A DNA stretch of 64,000 bases, from assembly GCF_022808695.1 (NCBI RefSeq), contig NZ_JAKZKW010000006.1, forward strand, positions 62,001 to 126,000, given 5' to 3'. The stretch's first letter is position 1. Every line of letters starts with the position of its first letter. This document shows positions 1-64,000 of this stretch, piece after piece. The stretch comes from Fundidesulfovibrio soli. Its GTDB lineage: Bacteria; Desulfobacterota; Desulfovibrionia; Desulfovibrionales; Desulfovibrionaceae. The position numbers and the translations under genes are program-made. Under the pieces are notes generated by a model. That model made no database searches, was not told where the DNA came from, and saw only the letters and a program-made list of their open reading frames with translations.

Positions 1-2
1 AA

Positions 3-1241
3 GGGATGCGGGTGCTGGCCATTGCCAGGAAGATCATGCCCGCCGGGGTCCAGACGTTGCATCACGAGAACCTGTCGGAGGGCCTCGAATTCCTCGGCCT
101 GCAGGGCATGATCGACCCGCCAAGGCCCGAGGCGATACAGGCCGTGGCCTCCTTCAAGAAGGCTGGCGTCCAGGTGAAGATGATCACGGGAGACCACGCC
201 CTGACTGCGGCCGCGATCGGCGGCGTCTTCGGGTTGGGCGGCGATTCCTGCAGCAACCCCGCCACCTGCGACTATCTCACTGGGGCGCAGATGGCGAAGC
301 TGTCTGACGCGGAGCTCGAAGAGAAGGCCCGCTCCATCGGCATATTCGCCCGCGTGGACCCGGATCAGAAGCTCCGGCTTGTGACGGCGCTCCAGAAGAG
401 GGACGAGATCGTGGCCATGACAGGGGACGGGGTCAACGACGCTCCGGCGCTCCGCCAGGCCGACATCGGCGTGGCCATGGGGCGGGGCGGGACCGAGGCC
501 GCCAAGGAGGCCGCGGACATCGTCCTCACCGACGACAACTTCGCGACGATCGAGGCCGCTGTGGAGGAGGGCAGGGGCGTCTACGACAACCTCTTGAAGT
601 TCATCGTCTGGACCCTGCCCACGAACCTTGGCGAAGGGCTTGTCATCCTCGTGGCCGTGCTTCTGGGGGGAGCGTTGCCGATCCTGCCGGTGCAGATACT
701 GTGGATCAACATGACGACCGCCGTGTTTCTCGGCATGACGCTCGCCTTCGAGCCCAAGGAGCCGGGACTCATGGACAGGCCCCCGCGCAAGGCCGACCAT
801 CCGATCCTCGACCGCGAGCTTTTCCAAAGAATCGTCCTGGTGGGCGGCATCCTGCTGCTTGCCGCCTTCGGGCTGTTCAAATGGGAGCTGGCCGCCAGCG
901 GCAGCGAGGCTCAGGCCAGGACTGTGGCCGTGAACGTCTTCGTGATCGTCGAGACGTTTTACCTCTTCAACAGTCGCTCATTCAGGAGATCCCCTTTCGC
1001 CCTCGGCTTCTGGAGCAACCCCTGGGTTCTCGGGGGAACGGCGCTGATGATGGCGCTGCAGGCGTTGTTCACCTATGCTCCGGTCATGAACGTCATGTTC
1101 CATTCGGCGCCCGTCGGCCTTGCGAGTTGGGCCAAGGCCGGAGCCGTGGGGCTGATCGCCTATTTCGTGGTCGAAATCGACAAGGGCGTCCGGTTCAAGC
1201 GGCAACGGCAGGACGGCTTCCAGTCGGGCTTCAGAAGGTAG
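3..1241 (+). CDS. P-type cation-transporting ATPase, C-terminal part (5' end outside window)
   Basis: This is the C-terminal ~410 residues of a P-type ATPase that pumps a cation across the inner membrane. The reading frame is open to the window edge, so the start and the DKTGT phosphorylation site lie upstream. Visible are the hinge motif MTGDGVNDAPAL, the upstream KMITGDH segment typical of the P domain, and then about six hydrophobic segments with a polar ILWINMTTAVFLG helix, as in P2-type (Ca/Mg/Na-like) pumps. The heavy-metal type has a different C-terminal arrangement. The ion cannot be read from this fragment. The stop lies 14 nt before the next gene, so the two are probably co-transcribed. 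Confidence 0.9.
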   Translation, partial: GMRVLAIARKIMPAGVQTLHHENLSEGLEFLGLQGMIDPPRPEAIQAVASFKKAGVQVKMITGDHALTAAAIGGVFGLGGDSCSNPATCDYLTGAQMAKLSDAELEEKARSIGIFARVDPDQKLRLVTALQKRDEIVAMTGDGVNDAPALRQADIGVAMGRGGTEAAKEAADIVLTDDNFATIEAAVEEGRGVYDNLLKFIVWTLPTNLGEGLVILVAVLLGGALPILPVQILWINMTTAVFLGMTLAFEPKEPGLMDRPPRKADHPILDRELFQRIVLVGGILLLAAFGLFKWELAASGSEAQARTVAVNVFVIVETFYLFNSRSFRRSPFALGFWSNPWVLGGTALMMALQALFTYAPVMNVMFHSAPVGLASWAKAGAVGLIAYFVVEIDKGVRFKRQRQDGFQSGFRR

Positions 1242-1255
1242 GGGGGAGTTCTCCA

Positions 1256-2680
1256 GTGCTGACGACCTCACGGTTCCACCTGCGCATGTGGCCCGTTTGG
1301 GTGTCGACCGGGGCGCTGCTGCTGCTCTGGCTGGGTTGCAAGTGGGCCTATGACGACTGGTTCGACGACGGGTACAAGTACGTCGCCAAGGCCGCCTCCC
1401 TGAGCGCCACGGCGTTGATGTGCTGGTGCGTCGTCCTTTCCGCCAGGTTCAGAGTCATGGAGGATCATTTCGGCGGCCTGGACAAGGTCTATCAGGTCCA
1501 CAAGCGGCTCGGCAAAGCGCTCTGCCTGGTGATCGCGCTGCATCCCGCCTTCCTCGCGGCGCACAGGCTCCCGGATCCGGTGGCTTTTCTCTCCTATTTC
1601 ACGCCGGCCTTGAATCCTGCCGACTCCTATTCACTCGGCCTGTACGCCGGGACCGCGGCGATGATCCTGCTGTACGCCCTGGTCGGGATATCGCTGCGGC
1701 TCTTCATGCGATACGACCAATGGAAGCGCCTGCATGAGCTTCTCGGGCCTGTGTTCGTGGTCGTCATGGTCCATGTGTATCTGGTCCATGCGGATGTGGC
1801 CCGCTACGCCCCCTTGCGCGTCACCTTCTGGGCCATGCTCCTGGTGTCTGCCGCGTCATGGGTGTACATCCGCTTTCTATACGGGCGGTTCGGCCCCCGC
1901 CATGCGTATGAGATCGAGCGGATCGAATCCATAGGCGAAGTCCGGGAGCTGACACTTCGCCCCCTGGGCAGCCCAATGAACTTCAAGGCCAGTCAGTTCG
2001 TCTACCTGGTGATCCGCAAGCCTTCCATTTCGCCGGAACCCCATCCGTATTCGATAGCCTCGGGCTACTCGCTCGACGGCCGTTTCAAGCTGGGCATCAA
2101 GGAGGCCGGTGACCACACGCGCTCGCTCGGCCGCCTCAAGGCCGGCGACAGGGCAGACGTGTACGGACCCTATGGGAGATTCAGCCAGCCCTTCTTCTCC
2201 AGAGGCATGGACTGCGTCTTCATCGGGGCGGGGATCGGCATAACCCCGTTCATCGGCATGTGGCATGTGGCACTGCATACTGAGGAGCGGTTGCGCTCGC
2301 TGGAGATGGACGCCTTGCTCAAGGCCCGGCACCCCGAGCTTTCCGGCGACTGGAAAGCTCCCAGGATCACTCTGTTTTACATCTGCAAGGACCGGACGGA
2401 AGCCAGCTTCGACGACGACATCCTGGCCCAGGTCGCCTCAAGCCCGTTCGGCGGCCAGGAATCCGCCAGGCGCGCAGGTTACGAGTACGTCCTGCATGAG
2501 AGCAGGCAATCGGGGCGCTTCGGCGTCGAGCACATCGAGAGGGCCGTCGGGGAGCGGTTTGCCGGGCGATTGTTCTTTCTGTGCGGCCCGACGACGATGA
2601 TGGAGTCGCTCTGCTCCCAGTTGCTGAGGTGCGGCGTGTCGCCGCGCGACATCATCGTCGAGGATTTCAACCTTGTGTAA
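1256..2680 (+). CDS. Ferric-reductase-like transmembrane flavoprotein (FAD/NAD-binding)
   Basis: A 474-residue membrane oxidoreductase of the ferric reductase/NADPH oxidase type. Residues ~10-205 form about six membrane helices with histidines (ALHPAFLAAH; HELLGPVFVVVMVH) that could ligate haem. The cytoplasmic C-terminal half has an FAD-binding motif HPYSIAS (~263), a nucleotide-binding GAGIGITPF (~324) and CGPTTMM (~443) near the C-terminus, as in ferredoxin-NADP reductases. The start chosen is GTG at 1256 because GGGGGGAG lies 7 nt upstream. An in-frame ATG at 1286 is the alternative. The reading frame stays open far upstream inside the ATPase gene, but that stretch is out-of-frame shadow. 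The electron acceptor is unknown. Its place behind a cation pump suggests a role in metal or redox handling, which is inference. Confidence 0.85.
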   Translation: MLTTSRFHLRMWPVWVSTGALLLLWLGCKWAYDDWFDDGYKYVAKAASLSATALMCWCVVLSARFRVMEDHFGGLDKVYQVHKRLGKALCLVIALHPAFLAAHRLPDPVAFLSYFTPALNPADSYSLGLYAGTAAMILLYALVGISLRLFMRYDQWKRLHELLGPVFVVVMVHVYLVHADVARYAPLRVTFWAMLLVSAASWVYIRFLYGRFGPRHAYEIERIESIGEVRELTLRPLGSPMNFKASQFVYLVIRKPSISPEPHPYSIASGYSLDGRFKLGIKEAGDHTRSLGRLKAGDRADVYGPYGRFSQPFFSRGMDCVFIGAGIGITPFIGMWHVALHTEERLRSLEMDALLKARHPELSGDWKAPRITLFYICKDRTEASFDDDILAQVASSPFGGQESARRAGYEYVLHESRQSGRFGVEHIERAVGERFAGRLFFLCGPTTMMESLCSQLLRCGVSPRDIIVEDFNLV

Positions 2681-2736
2681 TACTGCAGGCGCGTTGCAAC
2701 CAGCAGGGGTGTCGATTCCTCCGGCGGGAGGTGCTG

Positions 2737-2764
2737 TTGACACGGAGAGTGGGCGCATTACTAG
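2737..2764 (+). promoter_or_regulatory. Sigma70-like promoter for the FKBP-methyltransferase gene
   Basis: TTGACA (2737-2742) and TACTAG (2759-2764) are separated by 16 nt. This would place the transcription start near 2771, about 57 nt before the TTG start codon at 2828. It is the only good promoter match in the gap. Confidence 0.5.
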
Positions 2765-2777
2765 TCATGATGACGGA

Positions 2778-2789
2778 TTGTTCGAACAA
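2778..2789. promoter_or_regulatory. Perfect 12-bp palindrome, candidate operator
   Basis: TTGTTCGAACAA is a perfect inverted repeat lying just downstream of the predicted -10 box, in the usual position of a repressor site. No regulator can be named from the sequence. Confidence 0.4.
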
Positions 2790-2827
2790 CCTTTGAACCC
2801 AATTCAGGGTGAGCAAAGAAGGAGACA

Positions 2828-4048
2828 TTGATCCGCTTAAGCGAGAACACTCACGCCACTCTCGATCTGACCATCACCTGGCAAGGCCCCGAGGCCCTGC
2901 ATGAAGAACGCTATCTGCTGCGCAACGCCAACCCCTGGAGGGACATCTATCCTCCGGGCGTCAAGGAAGCCATCACCGGCCTTCGCCCCGGGGAAAAAGC
3001 CGCCTTCGACTACGCCCCAGGGGCTGTCATGCCTGACTGGGACGAGCGGTTGGTACGCTCCCTGCCGCGAAAATCATTCAAACCGCAGTCGGCTCAACAC
3101 CGCGAGATACAACCGCAAGTCGGCCGTTTCTATCCCCAAGGCTTCTTTGAGGGGCTGCCTGGCGTGCTTCCCCAGAATATCCGGCCCGCCCGCGTCCTGG
3201 ATGCGTCGCCGGACGGCCTCACCATTGACCTGAACCACCCCATGGCCGGCCGGTTCTTGCGCCTGGCGGTTGAGGTGGCCGACGTGCGCCCCAAACCCGG
3301 TGACACCGGCGGGGCGCTCAGCCACATCGTGGAGCGCGTCTGCGACTTCGGCCCGGGGATGCAGGCCTGCCTCCGTGACGGCAGGCCGACGATCTTTGAA
3401 GCCCCAGGGGCCCTGAGGCGAAAGGATGACGGCCCCGACGGCCTGTTCTACGCCTCGCCGAGGATGGTCAACCACGTGGACGCCCAGGCATCGGCGCATC
3501 TGGCGGGAATCCACGCAAGGTTTGTCGAGCCGGGGGCGCTGGTCCTCGATCTCATGTCGAGTTTCGCCACGCATCTGCCCTCCGGCCACCCCGCGCGCGT
3601 CGTGGGCCTGGGCCTCAACCGCGAGGAAATGGCCGCCAACCCCCGTCTCGTTGACCATGTCGTCCAGGACCTGAACGCGGACCCTCGGCTCCCCTTTGGG
3701 CCGGGCGCATTCGACGCGGTCCTGATCAGCCTGTCCCTCGAGTATCTGATCCAGCCAGCCGGGATCATCGCCGAGTGCGCCAGGGTCCTCAAACCCGGCG
3801 GCAGGCTGCTAGTCGGCTTTTCTGACCGTTATTTCCCGACCAAGGCCATAGCCGTGTGGAGCGAGCTTCACGAATTCGAGCGCGTGGGGTTCGTCAGCCA
3901 ACTCATCAGCGAATCCAGGCTGTTCACAGAGCTTTCAACCCATTCCGTGCGCAATTGGTGGCGGCCGGTCGATGACCCGCATTTCCCCAAGCTGCTGACG
4001 AGCGACCCCGTCTTCGTGGTGGCCGGATCGCGCGTCGGCGGTGTTTAG
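2828..4048 (+). CDS. Fusion of SlyD/FKBP-like domain and class I SAM methyltransferase
   Basis: A 406-residue cytoplasmic protein starting at TTG, with AAGAAGGAG 5-12 nt upstream. Residues ~1-150 resemble an FKBP/SlyD-type peptidyl-prolyl isomerase: a FYPQGFFEG stretch precedes DLNHPMAG (~134), which matches the conserved NHPLAG turn of SlyD, followed by a beta strand ending VEVADVR. Residues ~225-400 have the order of strands of a Rossmann methyltransferase, with VLDLMSS (~239) at the position of the usual glycine-rich motif I, FDAVLISLSLEYL, and CARVLKPGGRLLVG (post-I motifs). Motif I lacks the GxG, so activity is uncertain. The substrate is unknown. Confidence 0.75.
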   Translation: MIRLSENTHATLDLTITWQGPEALHEERYLLRNANPWRDIYPPGVKEAITGLRPGEKAAFDYAPGAVMPDWDERLVRSLPRKSFKPQSAQHREIQPQVGRFYPQGFFEGLPGVLPQNIRPARVLDASPDGLTIDLNHPMAGRFLRLAVEVADVRPKPGDTGGALSHIVERVCDFGPGMQACLRDGRPTIFEAPGALRRKDDGPDGLFYASPRMVNHVDAQASAHLAGIHARFVEPGALVLDLMSSFATHLPSGHPARVVGLGLNREEMAANPRLVDHVVQDLNADPRLPFGPGAFDAVLISLSLEYLIQPAGIIAECARVLKPGGRLLVGFSDRYFPTKAIAVWSELHEFERVGFVSQLISESRLFTELSTHSVRNWWRPVDDPHFPKLLTSDPVFVVAGSRVGGV

Positions 4049-4627
4049 CCCGGCGCCCGCAGATCCGCCTATCCGCGATGCTGGGGCAAAGCACGTTTCC
4101 TTGGGGGGCCTCCAGGCCAGGCGGTTGGCTGGGGGCTCGATCCGGTGTCGTGGCCGTTTCCGCGCGGCATGCAAGGAAAGGCTCGCGGCCGAACCTGTGT
4201 CCTTGTATATATTGGATCAAAATGGGATGATTTGTGTATCTCGCCCTGCAATCCGCCAATGACATGAGTGTTCGGGGGCCATGTCTAGGGATTGAAACAG
4301 CCGAACTGCTTTGGTCGAAATTGATAATTTGCGTGACGGTGTCTGCGCCGGTGTGCGCTGTACGGAATTGCTGCAGAGGCTGAGCGGATGGTGAGCGCTA
4401 TGTTTTTATGGTGTTTTCAATGCTGCGTGCAGAGTGCAATGGAATTTGTGCATGGACTCTTGCGGCAAGATCACGCGTCTGCTACAGGATATGCTTAATA
4501 GGTATTCTCCCTGTAGAGATGATACCTTCAGACTCCCTGCTGTGCCGTCACCGGTGCGGGGCAGGGCGGCTGCGACAGCCACCCCGCCAATATCCACGAA
4601 TTGTCAACCGATTCAGGAGGTGATTGA
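4049..4627. other. Intergenic region without a convincing gene
   Basis: A 579-nt gap. Short open frames on both strands lack coding character and ribosome-binding sites. From about 4200 the composition is visibly more AT-rich than the flanks, which fits a promoter region for the NosL-like gene, but I could not fix one promoter. No hairpin terminator is obvious after the upstream gene. Confidence 0.5.
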
Positions 4628-5248
4628 ATGCGCTGTAAATCCATCATGCTCACGGCCTTGTTGGCGTGCTGTCTTTTTGTCTCTTCACCCGCTATGGCCC
4701 AGACGCCTCCCCCAGCCCAGGGCGGCATGCACGGTCAGCAGGCCCCAGCCGCCCAGGGGGGCATGCACGGCCACGGCGACATGGCCGGATCAGGCGACAT
4801 GGCCTCCATGGACCCCGACGTCAAAGCCCACCCCTCCTGCCCGCTGTGCGGCATGAACCGGGGCAAGTTCGCCCATTCGCGCATGCTTCTTGAATTCGAG
4901 GACGGCTCCTCCTATGGGGCCTGCTCCCTGCACTGCGCCGTACTGGAAATGGCCGTGAGCCTGGACAAGGTTCCGGTCAAAATCCTGGTGGGCGATTACG
5001 GCACAAAGAAGCTCATCGACGCCGAGAAGGCCTATTGGGTCCTCGGCGGCGACCAGACGGGCGTGATGAGCAAGCGGGCCAAGTGGGCCTTTGCGGACAA
5101 GGCCGCCGCGGAAGCATACATCAAGGCGCACGGCGGCAAGCTGGCCGATTTCGACGCCGTGATCCAGGCCGCCTTCGAGGACATGGCCGCGGACACCAAA
5201 ATGATCCGCGAGCGCCGCAAGATGATGAAGGCCAAGCAGGCTTCCTAA
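4628..5248 (+). CDS. NosL-like secreted metal-binding protein (copy 1)
   Basis: A 206-residue exported protein. The signal peptide ends at AMA-Q (~25). A His/Met-rich linker (GGMHGQQ, GGMHGHGDMAGSGDM) follows. The conserved domain has HPSCPLCGMNR (the CxxCGM motif of NosL copper chaperones), then MLLEFEDGSSYGACSLHCA. NosL proteins bind Cu(I) and help assemble copper enzymes in the periplasm, but no nos genes are near. AGGAGGTGATTG directly precedes the ATG. A paralogue lies at 41160-41750, with about 100 of 133 aligned residues identical by hand count. It stands alone between a gap and a terminator-like hairpin. The copper role is inferred from the family and from the His/Met-rich linker. Confidence 0.8.
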   Translation: MRCKSIMLTALLACCLFVSSPAMAQTPPPAQGGMHGQQAPAAQGGMHGHGDMAGSGDMASMDPDVKAHPSCPLCGMNRGKFAHSRMLLEFEDGSSYGACSLHCAVLEMAVSLDKVPVKILVGDYGTKKLIDAEKAYWVLGGDQTGVMSKRAKWAFADKAAAEAYIKAHGGKLADFDAVIQAAFEDMAADTKMIRERRKMMKAKQAS

Positions 5249-5268
5249 TCGTCCAATGTCGCAGAAAC

Positions 5269-5294
5269 GGGGCCAGGGTTGCCGCCCTGGCCCC
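5269..5294 (+). terminator. Hairpin after the NosL-like gene
   Basis: GGGGCCAGGG (5269-5278) pairs with CCCTGGCCCC (5285-5294) around a 6-nt loop, 20 nt after the stop codon. The following bases are only moderately T-rich, so termination strength is uncertain. Confidence 0.6.
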
Positions 5295-5434
5295 CAGATT
5301 TGCGGGATTCTCTTCCCTCCCAGCTTGATCCAGGGCTGGCAGGCGGCTTTCCGGCCGTGCCTGCGCCATCCGGCCCGCCCATTCCCTTGCGGCGGGGAAC
5401 ATGCTATTGATTCAGGACAAGGCCGTTTTCCAGC

Positions 5435-7702
5435 ATGTTCGTCTCCATCATGAACCACCAGGGCCCGTCCATGATCGCGTCCTTCTCCCGAATCCTCCGG
5501 TTGGCGGCATTGGCGGCAGTCCTGGCGCTGCTCGCCGCGCATGGCCGCGCGGAGGCCCAGGCGCAGCCGCAGAAGGCGGAGCCGCCTACCTCCCAGGCGT
5601 TTTCCTCCGCTCAGGAGCGCAGGCAGGTGCTGGTGCTGCACTCCTACCACAAGGGCCTGGCCTGGACCGACAGCGAGGACGCGGGCATCGGCTCGGTGCT
5701 CGAAGGCAAGCCGGGGCTGGAGGTGTTCACCGAATACATGGACGCCAAACGCTACGCCCAGCCCGCCGACAGCGAACGCCTGGCCACCTACTACGGCCGC
5801 AAGTACGCCAATTCCCGCTTCGACGTGATCATCGCTACCGACGACGACGCCTTCCAGTTCCTGCTGGCGCGGCGCGACACGCTGTTCCCCGGGGCGCAGG
5901 TGGTCTTCTGCGGGGTCAACTACTTCGACGAGGCCATGATCGCCCACAGCGCCGGGGCCTACACCGGCGTGGTGGAGGCCTACGACGTGCGCAGCACGTT
6001 GCGCGCGGCCCTCGCGCTGCACCCGGGCACCTACCGGCTGGTTGTCGTCAACGACCGCACCCCAACGGGGCAGGCCAACAAGAAGATATTGTCCGAAGTG
6101 CTGCCCGAGTTCGAGAAGAAGGTCAGCGTGGTCTACCTGGACGACCTGACCACCGACGAACTCCTGGCCAAGGTGCGCTCCCTGGCTCCGGGGGACATCG
6201 TCCTGCTCATGACCTTCAACCGGGACAAGGCCGGGCGCGTGCTGGACTACAATGAGTCCATCTCCCTGGTGGCGGGGCAGTCCAAGGTGCCCGTGTTCGG
6301 CGTGTGGGATTTCTATCTCGGGCGCGGCCTGACGGGCGGCATGATCACCAACGGGTTCGACCAGGGCCGTCTGGCTGCGCAGATGGCCATGCGCATCCTG
6401 GCGGGGGAGCGGGCGGGGAGCATCCCCGTGGTCAAGGAGAGCACCAACCGCTTCATGTTCGACTACGCCCAGCTCAAGCGCTTCGGCATCTCCCCCGAGT
6501 CGCTGCCGGAGGGCAGCACGGTCGTCAGCCGCCCCACCTCCTTCTACGAGGAGCACTCCGGCAAGGTGCTGGCCGTGGGCGTGGCCTTCCTGCTCATGTC
6601 CGGGATGCTGCTGGCGCTCTGGGTGAACATCCAGCGCCGCAAGCGCATCGAGGCAAGCCTGCGCGAGTCCGAGGAGAAGTTCGAGAAGATCTTCCGCCAC
6701 AGCCCGGACTGGATCGCCATCATGCGGCTCTCCGACGGCACCTATCTGGACGTCAACGACGCTTTCGAGAAGATCACCGGCTTCACCCGCGCCGAGGTGC
6801 TGGGCAAGACCGCGCTTGACATCGGCATCTATTCCAACCCCAAGGAGCGTTACGAGCTCGATGAAGCCTTCCTGCGCATGGGCCGCACCCAGATACAGGA
6901 GCTGCAATACCGCCTGAAGTCCGGCGAGGTCATCACGGTCGAGCGGGCGGGCGAACTGGTGGAGATCAGCGGAGAGAAATGCATCATCTCCATCGTGCGC
7001 GACATCACCAGCAAGAAACAGGCGGAACTGGCCCTCATCGAGACGGAAAAGCAGAAGAAGCTGCGCGCGGACGCCGAGATCAAGATGCTCCAGGCGCAGA
7101 TCAACCCCCATTTTCTGTTCAACGCCATCACCTCCATCATGTACTACATCCGTACGGACCCGGAGGTGGCCTACAACCTGCTCGTGAAGCTGGGGGATTT
7201 CTTCCGCAAGAACATCAAGCCCGGCGGCGCGAGCGTGCCCCTCTCCAAGGAGATAGACCACTGCGAGGACTACCTCTCCATCGAGCGCGCCCGCTTCGAG
7301 GAGAGGCTGCGCGTCAGCTACGACATCCATCCGGCCGCGCTGGACTGCCCCGTGCCGCCGCTGATCCTCCAGCCCCTGGTGGAAAACGCCCTGCGCCACG
7401 GCATCATGCCCAAGGAGGAGGGCGGTGAGATCGTCATCGGGGCACACCCCGAAGGCGGTGTCATCCGCATCTTCGTGCGCGACGACGGCGTGGGCATGGA
7501 TGCGGCCACCGTCGCCTCCCTGCTGGACGAGAGCGGCGGCGCTCCCCCGCGCAGGGGCACCGGTCTGGCCCTGCGCAACGTCAACGCGCGTCTGGTGGCC
7601 ATCCACGGCGCGCAACACGGCCTGAAGATCGAGAGCGCGCCGGGCGAGGGCACCACCATCTCCTTCACCATCCCGACCATCGTTCCGGTGACGCCGCAAT
7701 GA
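5435..7702 (+). CDS. LytS/YehU-type sensor histidine kinase with periplasmic binding-protein sensor and PAS domain
   Basis: A 755-residue membrane kinase. A signal-anchor lies near residues 13-40, then an extracytoplasmic domain (~60-370) resembling ABC-transporter substrate-binding proteins (QVLVLHSYHKGLAWT at its start). One membrane helix follows (~375-398), then a PAS domain (~410-525) and a LytS-type kinase core with the phospho-acceptor QINPHFLFN (His ~559) and the ATPase motifs LQPLVENALRHG and GTGLALRNVNARL. Its stop overlaps the LytTR regulator by 4 nt, so the pair is co-translated. In-frame ATGs at 5450 and 5471 are alternative starts. The one at 5471 gives the cleanest signal sequence. 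The ligand is unknown. The related E. coli BtsS and YpdA respond to pyruvate, and the downstream lactate genes make an organic acid a reasonable guess. Confidence 0.88.
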   Translation: MFVSIMNHQGPSMIASFSRILRLAALAAVLALLAAHGRAEAQAQPQKAEPPTSQAFSSAQERRQVLVLHSYHKGLAWTDSEDAGIGSVLEGKPGLEVFTEYMDAKRYAQPADSERLATYYGRKYANSRFDVIIATDDDAFQFLLARRDTLFPGAQVVFCGVNYFDEAMIAHSAGAYTGVVEAYDVRSTLRAALALHPGTYRLVVVNDRTPTGQANKKILSEVLPEFEKKVSVVYLDDLTTDELLAKVRSLAPGDIVLLMTFNRDKAGRVLDYNESISLVAGQSKVPVFGVWDFYLGRGLTGGMITNGFDQGRLAAQMAMRILAGERAGSIPVVKESTNRFMFDYAQLKRFGISPESLPEGSTVVSRPTSFYEEHSGKVLAVGVAFLLMSGMLLALWVNIQRRKRIEASLRESEEKFEKIFRHSPDWIAIMRLSDGTYLDVNDAFEKITGFTRAEVLGKTALDIGIYSNPKERYELDEAFLRMGRTQIQELQYRLKSGEVITVERAGELVEISGEKCIISIVRDITSKKQAELALIETEKQKKLRADAEIKMLQAQINPHFLFNAITSIMYYIRTDPEVAYNLLVKLGDFFRKNIKPGGASVPLSKEIDHCEDYLSIERARFEERLRVSYDIHPAALDCPVPPLILQPLVENALRHGIMPKEEGGEIVIGAHPEGGVIRIFVRDDGVGMDAATVASLLDESGGAPPRRGTGLALRNVNARLVAIHGAQHGLKIESAPGEGTTISFTIPTIVPVTPQ

Positions 7703-8445
7703 ACGTGTTCATCATCGACGACGAAGGCCCGGTGCGGCGCGAGTTGCGCTACCTGCTGGGGCGCATCGAGGACGTGACCGTGGTGGGGGAGGCGGCCAAC
7801 GGCACGGCTGCCATGCAGGAGCTGCGCACCCTGCAGCCCGACATGGTGTTCCTGGACATCCAGATGCCGGGGCTCTCCGGCGTGGAGCTCTCCTACCTGT
7901 TCGACGACCTGCCCCGGAAGCCGCTGCTCGTGTTCGTGACCGCCTACGAGGAGCACGCCGTGCAGGCCTTCGAGCTGGACGCCCTGGACTACATCCTCAA
8001 GCCCTTCACGCTGGACAGGCTGCGCAAGAGCATCGACAAGGCCCGGCGCTATCTGCGCCTGGACGAAGGCCAGCCAAGCCAGCCCGCGCCCGCCGCGGCT
8101 CCGCAGCAATTGGAGAAGCGCATCCCGCTCTACGACGGCGAGCGCATCGTGCCCACGCACCCCAGGCACATCTTCTACGTCTCCAGCGACGAGGGGCGCA
8201 TCACCGTGCACGCCGTTCACGGCCGCTACACGGCCAAGGCCACCATCGCCGAGTTGGAGGAGCGTCTGGCCCCGCACGGCTTCTTCCGCGCCCACCGCAG
8301 CCACCTGGTGAACCTGAACCACGTGGCGGAGATCATTCCCTGGTCCGGCGGCAGCTACAAGCTGATTATGAGCGACAAGGAACGCTCGGAGATTCTGGTC
8401 AGCCGCTACAACGCCAAGGACCTCAAAGCCCACTTCGACCTGTAG
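7699..8445 (+). CDS. LytTR-family response regulator
   Basis: A 248-residue regulator. The receiver domain (1-120) has the acidic pair IDDE, phospho-acceptor Asp53 in MVFLDIQMPG and the KPF lysine. The C-terminal LytTR DNA-binding domain (~145-245) has FYVSSDEGRITVH and HRSHLVNLNHV, typical of AlgR/LytR. The ATG overlaps the kinase TGA (ATGA). Proteins of this class bind pairs of direct repeats. A pair of TCCATTGG repeats 42 nt apart lies downstream, in front of lutC, and is a candidate target. Confidence 0.92.
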   Translation: MNVFIIDDEGPVRRELRYLLGRIEDVTVVGEAANGTAAMQELRTLQPDMVFLDIQMPGLSGVELSYLFDDLPRKPLLVFVTAYEEHAVQAFELDALDYILKPFTLDRLRKSIDKARRYLRLDEGQPSQPAPAAAPQQLEKRIPLYDGERIVPTHPRHIFYVSSDEGRITVHAVHGRYTAKATIAELEERLAPHGFFRAHRSHLVNLNHVAEIIPWSGGSYKLIMSDKERSEILVSRYNAKDLKAHFDL

Positions 8446-8454
8446 CCGCGCGGC

Positions 8455-8536
8455 GGGGAACGCCTCCGGCGGCCAGAGAGGGCGCTGCCCTGTCTGGACT
8501 CTCCCGCCAAAGGAACTTCGTTCCTTTGGAATCCTT
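8455..8536 (+). repeat. Two-hairpin 3'-end repeat, copy R1
   Basis: About 80 nt starting ~10 nt after the LytTR stop. Hairpin 1 is 8473-8497 (CCAGA/TCTGG outer stem). Hairpin 2 is CCAAAGGAAC (8507-8516), loop TTC, GTTCCTTTGG (8520-8529), followed by AATCCTT. Closely similar copies lie at 37882-37963 (same strand) and, without hairpin 1, at 38033-38079 (opposite strand). All three follow a stop codon in the sense orientation of the upstream gene. Confidence 0.8.
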
Positions 8537-8922
8537 CATTGCTTCGCTTTGGTCGCTGCCGCCGCAGCCTGCGCACGCCCTCCTGGTCATCATCAGGGCG
8601 CGAAACCTCATCCATTGGTCCAGATATTCGGTCCGTTCAGCCCGAAATATGCTCCATTGGGGCGGCCATATTTTGTAACATACTGTAATTGTTGTAAGCA
8701 ATACGCCGGTTGGCTGTTCAGGCCGCAGCAAAGCCTTGCGCTGCCTCGCCTGATGCCCTTTGGGACGCGGATGCCCACCATTCATCCTCTCTTGAAGCTG
8801 TTTGAAATTTATTTTGGCAAAATCTCGCAAGGGTGACTAATTTCGCTCCACGGGCCGCACCGCGTGCGGCATGCTTGCAACGGGCAGCGCACTCGCAGCC
8901 CTTAATCGAGGAGGACCGAAGC
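8537..8922 (+). promoter_or_regulatory. Upstream regulatory region of lutC, with direct and inverted repeats
   Basis: A 386-nt non-coding stretch. It contains a direct repeat TCCATTGG at 8611-8618 and 8653-8660 (42 nt, about four helical turns apart), an inverted pair ATATTCGG (8624-8631) and CCGAAATAT (8642-8650), and an AT-rich segment at ~8662-8703. The position directly between a LytTR regulator and lutC suggests these are regulator sites. The ribosome-binding site of lutC is GAGGAGG at 8908-8914. Confidence 0.45.
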
Positions 8923-9474
8923 ATGTTCGATCTGTTCAAAGCCAAGGCCGAAGCGGTCAGCGCCGAAGTGCACCGCTTCGCCACCAAAAAAGAGGGCCTG
9001 GATTTCATCCGTCAACTCATGGGCACGGAGGGCATCGCGGACGAGCCCCAGTCCTACGCGGTGTGGACGGACTGCCCCTTCCTGGAGGGTGTCGACCGCG
9101 ACGAGTTGGTGAAGGAGTTCCCTGGTCTGAAGTTCAACGTGACCCGCACCTTCGCCGAGCAGTCCAAGATCGGCATCACCCAGATGCACTGGGGCTTGGC
9201 CAACACGGGCTCCGTGTGCCAGAACTCCACCCCGGCCGAAGAGCGCCTGGCCTCCTCGCTGTCCTGGATCCACGTGGCCATCATCGGCACCGACCAGATC
9301 CTGCCGGACATGCCCGCTCTGCTCGAAAAGGTCGACCCCAAGGACTGCGCCTACCTGGCCATCATTTCCGGCCCCAGCCGCACGGCCGACATCGAACGCG
9401 TTCTGACCATCGGCGTGCATGGGCCGCAGCGGCTCGTGGTGGTCTGCATCGACGACCTGGGAGGGACCAACTAA
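8923..9474 (+). CDS. lutC: LutC-type lactate utilisation protein (LUD domain)
   Basis: A 183-residue cytoplasmic protein made of one LUD domain. Visible signatures are GITQMHWGLANTGSVC and AEERLASSLSWIHVAI, followed by the LAIISGPSRTADIE motif near the C-terminus, which is conserved in LutC/YkgG. The family takes part in oxidation of L-lactate to pyruvate together with the iron-sulfur proteins LutA and LutB. ATG at 8923 is chosen over an upstream in-frame ATG because GAGGAGG sits 8 nt before it. The stop overlaps the start of the next gene by one base (TAATG), a sign of translational coupling. Confidence 0.92.
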   Translation: MFDLFKAKAEAVSAEVHRFATKKEGLDFIRQLMGTEGIADEPQSYAVWTDCPFLEGVDRDELVKEFPGLKFNVTRTFAEQSKIGITQMHWGLANTGSVCQNSTPAEERLASSLSWIHVAIIGTDQILPDMPALLEKVDPKDCAYLAIISGPSRTADIERVLTIGVHGPQRLVVVCIDDLGGTN

Positions 9475-11603
9475 TGTCCACATTCAAAGATTCGGTCGAC
9501 AAGGCTCTCAATAATCCCAATCTGGGCGGCGCTCTGGGCCGCTTCTCAGAGGCGTACGCCGTCGCCCGCCTCAAGGCCTACGAGGGCATCGACATCGAAG
9601 CCCTGCGCAACCGCGTGGCCGCCATCAAGGGCTACGCCGCCGAGCATATGGAAGAGCTGGCCGAGCAGTTCACCAAGATGGCCACCGCTCGCGGGGCCAA
9701 GGTGTTCCGCGCCCGCAGCCCGCAGGAGGCCAAGGAGTACATCGCCAACCTCTGCCGCGAGAAGGGCGTCAAGAAGATCGTCAAATCCAAGTCCATGGCT
9801 TCGGAGGAGATTCACCTCAACGAGCACCTGCAGCAGCAGGGCCTGACCGTCAACGAGACGGACCTGGGCGAGTGGATCATCCAGCTGGCCGGGCAAAAAC
9901 CCTCGCACATGGTCATGCCCGCCATCCACATGACTCGCGACGAGGTGGCCGACCTGTTCAGCAAGGAGGTCCACGAGCGCCTGTCCAACGACATCCCCCG
10001 CCTGGTCAAGGTGGCCCGCAAGGAGCTGCGCTCCAAGTTCCTGGAAGCCGACATGGGCATCTCAGGCGGCAACATGGCCATCGCCGAGACCGGCACCATC
10101 GCCCTGGTCACCAACGAGGGCAACGCCCGCCTGACCACCTCCCTGCCCAAGATCCACGTGGCCCTGGTGGGCCTGGAGAAGCTGGTGCCCACCTGGGCCG
10201 ACGCCGCCCCCATCCTGGTTGCCCTGCCCAAGAGCGCCACCAGCCAGCTGCTCACCAGCTACGTGAGCCTGATCACCGGCCCCACGCCCAACGACGACGG
10301 CACCATGAAGGAGATGCACATCGTCCTCATGGACAACCGCCGCTCCGAGATGGCCGCCGACCCCGTGTTCAAGCAGGCCCTGCAGTGCATCCGCTGCGCC
10401 TCCTGCCTGAACGTGTGCCCCGTGTACCGCCTTGTGGGCGGCCACGTGTTCGGCCACATCTACACCGGCGGCATCGGCACCATCCTGACCGCCTGGTTCG
10501 ACGAACTCAAGAAGAGCGAGGACATCCAGGGCCTGTGCATTCAGTGCGGCAAGTGCAAGGAAGTCTGCCCCGGCAAGATCGACATCCCCGCGTTGATCCT
10601 GGAGATCCGGCGCAGGCTGGTGCAGGAGCAGGGCCAGACCGTCACCCAGAAGGCCATCTTCTCCGTGGTGAACAACCGTCACCTGTTCCACGGCATGCTG
10701 CGCGCGGCTTCCAAGGCTGGCAAGTTCATGGCCAAGGACGGCTTCATCCGCCATCTGCCCATGTTCCTCTCCGAACTGTCGGAGTTCCGCAGCCTGCCCG
10801 CCATCGCGGACAAGCCCTTCCGCGACGTGTTCGACACCATCAAGCAGCCCGTGCTGCCCGGCAAGGTGGCCTTCTACGCCGGCTGCCTCATCGACTTCGC
10901 CTACCCCGAGATGGGCGAGAAGCTGGTGAAAATCCTGAACAAGGCCGGCTACAACGTCACCTTCCCCAAGGGCCAGACCTGCTGCGGCGCTCCCGCCCGC
11001 TACAACGGCGCCTACGAGGTTGCCGCGGGCAACGCCACGGACAACATCAACGCCCTGCTCGAGAAGGACGTGGATTACGTCATCTCGGCCTGCCCCACCT
11101 GCACCTGCGCTCTCAAGCACGAGTTCATCGAGGTCTACGAGAACCTGGGACAGCGCGACAAGCTGCCCAAGGCCCGCCGGCTGGCCACCAAGACCATGGA
11201 CTTCTCCACCTTCGTCAAGCAGTTGGTGGACGAGGGCAAGCTGAGCTTCAAGGAAGGCGCCGAGTTGGGCAAGGTCACCTACCACGACTCCTGTCACCTC
11301 AAGCGCACCCTGCACGCCGAGAAGGAGCCGCGCCAGCTGCTGACCCAGGCGGGCTACGAGATCAACGAGATGTTCGAGTGCGACACCTGCTGCGGCATGG
11401 GCGGCTCCTACTCGATCAAGTTCCCTGAGATCTCCAAGCCGATCCTGACCCGCAAGCTCACCAACATCAAGGCCACCGATTGCAAGACCGTGGCCATGGA
11501 CTGCCCCGGCTGCGTCATGCAGATCCGCGGCGGCTTCGACAAGGAAGGCTCCAAGATCAAGGTGAAGCACACCTTGGAGCTGCTTGCCGACGCCCTGAAA
11601 TAG
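9474..11603 (+). CDS. lutB: Fused LutB-LutA-type lactate oxidation iron-sulfur protein
   Basis: A 709-residue protein joining two usually separate Lut subunits. Residues ~60-300 are a LUD domain (GISGGNMAIAETGTIALV). Then come two 4Fe-4S clusters, CIRCASCLNVCP (Cys305) and CIQCGKCKEVCP (Cys355). The C-terminal ~270 residues hold two CCG cysteine-rich repeats as in LutA, GlpC and HdrB: CCGAPA (~503) with CPTCTCALKHEF, and DSCHLKR with CDTCCGMGGSYSIK (~636). It probably passes electrons from lactate to the membrane pool or a redox carrier. The fusion order LutB then LutA is, as I recall, the usual form in Desulfovibrio. Strong codon bias toward G/C-ending codons and the terminator after it suggest high expression. 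Confidence 0.92.
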   Translation: MSTFKDSVDKALNNPNLGGALGRFSEAYAVARLKAYEGIDIEALRNRVAAIKGYAAEHMEELAEQFTKMATARGAKVFRARSPQEAKEYIANLCREKGVKKIVKSKSMASEEIHLNEHLQQQGLTVNETDLGEWIIQLAGQKPSHMVMPAIHMTRDEVADLFSKEVHERLSNDIPRLVKVARKELRSKFLEADMGISGGNMAIAETGTIALVTNEGNARLTTSLPKIHVALVGLEKLVPTWADAAPILVALPKSATSQLLTSYVSLITGPTPNDDGTMKEMHIVLMDNRRSEMAADPVFKQALQCIRCASCLNVCPVYRLVGGHVFGHIYTGGIGTILTAWFDELKKSEDIQGLCIQCGKCKEVCPGKIDIPALILEIRRRLVQEQGQTVTQKAIFSVVNNRHLFHGMLRAASKAGKFMAKDGFIRHLPMFLSELSEFRSLPAIADKPFRDVFDTIKQPVLPGKVAFYAGCLIDFAYPEMGEKLVKILNKAGYNVTFPKGQTCCGAPARYNGAYEVAAGNATDNINALLEKDVDYVISACPTCTCALKHEFIEVYENLGQRDKLPKARRLATKTMDFSTFVKQLVDEGKLSFKEGAELGKVTYHDSCHLKRTLHAEKEPRQLLTQAGYEINEMFECDTCCGMGGSYSIKFPEISKPILTRKLTNIKATDCKTVAMDCPGCVMQIRGGFDKEGSKIKVKHTLELLADALK

Positions 11604-11655
11604 TACGTTGTTCCGGGGGCGGCTTGGAGCCGCCTCCGGGTTCTCCCCGGTCGGG

Positions 11656-11697
11656 CGGCCCTTGCGCGGGAATGTTTCCCACGCAAGGGCCGTCTCT
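11656..11697 (+). terminator. Strong terminator of lutC-lutB
   Basis: CGGCCCTTGCG (11656-11666) pairs with CGCAAGGGCCG (11682-11692), and the stem continues inward with GGGAA/TTCCC around a 3-nt loop. TCTCTATT follows. It lies 52 nt after the stop codon. Confidence 0.85.
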
Positions 11698-11867
11698 ATT
11701 CACGCTTGGGTGCCGCCGGAGAGGCCCGTAGGAGGGCGTCAGTCCCGGCGCGCACCCCGTTTCGGTTTCAGGTTTTGGCCAGGCCGGGAAGAGGCCCGTT
11801 TCCATCCTCACAGCGCTCTGCACGGGACTCTCTCCACTGCAGGATCAGCCGGTCAGGAAGATTCCCA

Positions 11868-11909
11868 TTGACCGCCGTCTGTCGTCTGGATAGTTGTATG
11901 CGCAAGCAA
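11868..11909 (+). promoter_or_regulatory. marR promoter overlapped by a MarR-type operator
   Basis: TTGACC (11868-11873), 17 nt, TAGTTG (11891-11896). The palindrome-like TTGTATGCGCAAGCAA (11894-11909) overlaps the -10 box and the likely start of transcription. It matches 14 of 16 bases of a perfect palindrome at 12397-12412 before the next gene, which implies autorepression. Confidence 0.6.
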
Positions 11910-11919
11910 GTGAGGGCGC

Positions 11920-12348
11920 ATGGATTCAGACCGCCTTTTGAACAACTGCCTGTACTTCACGGCCAACACCCTGGCCCGAGCCATTACCCGGCTCGGGGAG
12001 GAGTGCTTCAAGCCGCTGGGGCTGTCGCCATCCCAGGCGTTCCTCATCATGCTGGCGCTGGAGAATCCCGGGATATCCTCCGGGGAGTTGGCGGGCTGCC
12101 TGAACCTGGCGCCATCCACGGTCACGCGGCTGGCGGACGCCCTGGTGGCCAGGGGGCTCATCGAGCGCCGCACGCAGGGCAAGAGCGCCAGCATCCACCC
12201 CACGGATCAGGCCAGGGAGTTGGCCCCGAAGATCGCGGCGGCCTGGAAGGGCCTGCACCGGGCCTACTCAGAGGTGCTTGGGGAACAGGGCGGTCAGGAG
12301 CTGACCCAGTCCATCCACAAGGCCGCGAAGAAGCTCGGAGAGCGGTGA
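11920..12348 (+). CDS. MarR-family transcriptional regulator
   Basis: A 142-residue winged-helix dimeric regulator. The recognition region ISSGELAGCLNLAPSTVTRL and wing-like segment LIERRTQGKSASIHPT are typical of MarR. It has no cysteine-based redox pair of the OhrR kind at a conserved position. GAGGG sits only 3 nt from the ATG, so translation initiation may be weak. The operator overlapping its own promoter and the matched site before the flavoredoxin-like gene suggest it controls both. The effector is unknown. Confidence 0.88.
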   Translation: MDSDRLLNNCLYFTANTLARAITRLGEECFKPLGLSPSQAFLIMLALENPGISSGELAGCLNLAPSTVTRLADALVARGLIERRTQGKSASIHPTDQARELAPKIAAAWKGLHRAYSEVLGEQGGQELTQSIHKAAKKLGER

Positions 12349-12396
12349 GATCATGCGGGAACATGAAAAGCCGCGTTATTTGTCGGGCCGTAAAAT

Positions 12397-12412
12397 TTGC
12401 TTGCGCAAGCAA
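12397..12412. promoter_or_regulatory. Perfect 16-bp palindrome, MarR operator of the flavoredoxin-like gene
   Basis: TTGCTTGCGCAAGCAA is a perfect inverted repeat. A -10-like TAAAAT lies immediately upstream (12391-12396). The gene starts at 12469. A 14/16 match lies in the marR promoter. Confidence 0.65.
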
Positions 12413-12468
12413 CTGTTGCCACACGGGAGCGCATTCCTTCAACACCTAGACCAGAACGGAGCAGGACG

Positions 12469-13047
12469 ATGAAACGCAAACTCGGTCCAGCCAACGCCAT
12501 GTACCCTTCGCTGACAACCATCGTGGGCACCGTGGTGGACGGGCGCCCCAACTTTCTGGCCATCGCCCATGTGGGCATCATGAATCACGGCCAGCCCCAG
12601 TACATCTCCATCGGGGTGAACCGGGCCCATTATTCCGTGCGGGGCATCCACGAGAACAAGACCTTCAGCGTGTGCATTCCCTCGGAGGACATGGTCAAGG
12701 AGACGGACTACGTGGGCATCGTCTCGGGCAAGAACACGGACAAGTCCACGCTGTTCGAAATCTTCAACGGCGAATTGCAGGGCGCGCCCATGATCGCCCA
12801 GTGCCCCGTGTGCATGGAGTGCAGGCTGGACCGGGTGGTGGATTTCAGGACACACGACGTTTTCGTGGGCGAGATCGTGGCCACCTATGCGGACGAGGCC
12901 GTGCTCAAGGAGGGCAAGATCGACATCGCGGCACTCAGGCCTCTGCTCTTCGACATGACCAGCGTGAAGTACTGGTCCCTAGGGGGGGAGGTCGCTCCGT
13001 GCTGGAAGGTCGGGAAGGAGCTCAAGCAGGGCGGAAGGAAATCCTGA
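12469..13047 (+). CDS. Flavoredoxin-like flavin reductase (FMN-binding split barrel)
   Basis: A 192-residue cytoplasmic protein of the flavin reductase-like family, which binds FMN and transfers electrons. The N-terminal half has the family pattern (PTTIVGTVVDG-type strand, NFLAIAHVGIMNH, YISIGVNRAHYS), then TFSVCIPS and DYVGIVSG. Cys-containing CPVCMEC (~108) is a possible redox or metal site. ATG at 12469 is preferred over an upstream frame-compatible codon because GGAGCAGG precedes it. Flavoredoxin of Desulfovibrio has been tied to thiosulfate reduction, but this member may serve another electron route. It is probably repressed by the adjacent MarR protein. Confidence 0.85.
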   Translation: MKRKLGPANAMYPSLTTIVGTVVDGRPNFLAIAHVGIMNHGQPQYISIGVNRAHYSVRGIHENKTFSVCIPSEDMVKETDYVGIVSGKNTDKSTLFEIFNGELQGAPMIAQCPVCMECRLDRVVDFRTHDVFVGEIVATYADEAVLKEGKIDIAALRPLLFDMTSVKYWSLGGEVAPCWKVGKELKQGGRKS

Positions 13048-13060
13048 AGGCAGGTGGAGG

Positions 13061-13099
13061 AAAAAATACCGGCGGGGGCTTCCGGATGCCCCCGCCGGT
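13061..13099 (-). terminator. Terminator of the small secreted protein gene
   Basis: ACCGGCGGGGGC (13068-13079) and GCCCCCGCCGGT (13088-13099) form a 12-bp stem with an 8-nt loop. On the minus strand it is followed by a T run (complement of 13061-13067). It may also slow plus-strand transcription from the convergent flavoredoxin-like gene. Confidence 0.85.
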
Positions 13100-13127
13100 G
13101 AAGAAATCGGCGCCGGAAGGCTGAACC

Positions 13128-13373
13128 CTATTTCTTCTTGGCCTTGGGGGCCTTCGCGGCAGCCTTGGCAGGCGCGGGGCCGGGGTAGTTCATAACCAGG
13201 CCGCCCATCTTCATGCACTCGTCCAGGGTGGCGGTCATGATCTTTTTGTCGCCCATGGTGCATTCCCACTTCTTGGCGGCTTCCTTTTTGGGGGCCTTCT
13301 TTCCGGCGGCCAGGGCGGCGCCGGCGGGCAGGGTCATGGCCATGACCAGGCAAGCAACAAGCAATTTCTTCAT
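13128..13373 (-). CDS. Small secreted lysine/alanine-rich protein of unknown function
   Basis: An 81-residue protein with a clear signal peptide (MKKLLVACLVMAMTLPAGAALA). The mature part is short: a lysine-rich stretch, a central WECTMGDKKIMTATLDECM segment with two cysteines, MNYPGPAP, and a KAAAKAPKAKKK tail. No family recognised. GAGGAGC lies ~9 nt before the ATG and a strong terminator follows, so this is a real single-gene unit. The very basic tails could bind polyanions, which is only a composition-based guess. Confidence 0.75.
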   Translation of the reverse strand: MKKLLVACLVMAMTLPAGAALAAGKKAPKKEAAKKWECTMGDKKIMTATLDECMKMGGLVMNYPGPAPAKAAAKAPKAKKK

Positions 13374-13526
13374 GAGAAAAGCTCCTCTCGAAAGGTTTTC
13401 AGTATTTTAGCGCATGAATCGGCCCACCTCAAGTGGTTTCATTAAATTCTGGTCATCTTTCAAATCGGAAAGGTTTGGTCCCTGAAATACAGCGAGCGCG
13501 CCTGCAAACCCGCTGTTGGAGCGCCT

Positions 13527-13889
13527 TCACGGATGGGAGAAGGGCTGGGGCCGCACGGTGTACGTCCCTTCCTTGGCTTTGAAGTAGGCCTCCAGGGCCT
13601 GCATGATGAGCACCTGCGCGGAGAAGCTCGTCTCCTTCGCCGGGGTTCGCAGGGAGGAGCCGACGAAGCGGATCAGTTCATCCTCTGAGAGGCTTTCCTG
13701 CTGGGCGTAGAGAGTGCCTTCGAAGCTGTCGTACACACCCAGGATATCGCCCCTGGCCGCGTTGTTCTTCGAGCATTCACCGGAATCCAGCTGCTCCAGG
13801 AGTTGCAGCGGGGTCACGAACTTGGCGCTGGCGGGAGTGGCGGCCAACAGCAGGCAGAGCAGGGCGCAGGCATACATCTTCACGGTCAT
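13527..13889 (-). CDS. Small secreted protein, weakly Rap1a/Tai-like
   Basis: A 120-residue exported protein. The signal peptide MYACALLCLLLAATPASA is at residues 5-22, and I take the start at the ATG at 13889 because the frame upstream is unlike coding sequence. The ATG at 13877 is an alternative. The mature part, LLEQLDSGECSKNNAARGD then LGVYDSFEGTLYAQQ and a helical C-terminus ending EALEAYFKAKEG, follows the general layout of Rap1a/Tai proteins (a short Cys-containing start, a GYxxG-like turn, long helices). That likeness is weak and no effector gene is near. Function unknown. Confidence 0.6.
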   Translation of the reverse strand: MTVKMYACALLCLLLAATPASAKFVTPLQLLEQLDSGECSKNNAARGDILGVYDSFEGTLYAQQESLSEDELIRFVGSSLRTPAKETSFSAQVLIMQALEAYFKAKEGTYTVRPQPFSHP

Positions 13890-14213
13890 CCCCCGGCGGC
13901 GTTTGCCGCTCTGTGATACTAGCGATAACTGAACGTGCCTGGAACAACCGGTTGAGGTGCATAAAAGAAGAGCGGGGGGAGAGGGCATTTCCCCCCGCTC
14001 GGTAGGACCGGCCGGTGTGTGGGCAGCGTGGATAGACTCGCGACGGGTAGGGCGGGGTTGTGGTGGGGCGATGCCACGAGTCTTGTTCCAGCCGGTCCCG
14101 GGGCGACAGCGTTGCGCTGTGCGGGGCATCCTGCCGGGATGGGCGGCAGGAATCTCGGGAAATATGCACCCCGGGCGGCCTTGCGGCCGCCCGGGGCGGA
14201 TTATGGGTGTGGG
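13890..14213. other. Non-coding gap with two strong hairpins
   Basis: A 324-nt stretch between the secreted protein gene and por. It holds the por terminator (14169-14196) and a second hairpin, GAGCGGGGGGA (13970-13980) with TCCCCCCGCTC (13990-14000). On the minus strand the second hairpin is followed by CTTCTTTTAT, so it reads as a back-up terminator. The 170 nt between them show no gene. Confidence 0.6.
14169..14196 (-). terminator. Terminator of the synthetase-DRTGG-por operon
   Basis: CCCCGGGCGGCC (14169-14180), loop TTGC, GGCCGCCCGGGG (14185-14196) is a perfect 12-bp stem 17 nt past the por stop. On the minus strand TGCATATTT follows. Confidence 0.8.
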
Positions 14214-18952
<4,739 letters not shown>

Positions 18953-18973
18953 GGTGTGTGGGTTCTCCGTTCG

Positions 18974-21070
18974 CTATTGTGGCAGAAGCATGAGCCGCGC
19001 GTCAGCGATGATCGCGCGCTCGTTGTTGACCAGCACCGGGCCGAGTTCGGCCTCGTAGATCTCGGGAAAATCCAGGGCCATCTGGGAGACGCGGATCACG
19101 ATGTCCTCCAGGGCCTCGATGTCGACAGGGGCCTGCCCGCGCACGCCCTTGAGCAGCATGTAGGAGTCGATCTCGCGGATGAGCTGCCGGGCGTCGTGCA
19201 TGGAGACGGGGGCGAGGCGGTAGCTCACGTCCCCCAGCACGTCGGTGTAGATGCCGGAGAGGCCGAAGCGCAGCAGGGGGCCGAAATTGTCGTCGCGCCT
19301 GAAGCCGATGGTCACCTCGACCATGTTGTCGGGGGCCTGGGCCTGCACCATGCAGCCGCTCACGTGGGCGTCGGGCCGGGTGATCTTCACGTGCCCGGTG
19401 ATGTCCAGGAAGGCCGAGCGCAGCTCCTCCGGGGTGGAGACGCCCGTGGCGACGCCCCCGGCGTCGGCCTTGTGGGTTATCTGGGGCGAGGCCACCTTGC
19501 ACACCACAGGATAGCCGATCTTCGCGGCCGCGGCCAGGGCCTCGTCGGAAGTTCTGGCCAGGATGGCGTCGGCGGCGGGGAGGTCGTAGGCCCTGAGCAC
19601 TTCCTGGGCCAGTTCCTCGGGGATCTCGGTCATGCCCTGGGCGCGCACGTCCTTGATGACGCGGCGGACGATGTCCTTGCGGCCTTCCACGCTGGCCATC
19701 ACCGGGGAGGGGCGGCTCTTGCGCAGGCCGTAGCGGTACATGGCCTCCAGGCTGCGCACGGCCTGCTCCGGGAAGGTGTAGCAGGGGATCTTGGCCTCCT
19801 TGAGGATGGCCACCCCCTCCTCCATGCGGGACTTGCCCATGAAGCAGCACATCACGGGCTTGAGGGTGCCGTCGGCGGCCTTGACCACGGCCTTGGCCAT
19901 CTTGGCGGCGTCTGTGAAGGCAGTGGGCGCGATGAGCACCAGCAGCGAGTCCACCAGGGGGTCGGCCAGCAGGGCGGCGACGCTCTTGCGCAGACGGGAG
20001 TCGTCGGCGTCGGCCAGGAGGTCCACGGGGTTGTAGATGCCCGCCGTGGTGGGCAGGCTCTTCTTGAGCGCCTCCACGGTGCCCGCGGAAAGCTGGGCCA
20101 TGGCCAGGTGGGACTTCTCCGTGGCGTCGGCGGCCAGGATGGCGGGGCCGCCCGCGTTGGTGACGATGGCCAGCCTCGGCCCGGCGGGCAGGGGCTGTGT
20201 GGAGAAGGCCTGAGCCAGGTCGAACATTTCGGAGATGGTCCGGGCGCGCAGGATGCCGGTCTGGCGGAAGGCCGCCTCGTAGGCGTGCTCGGAGCCCACC
20301 ATGGACCCGGTGTGCGAGGACGCGGCCTTGGCCCCGGCTGCGGTGGTGCCTCCCTTGAGCACGATCACGGGCTTCTCCCGCGTGATCTTGCGGGCCATGC
20401 GCAGGAATGCCTCGCCGTGCTCGATGTTCTCGATGTAGCCCAGGACGACCTTGGTGTCCGGGTCCTGCGAGAGGGAGTAGAGCATGTGGGTTTCGTCCAC
20501 CACGGCCTTGTTGCCCAGGCTCACGAACTTGGAGAAACCCACGGATTCGCCGATGGCCCAGTCCATGATGGCGGAGCACAGCGCCCCGGACTGCGAGAAG
20601 AACGCGATGTCCCCGCGCTTGGGGAAGCCGGGGGCGAAGGAGGCGTTGAGCCCGTCCGCGGTGGAGAGCACGCCCAGGCAGTTGGGGCCGATGAGGGCGA
20701 TGTCGTTGTCGTGGCATATGCGGGCCACTTCGGCCTCGATCTTCCAGCCCTCGCGCCCGGATTCGCGGTATCCGGCGGAGACGACCACGGCGGCCCGCAG
20801 CCTGTGCGGGATCAGGGACTTGAGCACGCCGGGCACGGCGTCGCGCGGCACGGCCAGCACGGCCAGGTCCAGCGAGGGGGGCAGCTTGGAGATGTCGGTG
20901 ACGATGGTGTGGCCCAGGATGGTGCCGGGCTTGGGATTGACGGGGAAGAGCTCCCCCTTGAAGCCGGCCTCGATCATGTTCTTGAAGATGGTGTGGCCAA
21001 TCTTCCCGGGAGACCTGGATGCGCCGATGACGGCCACGGTTTTCGGGCTGAAAAGCGCGTCAAGGTGCAT
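18974..21070 (-). CDS. Acetate/acyl-CoA synthetase, ADP-forming (fused alpha-beta)
   Basis: A 698-residue enzyme of the NDP-forming acyl-CoA synthetase superfamily that turns acetyl-CoA (or another acyl-CoA), ADP and phosphate into acid, CoA and ATP. The N-terminal CoA-binding domain has VAVIGASRSPGKIG. The succinyl-CoA-synthetase-like domain contains SSHTGSMVG with the phospho-histidine (His253) and GPNCLGVL. The C-terminal ~220 residues are an ATP-grasp domain (GYPVVCKVASPQITHKAD). The fusion of alpha and beta parts is common in bacteria. ATG at 21070 is chosen because GTGGAG sits 7 nt upstream. A GTG at 21082 is in frame. With Por it would give substrate-level ATP from pyruvate. Acyl specificity is not readable. 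Confidence 0.9.
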   Translation of the reverse strand: MHLDALFSPKTVAVIGASRSPGKIGHTIFKNMIEAGFKGELFPVNPKPGTILGHTIVTDISKLPPSLDLAVLAVPRDAVPGVLKSLIPHRLRAAVVVSAGYRESGREGWKIEAEVARICHDNDIALIGPNCLGVLSTADGLNASFAPGFPKRGDIAFFSQSGALCSAIMDWAIGESVGFSKFVSLGNKAVVDETHMLYSLSQDPDTKVVLGYIENIEHGEAFLRMARKITREKPVIVLKGGTTAAGAKAASSHTGSMVGSEHAYEAAFRQTGILRARTISEMFDLAQAFSTQPLPAGPRLAIVTNAGGPAILAADATEKSHLAMAQLSAGTVEALKKSLPTTAGIYNPVDLLADADDSRLRKSVAALLADPLVDSLLVLIAPTAFTDAAKMAKAVVKAADGTLKPVMCCFMGKSRMEEGVAILKEAKIPCYTFPEQAVRSLEAMYRYGLRKSRPSPVMASVEGRKDIVRRVIKDVRAQGMTEIPEELAQEVLRAYDLPAADAILARTSDEALAAAAKIGYPVVCKVASPQITHKADAGGVATGVSTPEELRSAFLDITGHVKITRPDAHVSGCMVQAQAPDNMVEVTIGFRRDDNFGPLLRFGLSGIYTDVLGDVSYRLAPVSMHDARQLIREIDSYMLLKGVRGQAPVDIEALEDIVIRVSQMALDFPEIYEAELGPVLVNNERAIIADARLMLLPQ

Positions 21071-21412
21071 CCGTTTCTCCACAAGGCTGGGCGCGGCCCA
21101 GGAAAGTCCAGTTGGTTGGAAAAAAGCGGCCGCCTAGTCCCCCTGGCGGAACCGCTTCGGCTTATGGCCGAAAAAAACTAATACAACTTCCGTTCCATTG
21201 TACCTAAAGTCGTGATATCGGTAGCTTAAGGCGAAAAGCGGCTGTCCGGTCCACCGGAATGACGCTGTTTGTCCGGTTATTCGGACGGTCGCATGGGGAG
21301 AATCCGTCCGGTAGTTCGGACAGCGGCGGGCAGGCTGGCCGCATTCTATGCCCCAAGAGCGGGGGGGCGTCAATGACGCCGGGAATCAGCGCCAATGCTG
21401 GAAGGAGGAGGC
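21071..21412. promoter_or_regulatory. Divergent regulatory region with three GTCCGG palindromes
   Basis: The gap between the synthetase-por operon (minus) and the NADH dehydrogenase (plus). It has three related inverted repeats: TCCGG-TCCA-CCGGA (21245-21258), GTCCGGTTATTCGGAC (21271-21286) and GTCCGGTAGTTCGGAC (21306-21321), with centres 27 and 35 nt apart. On the minus strand a -10-like TACAAT is at 21202-21197 without a good -35, which would suit activator dependence. The regulator is not identifiable. Confidence 0.6.
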
Positions 21413-22735
21413 ATGCCGCAGGCTGGAAGCGCAGCGAAGACGGTGGTTGTCGCCGGGGCCGGTTTCGGAGGGCTCTGGGCGGCCAAGACCCTGGCCGGGG
21501 CGGGCGTGGACGTGGTGCTTGTGGACAGGCACAACTTCCACACCTTCCTGCCTCTTCTGTACCAGGTAGCGGCGGCCGAACTGGAGCCCAGCCAGGTGGC
21601 CTACCCAGTGCGCGGAGTGTTCAGGGACTGCCGCAACGTGCGCGTGGCTCTGGGCGAGGTGCGCGGCATCGATTTCGGAGCCCGCGCCCTGCTGACCGAC
21701 GGCCCGCCCGTCCCCTACGACTGCCTGATCCTGGCGCTGGGCAGCCAGACCAACTTCTTCGGCGTGCAGGGCGCGCCCGAGAACTGCTTCGGGCTCAAGA
21801 GCCTGGAGGAGGGCATCGTCCTGCGCAACCACATCATGCGCATGTTCGAGCTGGCCTCCCTCACGGACGAACCGGCCCTGCAGCGCGAACTGCTCACCTT
21901 CGCGGTGGCCGGGGGCGGCCCCACGGGCGTGGAGTTCGCCGGGGCCCTGGCGGAGCTCATCCGTGGGCCTGTCGCCAAGGATTTCCCCCTGCTGAACCTG
22001 AGCCAGGCCCGCGTGGTGCTGCTGGAGGCCGGGAACAAGGTGCTCGGCCCCTTCCACGAGTCGCAGCAGCGCTACGCCTTGAACACCCTGGGCCGCAAAG
22101 GCGTGGAGGTGCACCTGGGCGCCGTGGTCTCCAGGGTGTCGCCGGACAGGGTTGATTTCAAGGACGGCAGCTCCCTGCCCACACGCACGGTTGTCTGGGC
22201 CGCGGGCGTCAGCGGGCCGGACGTTGCCCGGGATCTGGGGCTGGAGGTCGGCCCAGGCGGTCGCATCCCCGTGAACGAGAACCTGCAGGCCCGCTCCCAC
22301 CCGGACATATTCGTGGTGGGGGACATGTCCTGGTTCGAGGGGCCGGGCGGAGCGCTGCCCATGCTGGCCCCCGTGGCCATGGACCAGGGGCGCGCGGCCG
22401 CCAGAAACGCAGTGCGCCTGCTCGAAGGCAAGCAGCTCAAGCCCTTCCGCTACCGCAGCAAGGGGGTCATGGCCACCATCGGGCGGTCGGCGGCGGTGGC
22501 CAGCCTGGGCAGGCTGCGCATCATGGGCTTCGGGGCCTGGGCCGCATGGCTCTTCGTGCACCTGATGATGCTCATCGGCTTCAGAAACAGGCTGGCGGTG
22601 CTCATCAACTGGGCCTGGGACTACCTGTTCTTCGAACGCTCGGTGCGCCTGATCATCCCCGCGAGGGCCAGGAGGGCGCGCGGGGACAAGCATGCGGAAG
22701 AGGAACGTCCCGCCGGGGGGAAGGACGGACGCTAG
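21413..22735 (+). CDS. ndh: Type II NADH:quinone oxidoreductase (NDH-2-like)
   Basis: A 440-residue flavoprotein that oxidises NADH and passes electrons to quinone without pumping protons. The FAD motif VAGAGFGGLWAA is at residues ~12-23 and the second GxGxxG, VAGGGPTGVEFAG, at ~160. DIFVVGDM is the conserved FAD-contact motif, and the C-terminal ~60 residues (WAAWLFVHLMMLIGF) form the membrane-anchoring helices of NDH-2. AGGAGG lies 4 nt before the ATG at 21413, so a shorter N-terminus than the longest frame is right. It is divergent from the synthetase-por operon and shares the palindrome region, so the two may be coordinately regulated. Confidence 0.88.
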   Translation: MPQAGSAAKTVVVAGAGFGGLWAAKTLAGAGVDVVLVDRHNFHTFLPLLYQVAAAELEPSQVAYPVRGVFRDCRNVRVALGEVRGIDFGARALLTDGPPVPYDCLILALGSQTNFFGVQGAPENCFGLKSLEEGIVLRNHIMRMFELASLTDEPALQRELLTFAVAGGGPTGVEFAGALAELIRGPVAKDFPLLNLSQARVVLLEAGNKVLGPFHESQQRYALNTLGRKGVEVHLGAVVSRVSPDRVDFKDGSSLPTRTVVWAAGVSGPDVARDLGLEVGPGGRIPVNENLQARSHPDIFVVGDMSWFEGPGGALPMLAPVAMDQGRAAARNAVRLLEGKQLKPFRYRSKGVMATIGRSAAVASLGRLRIMGFGAWAAWLFVHLMMLIGFRNRLAVLINWAWDYLFFERSVRLIIPARARRARGDKHAEEERPAGGKDGR

Positions 22736-22742
22736 GGACCAG

Positions 22743-23123
22743 TCAAGCCGGTTTGGGCAGGGTGAGCCCGGGAAGGGTCAGGGGAGTTCGCTGCGCCTTG
22801 CGCTTGCGGCGCTCGAAGATTTCAGGGCGGGAGCCGAGGCGGAAGCGCCACAGTGGGCAGGGCTCGAAGGGCGCGCGGCAGCCAGGCGAGGCGGCGCAGG
22901 CACGCACTCCCTCGCGGTCCCCGCAGCAGATCAGGCATTGCCTGCGGATGGCGCGCACGGGGGGCCTGTCCGCGCCTTCGGCGTCGGCCATGCGGAAGGC
23001 GTGCAGGGGGCAGCCGAGGGCGCCGCATTCGGCCACCAACTGGTAGGAGCCGCCCATGCAGGCCACGCAGAACTTGCGGATGGACTCGAGCGCGCCGAGT
23101 TTGCGCGTGGTCGTCCCGCTCAT
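22743..23123 (-). CDS. Small cysteine-rich protein with internal duplication, unknown function
   Basis: A 126-residue cytoplasmic protein with 12 cysteines arranged in two similar halves: IRKFCVACMGGSYQLVAEC then GALGCPLHAFRM, and IRRQCLICCGDREGVRAC then PGCRAPFEPCPLWRF. Each half has CxxC, a later Cys and a C-P-L pair, consistent with two zinc- or cluster-binding modules. The tail is basic (RRKRKAQR). GGGAGGG lies 5 nt before the ATG at 23123. The frame stays open much further upstream but that part overlaps other genes. Ends 7 nt from the convergent ndh stop. I know of similar unnamed proteins in Desulfovibrio but no function. Confidence 0.75.
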   Translation of the reverse strand: MSGTTTRKLGALESIRKFCVACMGGSYQLVAECGALGCPLHAFRMADAEGADRPPVRAIRRQCLICCGDREGVRACAASPGCRAPFEPCPLWRFRLGSRPEIFERRKRKAQRTPLTLPGLTLPKPA

Positions 23124-23258
23124 GTGCCCTCCCGAGAAATGGTTTCGATTCGTGCCGTTTTGCGCCCCGTCGGCGCAGGATATGCTCCCTGTGAGCCTTC
23201 CGGCCCTAAAATGCAAGAGGCAGCTGCCGATAGGAGGAGCAAGGAAAGTGGAAAAACC

Positions 23259-23522
23259 ATGAACAAACTTCTCGCAGTACCGGTTTTGGCGTTCGCACTG
23301 ACCTGCGTTTTCGCCGGACCGGGCCTGGCGGCCTCGTCCGAGAGCGAGAAGGAGCGCCGATTGGCCGAGAAGTACCGCCAGTGCATCGAAGCCTGCCGGA
23401 AGCACGTCCGCAAGCCGGGAAACACTCCGGCTGACTGGTCGCGCGAGATCCGCGAGGAGGCCCGCATCGACGCCTGCGAGCATCATTGCGACAGGCTGAT
23501 GCTGCGCGGATTCAGGAAATAG
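23259..23522 (+). CDS. Small exported twin-CX3C protein
   Basis: An 87-residue protein with a signal peptide cleaved near GLAA-S (~24). The mature helical part has CIEAC and CEHHC, i.e. two CX3C motifs about 30 residues apart, separated by a Trp-containing charged linker. This layout matches a helical hairpin held by two disulfides, as in CHCH/small-Tim-like proteins, but relationship is not implied. AAGGAAAG lies 8-15 nt before the ATG. Function unknown. Confidence 0.7.
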   Translation: MNKLLAVPVLAFALTCVFAGPGLAASSESEKERRLAEKYRQCIEACRKHVRKPGNTPADWSREIREEARIDACEHHCDRLMLRGFRK

Positions 23523-23622
23523 TCGAATCTGCCACAGCGGGCGGATTACGTCGTGTTCAAGTGGGTCGACATGTGCGTATGAAAACTGTATAAGAAGCAA
23601 TCTCATTACAGGCGTAGTCACC

Positions 23623-25416
23623 ATGTCCGTCACCCACCCCGCGATTACCAGTCCACGCTCACGAACCATCCTCAAGGACATCCTCGCCCATGGGCTCATC
23701 AGCATCCGCTCCGGCGCGACCCTGGGCCGCGCCCTGGGGCAGATGCACAAGGAGCGCATCAGCGCCCTGGTCTGTCTGAACCGGGGGCGGCCCGTGGGCA
23801 TTCTCACCGAGAGGGGTGCCCTCACAGCCCTGGCCGGGACCGGGCAGGACGGCTTGAAGCGTCCGTTGCGCGAGATCATGACTTCTCCGGTGTGCACCGC
23901 CGTCGAGGACACGCCCGTACACGAGGCCTTCAGCCTATTGCTGAACAAAGGCATCCGGCACCTCGTGGTTGTGGACGCCAAAGGCCGGGCCGTGGGCATG
24001 GTCACCCAGACCAACATGGTCCAGCATCTGGGCGTGGAATACTTCGTGGAGGTCAAGCGCGTGGGCCAGATCATGACGCGCGCCCTGGCCACTCTTTCCA
24101 CCGAGGCGAACCTGTCCGAAACCATGGAACTGATGATCCGCGGGCCGTTCAGTTGCGTGGTGGCCGTTTCCGGCGGCAAGCCGGAGGGCATACTCACGGA
24201 GCGAGACATGGTCGGGCTGCTCTCCGATAGCCTGGACCTGAAAGCCACGCTGCTCGGACAGGCCATGTCCCGGCCGGTGGTCTGCGTGGACGAGGATACC
24301 TCCGTGCACAACGCCGCAGCCCTGATGAGCAGGAAGAAGGTTCGCAGGCTCGTTGTTGTGGACGGCGCTGGCGATGTGCGCGGCCTGCTGACCCAGTCCG
24401 ACATCGTCAAGGGGATGGAGGCGCGCTATGTCGAAATGCTGCGCGAGGTCATCCGCGAAAAGGACGAGATGCTGCGGGAGGCCGTGGGCGAGGCGGCCCG
24501 GAAATCCATCTATCTTGACAGCATCCTCAATTCCTCCATGGACCTGGGCATCGTCGCCAGCGAAGGAAACACGCTGGCCTTCGTCAACCAGGCCGCGCGC
24601 AGGATGCTCTCCCTGCCCGAGGGCGAGGGAATAGGGCAGGATCTGCTGGGGCTGCACCGGGCCTTGGGGGTGACGGCCCGGAGTTTCAGGAAGATCCTCG
24701 CAGACGCCAAGCGCGGCAAGGAGCACGGTTTCTGCGTCCAGGTAGGCAGCGCGGAAGGCATGCGCTATCTTGAGGGGCGTGTGAACGGCATTCGCGGGGG
24801 CGGAAACCAGGCCGAGGGCTTCCTGCTGACGCTGCAGGACGTGACCGAGAAGCGCACCGCCGAGGAGACCGTCAGGCGCATGGCCTACCACGACGCGCTC
24901 ACCGGCCTGCCCAACCGCTTCCTGGTGGCGGACAGGCTGGAGCAGGGCCTGGCCCAGGCCAGGCGCAAAGGGAGCCTGCTGGCCGTGATGCTCCTGGACC
25001 TGGACGGTTTCAAGCAGGTCAACGACACGCTGGGTCACAACATCGGGGACCAGCTGCTTCAGGCCGTGGCCGGCCGTCTGGGCGGGCTGCTGCGCAAGTC
25101 GGACACGGTGGGCCGCATGGGCGGGGACGAATTCCTGGTCATCCTGCCCGAGGTCAAGACCCCCGAGGGCGCGGCCGCCGTGGCGGGGAAGATGCTGCGC
25201 GCCGTGTTCGAGGCGTACGCCATCGGCGGGCATACGCTCAAGCTCTCCACCAGCATCGGCGTGTCCTTCTATCCCTGGGACGGCTCCGATGCCGCGACCC
25301 TGATCCAGAAGGCCGACAAGGCCATGTACGCCGCCAAGGGCGCCGGACGAAACGCCTTCCGGTTCTCCGACTCCGGCCCGGACGGGCAACCGGACACGGG
25401 CTTGCCTCCGCGCTGA
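23623..25416 (+). CDS. Diguanylate cyclase with four CBS domains and a PAS domain
   Basis: A 597-residue soluble protein. Residues ~20-265 hold two CBS pairs (repeated VGILTER, VGMVTQTN, EGILTERDMV, RGLLTQSDIV signatures), which usually bind adenine nucleotides. A short coiled stretch leads to a PAS-like domain (~300-410), then a GGDEF domain with intact GGDEF (~500) and an RKSD (RxxD) inhibitory site five residues before it. It should make c-di-GMP under control of a nucleotide or energy signal. No membrane segment. The start ATG has only a weak ribosome-binding site. Convergent with mlaA across a hairpin terminator. Confidence 0.9.
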   Translation: MSVTHPAITSPRSRTILKDILAHGLISIRSGATLGRALGQMHKERISALVCLNRGRPVGILTERGALTALAGTGQDGLKRPLREIMTSPVCTAVEDTPVHEAFSLLLNKGIRHLVVVDAKGRAVGMVTQTNMVQHLGVEYFVEVKRVGQIMTRALATLSTEANLSETMELMIRGPFSCVVAVSGGKPEGILTERDMVGLLSDSLDLKATLLGQAMSRPVVCVDEDTSVHNAAALMSRKKVRRLVVVDGAGDVRGLLTQSDIVKGMEARYVEMLREVIREKDEMLREAVGEAARKSIYLDSILNSSMDLGIVASEGNTLAFVNQAARRMLSLPEGEGIGQDLLGLHRALGVTARSFRKILADAKRGKEHGFCVQVGSAEGMRYLEGRVNGIRGGGNQAEGFLLTLQDVTEKRTAEETVRRMAYHDALTGLPNRFLVADRLEQGLAQARRKGSLLAVMLLDLDGFKQVNDTLGHNIGDQLLQAVAGRLGGLLRKSDTVGRMGGDEFLVILPEVKTPEGAAAVAGKMLRAVFEAYAIGGHTLKLSTSIGVSFYPWDGSDAATLIQKADKAMYAAKGAGRNAFRFSDSGPDGQPDTGLPPR

Positions 25417-25443
25417 TCGGGCGGAACCCCTCGAAAGCTTGAC

Positions 25444-25476
25444 GGCCCGGCGCGCATCTTCGGATGCGGCCGGGCC
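25444..25476 (+). terminator. Hairpin between convergent genes
   Basis: GGCCCGGC at 25444 pairs with the GCCGGGCC end at 25476, with an inner stem GCATC/GATGC around a small loop. GGATTCGTTTG follows. It can serve the GGDEF gene and perhaps mlaA on the other strand. Confidence 0.65.
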
Positions 25477-25503
25477 GGATTCGTTTGCGGGCTCGTTATG
25501 AGG

Positions 25504-26298
25504 CTAGGGCGCGGTCGCGGCCGCCGCGGGCGTCCTCTGGCCGCCGAAGACCGGGTTGGAGCGCCTGGCGTCCTCGATGATCTTGGCGCGCAGCTGCACG
25601 TAGGCATCGCGGGCGGCGGTGTAAGGCTCGATGGAGGAGCGCTTGAGCTCCTCGTAGATGTCGATCATCTCGGGGAACCGGTTCATGCGGCCCGCCCCGG
25701 AAATGGCCAGGGTGAGCACTATGGGCGTTTGCAGGTAGGTTGTGGGCTGGACGGCCACATCCCCGGCTATGCCGATGCCGTCCCGCAGAGAGGAGGGGCC
25801 GACAACCGGCAGCACGAGGTAGAACCCGTGCCCGAAGCCCCACACGCCCAGGGTCTGGCCGAAGTCGAGCTTCTGGGGGCCCATGTCCGGCTTGGATGCG
25901 GCCAGGTCGTACAGGCCGCCGATGCCGAACGTGGAGTTGACCAGGAACCTGCCCAGCTCGCGCGAGGCCATGTCCGGCCTGAGCTGGAGCACGGCGTTGA
26001 CGAAGCGCACCGGGAACAGGAAGTTGGAGTAGGCGTTCTCGATGCGGTCCCTGCCGTATTTGGGCACGATGGTGGTGTACACCTTGCTGACGGGCTTGAC
26101 CACGCCGATGTACAGGCTGTCGTTGAAGGCGAACCAGAAACGGTTCCAGGGCTCGATGGGGTCGGCCACGACGGGCCCGAGGTCATCTGCGAAGTCGGCC
26201 GGGGCCGCCGGGGCCGCCTTCTTCGTGGCGCAACCGGCCAGGCCGGTGAGGGCCGCGAGCAGCAGCACAATGACAAGGGAGCGTTTGCCGTCGAGCAT
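25504..26298 (-). CDS. mlaA: MlaA/VacJ-type outer-membrane lipoprotein
   Basis: A 264-residue lipoprotein with signal peptide and lipobox LAGC (Cys ~23). The MlaA domain has DPIEPWNRFWFAFND near the start, then NFLFPVRFVNAVLQ, RFLVNSTFGIGGLYD and GVWGFGHGFYLVLP, all characteristic. MlaA forms a channel in the outer membrane that lets mislocalised phospholipids move to the periplasmic carrier MlaC. ATG at 26298 is chosen over an upstream start because AGAGG lies 7 nt before it and the signal peptide then fits. Last gene of the rlmI-mlaEDCA run, 10 nt after mlaC. Confidence 0.93.
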   Translation of the reverse strand: MLDGKRSLVIVLLLAALTGLAGCATKKAAPAAPADFADDLGPVVADPIEPWNRFWFAFNDSLYIGVVKPVSKVYTTIVPKYGRDRIENAYSNFLFPVRFVNAVLQLRPDMASRELGRFLVNSTFGIGGLYDLAASKPDMGPQKLDFGQTLGVWGFGHGFYLVLPVVGPSSLRDGIGIAGDVAVQPTTYLQTPIVLTLAISGAGRMNRFPEMIDIYEELKRSSIEPYTAARDAYVQLRAKIIEDARRSNPVFGGQRTPAAAATAP

Positions 26299-26308
26299 TT
26301 TTAAACCT

Positions 26309-26884
26309 CTAGCTGGCCGAACCCATGGACTCCACACGGCTGATGAGCTGCGCCGGAGATTCCTTGACCAGGATCTGGTTGAACTGGTTGCGGTAGTTCT
26401 GAACGAGGCTCACGCCCTCGATCGTCACGTCATAGACCTTCCAGTCGGATTTCTTGATGAGCCTGTATACTATAGGCACCTCCTTGGTGGAAGTGACAAT
26501 TTTGGTGCTTACCTCGGCCCGGCCATCGCCCAGCGGGGATTCGTCCAGAAATACGACCTTCTCGTCGGTGTATGCCTCGATGCGGCGCAGGTAGGTGCGC
26601 TCCAGCAGCTTGACGAAGGCCTTGGTGAAGCGCTGGCGTTCGTCGGGGTTGAAGCTGTCCCAATTGGCGGCCAAGGTCCGCTTGGCCAGTTCTTCGGGGT
26701 CGAACACGCGCCCGACTGCGGTATAGAGTTTCTCCACCCGGCCGGAGTCTCCGGCCTTGGTGGTGGTCAGCACGTTCAATACGGCGTCCACGCTGGACTT
26801 CAGCGCGTCCTTGGCCTCGCCGGCCAGGGCCGCGTGCGAAAAAAGCAGCACGAAAAGGATCGTGCCGATGGCGCGAGCCATCAT
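26309..26884 (-). CDS. mlaC: MlaC-type periplasmic phospholipid-binding protein
   Basis: A 191-residue exported protein (signal peptide ending SHAALA). The MlaC/Ttg2D fold is indicated by FDPEELAKRTLAANWDSF, FTKAFVKLLERTYLRRIE and the C-terminal YDVTIEGVSLVQNYRNQF. It carries a phospholipid between the outer-membrane MlaA and the inner-membrane MlaEDF complex. The ATG overlaps the mlaD stop (ATGA). A second ATG follows at once. Confidence 0.93.
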   Translation of the reverse strand: MMARAIGTILFVLLFSHAALAGEAKDALKSSVDAVLNVLTTTKAGDSGRVEKLYTAVGRVFDPEELAKRTLAANWDSFNPDERQRFTKAFVKLLERTYLRRIEAYTDEKVVFLDESPLGDGRAEVSTKIVTSTKEVPIVYRLIKKSDWKVYDVTIEGVSLVQNYRNQFNQILVKESPAQLISRVESMGSAS

Positions 26885-27339
26885 TTCTTCTCCTCCTTCA
26901 CTCCACCGAACACATACTTGCCGATGAGATCCTGCAGGTCCACGGAAGATTCCGTTTCCGTCAGCATGCCGCCGGGCGGCACGGGTTCGCCCGCGCCACC
27001 GGGGGTGATCTTGACGTACTTGTCGCCGATGAGGCCGTTGGTCTTGATGGAGACGATGGCGTCGTCGGTGAGCTTGATGCCCGTGCTCAGACGCAGGTCC
27101 AGGATGGCGCGCTTGTCCGGCGAGAGGCCGATGGCCTCCACCCTCCCCACGCGCACCCCGGCCAACTCCACGCTGGCGCCTTCCTTGAGTCCGGTGACGT
27201 CGATGAACCGGGCCTTGACCACGTAACCGTCGCCCCCGAACACCTCCATCTTCCCGAGCTTGATGGACAGGTAGCCAACGCAGAGGAGCCCGGCCAGGAC
27301 GAACAGGCCAACTGCGGTTTCAATCGAGTAGCTCTTCAT
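26881..27339 (-). CDS. mlaD: MlaD-type MCE-domain substrate-binding protein
   Basis: A 152-residue inner-membrane anchored protein. An N-terminal helix (~8-28) is followed by one MCE domain (VVKARFIDVTGLKEGASVEL, GVRVGRVEAIGL). The family forms a hexameric ring on the periplasmic side of MlaE. ATG at 27339 has GTGGGGA upstream. GTG at 27348 is possible. The gap of 46 nt to mlaE contains no mlaF. Confidence 0.93.
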   Translation of the reverse strand: MKSYSIETAVGLFVLAGLLCVGYLSIKLGKMEVFGGDGYVVKARFIDVTGLKEGASVELAGVRVGRVEAIGLSPDKRAILDLRLSTGIKLTDDAIVSIKTNGLIGDKYVKITPGGAGEPVPPGGMLTETESSVDLQDLIGKYVFGGVKEEKK

Positions 27340-27385
27340 TGTCCCCACCCAATAGGTCCGCCAATTCTGTAATGCAACATTCTTC

Positions 27386-28189
27386 TCACAGCAAAAACGA
27401 AGTCAGTGCATAGTCCGCCGCCAGTATGGACACGCAGGAGGCCACGACGGCAGTAGTGGTGGCCAGGCTCACGCCTCTGGCGCCGAATCCGCCCTCGCGC
27501 CGATGGGCGTAATACCCCTGGTAACAGCAGATCGAGGCCACCAGAGCCGCGAACACGGCTGATTTCACGAATCCGCTGGTGACGTCCTGCATGACCACGC
27601 CGTCATATATGCGGGCCATGTAGATGCCGGGGCTCACGCCCAGCATGAGCACCCCGGTCAGGTAGCCGCCCATGATCCCGATGACGTCGAACATTGCCGT
27701 CAAGAGCGGGAAGCAGATGAGCGAGGCCGCCAGCCGGGGGCTGAACAGGTATCGCACGGGGCTGACGCCCATGGCGTCAAGGGCGTCTATCTGCTCTGAA
27801 ATACGCATGATGCCAAGCTCGGCCGCCATGGAGGAGCCCGCCCGCCCGGTTATCATGATGGCCGTGAGCACCGGCCCCAGCTCCCGGATGATGGAGAGGG
27901 CCACGGCCACGCCCAGCAGGCCTTCGGCCCCGAACTTTACTAGCGTGTAATACCCTTGCAATCCCAATACCATGCCGGTGAACAGCCCGATGAGCAGGAT
28001 CACCGAGACGGACTTTACCCCGATGAAGAAGACCTGCTGCACGGTCTTGGCCCATTGCAGCGGCAGGCTGAAGACCAGCAGGGCGCCACGGCAGACGAAA
28101 AGGGACAGGGAGCCAAGCTCCCAGGCCAGCCCCAAGGCCTTGCGCCCGACGGATGCCGGAATATCGAGAATGCCGGAAAGTGCTTTCAT
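27386..28189 (-). CDS. mlaE: MlaE-type ABC permease
   Basis: A 267-residue membrane protein with about six helices. Family signatures are GMVLGLQGYYTLVKFGAEG, IIRELGPVLTAIMITGRAGS, EQIDALDAMGVSPVRYL and GVVMQDVTSGFVKSAVF. It forms the permease core of the Mla phospholipid transporter. The start overlaps the upstream rlmI stop by 4 nt. The ATPase partner MlaF is not encoded next to it. Confidence 0.93.
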   Translation of the reverse strand: MKALSGILDIPASVGRKALGLAWELGSLSLFVCRGALLVFSLPLQWAKTVQQVFFIGVKSVSVILLIGLFTGMVLGLQGYYTLVKFGAEGLLGVAVALSIIRELGPVLTAIMITGRAGSSMAAELGIMRISEQIDALDAMGVSPVRYLFSPRLAASLICFPLLTAMFDVIGIMGGYLTGVLMLGVSPGIYMARIYDGVVMQDVTSGFVKSAVFAALVASICCYQGYYAHRREGGFGARGVSLATTTAVVASCVSILAADYALTSFLL

Positions 28190-29409
28190 GGATTTGGGGA
28201 ATGGCCGTCACCGGATGCGTGTGCAGCCGTTACGCGAAACAGCAGGGATTTCAAGTAGGCCGTTTCGGGCATTGCCGGGTGCACCGGGTGGTCCGGCCCC
28301 TGGCCGCCCCGCCAGACGAGCTGGGAGCGTCGCTTTCCGGCCAGGGCCGAGACGATCAGGCGCTGGAACTGCTGCTCCTCCATGTGTTGGGAGCAGGAGG
28401 CCGTGAGCAGGAATCCGTCAGGGGTAAGCAGCCTGGCGGCCAGCTTGTTGACGGTGTGGTAGGCTCCCATGCCATGGTCCAGGTCTTTCTTGCGCTTGAC
28501 GAAAGCGGGCGGATCCAGGCTGATGACATCGAAGCGTTCGCCTTTGGCGGCCATCTCCTCCAGGAAGTCCTGGGCGTCGGCCTTCACGGCGCGCACCTTC
28601 TGGGAAACGTTGTTGCGGGCTGCGTTGGCGGCGACGTGCTCGACGGCCGCGCCGGAGGCGTCCACGCACACTGCCTCGCTGGCCCCGGCCAGGGCCGCGC
28701 CCACGCCCAGCGCGCCCACGTAGCTGAACACGTCCAGCACGCGCCTGCCCTTGCACAGGGGGAGTATCGCCAGACGGTTGGGCCGCTGGTCGTAGAACCA
28801 GCCGGTCTTCTGGCCCGAGGCCAGGCTTGCCCGGTAGAGGCCTTCTCCCTCCAGCACCTCCACCTCGTCCGGCACTTCGCCCTTGGCGGCCACCACCTCA
28901 AGGGGCAGGCCCTCCAACTGGCGGGAGCGCACGTCGCCCTTGAGCAGAACCGCACGGGGGCGCACCAGTTCGTCCAGCACGTCCAGCACGTCCTGGCGCA
29001 GGCGCTCCATGCCGGCGGTGAGCAACTGCACGCTCAGCACGTCGGCGTAGCGGTCCACAACCAGGCCGGGCAGGTGGTCGCCCTCGCCGAAAACCATGCG
29101 GTAGTACGGCCGTGGGAAGAGCGCCTCGCGCAGGGCAAGGGCCTGGGCAATCCTCTCCCGCAGCCAGTCCCTGCCGAGGCGTGCGCCAGGGTTCTGGTCG
29201 CAGATGCGCGCCAGGATCAGCGACCCCGGGTTCACGTAGCCGACGCCAAGCGCCTGGCCGCGCGCAGAGACCACAACCGCCTGGTCGCCGGGGCTGAAGG
29301 ATGCGAGCGGACTGCGGGCGGTGTCCACCTCGTTGGAGAACACCCAGAGGTGCCCCACCTTGAGGCGGCGTTCCTCGTGCTTCTTCAAATGGAGAATGGG
29401 AAGGTTCAT
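28186..29409 (-). CDS. rlmI: RlmI-like class I SAM-dependent RNA methyltransferase
   Basis: A 407-residue methyltransferase of the RlmI/RlmK family, which forms m5C in 23S rRNA. The N-terminal PUA-like domain (~1-80) starts LHLKKHEERRLKVGHLWVF. The EEHEAD-like middle domain is followed by the Rossmann domain with LDVFSYVGALGVGAA (motif I), DVISLDPPAFVKRKKD (motif IV) and LLTASCSQHM. ATG at 29409 with AGGACC upstream is chosen. The open frame extends 33 codons further without support. First gene of the mla run. Confidence 0.85.
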   Translation of the reverse strand: MNLPILHLKKHEERRLKVGHLWVFSNEVDTARSPLASFSPGDQAVVVSARGQALGVGYVNPGSLILARICDQNPGARLGRDWLRERIAQALALREALFPRPYYRMVFGEGDHLPGLVVDRYADVLSVQLLTAGMERLRQDVLDVLDELVRPRAVLLKGDVRSRQLEGLPLEVVAAKGEVPDEVEVLEGEGLYRASLASGQKTGWFYDQRPNRLAILPLCKGRRVLDVFSYVGALGVGAALAGASEAVCVDASGAAVEHVAANAARNNVSQKVRAVKADAQDFLEEMAAKGERFDVISLDPPAFVKRKKDLDHGMGAYHTVNKLAARLLTPDGFLLTASCSQHMEEQQFQRLIVSALAGKRRSQLVWRGGQGPDHPVHPAMPETAYLKSLLFRVTAAHASGDGHSPNP

Positions 29410-29492
29410 AAGCGACGGTCCTGTAGGACTTCCGGGCGGGCTTTGCAATATTTCGTCTTGAGAATGAAACCGTTGAGGGTTATTTTTCTCCC

Positions 29493-30008
29493 ATGCGTAC
29501 GGTAGCATTCATCCTCTTCGCGGTCGTAACGGCCGCAGCGGCGGCGCTTTCAACCCTGGTGGCCACGCGTTACCTCACCCTCGAGAAAGACGTGCTCGAG
29601 GCGCGGTCGCACCTGGAATCTATAAGCATGGAACGCAAGCGGCAGGAAGAGGAAAAAATGGCCCTCCGGCTGGACCGTGAGCGCATCCAGTCCGAACTGG
29701 AGGCCCGCCTGGCCGAGCAGAAGAACCAGCTGGACGACTGCACAGCCCTGCGCCTGAACGATCTGGAGGACCTTCGGGCCTCCATGCTCAACCTGAACAA
29801 GCGCCTCACCGACATGCAGAACCAGCTGTCGGCCTCCGCCACCCGCGAGGGGCACAGCGACGCTCCCCAGCCGGGAGCGCAGCCCCCGGCCGCGCCATCC
29901 GCCAGTCAGGCCGGAGGCGCCCCGGCTCCAGCCAGTTCGACGGACGTGCCCAAGGGGGCCATCCCCACGCCGGAGCAGGAAGCCAAGAAGCTGGACAAAG
30001 CGCAGTAG
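29493..30008 (+). CDS. Membrane-anchored coiled-coil protein of unknown function
   Basis: A 171-residue protein. Residues 4-26 are a hydrophobic anchor, ~30-115 are a charged heptad-like coiled coil (many E, K, R, L), and the rest is a Pro/Ala/Ser-rich low-complexity tail. The coiled part faces the periplasm if the anchor is in the usual N-in orientation. No family recognised. No ribosome-binding site is evident before the ATG, but codon use is like the neighbours and the frame is clean. Confidence 0.65.
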   Translation: MRTVAFILFAVVTAAAAALSTLVATRYLTLEKDVLEARSHLESISMERKRQEEEKMALRLDRERIQSELEARLAEQKNQLDDCTALRLNDLEDLRASMLNLNKRLTDMQNQLSASATREGHSDAPQPGAQPPAAPSASQAGGAPAPASSTDVPKGAIPTPEQEAKKLDKAQ

Positions 30009-30034
30009 CCCGTCTTTTGCGGGGCCCGATGCCC

Positions 30035-30103
30035 GAGCCCGAAGCCGGAGCTCGATGTCGGAACCTGATTCCCGTGGCCCGAGCCTGAGCCCGAAGCCGG
30101 AGC
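30035..30103 (+). repeat. Short degenerate repeat before the tautomerase gene
   Basis: GAGCCCGAAGCCGGAGC occurs at 30035-30051 and again at 30087-30103, 52 nt apart, in a run rich in CCCGAG and CCCGAA words. It lies between the coiled-coil gene and the tautomerase start and is probably non-coding. Confidence 0.55.
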
Positions 30104-30162
30104 CCGAAACCCGTGCCCGAAACGCGCCGCGCGGCGCGAAACCGCAACCACCGGAGGCGTTC

Positions 30163-30552
30163 ATGCCGCTCGTAGCCGTCAGTGTATTCAAAGGCCGCAG
30201 CCCTGAGCAGAAACACGCTCTCCTGGAGGCCGTGCATGAAGCGCTGGTGTCCGCTTTCGGCATCCCCGAGCCCGACCGCAACATCCGCCTGAATGAATAC
30301 GCCCCGGGTGACTGGCTGCTGCCCCCGGGCAAGACCGAACGCTACACCCTGGTGGAGATCCACGCCTTCGCCGGGCGCAGCCCCGAGGCCAAGGGCGCGC
30401 TCTACGCCCGAGTGGTGCGCAACCTGGGCGCGCTGGGCGTGGAGCCCTCGGACGTGTTCGTGATTGTGGTGGAGCAGCCCCGCGAAAATTGGGGCATCCG
30501 TGGCGGGCAGCGGGCCGACCTGGTGGATCTGGGATATAAGGTGAAGGTGTAG
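30163..30552 (+). CDS. Tautomerase-superfamily protein
   Basis: A 129-residue protein starting MPLVAVSVF, so that Pro becomes the N-terminal catalytic base after Met removal, as in 4-oxalocrotonate tautomerases. Two similar beta-alpha-beta halves are visible (KGRSPEQKHALLEAVHEAL; AGRSPEAKGALYARVV), each with GRSPE, typical of the double-length members. The C-terminal VVEQPRENWGIRGGQ resembles YusQ-like proteins. GGAGG lies 5 nt before ATG 30163. The upstream in-frame stretch is repetitive and not counted. Natural substrate unknown. Confidence 0.85.
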   Translation: MPLVAVSVFKGRSPEQKHALLEAVHEALVSAFGIPEPDRNIRLNEYAPGDWLLPPGKTERYTLVEIHAFAGRSPEAKGALYARVVRNLGALGVEPSDVFVIVVEQPRENWGIRGGQRADLVDLGYKVKV

Positions 30553-30644
30553 GCGGCGATAGCCGCTAGGGACCTGTGCGAGCGCCGGATGCGGGCGGCA
30601 CTTCTGTCCGCGGATCACCGGCCGTGTCGCGGCTTCGAATGTAC

Positions 30645-30674
30645 AGCCCGGACGGCTACGCCGCCCGGGCTTTT
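30645..30674 (+). terminator. Terminator after the tautomerase gene
   Basis: AGCCCGG (30645-30651), one mismatch, CGGC, loop TAC, GCCG, one mismatch, CCGGGCT (30665-30671), then TTTTCCTTT. It is about 90 nt past the stop. Confidence 0.7.
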
Positions 30675-30737
30675 CCTTTGCTCCGCGGTTGGCCTCAACA
30701 TCCAGTGTCAGGTGATCGCCCAGGGCCGGAGACGGCT

Positions 30738-31964
30738 TCAGGGGATGTACCCGTTCAGGTTTCCCGGCGCGTAAGGAGTCTCGGGGACATCGGGGTCCGC
30801 TTTCACCATCTTACCAAGGCGATCCCGGAGGCTCTGATGCACCCCGAGCGCCGGGGCAGCCGGGAACTGGCGCGGCGACGTCAGCATGGGCATGGCGCAA
30901 TGCCGCCACGGCTCGTGGGCGCAGCCCTCGGCGTCGGGAGCCAGAGAATCAATCCATCCATCAACGAAGCTCAGTTCGAGGCCTTCCAGCTTATTGATCA
31001 TCCAGATCAGGGCATGGTCGGAGAGTCCGCTCTCCTTGTCCCCGATGGGGTAGCCTCCGCCCACGTCGGAGTGGGCGCCAGGGAAGAGCGCCTGATCGAC
31101 GCGGTCGTCGGGCGCCCAAAGTGTCGGGGTAAAGTCCCTGCGCACTTCATCCACCGACACCGCGTGGTAGCCGTGCTGCACGCAGCCGCTCAGATCGGTG
31201 TCAGCGAAGCGGAAAACATCCACGCGTCTGTCCCTATCGTAGAACGGGATGCCCAGCGCGCCAACCGTGTCCCACACGGCCACGGCTTCGATGGGTATGG
31301 GCAAACGTCTGTAGATGGGCGGGAAACGCTTTTGAAGGTAGACCTCAAAAGGCTGCAGCACGGCGTCGAGCCTCTCGTCAGGGTTTTCCTCCGCGGGATG
31401 CGTGGTGAGATACTTCTCAAAGCCTTTCAGGAAGTCCGTGATTTTCTCGAACAGCCCCGGAACCGCCATCTTTTCCCTACGATATTCGCTCCAGGTGGCG
31501 ACACCGGCATGGTAGGCCGCATCCTTGTCGGAAAGTTTCATCCGCTCAGCGTCCAGCAGCCCCATTGCGCAGATCATGCCCGCCAGGGCCCGCACGGTGT
31601 AGGCCCCACGGCTGAACCCCACCAGGATGATCTTGTCGCCGTCCTGGTAATGGCGCGAGATGAACGTGTAGCCGCGCACGATGCGCGCGATGATGCCCGC
31701 CCCGAAAGCCCCGCCCAAGGCTCTCACGAGCTTGTTGGAGCTGTGCCCCACGCCATGGAGGTACTTGGCGACCATCACCGGCGATCCGCTGGCGGTGAGC
31801 ACGCACTCCTGCTCAGTGTCTTTGGATATCACCGGCGAATCGCATTCAAGCCGCCGGTAGAGCTTGAGCACGTTGGTGATGTCGGCGAGGTTGTCGTGGT
31901 CCGCATCCTCGCAGTCGGGTCCGTTCCAGGTTCCGTCGGCACAAAACACTATGAATTTCGCCAT
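30738..31964 (-). CDS. DUF2235 alpha/beta-hydrolase (Tle1-like phospholipase family)
   Basis: A 408-residue protein. The start FIVFCADGTWNGP is the family signature, and GFSRGAYTVRALAGM (~117) carries the GxSxG nucleophile motif. WDTVGALGIPF and GAHSDVGGGYP supply likely Asp and His of the triad. The family includes type VI secretion lipases (Tle1) but also many stand-alone proteins. No VgrG, immunity or T6SS gene is near and there is no signal peptide, so a housekeeping hydrolase is as likely. GGAAGGAG lies 5 nt before the ATG. The gene has no close partner. Confidence 0.85.
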   Translation of the reverse strand: MAKFIVFCADGTWNGPDCEDADHDNLADITNVLKLYRRLECDSPVISKDTEQECVLTASGSPVMVAKYLHGVGHSSNKLVRALGGAFGAGIIARIVRGYTFISRHYQDGDKIILVGFSRGAYTVRALAGMICAMGLLDAERMKLSDKDAAYHAGVATWSEYRREKMAVPGLFEKITDFLKGFEKYLTTHPAEENPDERLDAVLQPFEVYLQKRFPPIYRRLPIPIEAVAVWDTVGALGIPFYDRDRRVDVFRFADTDLSGCVQHGYHAVSVDEVRRDFTPTLWAPDDRVDQALFPGAHSDVGGGYPIGDKESGLSDHALIWMINKLEGLELSFVDGWIDSLAPDAEGCAHEPWRHCAMPMLTSPRQFPAAPALGVHQSLRDRLGKMVKADPDVPETPYAPGNLNGYIP

Positions 31965-32132
31965 GGCTTCTCCTTCCTGTTCAGGTTGTCATCCACGCAC
32001 GACTTTTACGAATCTATATTTAAATATTTAAAATAACTGAATATTGTATTTGCTTGCTTCTAGCACGGGTTGTGCTGGATGCAAGCCCGATCTTGCAGGC
32101 AGGGGTGTTTGGATCTGTCACGAGTTGAGGCG

Positions 32133-32160
32133 TTGACATGTTTAACCGTTTGGTTAAACT
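32133..32160 (+). promoter_or_regulatory. tetR promoter overlapped by a palindromic operator
   Basis: TTGACA (32133-32138), 16 nt, TAAACT (32155-32160). Between and over the -10 lies TTTAACC-GTTT-GGTTAAA (32141-32158), a perfect inverted repeat typical of TetR sites, with a second CTGTTCGGTAAA half right after. The predicted transcript would start within a few nt of the tetR ATG at 32170. Confidence 0.65.
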
Positions 32161-32169
32161 GTTCGGTAA

Positions 32170-32805
32170 ATGAAAGCCCGAACCGCCACAACCAAGCCTG
32201 CGCAGCCTCAGGACGACGCCCCTGTGGAGGCCATCCTCCAGGCTGCGGCGACCGTGTTCGCCGAGCACGGCTATTCCGGCGCGCGCGTGGAGGCCATAGC
32301 CCAGGCCGCCGGGATCAACAAGGCGATGCTCTATTATCGGGTGGGGGCCAAAGCCCGGTTGTACGAGCTTGTGGTGGGCACGCTCTTCGACCGTGTGGCT
32401 CGCGCCGTGGAGCAGGGCAGGCAGGTGCAGGGCTCCCCCGCGCGCCAGCTCGGGGCCGTGCTGGAGCGCGTGGCCGAGCTCTTCCGCGCCGACCCGCGCC
32501 TGCCGCGCATCATGGCCTGGGAGCTGGCCTCCGGCGGGAGCAACATGCCCGGCGCGGTGGTGCGCCACTGGGGCCGCATCCTGCAATCCGTCGCGCCCTT
32601 GGCCGTGGAGCTGGGGCTCGATCCGGTGCTGACGTATTTTTCCATGGTCGGGCCCATGGTCTTCATCTCGCTTACGGAGCCCATCCGCAGACGCTTCGGC
32701 GGCGAGCTGCCCGAGCATCTGCGTACGGCGGCCTCGGCCCATGCGGGCGACATGGCCGCGTTTCTGGCGGATATGATCCGCAAGGCAGCCGGGGAGGCCT
32801 CATGA
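32170..32805 (+). CDS. TetR-family regulator of the efflux operon
   Basis: A 211-residue regulator. The N-terminal helix-turn-helix (AILQAAATVFAEHGYSGARV, IAQAAGINKAMLYYRVG) is typical of TetR. The C-terminal ligand domain is not assignable. No Shine-Dalgarno precedes the ATG, and the promoter lies so close that the mRNA may be nearly leaderless. Its stop overlaps the next gene by 4 nt. It probably represses the hlyD-ABC genes through the palindrome in its own promoter. Confidence 0.88.
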   Translation: MKARTATTKPAQPQDDAPVEAILQAAATVFAEHGYSGARVEAIAQAAGINKAMLYYRVGAKARLYELVVGTLFDRVARAVEQGRQVQGSPARQLGAVLERVAELFRADPRLPRIMAWELASGGSNMPGAVVRHWGRILQSVAPLAVELGLDPVLTYFSMVGPMVFISLTEPIRRRFGGELPEHLRTAASAHAGDMAAFLADMIRKAAGEAS

Positions 32806-33776
32806 AACGACTGATTCTGGCGCTGGCAGCCGCGACCGCCCTCTGCTGGGGATGCTCGAAGGGCGCCGAGGGCGTGTACCAGGGGTATGTTGAGGGCGAG
32901 TTCGTGTATGTGGCTTCCCCCTACGGGGGCAGGCTGGACGAACTGGCGGCGCAGCGCGGGGCCTCCGTGCGCGCGGGCGAAGCCCTCTTCGTGCTGGAGC
33001 ACGAACTGGAAAGCCAGGGCGTCAACCGCGCCCAGGCCAACCTCAAGCGCGCCCAGGACACCCTGGAGGATCTCAAGAAGGGCCTGCGCCCCCAGGAGAT
33101 CGACCAGATCCTGGCGCGCATCGCCCAGTCCGAGGCGGACCTGGCCCTGGCCCGGCTTGAGCTGGATCGCAGGCGCAACCTGCTGGCCACGGGAGCCGTC
33201 GCCAAGGAGGACTACGACCGGGCCGACACCGCCTACCAGACCGCCAAGGGACGCCTGGACGACTACCGGGCCCAGCTGGCTACGGGCAAGCTCGGCTCCC
33301 GCATCGACCAGATCCTGGCGGCGCAGGCCCAGGTCAAGGCCGCCCAGGCCGATCTGGAGCAGGCCAAATGGTCGCTTGGCCAGAAATTCCAGAACGCCCC
33401 GCGCGACGCACTGGTGTTCGACCTGCTGCACTACCGGGGCGAGTGGGTCCAGGCCGGGTCCCCCGTGGTCAAACTGCTGCCGCCCGACGCCATCAAGGTG
33501 CGCTTCTTCATCCCTGAGCAGTCCCTGGGCGCGGTGCGCCTGGGCCAGAAGGTCACGGTGAGCTGCGACGGCTGCTCCAAGCCCTTCGAGGGTGCCGTGA
33601 GCTTCGTGTTCCCCCAGGCCGAATACGCTCCGCCCGTGATCTACAGCCAGGATTTCCGCTCCAAGCTCGTGTACATGGTGGAGGCGCGCTTCGACCCGGA
33701 GACCGCCCGTCTGCTCAAACCCGGCCAGCCCGTGGACGTGCGCCTGGCCCCAGCGAACCCCGGGGGCGGCGCGTGA
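32802..33776 (+). CDS. HlyD/membrane-fusion-type periplasmic adaptor lipoprotein
   Basis: A 324-residue protein with a lipoprotein signal (lipobox near LCWGC, Cys ~18). A biotinyl-lipoyl-like half (VYVASPYGGRLDELAAQRGA) is followed by a long alpha-helical hairpin (~75-200, rich in Q, A, L, E) and a beta-barrel segment (VRFFIPEQSLGAVRLGQKV), as in YbhG. It links the inner-membrane ABC exporter to an outer-membrane channel, which is not encoded here. Overlaps tetR upstream and the ATPase downstream (GTGA). Confidence 0.9.
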   Translation: MKRLILALAAATALCWGCSKGAEGVYQGYVEGEFVYVASPYGGRLDELAAQRGASVRAGEALFVLEHELESQGVNRAQANLKRAQDTLEDLKKGLRPQEIDQILARIAQSEADLALARLELDRRRNLLATGAVAKEDYDRADTAYQTAKGRLDDYRAQLATGKLGSRIDQILAAQAQVKAAQADLEQAKWSLGQKFQNAPRDALVFDLLHYRGEWVQAGSPVVKLLPPDAIKVRFFIPEQSLGAVRLGQKVTVSCDGCSKPFEGAVSFVFPQAEYAPPVIYSQDFRSKLVYMVEARFDPETARLLKPGQPVDVRLAPANPGGGA

Positions 33777-34735
33777 ACTCCGGGCGCAGCGGCCCGGCCA
33801 TCGACGTGTCGGGCATCACCAAGTCCTTCGGGGGCAAGGTGGTGGTCAACAACCTCTCCCTGCGCGTGGAGCCGGGGGAAATCTACGGCTTCCTGGGCCC
33901 CAACGGCTCCGGCAAGACCACCTTCATCCGCATGCTCTGCGGGCTGCTCAAGCCCGACTCCGGCTCGGGCTCCTGCCTGGGCATGGACGTGATGAAGGAC
34001 GCGGCCCGCATCAAGACCCGTGTGGGCTACATGGCCCAACGCTTCAGCCTCTACGGCGACCTCTCCGTGCGCGAGAACCTGGACTTCATGGCCCGCGTCT
34101 ACGGCGTGGACGACCGCCGGGGTACTGTGGAAGCCATGATCGAGCGCATGCGCCTTGGCCCCTACGCCGAGCAGCTGGCCCAGAACCTCTCAGGAGGCTG
34201 GAAGCAGCGCCTGGCCCTGGCCGCCAGCCTGATCCACGGCCCCGAACTGCTGCTTCTGGACGAACCCACCGCGGGCGTGGACCCCAAGGCCCGCCGCGAC
34301 TTCTGGGACCAGGTGCACGAACTGGCGGGGCAGGGGCTCACGGCGCTCATCTCCACCCACTACATGGACGAGGCCGAGCGCTGCCACCGCCTGGCCTACA
34401 TCTCCTACGGCAACCTGCTGACCAAGGGGACCGTGGAGGACGTGATCGCGGGCTGCGGCCTGCACACCTGGGAGGTCTCCGGCGGGGATCTTTACGAGCT
34501 GGCCGCCGAACTGAAGGGCCAGCCCGGCGTCGAGCAGGTGGCCCACTTCGGCAATACGCTGCACGTCTCCGGGGCGGACGCCCAGAAACTCCGGGAGGCC
34601 CTGGCCCCGTTCCTGGCCAGGGGAGCGCAGACGTTCAACGAGGTGCCCACCAGCCTTGAGGAGGTTTTCATCAGCCTCATGGGCAGAAGCCCGAGCCCGC
34701 AGGCGGGCGGAGCGGCTAAAGGGGGCAGGGAGTGA
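33773..34735 (+). CDS. ABC-2-type exporter ATPase
   Basis: A 320-residue ATP-binding subunit of the YbhF class (single nucleotide-binding domain here). Walker A GPNGSGKTTF (~43-52), signature LSGGWKQRLALAASL and Walker B LLLLDEPTAGVDP are intact. The C-terminal ~80 residues form an accessory domain and the tail is low-complexity. Starts at GTG overlapping the adaptor stop by 4 nt. Energises export of an unknown, probably toxic, compound. Confidence 0.92.
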   Translation: MNSGRSGPAIDVSGITKSFGGKVVVNNLSLRVEPGEIYGFLGPNGSGKTTFIRMLCGLLKPDSGSGSCLGMDVMKDAARIKTRVGYMAQRFSLYGDLSVRENLDFMARVYGVDDRRGTVEAMIERMRLGPYAEQLAQNLSGGWKQRLALAASLIHGPELLLLDEPTAGVDPKARRDFWDQVHELAGQGLTALISTHYMDEAERCHRLAYISYGNLLTKGTVEDVIAGCGLHTWEVSGGDLYELAAELKGQPGVEQVAHFGNTLHVSGADAQKLREALAPFLARGAQTFNEVPTSLEEVFISLMGRSPSPQAGGAAKGGRE

Positions 34736-35868
34736 GCCTTATGTTCTCCCCGCGCCGGTTCTGGGCCATGGTCGTCAAGGAGTTCGTGCAGATGCGCCGC
34801 GACCGCCTGACCTTCGCCATGATGATCGGCATCCCGCTGATGCAGCTGGTGCTGTTCGGCTTCGCCATCAACTCCAATCCGCAGAACCTGCCCCTGGCCG
34901 TGCTCTCCAATGACGATTCCGAGTTCTCGCGCACCCTGGTGGCGGCCATGCAGAACAGCGTCTATTTCCGGGTGACCAAGGTCATTCGTAGCGAGGCCGA
35001 GGCCAAGCGTCTGCTTGACCTGGGCGACGTGCAGTTCGTGCTGACCTTCCCGCACGACTTCGGCCGCCTGCTGGCCCGGGGGGACAGGCCCCAGGCCCTG
35101 GTGGAGGCCGACGCCGCGGACCCGGCGGCCACGGGCTTCGCCCTGGGCGCGCTGGACACCATCTTCAGCCAGAGCCTGAACCGCGACCTCATCGGCCCGC
35201 TGCTGCCCCTGCGCGCCCAGCCCGGCCCCGTGGACCTTGTGGTGCACCGCCTCTACAACCCCGAAATCCAGACGCGCTACAACATCGTGCCCGGGCTCAT
35301 GGGCGTGGTGCTGACCATGACCATGGTCATCATCACGGCCCTGGCCATCACCCGCGAGCGTGAGCGGGGCACCATGGAGAACCTGCTCTGCACCCCGGTG
35401 CGGCCTTTCGAGGTCATGACGGGCAAGATCGTGCCCTACATCGTGGTGGGCTACATCCAGATGATGCTCATCATACTGGCGGCCAAGGTGGTGTTCGGGG
35501 TGCCCATCCTGGGCAGCCTGCCGCTGCTGTTGGCCGTGTCCATCCTGTTCATCGCCGCCAACCTGGCCGTGGGGATCACTTTCTCCACCATTGCCAGCAA
35601 CCAGTTGCAGGCCATGCAGATGGCGTTCTTCTTCTTCCTGCCCTCCATATTGCTCTCGGGCTTCATGTTCCCCTTTCGGGGCATGCCGGAGTGGGCCCAG
35701 TGGGTGGGCTCGGTGCTGCCGCTCACGCACTATTTGCGCGTGGTGCGCGGCATCGTGCTCAAGGGCATCGGGTTTGCGGACCTGCTACCGGAGCTTTGGC
35801 CCATCCTGGCCTTCCTGGTGGTACTCATGACCGTGGCCGTGAAGCGCTACCGCCAGACTTTGGATTAG
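34732..35868 (+). CDS. ABC-2-type exporter permease (YbhR-like)
   Basis: A 378-residue membrane protein with one N-terminal helix, a periplasmic domain (~60-180) and five C-terminal helices. Typical ABC-2 motifs are YNIVPGLMGVVLTMTMV, ITRERERGTMENLL and the final LPLTHYLRVVRGI. Only one permease gene is present, so it may act as a homodimer. Start GTG at 34732 overlaps the ATPase stop. ATG at 34741 is an alternative. Its last 44 nt overlap the convergent LysR gene. Confidence 0.9.
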   Translation: MSLMFSPRRFWAMVVKEFVQMRRDRLTFAMMIGIPLMQLVLFGFAINSNPQNLPLAVLSNDDSEFSRTLVAAMQNSVYFRVTKVIRSEAEAKRLLDLGDVQFVLTFPHDFGRLLARGDRPQALVEADAADPAATGFALGALDTIFSQSLNRDLIGPLLPLRAQPGPVDLVVHRLYNPEIQTRYNIVPGLMGVVLTMTMVIITALAITRERERGTMENLLCTPVRPFEVMTGKIVPYIVVGYIQMMLIILAAKVVFGVPILGSLPLLLAVSILFIAANLAVGITFSTIASNQLQAMQMAFFFFLPSILLSGFMFPFRGMPEWAQWVGSVLPLTHYLRVVRGIVLKGIGFADLLPELWPILAFLVVLMTVAVKRYRQTLD

Positions 35869-36718
35869 CTCCGGCCGGAAGGCCCTCCAACAGGAAGGAC
35901 AAGGCGCACTCCACCAGTTCGGCGCGCGCGCCGTTTTCCCCGAACAGGGCGATCTCGGTATCCGGAAGATCCGGGAGGCCGCATTCCCCCCCTATGTCGC
36001 GCAGGCCGGACTGCATGAAGGAGCGGCCGAGCACCGAAACGCCCAGCCCTCCGGCCACGGCGGCCTGCATGCCCATGAGGCTGTGGGCGGTGCAGGCCAC
36101 GCGCCAGGGCCTGCCCGCAGCGGCCAGGGTGTCCAGCATGAGCCGCCTGTAGGAACAGGGGGGAGGCAGCAGCACCAGCGGCAACGGCTCCGTCGGGAGG
36201 GCGGCGCCAGCCGCCCAGACCAGCTTCTCCCGCCAGATGACCCGCCCTGTATGGGGATGCGCATCGCGCTTGGCGATGGCGAAATCCAACAATCCCGACG
36301 CCAGGGCGCCTACCAGGGCCGTGCTCAGGCCCGTGGTTAGCTCGAGTTGGATACCCGGGTAGGCCTTGGCGAACCCGGCCAGCAGCGCTGGGAGCCGCAG
36401 CGGCAGAAAATCCTCCGAAACGCCCAGGCGAAGCACACCGCTCATCGGCGGGGCCGCCAGGCGGCGCACGGCCTCATCGTTCAAGGCGAGTACCCGTCTG
36501 GCGTAGCCGTAGAGCGTCTCCCCTTCCGGGGTGAGAGTCGCACGCCGCCTGCTTCGCTCCAGAAGTTCCTTGCCCACCAAGCCTTCCAGCCGCTTGATCT
36601 GCTGGCTCACTGCAGACTGCGTCAGGTTCAATGCCACCGCTGCGGCGGTGAAGCTGCCCGACTCAGCCACCGTTGCGAAGCCGCGCAGCAGATCGATTTC
36701 CAAGTCTGGCATTCTCAT
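35825..36718 (-). CDS. LysR-family transcriptional regulator
   Basis: A ~297-residue regulator. Helix-turn-helix LLRGFATVAESGSFTAAAVA then LNLTQSAVSQQIKRLE at the N-terminus, and a periplasmic-binding-like effector domain starting SGVLRLGVSEDFLPL. Start taken at ATG 36718 (ATG 36712 is equally possible; no clear ribosome-binding site). Divergent from a quinone-oxidoreductase-like gene that it probably controls. Its C-terminal 14 codons overlap the 3' end of the convergent permease gene. Confidence 0.9.
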   Translation of the reverse strand: MRMPDLEIDLLRGFATVAESGSFTAAAVALNLTQSAVSQQIKRLEGLVGKELLERSRRRATLTPEGETLYGYARRVLALNDEAVRRLAAPPMSGVLRLGVSEDFLPLRLPALLAGFAKAYPGIQLELTTGLSTALVGALASGLLDFAIAKRDAHPHTGRVIWREKLVWAAGAALPTEPLPLVLLPPPCSYRRLMLDTLAAAGRPWRVACTAHSLMGMQAAVAGGLGVSVLGRSFMQSGLRDIGGECGLPDLPDTEIALFGENGARAELVECALSFLLEGLPAGANPKSGGSASRPRS

Positions 36719-36858
36719 GACACAGAAATAAGTAATGCTAATCAATAAATCAACTCGAATTAATTTCCATAATCAATCTGGGGCGGGTATTCACGGCCCA
36801 GGGGATGGACACTGATTGAAAATTCGATACCACAAGCACAAAGAAGGAGGACACCGCC
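36719..36858. promoter_or_regulatory. Divergent promoter region with a LysR-type site
   Basis: An AT-rich 140-nt gap. ATTAATTTCCATAAT fits the LysR T-N11-A rule with arms ATTA/TAAT. A second AT-rich stretch TAATCAATAAATCAA precedes it. AAGGAGG before the ATG at 36859 is the ribosome-binding site. Confidence 0.5.
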
Positions 36859-37866
36859 ATGAAAGCTATCCTGGCCGCAGGCGGCAGCAAGGCCGCCGAC
36901 CCCAACGCCTTCCGCGAGGCCGAATTGGAAGCGCCCCGGGCCGCCGGGCGTGATCTGCTGGTGAAGGTTGAGGCCGTCTCCGTCAACCCCGTGGATACCA
37001 AAATCCGCGTGCGCACCCCCGTGGGCACCGACGTGGTGCTCGGCTGGGACGCCTGCGGCGTGGTGGAGGCCGTGGGCCCGGACGTGCGCGCCTTCGCCAA
37101 GGGCGACAGGGTCTACTACGCCGGTGCCGTGAACAGGCCCGGCACCAACGCCGAATACCACCTGGTGGACGAACGCATCGTGGGCCGCGCGCCCAGGAGC
37201 GCGTCCGTCGCCCAGGCGGCGGCCATGCCCCTGACCACCATCACCGCCTTCGAGGCCCTGTTCGACCGCTTAGGCTTCGTCCCCGCGCAGGGAGCCAACG
37301 CGGGGCGCAGCGTGCTCATCGTGGGCGGAGCGGGCGGCGTGGGCTCCATGGCCATCCAGTTGGCGCGCTGGGCCGGAATGACCGTCGTGGCCACGGCCTC
37401 CCGCCCGGACACCGTGGACTGGTGCAAGGAGCTCGGCGCGGACGTGGTGGTGGATCACCGCCAGCCCCTGGCCGAGGCAGTGCGCGCCCAGGGATTTCCG
37501 GAGGTCAACGCCATCTTCTGCACCACGCACATGGAGAAGCACTGGAACCAGATGGCCGAAATCATCCGGCCCCAGGGGCCCGTGGCGCTCATCGACGACC
37601 CCAGCGGGCCGTTGGACATCACGGTCTTCAAGCGCAAGTGCGCGTCCATCCACTGGGAGTTCATGTTCGCCCGCCCGCTGTTCGAGACGCCGGACATGGG
37701 CAGGCAGGGCGAGATTCTGGAGGAAGTCGCCGGGCTCGTGGATGCGGGCGTGCTGCGCAGCACCCTGCGTGAGACGCTGGACGGGCTCACCGCCGCCAAC
37801 GTGCAGGCCGCGCATGTGCGGCAGGAGAGCGCGACCATGATCGGCAAGCAGGTGATCGTGTTCTGA
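36859..37866 (+). CDS. Zinc-type alcohol dehydrogenase / quinone oxidoreductase family protein
   Basis: A 335-residue MDR-family oxidoreductase. The N-terminal catalytic domain (KVEAVSVNPVDTKIR, GWDACGVVEAVG, GDRVYYAG) lacks the cysteine ligands of true zinc enzymes, as in quinone reductases. The nucleotide-binding domain has LIVGGAGGVGSMAIQLARWAG (~153). It matches the 'zinc-binding alcohol dehydrogenase family' subgroup, which reduces enones or quinones with NADPH. AAGGAGG ribosome-binding site. A two-hairpin repeat follows 15 nt after the stop. Confidence 0.88.
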   Translation: MKAILAAGGSKAADPNAFREAELEAPRAAGRDLLVKVEAVSVNPVDTKIRVRTPVGTDVVLGWDACGVVEAVGPDVRAFAKGDRVYYAGAVNRPGTNAEYHLVDERIVGRAPRSASVAQAAAMPLTTITAFEALFDRLGFVPAQGANAGRSVLIVGGAGGVGSMAIQLARWAGMTVVATASRPDTVDWCKELGADVVVDHRQPLAEAVRAQGFPEVNAIFCTTHMEKHWNQMAEIIRPQGPVALIDDPSGPLDITVFKRKCASIHWEFMFARPLFETPDMGRQGEILEEVAGLVDAGVLRSTLRETLDGLTAANVQAAHVRQESATMIGKQVIVF

Positions 37867-37881
37867 TTTGGGGGAATTTTG

Positions 37882-37963
37882 GGGGAAAGCCTCCGGCGGG
37901 CAGAGAGGGCGCCGTCCTCTCTGCACTCTCCCGCCAAAGGGACTTCGTTCCTTTGGAATCCTT
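37882..37963 (+). repeat. Two-hairpin 3'-end repeat, copy R2
   Basis: Close copy of the 8455-8536 element. Hairpin 1: GCAGAGAGG (37900-37908) with CCTCTCTGC (37916-37924). Hairpin 2: CCAAAGGGAC (37934-37943), loop TTC, GTTCCTTTGG (37947-37956). The outer pair of hairpin 1 is G-C here and C-G in R1, a compensatory change. Confidence 0.8.
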
Positions 37964-38032
37964 TATATTGTTGTTGATTGGCTGAACAAACCGGCGGTCG
38001 GTGCCTTCACCGACAAGAACGCGAAGCCGTAT

Positions 38033-38079
38033 GGGATTCCAAAGGGAGGAACTCCCTTTGGCCGCCGGAGGCGCTCCTC
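38033..38079 (-). repeat. 3'-end hairpin repeat, short copy R3
   Basis: On the minus strand it reads GCGCCTCCGGCGG directly followed by CCAAAGGGAG, loop TTC, CTCCCTTTGG and AATCCC, so hairpin 1 is missing. It sits right after the stop codon of the YihY gene, facing copy R2. The inner stem differs from R1 by paired changes (AAC/GTT to GAG/CTC). Confidence 0.75.
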
Positions 38080-39378
38080 CTAAAAAAATCTCCGCCAGCC
38101 CGGCGCTGCCGGCGTCGCCTGCCCGCTGCCGCCATCGCCACCAGAGTCCTGCTCCTGCGGCGGCAGCGTCTCGTACAGCTCCCGCAGTGTCCGGCCGTCC
38201 ACCCCGCGGCAGGCGGTCTCCATGCCGCGGCGGAGCCGGGCCAGCACGGGGTAGCGTCCGTCCAGGTCGGGCACGGTGCCGTCGCCGCGCAGGTTCTCCC
38301 ACCCTGAGAGCAGCTCACCCACGGTGATCCTGTCCGGTGCTGCCAGCAGCGCGTAGCCACCTCCCTCGACCCGGGCGGCGATGCCGATGCGCGTCAGGCG
38401 CTCCAGCTCCTCCTCAACCACCAGGGGCGGCAGGCCCCCGGCCTGGGCGGCGTCCTCGGACAGCAGGGGGCCGCCCGCGGTCTCGGCCTTCTCGGTGAGC
38501 ATCAGCGCCGCCAGCAGGGCGACGCCGCGCCTGTCCGCCAGGGAATAGGCCGCGCTGGCCTTGCGAGCGGCCTCGGTGGGGGCGCTCTGGATGGCGTGCG
38601 CCAACTCGGCACCGGCCAGCACGATGAGCCAGCTGATGTAGAGCCAGACCAGCAGCAGCGGTATCTGGGCGAAGCTGCCGTAGATGGCGTTGTAGCCCGT
38701 GACCCCGATCTGGTAGCGGATGTAGGCCGCCTGGGCCAGTTGCCAGCCGATCCCTGCGGCCAGAGCCCCGGCTGCGGCGGGAACGGCGCGCACCTCCACG
38801 TTGGGGAGGAACTTATAGAGCACGAAGAGCGACACGCAGACCATCAGCATGGGCACGGCCTTGAGCCCCAGAGCGAAGGCCTGGTTGACCAGATCGATCT
38901 CGCCCAGCCACTGCACCACCTGCGCGTTCTGGAAGGTCGCCGTGACGCTGAAGGCCGCCAGGATGAACAGCGGGCAGACCAGGATGACGGTGAGATAGTT
39001 GGTGAGGCGGCTCCAGACCCCCCGGTTGCCGGGGGCGCGCCAGATGACGTTGCAGGCCTCCTCGATGGTGGAGATCAGCCCCGCCGAGGTGATGAAGAGC
39101 ATGGCCACGCCGATGAAGCCCAGGGCGCGCACGTTGGTGTTCTGGATGTATCCCAGCACCGCGTCCACGATGTCGGCCTTCTCGGCGGTGAGACGCAGGA
39201 GCGCCTCCCGCAGGTAGGGGGCGTCGTAGACGCCGAAGCCTTTGGCCAGGGAGAAGGCCACGGCCAGGAGCGGCACCAGGGAGAGCACCGTGGCGTAGCA
39301 CAGCGCCGAGGCCATCATCAGGCAGCGGTTGTCCAGGAAGGAGCGGACGAGGGAGGGGCCCAGGCGCGCGGGGGTCAT
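38080..39378 (-). CDS. YihY/UPF0761 family membrane protein
   Basis: A 432-residue inner-membrane protein with six helices, of the family once called ribonuclease BN. Visible motifs are RCLMMASALCYATVLSLVPLL, RALGFIGVAMLFITSAGLI and a last helix pair with NAIYGSFAQIPLLLVWLYIS. The C-terminal ~140 residues form a soluble winged-helix-like region (GPLLSEDAAQAGGLPPLVV) ending in a Gly/Ala/Pro tail. The nuclease claim for this family was withdrawn for E. coli and the role is unknown. ATG at 39378 with GAGGACC upstream. Confidence 0.88.
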   Translation of the reverse strand: MTPARLGPSLVRSFLDNRCLMMASALCYATVLSLVPLLAVAFSLAKGFGVYDAPYLREALLRLTAEKADIVDAVLGYIQNTNVRALGFIGVAMLFITSAGLISTIEEACNVIWRAPGNRGVWSRLTNYLTVILVCPLFILAAFSVTATFQNAQVVQWLGEIDLVNQAFALGLKAVPMLMVCVSLFVLYKFLPNVEVRAVPAAAGALAAGIGWQLAQAAYIRYQIGVTGYNAIYGSFAQIPLLLVWLYISWLIVLAGAELAHAIQSAPTEAARKASAAYSLADRRGVALLAALMLTEKAETAGGPLLSEDAAQAGGLPPLVVEEELERLTRIGIAARVEGGGYALLAAPDRITVGELLSGWENLRGDGTVPDLDGRYPVLARLRRGMETACRGVDGRTLRELYETLPPQEQDSGGDGGSGQATPAAPGWRRFF

Positions 39379-39544
39379 GTCGGTCCTCGCAGGAAGTTGA
39401 TTTTCCGCATGATACCAATCACGGCTCGGTTTGACGATGGCCTTTTCGCGGGGCGGCCGTCCTTGACATGGTGGCGAGCCCGTGGGTAGCGAATTCATTG
39501 CCGGACAAGGCCTTTTCACCAACCCCGACGAAAAGAGGATGCGG

Positions 39545-40891
39545 ATGGACACGAAGATCATGCTGCCGGAATCCGAGATGCCCAGACATTGGTACAACGC
39601 CCTGCCGGACCTGCCCACACCCCTGGCGCCCCCGCTGGACCCGGGCACGGGCAAGCCGGTGAGCCCGGAGCAGCTCGCCCCCATCTTCCCCATGGGCATC
39701 ATCCAGCAGGAAATGAGCCCCGAGCGCATGATCGAGATCCCCGAGCCGGTGCTGGACATCTACCGGCTGTACCGGCCCACGCCGCTGGTGCGCGCCCGCA
39801 GGCTGGAGAAGGCCTTGGGCGTGAAGTGCAAGATCTACTACAAGGACGAGTCCCGCTCCCCGGCGGGGTCGCACAAGCCCAACACGGCCATCCCCCAGGC
39901 CTACTACAACAAGCTCGAAGGCGTTAAGCGCCTGGCCACCGAGACGGGCGCGGGCCAGTGGGGCACGGCGCTCTCCTTCGCCTGCAAGATGTTTGGCATG
40001 GATTGCACGGTCTACATGGTCAAGGTGAGCTACAACCAGAAGCCGTACCGCCGCATCCTGATCCAGTCCTACGGGGCGCAGATCTTCGCTTCGCCCTCCG
40101 AGATGACCCAGGTGGGCCGCTCCGTGCTGGCCTCCGACCCGGACTGCCAGGGCAGCCTGGGCCTGGCCATCTCCGAGGCCGTGGAGGACGCCGCCACCCA
40201 TGAAGACACCAAGTACGCCCTGGGCAGCGTGCTCAACCACGTGGTGCTGCACCAGACCATCGTGGGCCAGGAGGTCAAGAGCCAGCTGGCCATGGCCGGG
40301 GACAAGCCCGACTACCTGGTGGGCTGCGTGGGCGGCGGCAGCAACTTCGGCGGGCTGGTGCTGCCCTTCCTGCCGGAGAAGCTGGCCGGGGAGAAGATCA
40401 CCTTCGTGGCCGCCGAGCCCAAGGCCTGCCCGACGCTGACGCGCGGCCAGTACCGCTACGACTACGGCGACGTGGCCCGCCTGACCCCGCTGCTCAAGAT
40501 GCACACCCTGGGGCACGCCTACATGCCCGCGCCCATCCACGCGGGAGGGCTGCGCTACCACGGCGACGCGCCCCTCGTGTGCAACCTGATGGCCGAGGGG
40601 CTCATCGACGCCCGCGCCTACTACCAGAACGACTGCTTCGAGGCCGCGCTGCTCTTCCAGTCCACCGAGGGCTTCCTGCCCGCGCCCGAGACCTCCCACG
40701 CCATCAAGGCCGCCATCGACGTGGCCAAGCAGGCCGAGGCGGGGCAGAACGTGGTGTTCCTGTATTCCGGGCACGGCCTACTGGACCTGGCCTCGTACGA
40801 CGCCTACCTGCAGGGCAACCTGACCGACTTCGAGCACTCCCAGGCCGAGATCGACGAGGCGCTCAAGACCTGCCCGACCATCGAGGGGTAG
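39545..40891 (+). CDS. trpB: TrpB2-type tryptophan synthase beta-like enzyme
   Basis: A 448-residue PLP enzyme of the TrpB2 group, which is longer than TrpB1 and often occurs without trpA nearby, as here. The N-terminal extension ([15 protein letters not shown]) is typical. PLP lysine is Lys111 in [11 protein letters not shown], and [11 protein letters not shown] binds the phosphate. It joins indole and serine to tryptophan and may salvage indole. ATG at 39545 is preferred because AGAGGA sits 5 nt upstream. A weak TTGACA (39463-39468) / TAGCGA (39487-39492) pair is a possible promoter. A strong terminator follows. Confidence 0.9.
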
Positions 40892-40918
40892 GGCGCGGGG
40901 GAACGCCACCGACGCGAC

Positions 40919-40949
40919 AAGGCCGCCGGGAAAGCCCGGCGGCCTTTTT
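40919..40949 (+). terminator. Terminator of trpB2
   Basis: AAGGCCGCCGGG (40919-40930), loop AAAG, CCCGGCGGCCTT (40935-40946), with a run of five T. Perfect 12-bp stem, 27 nt after the stop. Confidence 0.92.
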
Positions 40950-41159
40950 GATCGCCCTCGCAGGCCCGCGACGCGGCTTGGCGTTGAGCTGCGCGGCCGC
41001 CACGGGGTGTCGCCGACCCCGCAACGCCTGTGGCGTGAGCGTTGTGTCGGGCATGCCCCGGAGCCGGCCTGCCTGACGGGTGCCTCCGGGGGGGCTGGCG
41101 AATTGAGCCGCGGGCGCCGCTGCCTGGCGGCCGTGGCCCCGGCAGCCGGATATATCCAG

Positions 41160-41750
41160 CTATTTGCCGTGCATCATCTTGCGGCGGCTGCGTATCATAA
41201 GGGTGTCGGCGGCCATGTCCTTGAAGGCGGCCTGGATCACCGTGTCGAAATCGGCAAGCTTGCCCCCGCGCTTCTTGATGAAAGCCTCAGCCGCCGATTT
41301 ATCTTCAAAAGCCCACTTGGCCTGCTTGCTCATCACGCCCATCCTCTCGCCTCCGAGCACCCAAACGGCCGATTCGGCGTCTATGAGGTTCTTCGTGTCG
41401 TAATCCGCAACCAGGATTCTGGCGGGAGCCTTGTCCAGGCTCACGGCCATCTCAAGCACCGCGCAGTGTATGGAACAGGTGCCGTAGGACGTGCCGTCGT
41501 CGTATTCGAGCACCATTCGCGCATAGGCGAACATGGCCCTATTCATATTGCACAGAGGGCATGCTGGATGCGCCGTGATGTCGGCAGCCATGGCCATGTC
41601 CTCGGGGGCAGGGGTGCCCGCATGCCCGTGCATGTCCCCGTGGCCGCCGGCCCCAGACTGGGCGTGAGATTCCATCTGCGCTGCGGCGAGCCCTGCGCAA
41701 ACGAGGATGCAACCGAGCAGCTGGATGACAACACAGAAGGTACGGCGCAT
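41160..41750 (-). CDS. NosL-like secreted metal-binding protein (copy 2)
   Basis: A 196-residue exported protein, paralogue of the one at 4628-5248. Signal peptide ends near GLAAAQ. The linker is again His/Met-rich (GGHGDMHGHAG, EDMAMAAD). The domain motif reads CPLCNMNR, with Asn in place of the Gly of the usual CxxCGM. The second SYGTCSIHCAVLEMAVSLDK is conserved. Good ribosome-binding site (GGAGGG). The two copies are 36 kb apart on opposite strands with unrelated neighbours, so they did not arise by recent tandem duplication. Confidence 0.8.
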   Translation of the reverse strand: MRRTFCVVIQLLGCILVCAGLAAAQMESHAQSGAGGHGDMHGHAGTPAPEDMAMAADITAHPACPLCNMNRAMFAYARMVLEYDDGTSYGTCSIHCAVLEMAVSLDKAPARILVADYDTKNLIDAESAVWVLGGERMGVMSKQAKWAFEDKSAAEAFIKKRGGKLADFDTVIQAAFKDMAADTLMIRSRRKMMHGK

Positions 41751-42099
41751 TGATGCCCTCCAAAATGGTTCGTTCGTCGGGATGTGCTCCTAACACGTAA
41801 CGCACTGGCCGCGATCAGCAAAAACGGGGTGGCGAAACCTTCACATGAGAGCATCCGGTGTGGTGGCTCAACTCTGGCTTCATAAGCCTCTTGCCGATTG
41901 TCACGCAAGCAATTCAGGCGATATTCCGTATGACACCGCGACATCCTTCCCACGAAATTCCCCCGGGGAATGAAGCGGCAAAAGTGGGCGTCATGAGAGA
42001 CATCCGATTGAGAGCCTGCCTCCTCCTCCACGCCGATGAAGGTGGGGCAGTCAGGCCCCAAGGCCCCCGGAGGCCTTCCTCCGCCCGATCCCGGAGCAC
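41751..42099. other. Intergenic region, no gene seen
   Basis: About 350 nt between the second NosL-like gene and the terminator of the amino acid transporter operon. It should contain the promoter of the NosL-like gene, since that gene reads away from it, but no clear match was found. Small open frames here lack support. Confidence 0.5.
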
Positions 42100-42136
42100 A
42101 AAAAAAGCGCCCGGCCAGACAACCTGACCGGGCGCT
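42100..42136 (-). terminator. Terminator of the amino acid ABC operon
   Basis: AGCGCCCGG (42106-42114) and CCGGGCGCT (42128-42136) pair, and on the minus strand a run of seven T follows (complement of 42100-42106). It is 24 nt past the ATPase stop. Confidence 0.9.
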
Positions 42137-42159
42137 CGTCTGTGACTGCGCGCGTCACA

Positions 42160-42886
<727 letters not shown>

Positions 42887-42900
<14 letters not shown>

Positions 42901-43678
42901 AGTAGGAGAGCCTCTCTTCGAGCCTGGACACCAACTTGGAGAGCAGCAGGGTGATGATCAGGTAGACCAGCGCCACCACGGTGTAGGTTTCGAAATACAG
43001 GAAGGTTTCGGACGCGAACTCGCGGCCCCTGCGCAGCAGGTCCGCCACGGCCAGGATGGACACCAGCGAGGTGTCCTTCAGGAGCATGATGAACTCGTTG
43101 CCCACCGGCGGCAGAATGATGCGCATGGCCTGGGGCAGGATGACGTAGCGCATGGTCTGGGCGCGGTTGAAGCCCAGGGAGCGCGCCGCCTCGGTCTGGC
43201 CCTTGTCGATGGCCAGGATGCCCGCGCGGAAAATTTCGCCCAGGTAGGCGCCGTAGCACACGGCCATGGCGATGACGGCGGCCAGGATGTCCGGCACGCG
43301 CACGAAGCGGCCCAGCGCGTAATAGATGTAGAACAGCTGCACCAGCAGGGGGATGCCGCGCACGATCTCCACGTAGGTGGAGGCGACCAGGTTGATCCAG
43401 CGGTTGCGGGACACGCGCCCAAGGCCCGTGAGCAGCCCCAGGAACAGGGCCAGCACGATGGAGTAGATGGTCACCTGGAAAGTGACCAGGACGCCGTCGG
43501 GTATGAATTTGACGAGGCGCAGGTAGGCCCCTTTCTCCACCAGGACGAGGTAGAGCAGGGTGCCCACGGACACGACCAGGGAAAGCCACCAGGCTGAGAC
43601 GAGCCCCTTGTCCGACTTGCGCGGGATGGCGGGGCCGTCGTGCTGCTCGATGACGGGTACGGTTTGTTGCGTCTGCAT
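42887..43678 (-). CDS. Polar amino acid ABC transporter permease (GlnP/HisM-like)
   Basis: A 263-residue membrane protein with about five to six helices. The EAA loop [20 protein letters not shown] and the [20 protein letters not shown] segment are typical of the His/Glu/Gln transporter permeases. The N-terminus has a ~30-residue soluble lead. Only one permease is encoded, so it probably acts as a homodimer. Confidence 0.92.
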
Positions 43679-43692
43679 GTACGATTTGAAAC

Positions 43693-43720
43693 GGGGGATC
43701 GGGCCAGCGCCCGGTCCCCC
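43693..43720 (-). promoter_or_regulatory. Intercistronic hairpin between binding protein and permease genes
   Basis: GGGGGATCGGGC (43693-43704), loop CAGC, GCCCGGTCCCCC (43709-43720), a 12-bp stem including one wobble pair. Located just after the binding-protein stop. Such hairpins stabilise the upstream mRNA or cause partial termination, giving more binding protein than permease. Confidence 0.65.
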
Positions 43721-43736
43721 ATTTGAATTTAGAGGT

Positions 43737-44474
43737 CTACTGACCGATCCACTTCTTGATCAGTTCCTTCTCGATGCCCTTGTCCTTCACGGCCTTGATG
43801 CCCTTGTCGATGAGGGCCAGGGTTTCCTTGTCGCCCTTCTTGACGGCGATGCCGTAAAACTCGTCCTCACCGGTTTCGATGATGGCGGCGATCTTGAGCT
43901 TGCCCTTGTACTTGTCGTTCTGCAGGGCGTACTGGGCGGCAACGGGGTCGTCGCAGACGACGCCGTCGATGCGGCCGTTGAAGAGGTCTTCGATGGCCAG
44001 GCCCACTTCGTCGTAGGACTTGTCCTTCACGCCTTCGGCCTTCTTCACGGCGAAGTGGCCGGTGGTGGAGATCTGGGCGCCCAGGGTCTTGCCTTTCATG
44101 TCGGCCAGGGTCTTGGCGTTGGAGGCCACGGGGACCACCAGGGCCTGGCGGACCTTGAAGTAGGGGGTGGAGAAGTCCATCGCGTTCTTGCGTTCGTCGG
44201 TGATGGACACGGAGGAGCAGATGGCGTCGTACTTGTTGGCGGCCAGGCCGGCGAAGATGCCGTCCCAGGCGACTGCCTTGAATTCGGGGGTGAACCCGGC
44301 TTCCTTGCCGGCGGCCTTCATGTAGTCGATGGCGAAGCCGGTCATTTGCTTGTCGGGGCCGACGAACTCCATGGGCGGCCAGGTGGCGTCGGAAGCGAAG
44401 ACGATGGTTTTGGCCCAGGCGGACTGGGAAGCAAGGGCGATCAGCAGGGCGGCCAGGACGACGATTCTGCGCAT
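43737..44474 (-). CDS. Periplasmic polar amino acid-binding protein
   Basis: A 245-residue exported solute-binding protein (family 3). Signal peptide ends QSAWA-K. TIVFASDATWPPMEF opens the mature domain, KYDAICSSVSITDERK is the hinge signature, and DDPVAAQYAL lies in lobe 2. ATG at 44474 has GGAGGAG 4 nt upstream. First gene of the importer operon. The exact amino acid is not readable. Confidence 0.93.
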   Translation of the reverse strand: MRRIVVLAALLIALASQSAWAKTIVFASDATWPPMEFVGPDKQMTGFAIDYMKAAGKEAGFTPEFKAVAWDGIFAGLAANKYDAICSSVSITDERKNAMDFSTPYFKVRQALVVPVASNAKTLADMKGKTLGAQISTTGHFAVKKAEGVKDKSYDEVGLAIEDLFNGRIDGVVCDDPVAAQYALQNDKYKGKLKIAAIIETGEDEFYGIAVKKGDKETLALIDKGIKAVKDKGIEKELIKKWIGQ

Positions 44475-44625
44475 GTTCTCCTCCACGGTTGGATGTTAGC
44501 CGCTCGGGGGCTTGGTTGCCTCAGCGGTTAAAGTTTCACATGGTCGTCACGCGACCGGAAACAATTGCCCGAATTTGGAAAGAATTCAAGCAGAATGAAC
44601 AACTTTCTCGGAAACTATCGTGGTT

Positions 44626-45747
44626 TCAACAAGTTGATTTCATGAGGTATTCATCCAGCGCAGCCAGCCCGGTCGCGAATCCGGTCCGGCCGAAGCCCAT
44701 GCGGAAATGGGCGCTCCAGGCCTCGCCGTAGAGGCGGCCAGGAAGCAGCAGCGCGCCGCATCCGTCCAGCACCTGGGCGCAGAAGGGTTCGGCGTCCTGC
44801 CCCGAGGCCAGCGCCGGGAAGCAGATGGGCCCGGCAAGGGGGCGCACCCAGGTGAAGCGCCCGGCGTGGCGGCGCATGAAGGTTTCAAGCAGGGACAGGT
44901 TCTCCTGGCACAGGGCGCGCAGGCCGGAGACGATCTCCCGGCCGTGGCGCAGGGCCAGGGCGGCCAGGAACTCCGAGGGGGCGCTGCCGCAGATGGAGGT
45001 GTAGTCCTTGGCGGCGGCCATGGCCGCGAGCACGCTTTCGTCCCGGGCGGCCACCCAGCCCACGCGCAGCCCCGCCAGCCCGTAGGCCTTGGACATCACA
45101 CCCAGCGAGACCGCCCGCTCGTACAGCTCGCAGGCCGGGCGCGGGGCGCTGGCCATGTCGTATTCCAGGCCCGCGTACACCTCGTCGGAGAAGAGCAGGC
45201 AGCCCCTGGCGGAGACGATCTCCACGATGCGCGCCATTTCGGCCGCGCTGAAGGCGAAGCCCGTGGGGTTGTGGGGCGAGTTGATGATCACCGCCCCGGT
45301 CCTTGGGCCCACCAGCCGTTCAAGCTCGTCCATATCCGGCCGCCAGCCGTTCTCCGGCCGGGCCTCCCAGGGCAGCACCGTGCACCCGGCCGTGGCCGCC
45401 ACCTGATGCAGGGACTGGTAGCACGGGGTGTGCACCACCACTTCGTCCCCGGGGTTGAGGCAGGCTGTGGCGAAGTTGAAGATGGCCTCCTGCGCCCCCA
45501 CATGCGCCAGCACCTGCGAAGGGGCGATGCCGCGATAGGTGCGGGCGATCTCCTCCCGCAGGGCCGGGCCGCCCGCGGCCTCGGTGTAGCCCAGGGGCAG
45601 GGCTTCGAAGGCCTGGCGCGCGCCGGGCTCCAGGTCCAGCAGCTGGCCAGCGGTGAGGGTCTGGCAGTCCGAGACGCACAGCAGATGCTCGACAGAGAAT
45701 TCGTGCACGGCGAAGTAGCGTTCCAGCATGAACGGGGGCAGCTTCAT
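44626..45747 (-). CDS. PLP-dependent aminotransferase (class I/II)
   Basis: A 373-residue fold-type I aminotransferase. PLP lysine is Lys220 in MSKAYGLAGLRVGW. INSPHNPTGF and LFSDEVYAGLEYD are the cofactor-contact motifs. ATG at 45747 with AGGAGA upstream gives MKLPPFMLERY, a start seen in a subgroup of short 'aminotransferase class I/II' proteins. It reads toward the amino acid importer, with 150 nt between. Substrate unknown. Confidence 0.9.
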   Translation of the reverse strand: MKLPPFMLERYFAVHEFSVEHLLCVSDCQTLTAGQLLDLEPGARQAFEALPLGYTEAAGGPALREEIARTYRGIAPSQVLAHVGAQEAIFNFATACLNPGDEVVVHTPCYQSLHQVAATAGCTVLPWEARPENGWRPDMDELERLVGPRTGAVIINSPHNPTGFAFSAAEMARIVEIVSARGCLLFSDEVYAGLEYDMASAPRPACELYERAVSLGVMSKAYGLAGLRVGWVAARDESVLAAMAAAKDYTSICGSAPSEFLAALALRHGREIVSGLRALCQENLSLLETFMRRHAGRFTWVRPLAGPICFPALASGQDAEPFCAQVLDGCGALLLPGRLYGEAWSAHFRMGFGRTGFATGLAALDEYLMKSTC

Positions 45748-45843
45748 GGATTCTCCTGCGGTTGCGGTGCGCCCGTGTAGCAGGCTGAGCGCCATCTTGC
45801 CAGCCCCGGGCCTGGGGCGTAGAGCGCGGGGCGGAGGCGAGGC

Positions 45844-46839
45844 ATGAACAAGGTGATTTCGGGTGCGTGCACTGCGCTGGCGGCGGTTCTGGTCTGGTCC
45901 TGGGCGGCGTGCGCCCAGCGTCCCGTTTTCGAGGCTTCGGAGCTGGAGGGCTCAGCGCAGGAGAAGCTGCCCGGCAAGCTGGCCGCGCCGGACCTCTCCG
46001 GCCCGCAGCGCGCGATGCCCCGGCATGTGGCTTCGCCGCTGCCCAACGATCAGCGCGGCTCCATCCGCCGCGTCGAAACGGGCGGGCGCAAGCTCGTGGC
46101 CCTGACCTTCGACCTCTGCGAGCTCTCGGACCAGCGCGCCGGGTACGACGCCCCCCTGGTGGCCGTGCTGCGCGAGCTGAAGGCCCCGGCCACCTTCTTC
46201 GCGGGCGGCAGGTGGATGCGCTCCCACCCGGAGCGCGCCATGCAGCTCATGGCCGACCCGCTGTTCGAGGTGGGAAGCCACGCCTGGACCCACGGCAACT
46301 TCGGGGTGCTCGGCAGGGAGGAGATGGCCCGCCAGATCGACTGGACCCAGGCCCAGTACGAGCTGTTGCGCGAGGATCTCGCGGCGCTGGCCGGTAAAAG
46401 GGGAGTGGGGGAGGCGGTCAAGGGCGTACGGGAGTCCATCGCCGTGTTCCGCTTCCCCTATGGGCGCTGCTCCGCCCAGGCCCTGGAACTGCTCGCGGCG
46501 CGTGGGCTGGCCGCCGTGCAGTGGGACGTGAACATGATGGACGCCGCCAAATCGCGCACGGCCGAGGCCATCGTGCGCGACGCCTTGCGCCAGGTGCGCC
46601 CCGGCTCCATCGTGCTGGGCCATGCCAACGGCTTCGGCCACGCCACTGCCGAGGCACTGCGGGCGCTCATCCCGGCGCTTCGGGAGAAGGGCTATGAGCT
46701 CGTCACCGTGAGCGCGCTGCTGGAGGCTGGGAAGCCCGCGACCACGGCGGACTGCTACGATTCCCGCCCCGGGGACACGGCGGTGTACGACGCCCAGTTC
46801 GGCGAGGGCACCGTGCACCCGCGCAGGAACAGGCCCTGA
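45844..46839 (+). CDS. Secreted polysaccharide deacetylase (NodB-like)
   Basis: A 331-residue exported protein. The NodB domain spans ~75-290. Motif 1 reads TFDLCE rather than TFDDGP, motif 2 SHAWTHGN has both histidines (HxxxH), motif 3 is RFPYGR, and motif 5 is LGHANG. The missing second Asp suggests altered metal binding, but TFDLCE is, as I recall, a recurring variant. Signal peptide ends near AACA. GGAGGCGAGG precedes the ATG. May act on peptidoglycan or an extracellular glycan. Confidence 0.85.
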   Translation: MNKVISGACTALAAVLVWSWAACAQRPVFEASELEGSAQEKLPGKLAAPDLSGPQRAMPRHVASPLPNDQRGSIRRVETGGRKLVALTFDLCELSDQRAGYDAPLVAVLRELKAPATFFAGGRWMRSHPERAMQLMADPLFEVGSHAWTHGNFGVLGREEMARQIDWTQAQYELLREDLAALAGKRGVGEAVKGVRESIAVFRFPYGRCSAQALELLAARGLAAVQWDVNMMDAAKSRTAEAIVRDALRQVRPGSIVLGHANGFGHATAEALRALIPALREKGYELVTVSALLEAGKPATTADCYDSRPGDTAVYDAQFGEGTVHPRRNRP

Positions 46840-46939
46840 AAGTTTATGCGGCCCAGGGGCCGTACGGCCGCTCCTCCACGGCTCCGGTGCAGGTTCTTCG
46901 GATCTTTTCAGTCCCTTATGAAATCCTTCACTTTATGTT

Positions 46940-46958
46940 GATAATGACAATCAATTTC
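46940..46958 (+). promoter_or_regulatory. Fur-box-like site before the HD-GYP gene
   Basis: GATAATGACAATCAATTTC matches 16 of 19 bases of the classical Fur consensus (GATAATGATAATCATTATC). It lies 38 nt before the start codon, in an AT-rich island in otherwise GC-rich DNA, the usual place for a repressor site. Confidence 0.7.
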
Positions 46959-46995
46959 GTTATACGCAGCCGAAATCACTTCGGAGCGAGACGCA

Positions 46996-47691
46996 ATGGA
47001 ATTTCTCTGCAAGCTCGAAGGCTGCATCGGGGCCTACAAATGCGGCCAGATGGCGGCCACCCTCCACCAGATGGCCGAAAGCCTTGGCCGCGCCGTGGAC
47101 GCCAAGGACAAACGCCTCTTCGAGCACTCGGCGCTCACGGCCGACCTGGCCACGCTGCTGGCCCTGGCCCACGGCCTCTCCGACAAGCAGGCCGACATCA
47201 TCCACATAGCCGGGCACCTGCACGACATCGGCAAGATCGGCATCCCGGACGCGGTGTTGGGCAAGCCGGGCAGGCTCACCAACCAGGAGTGGGCCGTCAT
47301 GCGGCAGCATCCGGCCATCGGGGCCCAGATCCTGGCGCCCATCGCCAATTTCGGGGCCAGGAACGGCGTGCGCGACATCGTGCTCACGCACCATGAGCGG
47401 TTCGAAGGCGGGGGTTATCCTCGGGGGCTTCGTAAAAGGGAAATCCCGCTGGGAGGGCGCATCCTGGCCATCGCGGACAGCGTGGCCGCCATGCTCGAAT
47501 ACCGCAGTTACCGGCCGGCATTGCAGCTCGGCGAGGCTCTGGCCGAGATCGAGCGCTGCTCGGGGAGCTGGTACGACCCGTCGCTATGCAGGGATTTTCT
47601 GCAACACGAGGCGGAAGTGGAGGCGGTGGTGCGGCGCCACGCGCACACGGAGGCCCTTCAGGGAAACGAGGCGAAGGCGTCCGCGGGATAA
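46996..47691 (+). CDS. HD-GYP c-di-GMP phosphodiesterase-like protein
   Basis: A 231-residue protein, mostly one HD-GYP domain. HD pair in HIAGHLHDIGKIGIP (His/Asp ~76), VLTHHERFEGGGYPRG with the GYP motif, and GGRILAIADSVAAMLEYR. These residues bind two metals and hydrolyse c-di-GMP. No receiver or other sensor domain is fused, and the N-terminus has cysteines (FCKLEGCIGAYKC in similar spacing) that might bind metal. A Fur-box-like site precedes it, so it may be induced when iron is low. Confidence 0.88.
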   Translation: MEFLCKLEGCIGAYKCGQMAATLHQMAESLGRAVDAKDKRLFEHSALTADLATLLALAHGLSDKQADIIHIAGHLHDIGKIGIPDAVLGKPGRLTNQEWAVMRQHPAIGAQILAPIANFGARNGVRDIVLTHHERFEGGGYPRGLRKREIPLGGRILAIADSVAAMLEYRSYRPALQLGEALAEIERCSGSWYDPSLCRDFLQHEAEVEAVVRRHAHTEALQGNEAKASAG

Positions 47692-47742
47692 ACAGCGGGT
47701 CGGGCGGATCGTGGAGGCGGAGTTCGGATGAGGGCAGCGGGA

Positions 47743-48474
47743 TCAGGCCAGGACCATGCGGCCCCGGCCCTCGGCCTTAGCGCGGTAAAGAGCCTTGTCG
47801 GCGTCCTCGAAGATGTCCTCGGTCGATTCCTGGCCGGAAGGCACACCGCCCGAGACGCCGATGGAGGCCGAGAGCATCACCTCGCGGCCGTCCCCGAGCA
47901 TGACCGTGGCCTGGGAGAAGGCGCGCAGGATGCGTTTGGCTACCTGGGAAGCTTCGGATGTTCCGGTGTCCGGCAGCAGCAGGGCGAATTCCTCTCCGCC
48001 GATCCTGGCCGCGATGTCGCAGCGGCGCACGGCGGAGCGGATGACTTCGGCGGCGGTCTTGAGGGCCAGGTCGCCCACCTGGTGCCCGTAGGTGTCGTTG
48101 ATGCCCTTGAAGCGGTCCAGGTCGACCAGGAGCAGGCTCATGGGCCGGCCCTGGCGCTGGGAGAGGTTGGCGAACTCGCTCATGCGCTGGTGGAAGTGGC
48201 GGGAGTTTGCAAGGCCGGTGAGCTCGTCGATGGTGGCCAGCTGGGCGAGACGCTCCTGCTCCTTGCCCAGGAGCCAGCCGAAGGTGCCGAACGTCAGCAT
48301 GGAGCCCAGGAGCATGTACGCGAAGAGGTCCGCCTGCCCGGAAAGGATGTCAAAAGGGGAGCCGCCACGGGCTGTCTGGATCGCGAGCCAGCCCAGGGGC
48401 GCGAACACGGCAAGAAGTTCGCCTTGCAGAGCCCTGGCGAGGCGCGGACGGAGGTGGAAATACGGCAAACCCAC
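47743..48474 (-). CDS. Membrane-bound diguanylate cyclase
   Basis: A 243-residue protein. Two hydrophobic segments (~18-35, ~48-68) lead into a GGDEF domain with GGEEF as active motif and an RRCD (RxxD) inhibitory site five residues before it. LATIDELTGLANSRHF is the standard entry. Start is GTG at 48474 with a weak ribosome-binding site. Convergent with the HD-GYP gene, placing the making and breaking of c-di-GMP side by side. Confidence 0.88.
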   Translation of the reverse strand: MGLPYFHLRPRLARALQGELLAVFAPLGWLAIQTARGGSPFDILSGQADLFAYMLLGSMLTFGTFGWLLGKEQERLAQLATIDELTGLANSRHFHQRMSEFANLSQRQGRPMSLLLVDLDRFKGINDTYGHQVGDLALKTAAEVIRSAVRRCDIAARIGGEEFALLLPDTGTSEASQVAKRILRAFSQATVMLGDGREVMLSASIGVSGGVPSGQESTEDIFEDADKALYRAKAEGRGRMVLA

Positions 48475-48610
48475 TGCTTATGACCTACCACACTGTAAAC
48501 GGGTGCGGAGCTTCTACGCCCTGGCGGGGAAAATTCAAGTAAAATTTCGAATACGATTAAGCTATTGCAATCACGACCATAAAGGTGTGGTATTGGCAGC
48601 AGTGCGGGGC

Positions 48611-48629
48611 GCGCCGGAATTTCCGGCGC
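48611..48629 (-). terminator. Palindromic hairpin after clpB
   Basis: GCGCCGGAA (48611-48619) and TTCCGGCGC (48621-48629) pair around one base, so the loop opens to AATTT. Located 18 nt past the clpB stop. No strong T run follows on the minus strand, so termination may be partial. Confidence 0.5.
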
Positions 48630-48646
48630 GGCCCGCTTGCTGGACG

Positions 48647-51262
<2,616 letters not shown>

Positions 51263-51313
51263 ATGTGTTCTCCTTGAGGAGTCGTTCTCTGTTCCGGTCG
51301 TGAACGTGTGGCG

Positions 51314-51634
51314 CTAGATGATCAGCTTCTCCAGCTCGCGGACGCGTTTCTCGAGAAATTCGACGCGCTCCACCAGATCGACGATGATGGAGGCCCCCAC
51401 CGGGGAGATGTCCAGGTCCTTGCAGAGCCGCCAGAGCTTCTTCACCCGGTAGACGTCGGCGTGGCGGAACAGGTACTGGCTGCCCGAGGTCATCTGCGGC
51501 CGCAGCCAGCCCAGCTCGATGAGCTCGCCCACCAGGGCGGGGTGCATTTCGGTCATCTCGATGAACTGCGCCCAGGCGATCCGGTCCGATTTTGCGGGCA
51601 GGTCCGAGCCGTAGAGTATCGTGATATCGACCAT
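51314..51634 (-). CDS. cbpM: CbpM-like chaperone modulator (MerR-like)
   Basis: A 106-residue protein with a MerR-like helix-turn-helix (GELIELGWLRPQ, YLFRHADVYRVKKLWRL) and a C-terminal leucine-rich helix. CbpM binds the J domain of CbpA and limits its activity. The position directly after cbpA supports this. 51 nt before clpB. Confidence 0.85.
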   Translation of the reverse strand: MVDITILYGSDLPAKSDRIAWAQFIEMTEMHPALVGELIELGWLRPQMTSGSQYLFRHADVYRVKKLWRLCKDLDISPVGASIIVDLVERVEFLEKRVRELEKLII

Positions 51635-51691
51635 GGATGCCTCTGCTTTGTCGTGGCGTTAGCTCCGGGCGGCCTTGCAGCCGCCGCGGGA

Positions 51692-52708
51692 TCAATGGTG
51701 CTCGCGCGGGTTGAAGGAGGACGCCTCGGCCAGGTCGTGCCAGAGGGCGCGCTCCGCGTCCGTGAGCGTCTTGGGCGAGTGGATCATCACCCGCACGAAC
51801 TGGTCGCCCCGGCCCGCCTTGCCCTGCAGCCCCTTGCCCCGGATGCGCATCTTGCGCCCGCTGCTGGAGCCGGGGGGGATGTTCAGGTCGATGTCGCCGT
51901 CCAGGGTGGGCACGCGCACGGTGGCGCCGAGCGCCGCCTCCCAGGGGGCCAGGGGCACGTCCACCAGCACGTTCACGTCCTCCAGCTTGAAGCGCGAATG
52001 CGGGCGGATGCTCACCTTGAGGTACATGTCGCCCGCGGAGCCGCCGGCCCCGCCGGGTTCGCCCTGGCCCGCCAGGCGGATCTTGGCCCCGTCGCGCACG
52101 CCCGCCGGAATGTTCACTGAGAGCGTCTTGGGCCGGATGTAGGGCCTGCCGTCGGGGGAGAGCGCCTCCTCCTGGATGGTCACGGTCTTGGAGCCGCCGT
52201 GGTAGGCCTCCTCCAGGGTGAGCTCCAGCAGGGCCTCCACGTCGCCGCCGCGGGTGGGCCTGCGCTGGAAGGTCTGGCCGCCGAAGCCGCCCTGGCCTCC
52301 GAACCCGCCCTGGCCGCCGAAGCCGCCGCGCCCGCCGAAGCCGCCCATTCCACCGGACCCGCCGAAGATGGTCTGGAAGAAGTCCGAGAAGCCGCCCATG
52401 TCGAACTGCTGGCCGCCCTGGCCCGCGCCGCCGAAGTTGTAGCGGAAGTTCTCGTAGCCCGGCGGGGGCTGGAAGTTCTGCCCGTGCTGCCAGTTGGGGC
52501 CTAACGTGTCATAAAGCTTGCGTTTCTCGGGGTCGCGCAGCACCTCGTAGGCTTCGTTGATCTCCTTGAATTTGGCCTCGGCCGTGCAGTCGCCCGGATT
52601 GAGGTCCGGGTGGCAGGTGCGCGCCAGCTTCTTGAAAGCCTTGGAAATCTCATCCTGGGTGGCCTTCTTGTCCACGCCGAGGAGTTTGTAGTAGTCTTTG
52701 TATTCCAC
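51692..52708 (-). CDS. cbpA: CbpA-type DnaJ co-chaperone
   Basis: A 338-residue J-domain protein. J domain residues 1-70 with the HPD motif (ARTCHPDLNPGD), then a G/F region with repeated GGFGGQ/GGFGGR units (~115-150), and the C-terminal substrate domains (VNIPAGVRDGAKIRLAGQG). There is no zinc-finger CxxCxGxG, which separates it from DnaJ. Start GTG at 52708 with AGAGGG upstream. The frame runs on for 36 codons without support. A sigma70-like promoter lies at 52757-52784. Confidence 0.92.
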   Translation of the reverse strand: MEYKDYYKLLGVDKKATQDEISKAFKKLARTCHPDLNPGDCTAEAKFKEINEAYEVLRDPEKRKLYDTLGPNWQHGQNFQPPPGYENFRYNFGGAGQGGQQFDMGGFSDFFQTIFGGSGGMGGFGGRGGFGGQGGFGGQGGFGGQTFQRRPTRGGDVEALLELTLEEAYHGGSKTVTIQEEALSPDGRPYIRPKTLSVNIPAGVRDGAKIRLAGQGEPGGAGGSAGDMYLKVSIRPHSRFKLEDVNVLVDVPLAPWEAALGATVRVPTLDGDIDLNIPPGSSSGRKMRIRGKGLQGKAGRGDQFVRVMIHSPKTLTDAERALWHDLAEASSFNPREHH

Positions 52709-52756
52709 GAGAGTGCCCTCTGTTAGATGGAGCGGGATGCCGCCGCCAAGTTTACA

Positions 52757-52784
52757 TAATAATCTGGTCAGGTGACCCGTCAAG
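52757..52784 (-). promoter_or_regulatory. Promoter of the cbpA-cbpM-clpB unit
   Basis: On the minus strand TTGACG (52784-52779), 16 nt, TATTAT (52762-52757). It lies in an AT-rich patch about 50 nt before the cbpA start. No CIRCE element was seen. Confidence 0.6.
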
Positions 52785-52937
52785 GCGTATTCCGAATATT
52801 CGGGCCAAGCGCGCAATTGGCCTTGTTTACGGAATTTTCAGTCTGAATGCCAGCCTTGGCGGATGCGGCGGCGCGACTCGGCGCGGCGGCCGGAGGGGAG
52901 CATTGCCATCCGGTCCCGGAGACGTTAGCACGCCTTC

Positions 52938-53642
52938 ATGGCAAAAGACACATTCAACAATCCCTTCGAGCAGCTCAAGGGCGTGAAGGTCAAGAAGGCC
53001 AAGCCAGCGCCTCCGCCGCCGCCCAAGGCCAAGCCTTCGCCGCCTGAGGCCCCGCAGGACGAGGAGGACCTCTTCAGCCAGGCCATGAGCGGCGTGTCCC
53101 GCATGTCCGGGCAGGAGTCGGGCAGGCAGGTGGCGGCGATCAGGCCCGCAGCAGAGGTGCAGCCGCATGACCCCGAGGCCGAGGCCAGGGCCAAGCTGTA
53201 CGACCTGGTGGCCGGGAAAGTGGAGTTCGAGCTGGAATACACCGACGAGTACGTTCAGGGCTTCGTCAAGGGTATGGATCAGAAGATCTTCCGCCAGCTC
53301 AAGGCCGGGCAGCTGAGCCCCGAAGCCCACCTCGACCTGCACGGCCTCAATTCAGACCAGGCCTTCGAGTGCCTGCTGACCTTCATGCGGGAGAAGTATT
53401 TCCAGGGCAAACGCTGCCTGCTGCTGATTCCGGGCCGGGGCATCAACTCCCCCGGCGGCAATCCCGTGCTCAAGCAGGAGCTCAAGGGCTGGCTGACCCG
53501 CGACCCGCTCAAACGCGTGGTGCTGGCCTTCAGCACGGCCCAGCCGCGCCACGGCGGGGCCGGGGCGCTCTACGTGCTGCTCAGGCAGCGCCGCAAGAAC
53601 GAGGGGCGCATCAAGTGGGAGAATTTGTGGGGGGATGATTGA
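52938..53642 (+). CDS. Smr-domain protein
   Basis: A 234-residue protein. The N-terminal ~100 residues are Pro/Lys-rich and probably disordered. The C-terminal Smr domain (~140-225) has LDLHGLNSDQA (DLHG motif) and LLIPGRGINSPGG (GRG motif), which in the family mark a DNA or RNA endonuclease-like fold. Divergent from cbpA. A strong terminator follows the stop. Confidence 0.88.
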   Translation: MAKDTFNNPFEQLKGVKVKKAKPAPPPPPKAKPSPPEAPQDEEDLFSQAMSGVSRMSGQESGRQVAAIRPAAEVQPHDPEAEARAKLYDLVAGKVEFELEYTDEYVQGFVKGMDQKIFRQLKAGQLSPEAHLDLHGLNSDQAFECLLTFMREKYFQGKRCLLLIPGRGINSPGGNPVLKQELKGWLTRDPLKRVVLAFSTAQPRHGGAGALYVLLRQRRKNEGRIKWENLWGDD

Positions 53643-53675
53643 TTACCCGCCCCAGCGGATTTCCTGAATGCAAAA

Positions 53676-53712
53676 CGCCGCCCGGAGCATCCTCCGGGCG
53701 GCGTCATTTTTT
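53676..53712 (+). terminator. Terminator of the Smr gene
   Basis: CGCCGCCCGGAG (53676-53687), loop CATC, CTCCGGGCGGCG (53692-53703), then TCATTTTTT. Perfect 12-bp stem. Confidence 0.92.
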
Positions 53713-53763
53713 CGTCGGGGCGGGCGGGACGGCCTAGCTGCCTGTCGCACAAGCCGATTCTTG

Positions 53764-53886
53764 CAGCCTGTTCAAAAAGCCCGCTGGCAAGGCGCGTGAA
53801 AAAGTCAAGGCCGATGCGTATTTGGCATACGCGAGGGTTTGACTTTTTCGAGTCAACGCAGCCAGCGGGAATTTTTCAACAGGCTG
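53764..53886. mobile_element. Nested palindromic MITE-like element
   Basis: About 123 bp with three nested inverted repeats. Outer arms: 53764-53788 (CAGCCTGTT... CCCGCTGGC) and 53861-53886 (GCCAGCGGGA... AACAGGCTG). Middle: GAAAAAGTCAA (53798-53808) and TTGACTTTTTC (53839-53849). Inner: GCGTAT (53816-53821) and ATACGC (53827-53832). No protein is encoded. The right end touches the stop codon of the DUF115 gene. The terminal CAGCCTGTTGAAAAA-type sequence resembles ends of widespread small elements. Confidence 0.7.
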
Positions 53887-55686
53887 TTAGGCCACTTTCA
53901 CGCTACGGTCCAGGCTGGAGGGGCCGAACACCTCGTCCACGCGTTTGACCTTGCCCAGGGCCCGCTTGAGGATGTCCTTGTAGTCCCGCATGTCGGCTTG
54001 GCCATAGCGCTCCTTGAGGTTGGCAAGGGAGGCCATGTCCATGACCTCGTTGAACAAATAGGGCAGGTAGAGCGGATCCTGCTTGAGGAACTGCAGCACG
54101 TTGAGCAGCAGCTGCTTTATCTCGACCTGGTTGCGGCCCGGCTTCTTGAGCAGCTTGTCGAAGCGCTTGGTGGCGTGGCGCAAGGAGTCGTTCCAGGTGC
54201 CGTAGCGGGCCTGGTACACGGGGCGCACACGGGGCTGGTTCACGCGCCGCAGCGAGGTGAGGAAGCGCTCCTTCGCTCCCGGCTGGGAGGCCAGCAGGCC
54301 CTTCTGGTGGCATTCCTCCACGTCAACCACGCGGCTGCCCTCGATCTCGGCGCCGCCGCCGTAGATGTTGTAGACCGGCAGTTGGGCCTTGCGCAGGTCC
54401 TTCTCCAGGTCGCGCTTGGCCGAGAGGTAGCCCACGTTGGAGAAGATGGTCTCGCCGTGGAGGTTCATGAGCTTCACGTCGCCCCGGGCCGGGTCGAAAT
54501 TCTGCACGTTGCCGTGGGCGTGGTGGCCGGGGGCGTGGCTGCGCTCGGCGGGCCAGGCGAAGTCCTGCCCGGCCAGCAGGATGCGGCTCACGCCGCACCA
54601 GGTGAGGAAGCGCGCCAGGGTGACGCCCACGTTGCCGCCCGCGTCAAGCACCAGCTCGTGCTCGCTGAACACGTAGGTGGCCATGCCGCCCATGGTCCAC
54701 AGGGGGATCTTGGGGCCGGGGTAACGGGCCACGACCTCGGGGTCGAGCTTGGTGGAGTAGATCAGGGGCAGGTCGTTCAGCCAGTTGATGTCCTTGATGC
54801 CGTCGTAGAGGCGCATCATCTCGTGGCGGAAGTCGATGGCCATGCAGAAGTCCGGCTTGAGGCCGATGCGCTCCAGCGCGGGAAGGGTCTGCAGGGCCGA
54901 GGCGTAGAGGGCGTGGCCGGGGCGCTCGACCAGCTGCGGGCCGGTCTGCGCCAGCGACGGACCCGCGCCCAGGATCACCGCCGTGACCCCCGAGGCGCAG
55001 CCCTGCATGGGCAGCAGGCTGCCGTTGTTCATGGCGTCGTGGAAGTTCCGCAGCTCGTTGCCCACCATGACCTCCTGCTTCAGGCGCAGGGTGGCCATCT
55101 CCACCGAGAAGTTCTCCAGCTTGCCGCGCAGGATGCCGCTCCAGTGGGCGTACTCCGGGCCGATCTGCTGGGAGGGCATGTCGTTGCGCAGGTGGATGTT
55201 GCCGTAGAGCAGGTTCAGGTCCAGGCGGTGCAGGGCCTTCTCGATGATGTCGTGGTCCGGCGCCAGGAAGCGCAGCCGCCCGGCCTTGAGGAAGGGGCGG
55301 TAGTCCGTCTCGCCCAGGCAGGCCAGGAGCATGTCGGGCCGGGGCTCCACCACCAGCACCCGGTGCGTGGAGGGCGTGCCGGTGAGCACGTGGTTCAGGC
55401 CGTAGCCCAGGTTGCAGCCCAGGAGCACCGTGGCGTCCTTCTCCGGCGTGTTCTTGGGCCGCCACTCCTGGTAGAGCACCGGAAGGGGCGGGCAGCGTTC
55501 GATGAGGCCGCCGCCGTCGTCCATGCGCCAATCCAGCAGGCCCATGTGGTTGACGAAAACGCGGGAGAGCGCGCCCTCGATGTCCGCGACGGACTGCGCC
55601 AGCCAGGTGGCCACGGGTTCCTTGAGCTCCGCCAGAGTCTCAAGGTTGCCGGTGAGGAATTGGTGCATGTTCATGGTGCCGGACAT
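53887..55686 (-). CDS. DUF115 motility accessory / glycosyltransferase-like protein
   Basis: A 599-residue protein of the MptE-like DUF115 family (motility-associated factor, Maf type). The middle part has TAVILGAGPSLAQTGPQL (a phosphate-binding-like loop), FCMAIDFRHEMM, and GGNVGVTLARFLTWCGVSRILLAGQDFAW, all family marks. Maf proteins transfer nonulosonic sugars to flagellin. No flagellin gene is in the window. ATG at 55686 has AAGGA upstream. The stop codon TAA is formed at the border of the palindromic element. Confidence 0.85.
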   Translation of the reverse strand: MSGTMNMHQFLTGNLETLAELKEPVATWLAQSVADIEGALSRVFVNHMGLLDWRMDDGGGLIERCPPLPVLYQEWRPKNTPEKDATVLLGCNLGYGLNHVLTGTPSTHRVLVVEPRPDMLLACLGETDYRPFLKAGRLRFLAPDHDIIEKALHRLDLNLLYGNIHLRNDMPSQQIGPEYAHWSGILRGKLENFSVEMATLRLKQEVMVGNELRNFHDAMNNGSLLPMQGCASGVTAVILGAGPSLAQTGPQLVERPGHALYASALQTLPALERIGLKPDFCMAIDFRHEMMRLYDGIKDINWLNDLPLIYSTKLDPEVVARYPGPKIPLWTMGGMATYVFSEHELVLDAGGNVGVTLARFLTWCGVSRILLAGQDFAWPAERSHAPGHHAHGNVQNFDPARGDVKLMNLHGETIFSNVGYLSAKRDLEKDLRKAQLPVYNIYGGGAEIEGSRVVDVEECHQKGLLASQPGAKERFLTSLRRVNQPRVRPVYQARYGTWNDSLRHATKRFDKLLKKPGRNQVEIKQLLLNVLQFLKQDPLYLPYLFNEVMDMASLANLKERYGQADMRDYKDILKRALGKVKRVDEVFGPSSLDRSVKVA

Positions 55687-55734
55687 CAAGCAAGTTCCTT
55701 GCCAGTACAACGGGTTTCCCCTAAATCCAGGGGC

Positions 55735-58020
55735 ATGGCACACGCAGACATCCTCACTCTCGCGGGCGACACCCCGCTGGTGACCATCCGGCGCCTCAAC
55801 CCCAATCCGGACGTCACCCTGCTGGTCAAGCTGGAGGCCAAGAACCCCGGCGGCTCCATCAAGGACCGCGTGGCCCTGGCCATGATCGAGGCGGCCCAGG
55901 CCTCCGGGGAGCTCACCCCGGACAAGACCGTCATCGAGGCCACCTCGGGCAACACCGGCATCGGCCTGGCCATGGTCTGCGCCGTGAAGGGGCTCAAGCT
56001 CACGCTGGTCATGCCGTCCTCCGCCTCGGAGGAGCGCAAGCGCATCATGCGCGCCTACGGGGCCGAGCTGCTGCTCACGCCGGGTCACCTGGGCACGGAC
56101 GGGGCCATCGAGGAGGCCTACCGCCTGGCCCGCGAATATCCCGAACGCTACGTGCTCATGGACCAGTTCAACAATCCCGCCAGCATAGAGGCCCATTACC
56201 GGGGCACCGGCCAGGAAATCTGGGACCAGACCGCGGGCGCGGTCACCCATGTGGTGGCCACCCTGGGCACTTCGGGTACGGCCATGGGCATCGCCAAGAA
56301 ACTCAAGGAATTGAACCCGGCCGTCAAAGTGGTGGCGGTGGAGCCCAGGCCCGGGCACAGGATACAGGGGCTCAAGAACATGCAGGAGTCCTACCCGCCG
56401 GGCATCTACGACAAGCGGGCGCTGGAGGTTGTGCGCGTGGAGGACGAGGAAGCCTTCGAAATGGCCAGGCAACTGGCGCGCCAGGAGGGCATACTGGCGG
56501 GAATGAGCGGCGGGGCGGCCATGGCCGCTGCGGCCAGCCTCTGCCGCGAGCTGGTCTCCGGGCTGGTGGTGGCCATCCTGCCCGATGGCGGCGAACGCTA
56601 CCTCTCCACCGAGCTGTACGCCGCCCAGGAACAGCGCGGCGTGCGCCTGCGCACCGTGGAGACCGGCAAGCAGGTGCACTTGCCCCCCGGGGCCGCCGGA
56701 TTCTACACCCCCGGCCCCAGCCTGGACGCCACGGCCGACGCCGAATGCTGGCGGCGCATCGTGCTCTTGGACGTGCTGGCGCGCCACGGGCGCGGGCGGG
56801 ACGCGGCCTCCTCCGTGGTGGTGGGCCTGGCCGACATGGACGACAGGGCCTTGGCCGCGTCGCGCGCTGCCGGGCTCTCCCGGGAGGATTTCGCCCGCCA
56901 GGCCCTGGACGGCCTCAACAGGCTGGCGGGGCAGCTGCGCGTGGAGGCCTCCTTCACCATGGCCTCGGCCTCGCTTGAGCGCATGCTGGACATGACCAGG
57001 GCGCTCATGCGCAAGGGCTACAGCTACGAGCGGCTGCGCTCGGTCTATTTCGACGTGGCGCGCGACAAGGGCTACGGGGCGCTCTCCCACGCCAACCTGG
57101 GCAGGCTGGCTCTGGGCAAGACCGTGGACCTGGCGGCCTACCTCAAGGACCACCCCCAGGACTTCACCCTGCTCAAGCGAGTCAGCCTGCAGGACCTCAA
57201 GCTCGGCCAGGTGGTGCAGACCGAGTGGGGGGCCGTGCGCCCAAGCTGGTTTTTGCAGATGGCGGCCTGCCCGCTGGAGCGGCTGCCCAAGCTCACGGCG
57301 GTGCTGGCGGGCGAGGGGCAGTGTTTCCCAATGCTTGAGAACCTGCGCGCCATCTGGAACCTGACCGGCGGAGTGCGCCCGGCGGCCTGGCTCACCAGCG
57401 GCGTGGTCAAGGGCTCAGGGGACACCTGCGACCTGGCCGACGTGGCCCGGAGCATGGGCGGCTTCCAGGCCGCGCGGCTTTGGCTGCTGTCGCTGCATTA
57501 CCGCAGGCCGCTGGACGTGTCCGAGAAGACCCTTTCCATGTGGGCCAGGAACTGGCGCAAGCTCCAGGACACGGCCGTGAACCTCTCGCACTGCGCCGTG
57601 AACGATTCCGTGGCCTCGGCCGACGCGGCCCAGGCCGTTGAGAACCTGCGCGCCGAGCTGGAGCAGGCCATGGACGACGACCTCGGGCTGCACCGCTTCT
57701 GGCCGCAGCTTTTCGCCTATTGCCGCCGGGCCAACGCGGCCGCCGGTTCGCGCGGCCCCACCCCCGGGGACGCCGCCATCTACCTGGAGGGCCTCAAGGC
57801 CGTGAACGCGGTTCTGGGAGTGATGGACGAATCCCGCCTGCCCCTGGCCAGGCAGGCTTGGCCGGGCCTGGCCCAGAGCATGGTGCAGAAGCGGGAGATG
57901 GCCCGGGCCGCCAAGGAGTTCGAGCTGGCCGACACCCTGCGGGAGCAGTTGGGGCTCATGGGCCTCAGGCTGGAGGACACCTCCGCCGGGCCGCGGCTCT
58001 TCACCGTCAGCCCGGAGTAG
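55735..58020 (+). CDS. Cysteine-synthase-like PLP enzyme fused to a degenerate cysteinyl-tRNA synthetase
   Basis: A 761-residue fusion. Residues 1-300 are a cysteine synthase/CysM-type beta-replacement enzyme: PLP Lys43 in NPGGSIKDRVA, SGNTGIGLAM (~71), LGTSGTAMGIAKKL and SGGAAMAA. Residues ~320-760 follow cysteinyl-tRNA synthetase: the entry YTPGPSLDATADAECWRRIV, GLADMDDRALAAS (for TDIDDK), RSVYFDVARDKGYGALS, then an anticodon-side helical part. The HIGH motif, the zinc Cys/His ligands and KMSKS are not conserved, so aminoacylation is not expected. It probably makes cysteine, with the second half as a sensor, dimeriser or tRNA-binding part (inference). Confidence 0.88.
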   Translation: MAHADILTLAGDTPLVTIRRLNPNPDVTLLVKLEAKNPGGSIKDRVALAMIEAAQASGELTPDKTVIEATSGNTGIGLAMVCAVKGLKLTLVMPSSASEERKRIMRAYGAELLLTPGHLGTDGAIEEAYRLAREYPERYVLMDQFNNPASIEAHYRGTGQEIWDQTAGAVTHVVATLGTSGTAMGIAKKLKELNPAVKVVAVEPRPGHRIQGLKNMQESYPPGIYDKRALEVVRVEDEEAFEMARQLARQEGILAGMSGGAAMAAAASLCRELVSGLVVAILPDGGERYLSTELYAAQEQRGVRLRTVETGKQVHLPPGAAGFYTPGPSLDATADAECWRRIVLLDVLARHGRGRDAASSVVVGLADMDDRALAASRAAGLSREDFARQALDGLNRLAGQLRVEASFTMASASLERMLDMTRALMRKGYSYERLRSVYFDVARDKGYGALSHANLGRLALGKTVDLAAYLKDHPQDFTLLKRVSLQDLKLGQVVQTEWGAVRPSWFLQMAACPLERLPKLTAVLAGEGQCFPMLENLRAIWNLTGGVRPAAWLTSGVVKGSGDTCDLADVARSMGGFQAARLWLLSLHYRRPLDVSEKTLSMWARNWRKLQDTAVNLSHCAVNDSVASADAAQAVENLRAELEQAMDDDLGLHRFWPQLFAYCRRANAAAGSRGPTPGDAAIYLEGLKAVNAVLGVMDESRLPLARQAWPGLAQSMVQKREMARAAKEFELADTLREQLGLMGLRLEDTSAGPRLFTVSPE

Positions 58021-58100
58021 CGGTACAGAACCTCAGGCGCAGCGTTCGTTTCCGGCTGGCGCACCCGCCGCCAGATGCGGGGCGAAAGGTCCTCACAGCC

Positions 58101-59006
58101 TCAGGTGCAGCTTCCGCCTTCCGGGGCCAGGCCGTTCTTGCGGGGCCACAGCTCGGAAAGCAGCATCCCGGCCAGCATCAATGCGCAACCAACCAAGCCG
58201 CGCGGGGTGAGCGTCTCCCCGATGAGCAGCCAGCCGCCCAGGGCCGCGAACACGGACTCAAGGCTCAGGATGATTGCCGCGTGGGAGGGGTTGGCGTCGC
58301 GCTGGGCCACCAGTTGCAGCGTGTAGGCCAGCCCCACGGAGAGCAGACCGCCGTAAAGGATGGGCACTGCCGCGTCCATCAGCCCTTCCAACGCGAAGGA
58401 TTCCCCAGTCCAGACCGCGAAAATCAGGCTCAGAACGGAGCAGACCGCATACTGGCCCACGGCCAGGTGAATGGGATTCATGCGCGGGGCGAACCAGGCC
58501 GCCACCAGCACGTGCCCGGCCCAGAAGAAGGCCCCGATGAGCTCCAGGAGGTCGCCGGGGTTGATGTGGAACTGCTCGTTGATGCTCAGCAGATACATGC
58601 CCGCCACGGCGCACAGGGCGCCGAGCACCGTGCCCAGCGGCGTGCGGTTTCCCAGCAGGGCGGCGAAGAGGGGCACCAGGATCACGTACAGGCAGGTGAT
58701 GAACCCGGCGTTGCCCGCTGTGGTGTGCAGCATGCCGATCTGCTGCAGGCTGGCCCCGGCGGTCAGGGCCGTACCCGCGCAGAGGTAGCCCAGCCAGGCG
58801 GGCGTGGGCGAACACTCCCTGGGGACGATGCGGCCCGTGGAGCGGATCGCCAGCGGCAGCAGGGCGCAGGCGCCCAGAGCGAAGCGCACGCCGTTGAATA
58901 CGAATGGGCCCACATGCTCCATGCCCACGCGCTGCGCCACGAAGGCGAAGCCCCAGACGAGGGCTGTGATGAGCAGGAGAATGTCTGCCCGGAGTGACCT
59001 GGATAT
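58101..59006 (-). CDS. EamA-family (DMT) transporter, probable ATA start
   Basis: A ~301-residue inner-membrane protein with ten helices in two EamA repeats (e.g. GVRFALGACALLPLA, ILSLESVFAALGGWLLIGE). The first canonical start, GTG at 58940, would cut off the first helix. Extending upstream in frame gives LRADILLLITALVWGFAFVA, a typical first EamA helix, and an ATA codon at 59006-59004 lies 7 nt after AAAGGAG. An in-frame TAG further up ends the frame. The start is therefore probably ATA, or ATG with a base change. Substrate unknown. Confidence 0.8.
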   Translation of the reverse strand: MSRSLRADILLLITALVWGFAFVAQRVGMEHVGPFVFNGVRFALGACALLPLAIRSTGRIVPRECSPTPAWLGYLCAGTALTAGASLQQIGMLHTTAGNAGFITCLYVILVPLFAALLGNRTPLGTVLGALCAVAGMYLLSINEQFHINPGDLLELIGAFFWAGHVLVAAWFAPRMNPIHLAVGQYAVCSVLSLIFAVWTGESFALEGLMDAAVPILYGGLLSVGLAYTLQLVAQRDANPSHAAIILSLESVFAALGGWLLIGETLTPRGLVGCALMLAGMLLSELWPRKNGLAPEGGSCT

Positions 59007-59140
59007 GGCGCTGCTCCTTTCCCGAACCTTCTCCCCGAGCAGGGGGCGGACGCCGGATTCCTACGGGTTGCATAGGAATTCCCGTGGATTGACCCGCCGC
59101 GAAGGCCGTCCGGGCACTTAGCCGCAACCAGGGTCAAAGA

Positions 59141-60172
59141 TCAAGCGCCGGGGCTGTCGCCCCCATCCTGTTCCAGTTCGGCAAGCATCTGGTCCGCCTC
59201 CGTGAAGCCGGGCCGGATGACCAGGGCCTTGCGCAGGTGCTCCCTGGCTTTTTCCCGCCTGGAGGCGTGCACGTAGGCCTTGGCGATGTTGTAGTGCAGG
59301 TTTTCGTCGCTGGGGGTGAGGATCAGGGCCTGGGTGTAGGCGTGCAGCGCGCCGGAGAGGTCCCCCGAGCGGCGCAGCCGCACACCCAGGGAGTTGTACG
59401 GGTTGACGGCCCCCGGGTCCTGCTCGAGGATTTCCACAAAGAGCTCCTTGAGCTCCTGGAGCTTGTCCTGGATGGCCAGGATGTCCGCGCAGCGGTTGAG
59501 GTGCTCCAGGTACTTCTCCTGATCGCCCAGCCCTTTGTGCGCGTGCGCCAGGCCTTTGTAGGCCTCCGCGAACATGGTGTTGATGGCCAGGGCCTGGTTG
59601 AAGGCCTGGATGGCCAGCCCGAACTCCTGCAGGCGCAGGTGCTCCAGGCCCATGTTGAACAGCTCCATCGCCTCGTTGTGGGACTGGGTCACGCTGGAGT
59701 AGGCGGCCGCCGCCTGGGCATGGTCCCCAGACGCGGCCAGCTCGTCGGCCCGGGCCATCCTCAGGGCGCGGACATCGTCCGGGTGGGAGGACTCCCAGGC
59801 GGAGCGCAAGTGCCTGGCGCAGGTCTGCGGCGTGTAGGGACGCAGGACGTAGCCGCCGCACCCCGCCGAGACGGCCTCCAGCACGCGTTCGCGGCGGCTC
59901 TCCGCCGTGAGCATCACCACGGCCTTGTGCTTGAGGGTCTTGTCGCGCTTGATGGCCCGCAGGCACTCGATTCCGGTGAGAGCCCCGGTGCGGTCTCCCA
60001 GGAGGATGAGCCCCACGGTGTCGTCGCCCAGGTGGGGCCGGGCCTCGACCAGGGAGGGGAACAGGCGTATGGTGTTGTAGCCCATGCCCGCGAGTGTGCG
60101 CCTGTCCTTGGCCACGAGGGAAGGATCGGAATTGATGAGCGCCAAGCCGACTTTCGCGGGGTTGTAAACCAT
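59141..60172 (-). CDS. Pseudo-receiver domain fused to TPR repeats
   Basis: A 343-residue soluble protein. Residues ~5-125 look like a receiver domain, but the phospho-acceptor position reads GLILLGDRTG (Gly in place of Asp, with Asp one later), and the conserved Lys is Arg (YVLRPY). Then come about five to six TPR repeats (~140-335; e.g. AMELFNMGLEHLRLQEFGLA). It is likely a phosphorylation-independent protein-binding adaptor. ATG at 60172 chosen; ribosome-binding site is weak. Confidence 0.82.
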   Translation of the reverse strand: MVYNPAKVGLALINSDPSLVAKDRRTLAGMGYNTIRLFPSLVEARPHLGDDTVGLILLGDRTGALTGIECLRAIKRDKTLKHKAVVMLTAESRRERVLEAVSAGCGGYVLRPYTPQTCARHLRSAWESSHPDDVRALRMARADELAASGDHAQAAAAYSSVTQSHNEAMELFNMGLEHLRLQEFGLAIQAFNQALAINTMFAEAYKGLAHAHKGLGDQEKYLEHLNRCADILAIQDKLQELKELFVEILEQDPGAVNPYNSLGVRLRRSGDLSGALHAYTQALILTPSDENLHYNIAKAYVHASRREKAREHLRKALVIRPGFTEADQMLAELEQDGGDSPGA

Positions 60173-60227
60173 TCGCCACACGTAGCACCGGCCAGATTGG
60201 CTGGCAATATACCGGGAGGAGGGGGAG

Positions 60228-60929
60228 ATGGCGGGAAAATCCGCTGGAAAATGGCTGACGGCCCTTGGCGCGGCGCTGGCCGTGGGCGCGTTCTTCTGGC
60301 TGGGCGGCCCGCGGTACTTCAACCTTGAAACGCTCAAGACATCGCGCGACGGGCTCCAGGGGCTTTACGCCGCGCACCCGGCGGCCATGCTCACGGGGTA
60401 TTTCGCACTGTATGTGGCGGCCGCTGCGCTCAACCTCCCCGGCAGCGCCGTGCTGACCCTGGCGGGCAGCGCCGTCTTCGGGTTCTGGGCGGGGCTGGCG
60501 TCCGTCTCGTTCGCCTCCAGCCTTGGGGCCACGATGGCCTGCGCACTCTCGCGGTACCTCCTGCGGGACTGGGTGCGCGGGCGCTTCGGGGCCGTGCTGG
60601 ACAAGGTGGACCGGGGCCTGGCCAGCGAGGGGGCCTGGTATCTGGCTTCGCTGCGCTTGGTGCCCGTGATTCCCTTCTTCCTGATCAACCTGGTCATGGG
60701 CCTGACGCGGATGCCCCTGGGCAGGTTCTACGTCGTCTCGCAGCTGGGCATGCTCCCGGGGACCATCGTGTTCGTCAACGCCGGGACGGAACTGGGCCGC
60801 GTCGACAAGATCGGCGACATCCTCTCGCCCGGAGTGCTCGGTTCGCTGGCCCTGCTGGCGGTGTTTCCCGTGGCGGCCAAATGGGCCCTGAGCCGGTTCA
60901 GGCGCGCGAAGGATGACTTCCGGGCCTAA
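60228..60929 (+). CDS. TVP38/TMEM64 (VTT/DedA-like) membrane protein
   Basis: A 233-residue membrane protein with about six hydrophobic segments. The VTT domain has LNLPGSAVLTLAGSAVFGFW, SSLGATMACALSRYLLRDWV and the re-entrant-type LRLVPVIPFFLINLVMGLT, as in the TVP38 group. Eukaryotic relatives move phospholipids. Strong GGGAGGAGGGGG ribosome-binding site. Its stop overlaps the convergent kinase stop by 4 nt. Confidence 0.88.
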   Translation: MAGKSAGKWLTALGAALAVGAFFWLGGPRYFNLETLKTSRDGLQGLYAAHPAAMLTGYFALYVAAAALNLPGSAVLTLAGSAVFGFWAGLASVSFASSLGATMACALSRYLLRDWVRGRFGAVLDKVDRGLASEGAWYLASLRLVPVIPFFLINLVMGLTRMPLGRFYVVSQLGMLPGTIVFVNAGTELGRVDKIGDILSPGVLGSLALLAVFPVAAKWALSRFRRAKDDFRA

Positions 60930-62884
60930 GGCAGCCGGGCGAGGGCCTTCTCGATCGCCGAGGTCAGGTCTCCAACCTTGAAGGGCTTGGTGACGAAATC
61001 ATTCATACCCTCGCGCAGGAAGCGCAGCCTGTCCCTGTGTGTGGCATAAGCCGTCAGCGCGATGATGGGGATGGCGCGGTCAACGGTGTGAAGCTCGCCG
61101 TTGCGGATGAGTTGGGTGGTCGTGATGCCGTCCATGACGGGCATCTGGATGTCCATGAGGATCACGTCCACCGGGTTGGTTCGCAGCATCTGCAGCGCCT
61201 GCTGGCCGTTTTCGGCCTGCAGCACCGTGTAGCCCCTGCTGCTGAGCATCCTGGCCGCGGTGACGCGATTGTTGTGTTCGTCCTCGACGATGAGCACCCG
61301 GGCGTCGCCGCACGGGCCGTCCAACTGCCCGTCCTGAACGTCCTCCCCAGGCTGCCAGAAGGATACGGTGAAGCTGAAGGTGCTGCCCATTCCAGGCGTG
61401 CTTTCCGCCCAGATCCGGCCGCCCAGCAGTTCCACCAGCCCCTTGGAGATTGCCAGCCCCACGCCCGAACCGCTGTAGCGCTTGGTCAGGGTGTCCTCGG
61501 CCAGCGAGAAGCTCTCGAAAATGTGGGGCAGTCTGTCCGCCGGGATGCCCACCCCCGTGTCCTCCACGGTGAAGAGCAGCGGCAGCCCGCCTTCGCAGGC
61601 GAAGAGCCCTTCGCCGTGAAGGTCGATGGTCTCGATGCGCGTGAGCGAGAGGAGCACGTGCCCTTCATCGGTGCACTGGATGGCGTTGGAGAGCAGGCTC
61701 ACCAGGATCTGGCGCAGCCGGAACTCGTCACCGGCCACGATCACAGGCACCGACGGGTGAATCTCGGCGGAGAGCTCAAGGCCCTTCAGCCGGGCCTGAA
61801 CCGCGAAGTTCATCACCACCGAGGCCACGCAGCGGTGCAGGTCGAACGGCTTCATGGAAGCCTGCAGGGCGTGGGAGGAGATGTCTGCAAGGTCCAGCAG
61901 GGAGTTGATGGCCTGCAGCAGACGCTCCCCGGATTCACCGACGATCTGCCACAGTTCGGCCTGCTCTTCGTTGAGCGGCTCGGATTGGGCCAGTTGCGCC
62001 GCGCCCAGGATGCCGTTGAGAGGGGTGCGCAGTTCGTGGCTGATGTTGGCCAGGAACTGCGTCTTGGCGACGAAAGAGGCCTCGGCCCTCTCCCGGGCCC
62101 TGATGAGCGCCCGCTCCATGTGCTTGCGTTCGGTTATCTCGCGGGAGAATGAAGCCAGGAGCGTGACGGCGCCGCTCGAATCCGGAACCGGGTAGATGCT
62201 CACCCAGAAGATCCGGTCCCCGTGCTTCTCCTCGTATTGGACCGGGCCGGACCCGGCCAGCACCTTTTCGCACATGGCACGCCTGTACAGCGAGACCTCG
62301 GGGTCCAGGTATTTGTAGATGCACTTGCCGAGGAGCTCCTCAACGGTCATGGAACGGCGCCTGGCGGCTTCGTCGTTGAGGGCCACGAACCGGCCATTGG
62401 CGTCGATGAGCACGGCCGAGTCGGTGGTGGCGTTGAGCAGGTCCCTCAGGCGGTTGTGCTCGCTTATGGCGATGCGCTCCATCTCGACCCAGCGCGTCAC
62501 GTCTTCCCGGATGACCACCGCGCCGCACAATTTTCCATCCTTGAGCAGGGGAGTGGCGCGGATGGTCTGGTAGCCGGATTGCCCCCCGCTGAATTCGGGG
62601 GTGTACACCCGCTCCAGCAGGATGTCCTGGCCCTGCAGCACGGGCGCGAGGCTGCCCGCGACCCCGGCCGAGTCGATGCCCGGCAGGGAGCAGAGGGGCT
62701 TGCCGATGAAGTAGTCCTTCTCGCGCATGCCGCGAGCGAAGTGGGCGAGGTGCCAGTCGTTGACGTAGGAGACGACTCCCTGCTTGTTTATGTGCATGAT
62801 CGACACGGGTGCCCGCTTGGCGAGAGACTTGAATTCCGGAGGCAGGCCGTTGTCGGTGGGGGTCATTGTATTTTGCTGATCCAT
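60926..62884 (-). CDS. Hybrid histidine kinase (PAS-PAS-HisKA-HATPase-REC)
   Basis: A 652-residue soluble kinase with no membrane helix. Two PAS domains (~20-140, ~145-265), HisKA with the acceptor His283 in ISHELRTPLNG, an ATPase domain (VEDTGVGIP, YSGSGVGLAISKGL) and a C-terminal receiver with Asp578 in ILMDIQMPVMDG. The PAS domains suggest a cytoplasmic redox or small-molecule signal. No cognate output gene is adjacent, so it may signal through a separate phosphotransfer protein. Confidence 0.93.
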   Translation of the reverse strand: MDQQNTMTPTDNGLPPEFKSLAKRAPVSIMHINKQGVVSYVNDWHLAHFARGMREKDYFIGKPLCSLPGIDSAGVAGSLAPVLQGQDILLERVYTPEFSGGQSGYQTIRATPLLKDGKLCGAVVIREDVTRWVEMERIAISEHNRLRDLLNATTDSAVLIDANGRFVALNDEAARRRSMTVEELLGKCIYKYLDPEVSLYRRAMCEKVLAGSGPVQYEEKHGDRIFWVSIYPVPDSSGAVTLLASFSREITERKHMERALIRARERAEASFVAKTQFLANISHELRTPLNGILGAAQLAQSEPLNEEQAELWQIVGESGERLLQAINSLLDLADISSHALQASMKPFDLHRCVASVVMNFAVQARLKGLELSAEIHPSVPVIVAGDEFRLRQILVSLLSNAIQCTDEGHVLLSLTRIETIDLHGEGLFACEGGLPLLFTVEDTGVGIPADRLPHIFESFSLAEDTLTKRYSGSGVGLAISKGLVELLGGRIWAESTPGMGSTFSFTVSFWQPGEDVQDGQLDGPCGDARVLIVEDEHNNRVTAARMLSSRGYTVLQAENGQQALQMLRTNPVDVILMDIQMPVMDGITTTQLIRNGELHTVDRAIPIIALTAYATHRDRLRFLREGMNDFVTKPFKVGDLTSAIEKALARLP

Positions 62885-63056
62885 GGCTGTCGAAAAAAGT
62901 TCCGTTCGGTCCTGGCCTACGAGGCCGTGTGCCTGTGGTGCTGCCTCTTATCTGGGTACCCTAAAGGACTGGACGTCACCACGCCGCATTGGGTTACTCC
63001 GTGTCGGGGTGTCTGCACGCCGCCGCCCCGGTTCCCCCGGTCGTTACCGGGGCTGC

Positions 63057-64000
63057 TCAGTTCAACGCCAGCGCCGCGCGCGCGCCCGGCAGGGCCGCCT
63101 GGCCCCCCGCAGGGGCGTTCTGCAATTCCCGCACGAGGTTCCTGAGCTCCTGGGCCTGGTTGGCCAGTTCCTGAACCGCGGCGGCCGATTGCTGCATCGA
63201 CACCGCCGTATCGTTGGAGACGCGGCTGACATCGTCGATGGAGCGGGCGATCTCCTCGCTGGCGGCGGACTGCTCCTCCGAGGCGGTGGCGATGGACGCC
63301 ACCTGGTCGCTGGTGATCTCCGCCAGCTCCACGATGCGCTTGAGGGCCTCGCCGGACTGCCCGGCCATTTCCGTCGCCTCGCCGATCCTGTCCACGGCGC
63401 TGTCCACGCTCTCGATGCTGTGGCGCGTGCTGGCCTGGATGGCGCGGATTGCGTCGCCCACTTCCTTGGTGGCGGTCATGGTCTTTTCGGCCAGCTTGCG
63501 CACCTCGTCGGCGACCACGGCGAAGCCGCGTCCGGCTTCCCCGGCTCTCGCCGCCTCGATGGCCGCGTTGAGAGCCAGCAGATTGGTCTGGTCGGCTATG
63601 TCGGAGATGACGCCCAGTATCTGTCCGATGCCCTGGGCCTGCCTGCCCAGGTCCGTCATTTCGGTTTTCAGGGAAAGGGCCTGCTTGTGCACCTCGCCGA
63701 TGCCGGAGATCACCTTGCCCACGATGTCCGCGCCGTCTTCCGCCTGGGAGCGGGCCTTGCCCGACATCTCCGCCGCGCTTCCCGCGTTGCGGGCCACGTC
63801 CAGAACGGTCGTATTCATCTGAGAAACGGCGGCGGCGGTCTCGCCGATGCGCTGAGACTGCACCTCGGTGCCGCGGGAGGACTGCTCGATCTGCTCCGAG
63901 AGCTTGCCGGAAGCCGAGGTGACCACCGCCACCACGCCCTCGATGCGCCGGGCCGCCTGCAGCATGCCTTCCGCCTTGGCCTGTTCGGCCTGGGCCCTGG
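63057..64000 (-). CDS. Methyl-accepting chemotaxis protein, C-terminal part (5' end outside window)
   Basis: The last ~310 residues of a chemoreceptor. The signalling tip [19 protein letters not shown] and [18 protein letters not shown] bind CheA and CheW. The flanking heptad-rich helices contain methylation-site-like Glu/Gln pairs ([13 protein letters not shown]). There is no NWETF-type C-terminal pentapeptide for CheR tethering. The ligand domain lies beyond the window edge. A small hairpin CCCCGGT/ACCGGGG (63035-63052) follows the stop. Confidence 0.95.

Follow-up and report, generated by a model that had tools for sequence, protein, structure and literature searches.

Why would an enzyme that makes cysteine carry a cysteinyl-tRNA synthetase (CysRS)-like half in the same polypeptide, and what could that half still do? 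The question is raised by a gene of Fundidesulfovibrio soli located in the 64,000-nucleotide stretch of DNA analysed here (the window). A preliminary description had proposed that a cysteine synthase is fused to a degenerate CysRS, and that making the amino acid and sensing it, or its tRNA, in one chain would constitute a feedback device. The reading frame between positions 55735 and 58020 of the forward strand is uninterrupted (Table 1).

Table 1. Features of the fused gene and its neighbour (positions in the window; residues of the fused protein).
Feature	Position	Strand	Basis or remark
Whole gene, cysteine synthase-CysRS-like fusion, 761 aa	55735..58020	+	ORF, ATG to TAG
CysK/CysM domain, PLP fold type II, residues 8-295	55756..56619	+	TIGR01136 best stretch
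K43 of NPGGSIKDR	55861..55863	+	kept in 114/114 fused proteins
K214 in loop GLKNM	56374..56376	+	kept in 114/114 fused proteins
CysRS-like half, residues 302-758	56638..58008	+	alignment to 1u0b_B 1..461
Place of lost HIGH, residues 335-338, DAEC	56737..56748	+	alignment to CysRS
Fusion-specific conserved stretch, residues 461-491, CP1-like region	57115..57207	+	alignments
Anticodon-binding-domain-like C-terminus, about residues 700-758	57832..58008	+	alignments
Divergent neighbour, MptE-like (PF01973, 94.5 bits)	53890..55686	-	outside the system

The N-terminal half scores above the cut-off of the cysKM model TIGR01136 (358.3 bits vs 344.15) and reaches 254.4 bits with Pfam PALP, while the fusion protein misses the cut-off of TIGR01138, the equivalog model of cysteine synthase B, CysM (358.7 bits vs 394.2). 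Similarly, the C-terminal half exceeds the cut-off of Pfam tRNA-synt_1e (74.7 bits vs 27) but misses those of TIGR00435 (cysS; 121.2 bits vs 340) and TIGR03447 (MshC; 30.1 bits vs 485.1). No NCBIfam model for the fusion itself was present among the best 25 of 50 matches of the whole protein, or among all 4 of the C-terminal half. A structure model of the 761-residue protein, built from a 66-row alignment, has a mean pLDDT of 91.3, falling below 50 at residues 462-464; since its pTM is 0.67, the relative placement of the two halves is uncertain. The PLP domain matches CysM and CysK structures of the PDB with Z of about 40, and is 40-44% identical to CysM structures (about 40-43% for the E. coli and M. 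tuberculosis enzymes). The best solved match of the predicted C-terminal half is the tRNACys-bound E. coli CysRS (1u0b, Z 41.2), the entire chain B (1-461) being aligned with model residues 302-758 at an rmsd of 5.4 over 431 residues and 26% identity. Foldseek also recovered 1u0b, at rank 40, the other rows listed being synthases and their relatives. The fold markers LADMDD (TDIDDK-like), SVYFDV and YGALS pointed out in the preliminary description are present; in both the predicted model and the alignments, a CysRS fold inclusive of the anticodon-binding domain spans the C-terminal half.

To follow these features beyond the window, 114 fused proteins were extracted, 60 from the Desulfovibrionales and 54 from elsewhere in the phylum. 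In all 114, the synthase half retains K43, which we take as the PLP lysine, together with S71, N73 and T74 of SGNTG and G178, T179, G181 and T182 of GTxGT, as the preliminary description had noticed in the window protein. Furthermore, 11 of 32 fusion genomes of the order have no CysK/CysM-like protein (E<=1e-30) other than the fusion, although in one of the 11 (G055) only the first 403 residues of the fusion are seen. These 32, out of 43 fusion genomes, were picked by hand, as were the genomes for the CysRS, cysE, SerA and SepRS surveys below. Because the PLP lysine and GTxGT are kept throughout and because these genomes have no other candidate, the N-terminal half very probably synthesizes cysteine. 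At the same time the fusion is often redundant, as indicated by a hand tally of 59 genomes of the order (E<=1e-20): a second CysK accompanies the fusion in 31, 12 have the fusion only, 12 have CysK only and 4 have neither. The last four (G016, G023, G041 and G053) are possibly cysteine auxotrophs or incomplete assemblies. The source genome of the window belongs to those with a separate CysK (C3:2657).

Which substrate the synthase half might use was considered from its sequence and from the companion genes. In the alignment, K214 of the loop GLKNM takes the place of the Arg that CysM of M. tuberculosis, an O-phosphoserine sulfhydrylase, has in ALRNM; this Arg is presumably R220, which binds the phosphate. 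The short substrate loop is closer to ALRNM than to GIRRW of E. coli CysM, while an 84-residue stretch of locus L099 scores higher with E. coli CysM (66.9 bits) than with M. tuberculosis CysM (52.6 bits). With the model of serine acetyltransferase, cysE, 8 of the 11 fusion-only genomes (G015, G019, G025, G029, G036, G040, G055 and G057) gave no match at 1e-25 and the other three a weaker, shorter one (109-120 bits); 8/8 genomes of the order with both CysK and fusion gave 161-174 bits. Outside the order, 5/10 genomes had no cysE match. These calls are provisional, as no genome passes the curated cut-off. The lack of a cysE match in fusion-only genomes points to a substrate other than O-acetylserine, and the evidence as a whole leans only weakly towards O-phosphoserine in these genomes. 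Full-length SerA (673-697 bits) is found in 5/5 CysE-less genomes outside the order; within it, none of the 8 CysE-less genomes exceeds the cut-off of 454, four giving 294-316 bits, three 200-257 and one no match. An O-phosphoserine route in the order is counted against by the GapMind survey, in which, according to the sections consulted, neither of two D. vulgaris strains yielded a standard SerA, SerC or SerB (PMC7311316).

The joining of a biosynthetic PLP enzyme to a tRNACys-type binding module, and the same shortage of cysE matches, would also fit a synthesis of cysteine on the tRNA, in which the PLP half converts seryl- or phosphoseryl-tRNACys held by the C-terminal half. We regard this as very improbable, and give the same low rating to the PLP half acting at, or delivering straight to, the 3′ end of the tRNACys so held. 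SepRS is above cut-off in 0/30 genomes, the weak matches to its model (18-26 bits) being taken as PheRS; the synthase motifs look ordinary; and we know of no enzyme loading Ser or Sep onto tRNACys in fusion genomes. If such a route nevertheless existed, it would represent a phylum-wide, tRNA-coupled cysteine synthesis unrelated to SepRS/SepCysS.

The charging motifs of the C-terminal half have decayed. In the window protein, realignment confirms the loss of HIGH, replaced by DAEC, of KMSKS, where a gap is found, and of the zinc and cysteine ligands C28, C209, H234 and E238, which have become P, M, M and L, respectively. The separate CysRS whose presence the preliminary description had asked to confirm is encoded at C1:401232 (451 bits) with all motifs intact, CHIGHARS and KMSKS included. 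HxGH is intact in 0/114 fused proteins. The complete zinc quartet, HxGx and K[MIL]S are each kept in 0/60 proteins of the order, and in 25, 22 and 24 of the 54 from elsewhere, respectively, with all three together in 15/54. Only H234, which the window protein lacks, is widespread (57/60 in the order, 54/54 elsewhere). The term degenerate describes the order most fully, the zinc quartet being intact in those 25 relatives. When mapped onto a synthase-domain tree (66 rows, quick method), which is built without the zinc-quartet columns, the state of the quartet changes at least 7 times and its loss was therefore not a single event. The alternative that catalysis was lost only in the Desulfovibrionales was rejected on the same tree, since other clades shed the motifs separately. 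One fused gene (L111, genome G313) is broken by a frame change, and the remainder of its CysRS-like half follows downstream in a different frame that contains one TGA; this is either a sequencing error or decay.

The intact sites outside the order, where fused copies pass the cysS cut-off in 24/30 genomes, make it conceivable that some members remain enzymes acting on cysteine, either adenylating or ligating it as MshC does or charging slowly. This explanation is improbable, given that HxGH is absent everywhere and that the order has also lost HxGx, K[MIL]S and the complete zinc quartet, although H234 by itself mostly stays there. The scores have a practical consequence, as automatic annotation may name these proteins cysteine synthase or cysteine--tRNA ligase.

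What has been retained is as informative as what has been lost. R423, D436, R439 and D451 (E. coli numbering), which correspond to R720, D733, R736 and D748 of the window protein by alignment, are intact in 112/112 fused proteins reaching this region; the two exceptions among the 114 are L011, which ends at a contig end, and the frame-broken L111. In the 66-row set, which was thinned to below 72% identity and from which L011, L087, L094 and L111 were removed by hand, these four are the only invariant columns of the last 80 residues, and all 66 rows of the synthase-domain tree have them. We take R423, R427, D436 and D451 to be anticodon contacts in 1u0b. The position of R427 is occupied by R in 54/60 proteins of the order and 49/54 elsewhere; that of W432, presumably another tRNA contact in 1u0b, carries F or Y in the proteins of the order, with F found also in the true CysRS of the source genome.

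As a reference, 49 standalone CysRSs of the same phylum (51 candidates minus L149, which is fused, and L150, a fragment) share 100 near-invariant positions. The order's 60 fused proteins keep 15/63 of these in the two Rossmann halves, 13/18 in the 121-190 region, 2/12 in the 276-400 region and 6/7 in the anticodon domain; the corresponding values for the other 54 are 19/63, 13/18, 5/12 and 7/7. Retention is higher in the anticodon domain than in the Rossmann halves by a Fisher test which treats positions as independent and uses hand-set region borders (p=0.002 for the order, p=0.0005 for the other 54). The anticodon domain is not alone in being retained, as H234 and most of the 121-190 region are kept too. 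The latter may have a role in the fold, the tRNA acceptor end or the new fusion-specific stretch. This stretch, residues 461-491, has the consensus GKTVDL..Y.KD.P.DF.LLKR...LK.G, contains small insertions compared to CysRS and adjoins the low-confidence loop 462-464; it is possibly a new ligand-binding or inter-domain surface.

Two further explanations have to be weighed against this pattern. The C-terminal half could be a scaffold which binds no tRNA, its fold being kept for stability, dimer shape or protein contacts. The repeated loss of the catalytic sites and the retained 121-190 region would agree with this, as would the fusion-specific conserved P30, R43, T168, R186, K193 and an inserted Tyr, from which it follows that a new surface evolved; selection may preserve even the four conserved anticodon-domain residues for the sake of the fold or of a different ligand. 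Yet the constancy of these four residues in every protein that reaches them is not what a scaffold would lead one to expect, and the 411-position model of MshC, itself a CysRS paralogue, stops before the anticodon-like segment. We consider the scaffold unlikely. Alternatively, the C-terminal half could dock the synthase at tRNACys or the translation machinery and hand over the product with no allostery. This explanation draws on the same retained anticodon-domain residues, and the separate CysRS found in 29/30 fusion genomes elsewhere in the phylum (in one of them in pieces) could take the cysteine; it appears rather improbable, considering that free cysteine diffuses rapidly and that the sequences give no hint of a channel or of a CysRS partner.

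The surveys establish the fusion as genuine, since the protein is matched in 158/297 sampled Desulfovibrionales genomes (E<=1e-85), the rows being nearly all full length with few fragments (e.g., G199 and G055), and in 156/395 sampled genomes of the phylum (E<=1e-100), belonging to 100/246 genera, again with few fragments. At the laxer threshold of 1e-80, 247/395 phylum genomes match; the additional matches, unverified individually, are read as synthase-only proteins. One genus of the same family (g42) contributes no genome to the matches of the order (E<=1e-85) or of the phylum (E<=1e-80), and many of its genomes are listed as having none. We judge the phylum to be Desulfobacterota from the record names among the best 80 contigs, which mostly belong to its groups (Desulfobulbaceae, Desulfobacteraceae, Thermodesulfobacteriales, Desulfofervidaceae and Syntrophobacterales), with the isolates Desulfogranum marinum, Desulfopila sp. 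IMCC35008, Desulfosediminicola flagellatus and Desulfonema magnum. Other contigs bear just the label Proteobacteria or Deltaproteobacteria (several of them) or, in two cases, both MAGs, Acidobacteria (L211) and Methanococcoides (L216). The suggestion that the fusion is clade-specific holds only loosely, as many families of the one phylum sampled carry it. Among these 80 loci, 76 have the fusion in one ORF, three (L168, L189 and L214) are cut by contig ends and L220 is interrupted; the latter was rejected as an unfused copy, undetermined bases (X) between the halves being read as an assembly gap. In a tree of the synthetase half (quick method), 44 fused rows lie on one side of a single branch (SH-aLRT 100) and 45 standalone rows, including E. 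coli, on the other, which fits one origin; both sets had been thinned (standalone from 49 to 44, fused from 66 to 44). One row, L102, was marked as having a long branch. Overall, the fusion is real, ancient and distributed across the phylum.

The genomic surroundings do not reveal a conserved operon, no flanking gene being common to more than 37 of 114 loci within about 1.5-2 kb. The commonest cluster of flanking ORFs (37/114 loci, overlapping frames pooled) lies upstream on the opposite strand, and the 12 loci listed for it are from the window's family; this survey covered the 114 loci of the extracted proteins. A tRNACys gene is absent from the 64-kb window and from the 52 tRNA genes (Arg, Pro, Ser, Leu, Thr, Tyr, Gly, Ala, Met, Val and Asp) in the flanks, some of them cut by contig ends, of L006-L120 and L151-L230. 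In 29 of the 80 loci L151-L230, many of Desulfobulbaceae type, tRNA-Arg(TCT) is directly downstream of the fused gene. Between positions 53000 and 60500, known RNA elements gave 3 matches at E<=1, none above its gathering score (best, 23.2 bits vs 45, E 0.014).

Taken together, sequence and analogy indicate that the protein is probably a functional cysteine synthase whose attached module binds tRNACys without charging it and would sense the supply of tRNACys by a logic resembling that of HisZ. As a whole, a tRNACys-regulated cysteine synthase is the best explanation, held tentatively and at a little under an even chance. Its parts differ in strength: binding of tRNACys by the C-terminal half is likely, as judged from the retained residues, while regulation of the synthase half by tRNACys goes beyond the sequences and seems somewhat doubtful. 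The C-terminal half, a CysRS paralogue without cysteine activation or charging, would hold tRNACys mainly via its anticodon-binding domain. When cysteine is short, uncharged tRNACys accumulates. Binding of tRNACys, most usefully in its uncharged form, would signal to the synthase half and alter its activity, so that cysteine output would track the demand of translation. Such a sensor could reuse a path of the type documented, in the sections consulted, between the anticodon region and the active site of E. coli CysRS (PMC9976931). Of the two sensing options first proposed, cysteine is unlikely in the window protein, which has lost each of the four zinc/cysteine ligands, and tRNA finds support insofar as the anticodon-domain residues persist; where relatives outside the order keep a zinc site, the module may also read cysteine. 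The tRNACys-regulated reading predicts a specific binding of tRNACys through D733 and D748. If it is correct, a single polypeptide both makes an amino acid and directly gauges how much of the cognate tRNA is available, as a protein counterpart to the RNA sensors of tRNA charging; this would couple sulfur assimilation to translation in organisms living amid high sulfide. Within one phylum, the synthetase halves also range from partly intact to fully decayed, a natural gradation suited to asking what selection preserves of a synthetase that no longer charges. The retention of a putative tRNA-reading part next to decayed loading machinery suggests that tRNACys may tune the synthesis of its amino acid.

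The recruitment of a synthetase paralogue to amino-acid synthesis is of a known kind. The fused cysteine version is apparently undescribed, as judged from the consulted parts of the open literature, the search having extended neither to subscription papers nor to database annotations; it may be noted elsewhere. The CysM proteins of E. coli and M. tuberculosis share the synthase motifs and the PLP domain, but are single-domain enzymes without the CysRS half. SepRS/SepCysS likewise ties cysteine synthesis to tRNACys, according to the sources consulted in part, but with different enzymes. A non-canonical CysRS is found also in related bacteria, namely CysRS* of the selC* system of Desulfobacterales; this protein is described in the consulted sections as active and without the anticodon-binding domain (PMC9437257), and the CysRS half of the fusion is the reverse. 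MshC, in the partial sources consulted, is another class I CysRS paralogue working outside translation, but as a ligase of mycothiol synthesis, and its model of 411 positions ends before the anticodon-like part. The closest precedent is HisZ, in the relevant sections of PMC9437257 a non-charging paralogue of HisRS that serves as the regulatory subunit of the histidine-biosynthetic enzyme HisG. Like HisZ, the C-terminal half of the fusion lacks the charging motifs and is physically joined to a biosynthetic enzyme. HisZ is a separate subunit, described in the consulted text as mediating inhibition by histidine, whereas the fusion is a single chain and, unlike HisZ, involves a class I paralogue in which the cysteine site has been destroyed and the anticodon domain kept.
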